DNA from: Gammaproteobacteria bacterium
GTDB lineage: Bacteria > Pseudomonadota > Gammaproteobacteria > Steroidobacterales > Steroidobacteraceae
Direction of reading: 5' to 3'
Assembly (NCBI GenBank): GCA_028293775.1
Contig: JAQGOD010000515.1
Location: forward strand, 1-9,127
Length of the DNA: 9,127 nucleotides
Of the stretch, positions 1-9,127 are shown piece after piece. The first letter of the stretch is position 1. Every line of letters begins with the position of its first letter. The notes beneath the pieces are model-generated. The model saw only the letters and a program-made list of their open reading frames with translations, made no database searches and was not told the origin of the DNA. The position numbers were made by a program, and so were the translations under genes.

Positions 1-915
1 CACCGCACCGACATAGGTCAGCCGCGCCTTGAAAGTACGCTTAGGGTAAGCCAGCACGCGCACCTCCACCGGTTGTCCCAGCTCTACGAGACCTGCATCC
101 GTCTCGCGCACATTGGCCAGCAGCCAAACGCTCGAGGGATCGGCGATGGTGAATACCGGCGTGCCGCCGCCGGCTTGCAGAAATTGTCCGGGACCGACTT
201 GACGATCGATGACCACCCCGGCAATGGGCGCAGCCAATGTCGCGACAGGATTGATCTTCAGAGCGCTTTCCATCTGGGTGATTTGCTGCGGCGATTTGCC
301 CAGGATGCGCAGGCGATTGCGGATCGAGTTCAACGAGGTTTCCGCCGTGGTCCGCTCCGCCTGCGCGGATTGCCAATCCTGCAAGCTGCCGCCCTTGGCC
401 TCGTATAGCGCGTGTTTACGAGATTCATTGATGCGCGCGAGCTTCAGCTGAGCGGCACCCGATTCAAGGTCGTTTTGTGCCTGCACGAACTCGGGAGATT
501 CCAGGGTGGCAAGCGGCGCACCCGCTTTGACGGTATCGCCCAAGCCGGCGATGACGCGGGTGACGCGGCCTGAAAAAGGCGTAAACACTGCGGTTGCGTG
601 ATCGGCGTTGGCGGCGATCTTGCCTTCCGTTAATTCCTCGCTGACGAAGGCGTGCGTGCCTACTGGTTCAATGGTCAGGGTTTTGAGTTGCTGGTCGGTG
701 GGGCGAAATGTGCCGGCCGGTGCGGCGGCGGGTGCGGCCGCCGGTTCTCGCGAGCCGGGAATTCGCAGAGCGAGCCAAAGCACCAGTATGGCGGCGACTA
801 CCGATGCAGCGGCAATCCCCACCACCCGCCACTGGCGCTGAGGAGGCCACGCGCGCCGAGCGATCGGATCCTTCCCATCAGGCGGCCGATCGGAATCGTT
901 TGGCACTTCGCTCAT
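1..915 (-). CDS. RND efflux periplasmic adaptor (HlyD/CzcB-CusB family), 3' end cut by window
   Basis: Periplasmic adaptor that would link an inner-membrane RND pump to an outer-membrane channel, probably for metal ions. The frame is open from ATG at 915 to the window edge: 305 codons, C-terminus missing. Residues 1-30 are hydrophilic and cytosolic; residues about 31-50 form one hydrophobic anchor or signal segment. An Ala/Pro-rich linker follows. The first lipoyl half-motif is near residues 111-140 (FTPFSGRVTRVI, GDTVKAGAPLATLE). An alanine/glutamine-rich alpha-hairpin follows, with NRLRILGKS at its end. The second lipoyl half has APIAGVVIDRQVGPGQ, then a beta-barrel region with VWLLANVRE. 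AAAGGG lies 6 bases before the start. The gene starts 76 bases after the repressor stop on the same strand, so the two are probably co-transcribed. No His- or Met-rich N-terminal metal-binding tail is visible, so the substrate cannot be read from this protein. The family call is firm; the metal is inferred from the neighbouring sensor. Confidence 0.9.
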   Translation of the reverse strand, partial: MSEVPNDSDRPPDGKDPIARRAWPPQRQWRVVGIAAASVVAAILVLWLALRIPGSREPAAAPAAAPAGTFRPTDQQLKTLTIEPVGTHAFVSEELTEGKIAANADHATAVFTPFSGRVTRVIAGLGDTVKAGAPLATLESPEFVQAQNDLESGAAQLKLARINESRKHALYEAKGGSLQDWQSAQAERTTAETSLNSIRNRLRILGKSPQQITQMESALKINPVATLAAPIAGVVIDRQVGPGQFLQAGGGTPVFTIADPSSVWLLANVRETDAGLVELGQPVEVRVLAYPKRTFKARLTYVGAV

Positions 916-991
916 ATCGACCCTTTCATGATCCGTGTCGCCTCGCGGCCGGGGAGCCGGGCGCTCACTTTACGGCGAGCAGCTTACCGAT

Positions 992-1273
992 TCATTTTTT
1001 CAGGTATTGATGCACGATTTCCACCAGCTCCTCGGCCGCCGCCGCCCGAGGATCATCCCGGCCCGCCTTCGGATCCATCATGTGCTCGCGAATATGATCT
1101 TCAATGACTTCGGCAATGAATCCATCGAGAGCCCCCCGGCATGCCGTCGCTTGCTGCAACACGTCGGCGCATTCCTGATCATTCGTCACCGCTCGCTCAA
1201 TTGCCTCGAGTTGACCGCGCAACCGCTTGATGCGATTCAGCAGTTTTATCTTTTCTTTTGCCACGTGGCTCAT
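992..1273 (-). CDS. FrmR/RcnR/CsoR-family metal-sensing repressor with His-Cys-His-His ligand set
   Basis: Small all-helical repressor of 93 residues, typical for this family, which loses DNA affinity when it binds metal (or formaldehyde in FrmR). ATG at 1273 is chosen because AAGAGG lies 9 bases upstream and because it puts the family's metal positions in register without gaps: His3, Cys35, His60 and His64. That set is the one known for the nickel/cobalt sensor RcnR. The body resembles FrmR more (RIKRLRGQLEAIER, then VLQQ, then IREH). Residue 2 is Ser rather than the Pro used by FrmR with Cys35 for formaldehyde, and no formaldehyde dehydrogenase gene is seen nearby. An upstream in-frame ATG at 1321 would add 16 residues, displace His3 and lie upstream of the -10 box, so it is unlikely. 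The gene is the first of a minus-strand unit with the RND adaptor and probably represses it and itself through the palindrome at 1297-1313. Family certain; nickel/cobalt specificity inferred. Confidence 0.9.
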   Translation of the reverse strand: MSHVAKEKIKLLNRIKRLRGQLEAIERAVTNDQECADVLQQATACRGALDGFIAEVIEDHIREHMMDPKAGRDDPRAAAAEELVEIVHQYLKK

Positions 1274-1286
1274 GCATTCATACCTC

Positions 1287-1316
1287 TTGATGTAGCATAC
1301 CCTAGTAGGGTATATT
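1287..1316 (+). promoter_or_regulatory. sigma70-like divergent promoter of the porin gene
   Basis: On the plus strand, TTGATG (1287-1292) and TATATT (1311-1316) are separated by 18 bases. It overlaps the minus-strand promoter almost completely, and the same palindrome fills its spacer and the first part of its -10 box. Expected transcription start is near 1323, about 70 bases before the preferred porin start. Spacing is one base longer than ideal, so it is somewhat less certain than the minus-strand promoter. Confidence 0.5.
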
Positions 1317-1321
1317 TTCAA
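1294..1321 (-). promoter_or_regulatory. sigma70-like promoter of the repressor/RND operon
   Basis: Read on the minus strand, TTGAAA (1321-1316) and TATGCT (1299-1294) are separated by 16 bases, both close to sigma70 consensus. Expected start of transcription is near 1287, which gives a leader of only about 14 bases before ATG 1273 and places the AAGAGG ribosome site at the very 5' end of the message. The spacer and part of the -10 box are covered by the palindrome at 1297-1313. Seen in sequence; activity inferred. Confidence 0.65.
1297..1313. promoter_or_regulatory. 17-bp perfect palindromic operator, probably for the FrmR/RcnR-family repressor
   Basis: ATACCCTA-G-TAGGGTAT: two perfect 8-base arms around one central base. 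AT-rich ends flanking a C-tract and a matching G-tract are the known style of CsoR/FrmR/RcnR-family operators, which sit beside the repressor's own gene as here. It lies inside the spacers of both divergent promoters, so one bound repressor tetramer could block both. Arms and position are seen directly; the identity of the ligand is inferred from the adjacent gene. Confidence 0.75.
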
Positions 1322-1392
1322 AGCGCTGATGCGTTGACCGGCCCCAGCGCGTCCTCTCGAGCGTGAATGTCTTCGCTCAAATCGAGATAGAA

Positions 1393-2763
1393 ATGGCTGG
1401 AATTTTCATAAACTCACGTGCGGCCTTGATTGTATGCGCCGTGTTCACGGCTTTCGCAGGGAGAGTGGGCTGGGCATCACCCGCCGCCGGCCCGCAGACG
1501 GATGCAGACTTGAGTGCGGAAACGCCGCGCGAGAAGTTTGGATTCCACGCTCAATTCACCTACGTCGAGCAAGATACTTCCGGGTTCAACACCCCGTACC
1601 GCGGCCCGAACAGACTTACACCTCGCATCGGCCGGGAGACCACCGATATCACCCTGTATCTGGGCACGAGGCTGTGGCAGGGCGCGGAACTCTGGATCAA
1701 TCCGGAAATCGATCAGGGGTTCGGCCTCGACAACACCGTGGGCGTGGCCGGATTTCCCAGCGGGGAGGCGTACAAGATCGGTAAGACGCAGCCCTACTTT
1801 CGGCTACCCCGCCTGTTTGTGCGCGACACCCTCGATCTTCAAGGCGAGCGCGCAGCCCTGGACCCCGGCGCGAATCAGCTCGGCGGCGATCGATGCTCAA
1901 ATCGCATTGTGATCTGGCTGGGGAAATTTAGCGTGTCGGATGTTTTCGACGTCAATCAATACGCGCACGATCCGCGCGCGGATTTCCTCAATTGGGCTGC
2001 CGTCGATGCCGGAACCTTCGATTATGCCGCCGATGCGTGGGGGTACACGGTGGGTACCGCGCTCGAATGGTATCAGGGCGCATGGAGCACCCGCGCCGGC
2101 GTCTTCGATCTATCGAACATCCCCAACAGCGCGCATCTTGAGCCGGGCTTCAAAGAATTTCAGCTGATCGCCGAGCTCGAGCACCGCCATGAAATGGCCG
2201 ATCATTCGGGCAAGCTCATGCTCACGGTATTCGACAGCTTCGGGCGCATGGGGCTGCTCGACGAGGCCGTTCAGCGTGCGATCGACGCGCAAACACCGGT
2301 GGACATCGCCGCCGTGCGCCGCTACCGCACGCGGCTTGGCGCCCACCTCAATGTCGAGCAGCAGCTATCGAAGGATTTGGGCTTCTTCGCGCGCGTCGGC
2401 AAAGCCGCCGGGAATGTCGAGGCTTACGAATTCTCGGACATCGACCGCACGGTATCCACCGGACTATCGCTGAAAGGCTCCGCCTGGAGCCGCGCACGCG
2501 ACACCGTGGGATTGGCGGGAATCGTCAATGGCATATCGGCGGCGCGCGAGCGGTATTTGAACGCCGGCGGTCTCGGCATTCTCGTTGGCGACGGCAAACT
2601 GCCGCATCCGGGAGCGGAGATGATCGTGGAAACCTATTACAACGCCGCTGTTCTATCGCACGCGCAGATCACGCTTGACTATCAATGGGTTGGTAACCCG
2701 GCATACAACCGGGATCGCGGACCGGTCTCGATATTCGCAGTGCGCGTTCACGCCCAGTTCTAG
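1393..2763 (+). CDS. OprB-family carbohydrate-porin-like outer-membrane beta-barrel
   Basis: Predicted outer-membrane porin of 456 residues from ATG 1393. Residues 1-28 look like a Sec signal peptide: Arg9, a hydrophobic stretch over residues 10-22, and likely cleavage after Ala28 (GWA/SP). The rest alternates polar and hydrophobic residues as in a beta-barrel and ends in Phe (VRVHAQF), the usual outer-membrane assembly signal. Motifs recalled from the OprB-type family include FDVNQYAHDPRADFLNW, WINPEIDQGFG and NPAYNRDRGPVSIFAVR. The GTG at 1363 is in frame but would put an acidic ten-residue extension before the signal peptide and has no ribosome site. ATG 1393 has GAGAT shortly upstream. 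The gene is divergent from the metal-sensing repressor and shares its operator, so it may be metal-regulated. It converges on glmU with 4 bases between stop codons (this one TAG). The transported substrate is unknown; OprB names sugar uptake, but the context suggests another role. Confidence 0.85.
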   Translation: MAGIFINSRAALIVCAVFTAFAGRVGWASPAAGPQTDADLSAETPREKFGFHAQFTYVEQDTSGFNTPYRGPNRLTPRIGRETTDITLYLGTRLWQGAELWINPEIDQGFGLDNTVGVAGFPSGEAYKIGKTQPYFRLPRLFVRDTLDLQGERAALDPGANQLGGDRCSNRIVIWLGKFSVSDVFDVNQYAHDPRADFLNWAAVDAGTFDYAADAWGYTVGTALEWYQGAWSTRAGVFDLSNIPNSAHLEPGFKEFQLIAELEHRHEMADHSGKLMLTVFDSFGRMGLLDEAVQRAIDAQTPVDIAAVRRYRTRLGAHLNVEQQLSKDLGFFARVGKAAGNVEAYEFSDIDRTVSTGLSLKGSAWSRARDTVGLAGIVNGISAARERYLNAGGLGILVGDGKLPHPGAEMIVETYYNAAVLSHAQITLDYQWVGNPAYNRDRGPVSIFAVRVHAQF

Positions 2764-2767
2764 GAGC

Positions 2768-4183
2768 TTAGACTTTGGGCTTCGCCAAGGCGGCTGCAAT
2801 GACCTCGGCTTTCTGCTTGTCGTCCAGCTTTTTAGGCCGCGTCCACGCATCGATCGTGATTTGTTTCGAGCGCTCCAGGACCAGTTTGCCGTCCGGCGTG
2901 CCCGTGGTGATCGTGGATCCGGCACCGACCGTGGCACCGGCGCCGATTCGCACCGGCGCCACCAGCATGCTGCCCGAACCGATGAAGGCCCCGTCTTCGA
3001 TGAGAGTGGGCCATTTGTTTACGCCGTCGTAATTGCAGGTGATGCTGCCGGCGCCGACGTTCACGCCCTTGCCGATCCTCGAATCACCCAGGTAGGTGAG
3101 GTGGTTGGCCTTGCTGCCGGCGCCGATCTCAGTGTTCTTGACCTCAACGAAATTGCCGATGTGCACGTCGCGGTGCATCACGGTGCCGGGCCTCAATCTC
3201 GCGAATGGACCAATGCGGCAATCTTGCGCCACGGTCGCATTGTCGATGAGGCAGTTCGCGAAGATCTCGGTGCCTTCGCCGATTGTCGAGTTGGCAATGA
3301 CGCAGTTGGGACCCACCTTGACGCCAGAACCCAGATGCACGTCGCCGATGAGCACCGCGTTGATGTCGATAAAAACGTCGCGTCCCACGGCGACATGGCC
3401 GCGAATATCGACCCGCAACGGGTCAGCCAAGGTCGCGCCGGCCAACATCAGCTCTTCCGCGCGCCGCCGCCGGTATCCTGCCTCCACTTGGGATAGCTGG
3501 ATTTTGTCGTTCACGCCGGCCACTTCTAAAGCGCTCGCGGCCGCAATCGCCACGACCTGGGTGCCGGACTTTGCGGCGCCGGCGACCACATCGGTGAGAA
3601 AATATTCACGCTGGGCATTATTCCGGTTGAGCCCCAGCAGCCATTTTCTCATAGGCCCAGCCGGCGCGGCCATCAATCCTGAGTTCACTTCGCGTATTTT
3701 CAGTTGCGCCGCAGTCGCATCCTTGTGTTCCACAATCCCGATGACTTCGCCCTTCGCGTCACGCACCAGCCGCCCGTAGCCGGCGGCATCATCGAGTTCG
3801 ACGGACAGCAGGGCGAGCGCGCCGGCGGCGGCGGCATTCAGCAATTTCGTCAGCGAGCTTGCGCTGATCAAAGGTACATCGCCGTACAGGACCAGCACCG
3901 CATGATCGTCGGGGATGACGCACATGGCCTGCATCAGGGCATGGCCCGTGCCCAACTGATCAGCCTGCAACACCCACTCGACGGGTTCGTGCGCAAGAGC
4001 GGCCTGCACTTGCACGCCGCCATGTCCGTAAACCACGTATATATCGCCGGGATTCAAGCTGCGCGCGACGTTGATCACGTGCTGCAGCAGCGGAAGGCCT
4101 GCCAAAGGCTGCAGTACCTTGGGCAAGCTGGAGTTCATCCGCTTGCCCTGGCCGGCTGCCAAAATCACGACCGAAAGCTGCAT
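2768..4183 (-). CDS. glmU: bifunctional UDP-GlcNAc pyrophosphorylase / glucosamine-1-phosphate N-acetyltransferase
   Basis: Cytosolic enzyme for the last two steps to UDP-GlcNAc, precursor of peptidoglycan and lipopolysaccharide: acetylation of GlcN-1-P with acetyl-CoA, then uridylyl transfer from UTP. It has 471 residues (E. coli 456), with the extra length mostly as a lysine-rich C-terminal tail. The N-terminal nucleotidyltransferase domain has LAAGQGKRM (8-16) with Arg15, PKVL with Lys22, QLGTGHA (76-82) and YGDVPL with Asp102; Asn224 lies in GVNDKIQL. The C-terminal left-handed beta-helix has hexapeptide repeats from about 255 to 430, with the catalytic His361 in NHLTYLGD and NYDG at 384-387. 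The start is supported by GGAG 5 bases before ATG 4183. It follows atpC on the same strand, the known atp-glmU order of gammaproteobacteria, but no glmS follows: the porin lies convergent instead. Complete and apparently functional. Confidence 0.98.
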   Translation of the reverse strand: MQLSVVILAAGQGKRMNSSLPKVLQPLAGLPLLQHVINVARSLNPGDIYVVYGHGGVQVQAALAHEPVEWVLQADQLGTGHALMQAMCVIPDDHAVLVLYGDVPLISASSLTKLLNAAAAGALALLSVELDDAAGYGRLVRDAKGEVIGIVEHKDATAAQLKIREVNSGLMAAPAGPMRKWLLGLNRNNAQREYFLTDVVAGAAKSGTQVVAIAAASALEVAGVNDKIQLSQVEAGYRRRRAEELMLAGATLADPLRVDIRGHVAVGRDVFIDINAVLIGDVHLGSGVKVGPNCVIANSTIGEGTEIFANCLIDNATVAQDCRIGPFARLRPGTVMHRDVHIGNFVEVKNTEIGAGSKANHLTYLGDSRIGKGVNVGAGSITCNYDGVNKWPTLIEDGAFIGSGSMLVAPVRIGAGATVGAGSTITTGTPDGKLVLERSKQITIDAWTRPKKLDDKQKAEVIAAALAKPKV

Positions 4184-4188
4184 GAAGA

Positions 4189-4204
4189 CTCCGAAGTTGC
4201 GGAG
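4189..4204 (-). promoter_or_regulatory. hairpin holding the glmU ribosome binding site
   Basis: In the minus-strand transcript CTCCG (4204-4200) pairs with CGGAG (4193-4189) around a 6-base loop. The GGAG in the 3' arm is the only good Shine-Dalgarno for glmU, 5 bases before its ATG. Folding would hide the site, and ribosomes or the neighbouring hairpin could open it. Five GC-rich pairs are modest, so a regulatory role is inference. Confidence 0.4.
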
Positions 4205-4208
4205 GTCC

Positions 4209-4225
4209 TAGGAGCCGGGCTCCTA
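4209..4225 (-). repeat. inverted repeat (hairpin) at the atpC stop codon
   Basis: TAGGAGC and GCTCCTA form a perfect 7-bp stem with a 3-base loop. On the transcript the stem begins with the atpC TAG stop codon itself (4225-4223). No U-run follows, so it is not a standard intrinsic terminator. It could be an RNA-processing or stability element between the ATP synthase message and glmU. Structure seen in sequence; function unknown. Confidence 0.5.
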
Positions 4226-4645
4226 ACGTTGTTTCTTGCGCATGCGTTCTATGGCGCGCAATTGCGCCACGGCGCGCAGCAGCTCGGCCTGCGCCGCGGC
4301 CACATCGACCTTGTCGCCGCGGCTGCGCACGGCTTCTTCTGCGCGCTGCTTCGCCGCGAGCGCGGCGGCCTCGTCCAAATCGCGCGCACGAGCCGCCGTA
4401 TCGGCGAGCACGGTCACCTGATGCGGTTGCACTTCCAGAGCTCCGCCGCCCACATAGAACACCTGCTCTTCTTGGCCATCCACGTGCACACGTACGTCGC
4501 CGGCCTTCAATGTGGTCAGTAACGGCGCGTGCCGCGGATAGATGCCGAGTTCGCCCTGAGATCCGGGCACGAACACCTGGTTCGCCTCGCCGGAAAAAAT
4601 CTGGCCCTCGGCGCTGACGATGTCGACGTGAATGGTGTTGGCCAT
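4223..4645 (-). CDS. atpC: F1Fo ATP synthase epsilon subunit
   Basis: Epsilon subunit of the F1 central stalk, which couples gamma rotation to the c-ring and inhibits ATP hydrolysis through its mobile C-terminus. It has 140 residues, the usual length. Residues 1-85 form the beta-sandwich, with [13 protein letters not shown] near the start and the conserved [14 protein letters not shown] at about 31-44. Residues about 88-140 are the Ala/Arg/Glu-rich helical hairpin, ending in RMRKKQR. It starts 12 bases after the atpD stop; only a weak AAAGAAA purine stretch precedes ATG 4645, so translation may depend on coupling to atpD. It stops with TAG inside a hairpin (4209-4225), and glmU follows. Confidence 0.98.
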
Positions 4646-4657
4646 GATGCGGTTTCT

Positions 4658-6957
<2,300 letters not shown>

Positions 6958-6981
6958 TATTTTCTTTTGAGGCCTTCGGTT

Positions 6982-8517
<1,536 letters not shown>

Positions 8518-8547
8518 ACCTTAAATCCTCTAGCAAATGCTGGTCGT

Positions 8548-9084
8548 TTAAGCCGTCAGCTCGAACGCGATGCGTTTGAGCCGGCTGAGCAAGGAACCGT
8601 CGATTACCGTATCGCCTGAACGCAGCACGGCGCCGCCGATGAGTGTGGGATCCGTGGCGCAATGCAGGCGCACCGTGCGCTTGAGCTTGCGCTCCAGGGC
8701 TTTGGAGAGCGCCTGCTGCTGCGCGCCATCGATGGGCGCGGCCGAAGTGACCGTCACGTCGACGACGCTTTCCTCTTCGTCCTTGAACTCGTCGAACAGA
8801 GCCGACATTTCGGGCAGGAAAGCCAATCGGCGATTCTCCGCGAGGGTGCGAAAAAAATTTTCGGCGTGCTCGTCGAGACCGGGACCTAAGAGGCCCATTA
8901 CGAATTGCGCAAGCTCTTCGGCTGTGACCGAGGGGCTGCCAAGCAGTTCGTGGACGCGCGGATCGCGCACGGCGGTGGCGGCGGTTCGCAGGATCTGCGA
9001 CCATTGCGCCAGGCGCTTGTCGGCCTAGGCTTCTTCGAAACCCGCTTTGGCGTAGGGCCGCGCGATGGTGGTATTCTCAGCCAT
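8548..9084 (-). pseudogene. atpH: F1Fo ATP synthase delta subunit, reading frame interrupted by an in-frame amber codon
   Basis: Delta subunit of the peripheral stator, joining the N-termini of alpha to the b subunits. ATG 9084 to TAA 8550-8548 gives 179 codons, exactly the usual length (E. coli 177 residues). The start reads MAENTTIARPYAKAGFEEA, a normal delta N-terminus, but codon 20 is TAG (9027-9025). The same frame then continues as ADKRLAQWSQILRTAATAV and on to IGGAVLRSGDTVIDGSLLSRL, a typical delta C-terminal domain. One base (TAG from CAG, Gln) is enough to explain it; no frameshift is present. Without readthrough, the only late start is GTG 8970 (residue 39, no ribosome site), giving 140 residues that lack much of the alpha-binding domain. 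Since ATP synthase subunits either side are intact, a sequencing or assembly error, a rare allele, or suppression are all possible. ATG lies 11 bases after the atpF stop, with AGGA upstream. Family certain; status of the gene open. Confidence 0.85.
9025..9027 (-). other. atpH: in-frame TAG at codon 20 of atpH
   Basis: Plus-strand CTA at 9025-9027 reads TAG in the atpH frame. It sits in the palindrome GCCTAGGC (9023-9030). If the original codon was CAG, the site was CCAGG, a Dcm-type methylation motif, and the change is the C-to-T expected from deamination of the methylated inner cytosine. The presence of the stop is seen directly; the history is inference. Confidence 0.9.
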
Positions 9085-9095
9085 GTCCAGCCGTC

Positions 9096-9127
9096 CTAGA
9101 TCTGCGACGCAAGGTGGTCGATCAGAT
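9096..9127 (-). CDS. atpF: F1Fo ATP synthase b subunit, C-terminal end only
   Basis: The last nine codons before TAG (9098-9096) read LIDHLASQI, a typical end for the b subunit of the Fo stator stalk, which binds delta. The remainder lies beyond the window. It is identified mainly by position, directly before atpH with an 11-base gap, and by the fit of this short tail to known b-subunit ends; the peptide alone is too short for proof. Confidence 0.75.
   Translation of the reverse strand, partial: LIDHLASQI

What the first reader, a model, noticed from the sequence alone, without database searches (positions are those of the whole stretch)
9025..9027. Amber codon at position 20 of an otherwise complete ATP synthase delta gene
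Seen: the frame from ATG 9084 to TAA 8550-8548 has the normal delta length and motifs on both sides of a single TAG. Known: the delta N-terminal domain anchors the stator to alpha and is normally needed for oxidative phosphorylation. Inference: the options are a sequencing or assembly error, a strain carrying a defective allele, leaky or suppressed amber reading, or reinitiation at GTG 8970. The surrounding atp genes show no decay, which argues against long-standing loss.
Basis: partly seen in the sequence, partly recalled or inferred. Interest (0 to 1): 0.72.

Follow-up and report, generated by a model that had tools for sequence, protein, structure and literature searches.

The report
Sequence-end errors mimicking broken atpH
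The premature stop near the start of this bacterial ATP synthase gene sits in a 100-base stretch at the very end of the sequence that holds several odd changes rarely or never seen in relatives, so it is most likely a sequencing or assembly error and the gene in the living organism is probably ordinary and intact.

Summary
In detail: on the minus strand, codon 20 of atpH (ATP synthase delta) reads TAG at 9027-9025, and the rest of the frame is a normal delta. It is most likely an artefact. The nearest database protein, P0001 (14 contigs), is identical to the window over residues 21-178 and differs only at residues 4, 15 and 20. All three lie in the last 101 bases. The nine atpF codons visible there carry two residues found in none of the 120 listed atpF relatives. 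Against two related MAGs, the last 101 bases hold 5 window-only substitutions, all amino-acid-changing transversions; elsewhere 20 of 238 are of that type (Fisher p 8e-6). The other window end shows no such excess. TAG recoding is unlikely: atpF, atpG, atpC and a porin gene of the window end in TAG. No stop occurs at codon 20 in 119 relatives' proteins or 30 family genomes. Reads could not be seen, so a real nonsense allele is not excluded (about 5%); that 9127 is the contig end is inferred. Ordinary; score low.

The parts
8548..9084 (-). atpH, ATP synthase delta subunit, 178 codons, with in-frame TAG at codon 20
   Evidence: residues 21-178 identical to P0001
9025..9027 (-). in-frame TAG, codon 20 of atpH; nearest relatives encode Lys here
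9027..9127 (.). stretch at the window end with five window-only amino-acid-changing transversions (9114, 9107, 9073, 9041, 9027): probable error-rich sequence end
9096..9125 (-). 3' end of atpF (b subunit), LIDHLASQI then TAG stop; H and S found in none of the 120 listed relatives at these positions
8548..8970 (-). 140-aa in-frame ORF from GTG 8970, listed as the first start after the TAG; no Shine-Dalgarno-like sequence seen upstream

Best explanation
The TAG is a base-calling or assembly error in the last ~100 bases of a metagenome-type sequence, probably the single-read or low-coverage end of a contig. The cell's atpH is most likely an ordinary intact delta subunit that joins the b-subunit stator to the alpha subunits of F1 (delta's role is recalled knowledge). 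Shown here: the clustering, the type of the changes and the intact near-identical relatives. Inferred: that 9127 is the contig end and that coverage there is low.
For: (1) P0001 is identical to the window over residues 21-178 and differs only at residues 4, 15 and 20; 3 of 3 differences in the first 20 of 178 residues has p 0.0012. (2) At residue 15 the window residue occurs in 0 of 119 relatives of 178 aa, at residue 4 in 1 of 119, and none has a stop at residue 20. Over residues 21-178 every window residue occurs in some relative, even with P0001 and P0002 left out. As a yardstick, 1 of 119 relatives has more than one residue of its first 20 seen in no other. (3) atpF tail: H (0 of 120; K 117, Q 3) and S (0 of 120; A 95, T 22, E 2, Q 1), and neither in 30 family genomes. 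(4) Window-only substitutions against L035 and L036: 5 of 5 are amino-acid-changing transversions in the last 101 bases, against 20 of 238 elsewhere in atpH to glmU; Fisher p 7.8e-6. (5) The left window end shows no excess: no difference from P0241 in the last 34 adaptor codons, and with P0241 left out 1 of those 34 residues is unseen in 85 relatives, against 14 of all 305. (6) None of the listed atpH matches in 200 family genomes has an internal stop (listing cut).
Against: No reads, qualities or coverage could be seen, and no record length is given for the window, so the contig-end premise is inferred. Five changes in 101 bases is high for typical short-read data (general knowledge). The 101-base boundary was chosen after seeing the stop, so the p values are optimistic. 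N at residue 4 is rare but not unique: 1 of 119 relatives (P0111) and 1 of 30 family genomes (L020). Elsewhere in atpH (8862-8921) four window-only amino-acid-changing transversions also fall within 101 bases; at those residues the window agrees with P0001, whereas at the three end residues of atpH it does not.
Confidence: 0.93

Rival explanations
1. A real nonsense allele of atpH in part of a wild population: the delta subunit is truncated at 19 residues and oxidative phosphorylation is impaired.
For: The stop is in the given sequence, and null alleles of atp genes can persist in fermenting cells (recalled, not searched).
Against: It does not explain four further unusual changes within 101 bases, two of them in atpF, nor the absence of any residue change from P0001 in residues 21-178. 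Relaxed selection would spread changes over the whole gene.
Confidence: 0.05
2. TAG is read through or recoded (suppressor tRNA or pyrrolysine) so that full-length delta is made.
For: The frame after the stop is identical in residues to P0001.
Against: TAG ends atpF, atpG, atpC and the porin gene in this window and the atpF of L001 and L002. PylS_Cterm reaches its cut-off in 0 of 2 related MAGs (weak hits of 23 and 21 bits against 178). None of 119 relatives' proteins or 30 family genomes has a stop at this codon. tRNAs with a CUA anticodon were not searched in the related genomes; the window itself holds no tRNA.
Confidence: 0.01
3. Reinitiation at GTG 8970 gives a 140-residue delta that lacks the start of the N-terminal domain.
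For: The ORF exists and matches PF00213.
Against: No Shine-Dalgarno-like sequence is visible upstream. 119 of the 120 relatives listed are 178 aa long.
Confidence: 0.01

Closest known systems
F0F1 ATP synthase subunit delta (atpH; PF00213, TIGR01145); nearest named relatives are MAGs labelled Steroidobacteraceae or Gammaproteobacteria
   Same: Length, place in the order atpF-atpH-atpA-atpG-atpD-atpC-glmU, and all residues 21-178 of P0001
   Different: Stop at codon 20, Asn at 4, Gly at 15, all within the last 101 bases of the window
Error-rich low-coverage ends of metagenome contigs (assembly artefact; recalled as a general phenomenon, not found spelled out in the passages seen)
   Same: Changes are clustered at one end, amino-acid-changing, transversion-only and rare or absent in relatives
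   Different: Coverage and record end could not be inspected

Membership tests
ATP synthase delta (PF00213 / TIGR01145) | Profile match over the curated cut-off | tested here: met
   140 bits against a cut-off of 22.3 (residues 22-178); TIGR01145 113.2 bits against 57.5 for the GTG 8970 ORF
ATP synthase delta (PF00213 / TIGR01145) | Position between atpF and atpA in an atp operon | tested here: met
   atpF tail, atpH, atpA, atpG, atpD, atpC, glmU in order
ATP synthase delta (PF00213 / TIGR01145) | Uninterrupted N-terminal domain | tested here: not met
   TAG at codon 20 in the sequence as given; probably an error
Recoded or suppressed TAG gene | TAG is not used as an ordinary stop in the genome | tested here: not met
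   atpF, atpG, atpC and porin gene end in TAG; L001 atpH also ends in TAG
Recoded or suppressed TAG gene | Pyrrolysyl-tRNA synthetase present | tested here: inconclusive
   0 of 2 related MAGs over the cut-off; the window's own genome is not held
Pseudogene under relaxed selection | Changes spread over the gene | tested here: not met
   0 residue differences from P0001 in residues 21-178
Sequence-end error cluster | Unusual changes confined to a sequence end, in both neighbouring genes | tested here: met
Sequence-end error cluster | Low read depth or quality at the end of the contig | not testable with these tools
   No reads; no genome or record held for the window

The most novel reading that the evidence does not exclude
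A real amber allele in a wild population of this uncultured gammaproteobacterium, with linked changes at the atpF/atpH junction that remodel the b-delta contact, so that some cells live with a truncated or read-through delta.
Probability: 0.05. Interest if true: 0.4.

Novelty: not a real feature. Interest (0 to 1): 0.06.

Why it matters
Mainly as a caution: a premature stop close to a sequence end should be compared with its neighbours' private changes before it is read as biology. If the stop were real, it would show that some cells of this lineage tolerate loss of the delta N-terminal domain, which could then be tested.

Tried and rejected
Rejected: TAG reassignment or suppression (four other genes in the window end in TAG; PylS below cut-off in 2 of 2 related MAGs). 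Old pseudogene (no residue change in 21-178 against P0001). Strain variation (the unusual residues occur in 0 of 119 or 0 of 120 relatives, except N4 in 1 of 119; N4 also in 1 of 30 genomes). Second atpH copy: one match each in the two related MAGs; not testable for the window's own genome. Retroelement-type adenine mutagenesis was considered and dropped, because the five changes fall on A, C and G positions of the relatives.

Led nowhere: an exact pattern around the stop in viral contigs (0 matches); plasmid collection by tblastn (19 records, all under 60% identity); genus-wide DNA search for a closer genome (the same 23 genomes searched from two centres; only G001 and G002 are near, at 84% and 81%); one search translated L002 in a wrong frame and was not used. 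One search's tally of codon 20 in 30 loci was faulty, because it read one strand only; it was redone. The Fisher tests do not depend on that part. The first left-end control counted P0241 among the relatives, a protein listed without sources, which is how the tool says it marks proteins that the window itself encodes; it was repeated without it. Papers: two searches (listings and starts of abstracts seen) and passages of PMC6843070 and PMC7953547. These speak of sequencing errors, uneven coverage and mis-assembly; in the passages seen neither measures error density at contig ends.

Full report
Observation. The minus strand carries atpH from ATG 9084 to TAA 8550-8548, 178 codons, with TAG at codon 20 (9027-9025). 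The part after the stop matches the delta/OSCP family (PF00213, 140 bits; TIGR01145 for the GTG 8970 ORF). The neighbours are the atpF end, atpA, atpG, atpD, atpC and glmU, in the normal order.

Close relatives. A genome scan found two MAG relatives, L001 and L002 (83% and 85% protein identity), and a protein search gave 851 relatives, the best 120 listed. The nearest, P0001 (14 contigs, longest 42,472 bases), is 178 aa and identical to the window over residues 21-178. It differs only at residue 4 (N in the window, K in P0001), residue 15 (G, A) and residue 20 (stop, K). P0002 to P0005 share those three differences and add 1, 9, 12 and 16 others, all after residue 20. Codon 20 itself is a variable column (Q 58, K 25, R 16, L 8, T 6, E 2 and a few others among 119 relatives of 178 aa; one of the 120 listed, of 154 aa, was left out of that count). 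Residues 4 and 15 are nearly invariant there (K 117 of 119; A 118 of 119). In 30 family genomes read at DNA level, residue 4 is K 21, R 6, D 2, N 1; residue 15 is A 29, S 1; residue 20 is R 20, K 4, Q 3, A 3, no stop.

The stop is part of a cluster. The window also shows the last nine residues of atpF, LIDHLASQI. Its H occurs in 0 of 120 listed atpF relatives (K 117, Q 3) and its S in 0 of 120 (A 95, T 22, E 2, Q 1). The same two residues are absent at those positions from the 30 family genomes. As a yardstick, 118 of 120 atpF relatives have no residue of their last nine that is unique to them, and 105 of 119 delta relatives have none in their first 20 (13 have one; one, P0091, has three). The window has G15 and the stop, seen in none, plus N4, seen in one.

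Kind of change. I aligned the window codon by codon with the operons of both MAGs (L035, L036; 2062 codons of atpF tail to glmU aligned to both) and counted bases where the two MAGs agree and the window differs. In the last 101 bases (29 codons) there are 5, at 9114, 9107, 9073, 9041 and 9027; all five are transversions and all change the amino acid. In the other 2033 codons there are 238: 154 transitions and 84 transversions, 194 silent, and 20 amino-acid-changing transversions. Fisher tests: amino-acid-changing transversions p 7.8e-6; transversions alone p 0.006; amino-acid-changing alone p 0.0003. The 101-base boundary was set at the stop itself, so these p values are somewhat optimistic. 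A result against uniqueness: another 101-base stretch, inside atpH around 8862-8921, holds four such changes. There, however, the window agrees in residues with P0001, so those look like ordinary divergence of this lineage, whereas the three end changes in atpH are not shared with P0001-P0005 and the two in atpF with none of the 120 listed.

Control at the other end. The CzcB/CusB-like adaptor gene cut by the left window edge differs from P0241 at 3 of 305 residues, none in the last 100 bases. P0241 is listed without sources, which is how the tool says it marks proteins that the window itself encodes, so it may not be independent. With it left out, 1 of the last 34 residues (window 1-102) is unseen in 85 relatives of 414 aa, against 14 of all 305 (34 of the 120 listed relatives, of other lengths, were not counted). 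That is no excess. Sequence-end position alone is therefore not enough; one end looks bad and the other does not.

Mechanism. Changes that are rare or unseen in relatives, all within about one short-read length of the sequence end, hit two adjacent genes alike and leave the rest of the gene untouched. The simplest cause is error at the thin end of a contig. That no genome is held for the window and that both edges cut through genes fit a metagenome contig, but I could not see the record, its length or its reads. The papers seen (passages only) describe errors, uneven coverage and mis-assembly in metagenomes generally; none of those passages measures error at contig ends.

Alternatives. A defective allele would need four neighbouring unusual changes at the same time. 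Recoding is opposed by TAG serving as the stop of atpF, atpG, atpC and the porin gene here, and of atpF in 10 of 30 family genomes, both MAGs included, by TAG ending atpH in L001, and by PylS scoring below its cut-off in both MAGs. Among 200 genomes of the family, 175 have a delta match; all listed rows (150 by my hand count; more are not listed) have no internal stop. Reinitiation at GTG 8970 has no visible ribosome-binding sequence.

Verdict. Interest is low.

Noticed in passing
window 1-2763: Beyond glmU lie a CzcB/CusB-like metal-efflux adaptor (cut by the left edge), a small metal-sensitive repressor of the FrmR/RcnR type (PF02583) and an OprB-family porin on the other strand (PF04966): a metal-efflux-like group next to the atp operon.
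   Followed up: partly
window 8862-8921: A patch of atpH in which the window differs from both MAG relatives by four amino-acid-changing transversions while agreeing in residues with P0001: probably ordinary divergence.
   Followed up: yes
P0120 (154 aa): One delta relative starts near residue 25 of the others; it may be another truncated or interrupted 5' end. Its contig was not fetched.
   Followed up: no
P0091 (178 aa): This delta relative has 12 residues seen in no other of the 119 (3 in the first 20, 9 after), on a 995-base contig: possibly another error-rich record.
   Followed up: no
plasmid collection hits H1-H3: Records of 4.1 to 4.9 Mb of Proteus mirabilis and Aeromonas caviae are filed as plasmids although their length and atpH-like content suggest chromosomes.
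   Followed up: no
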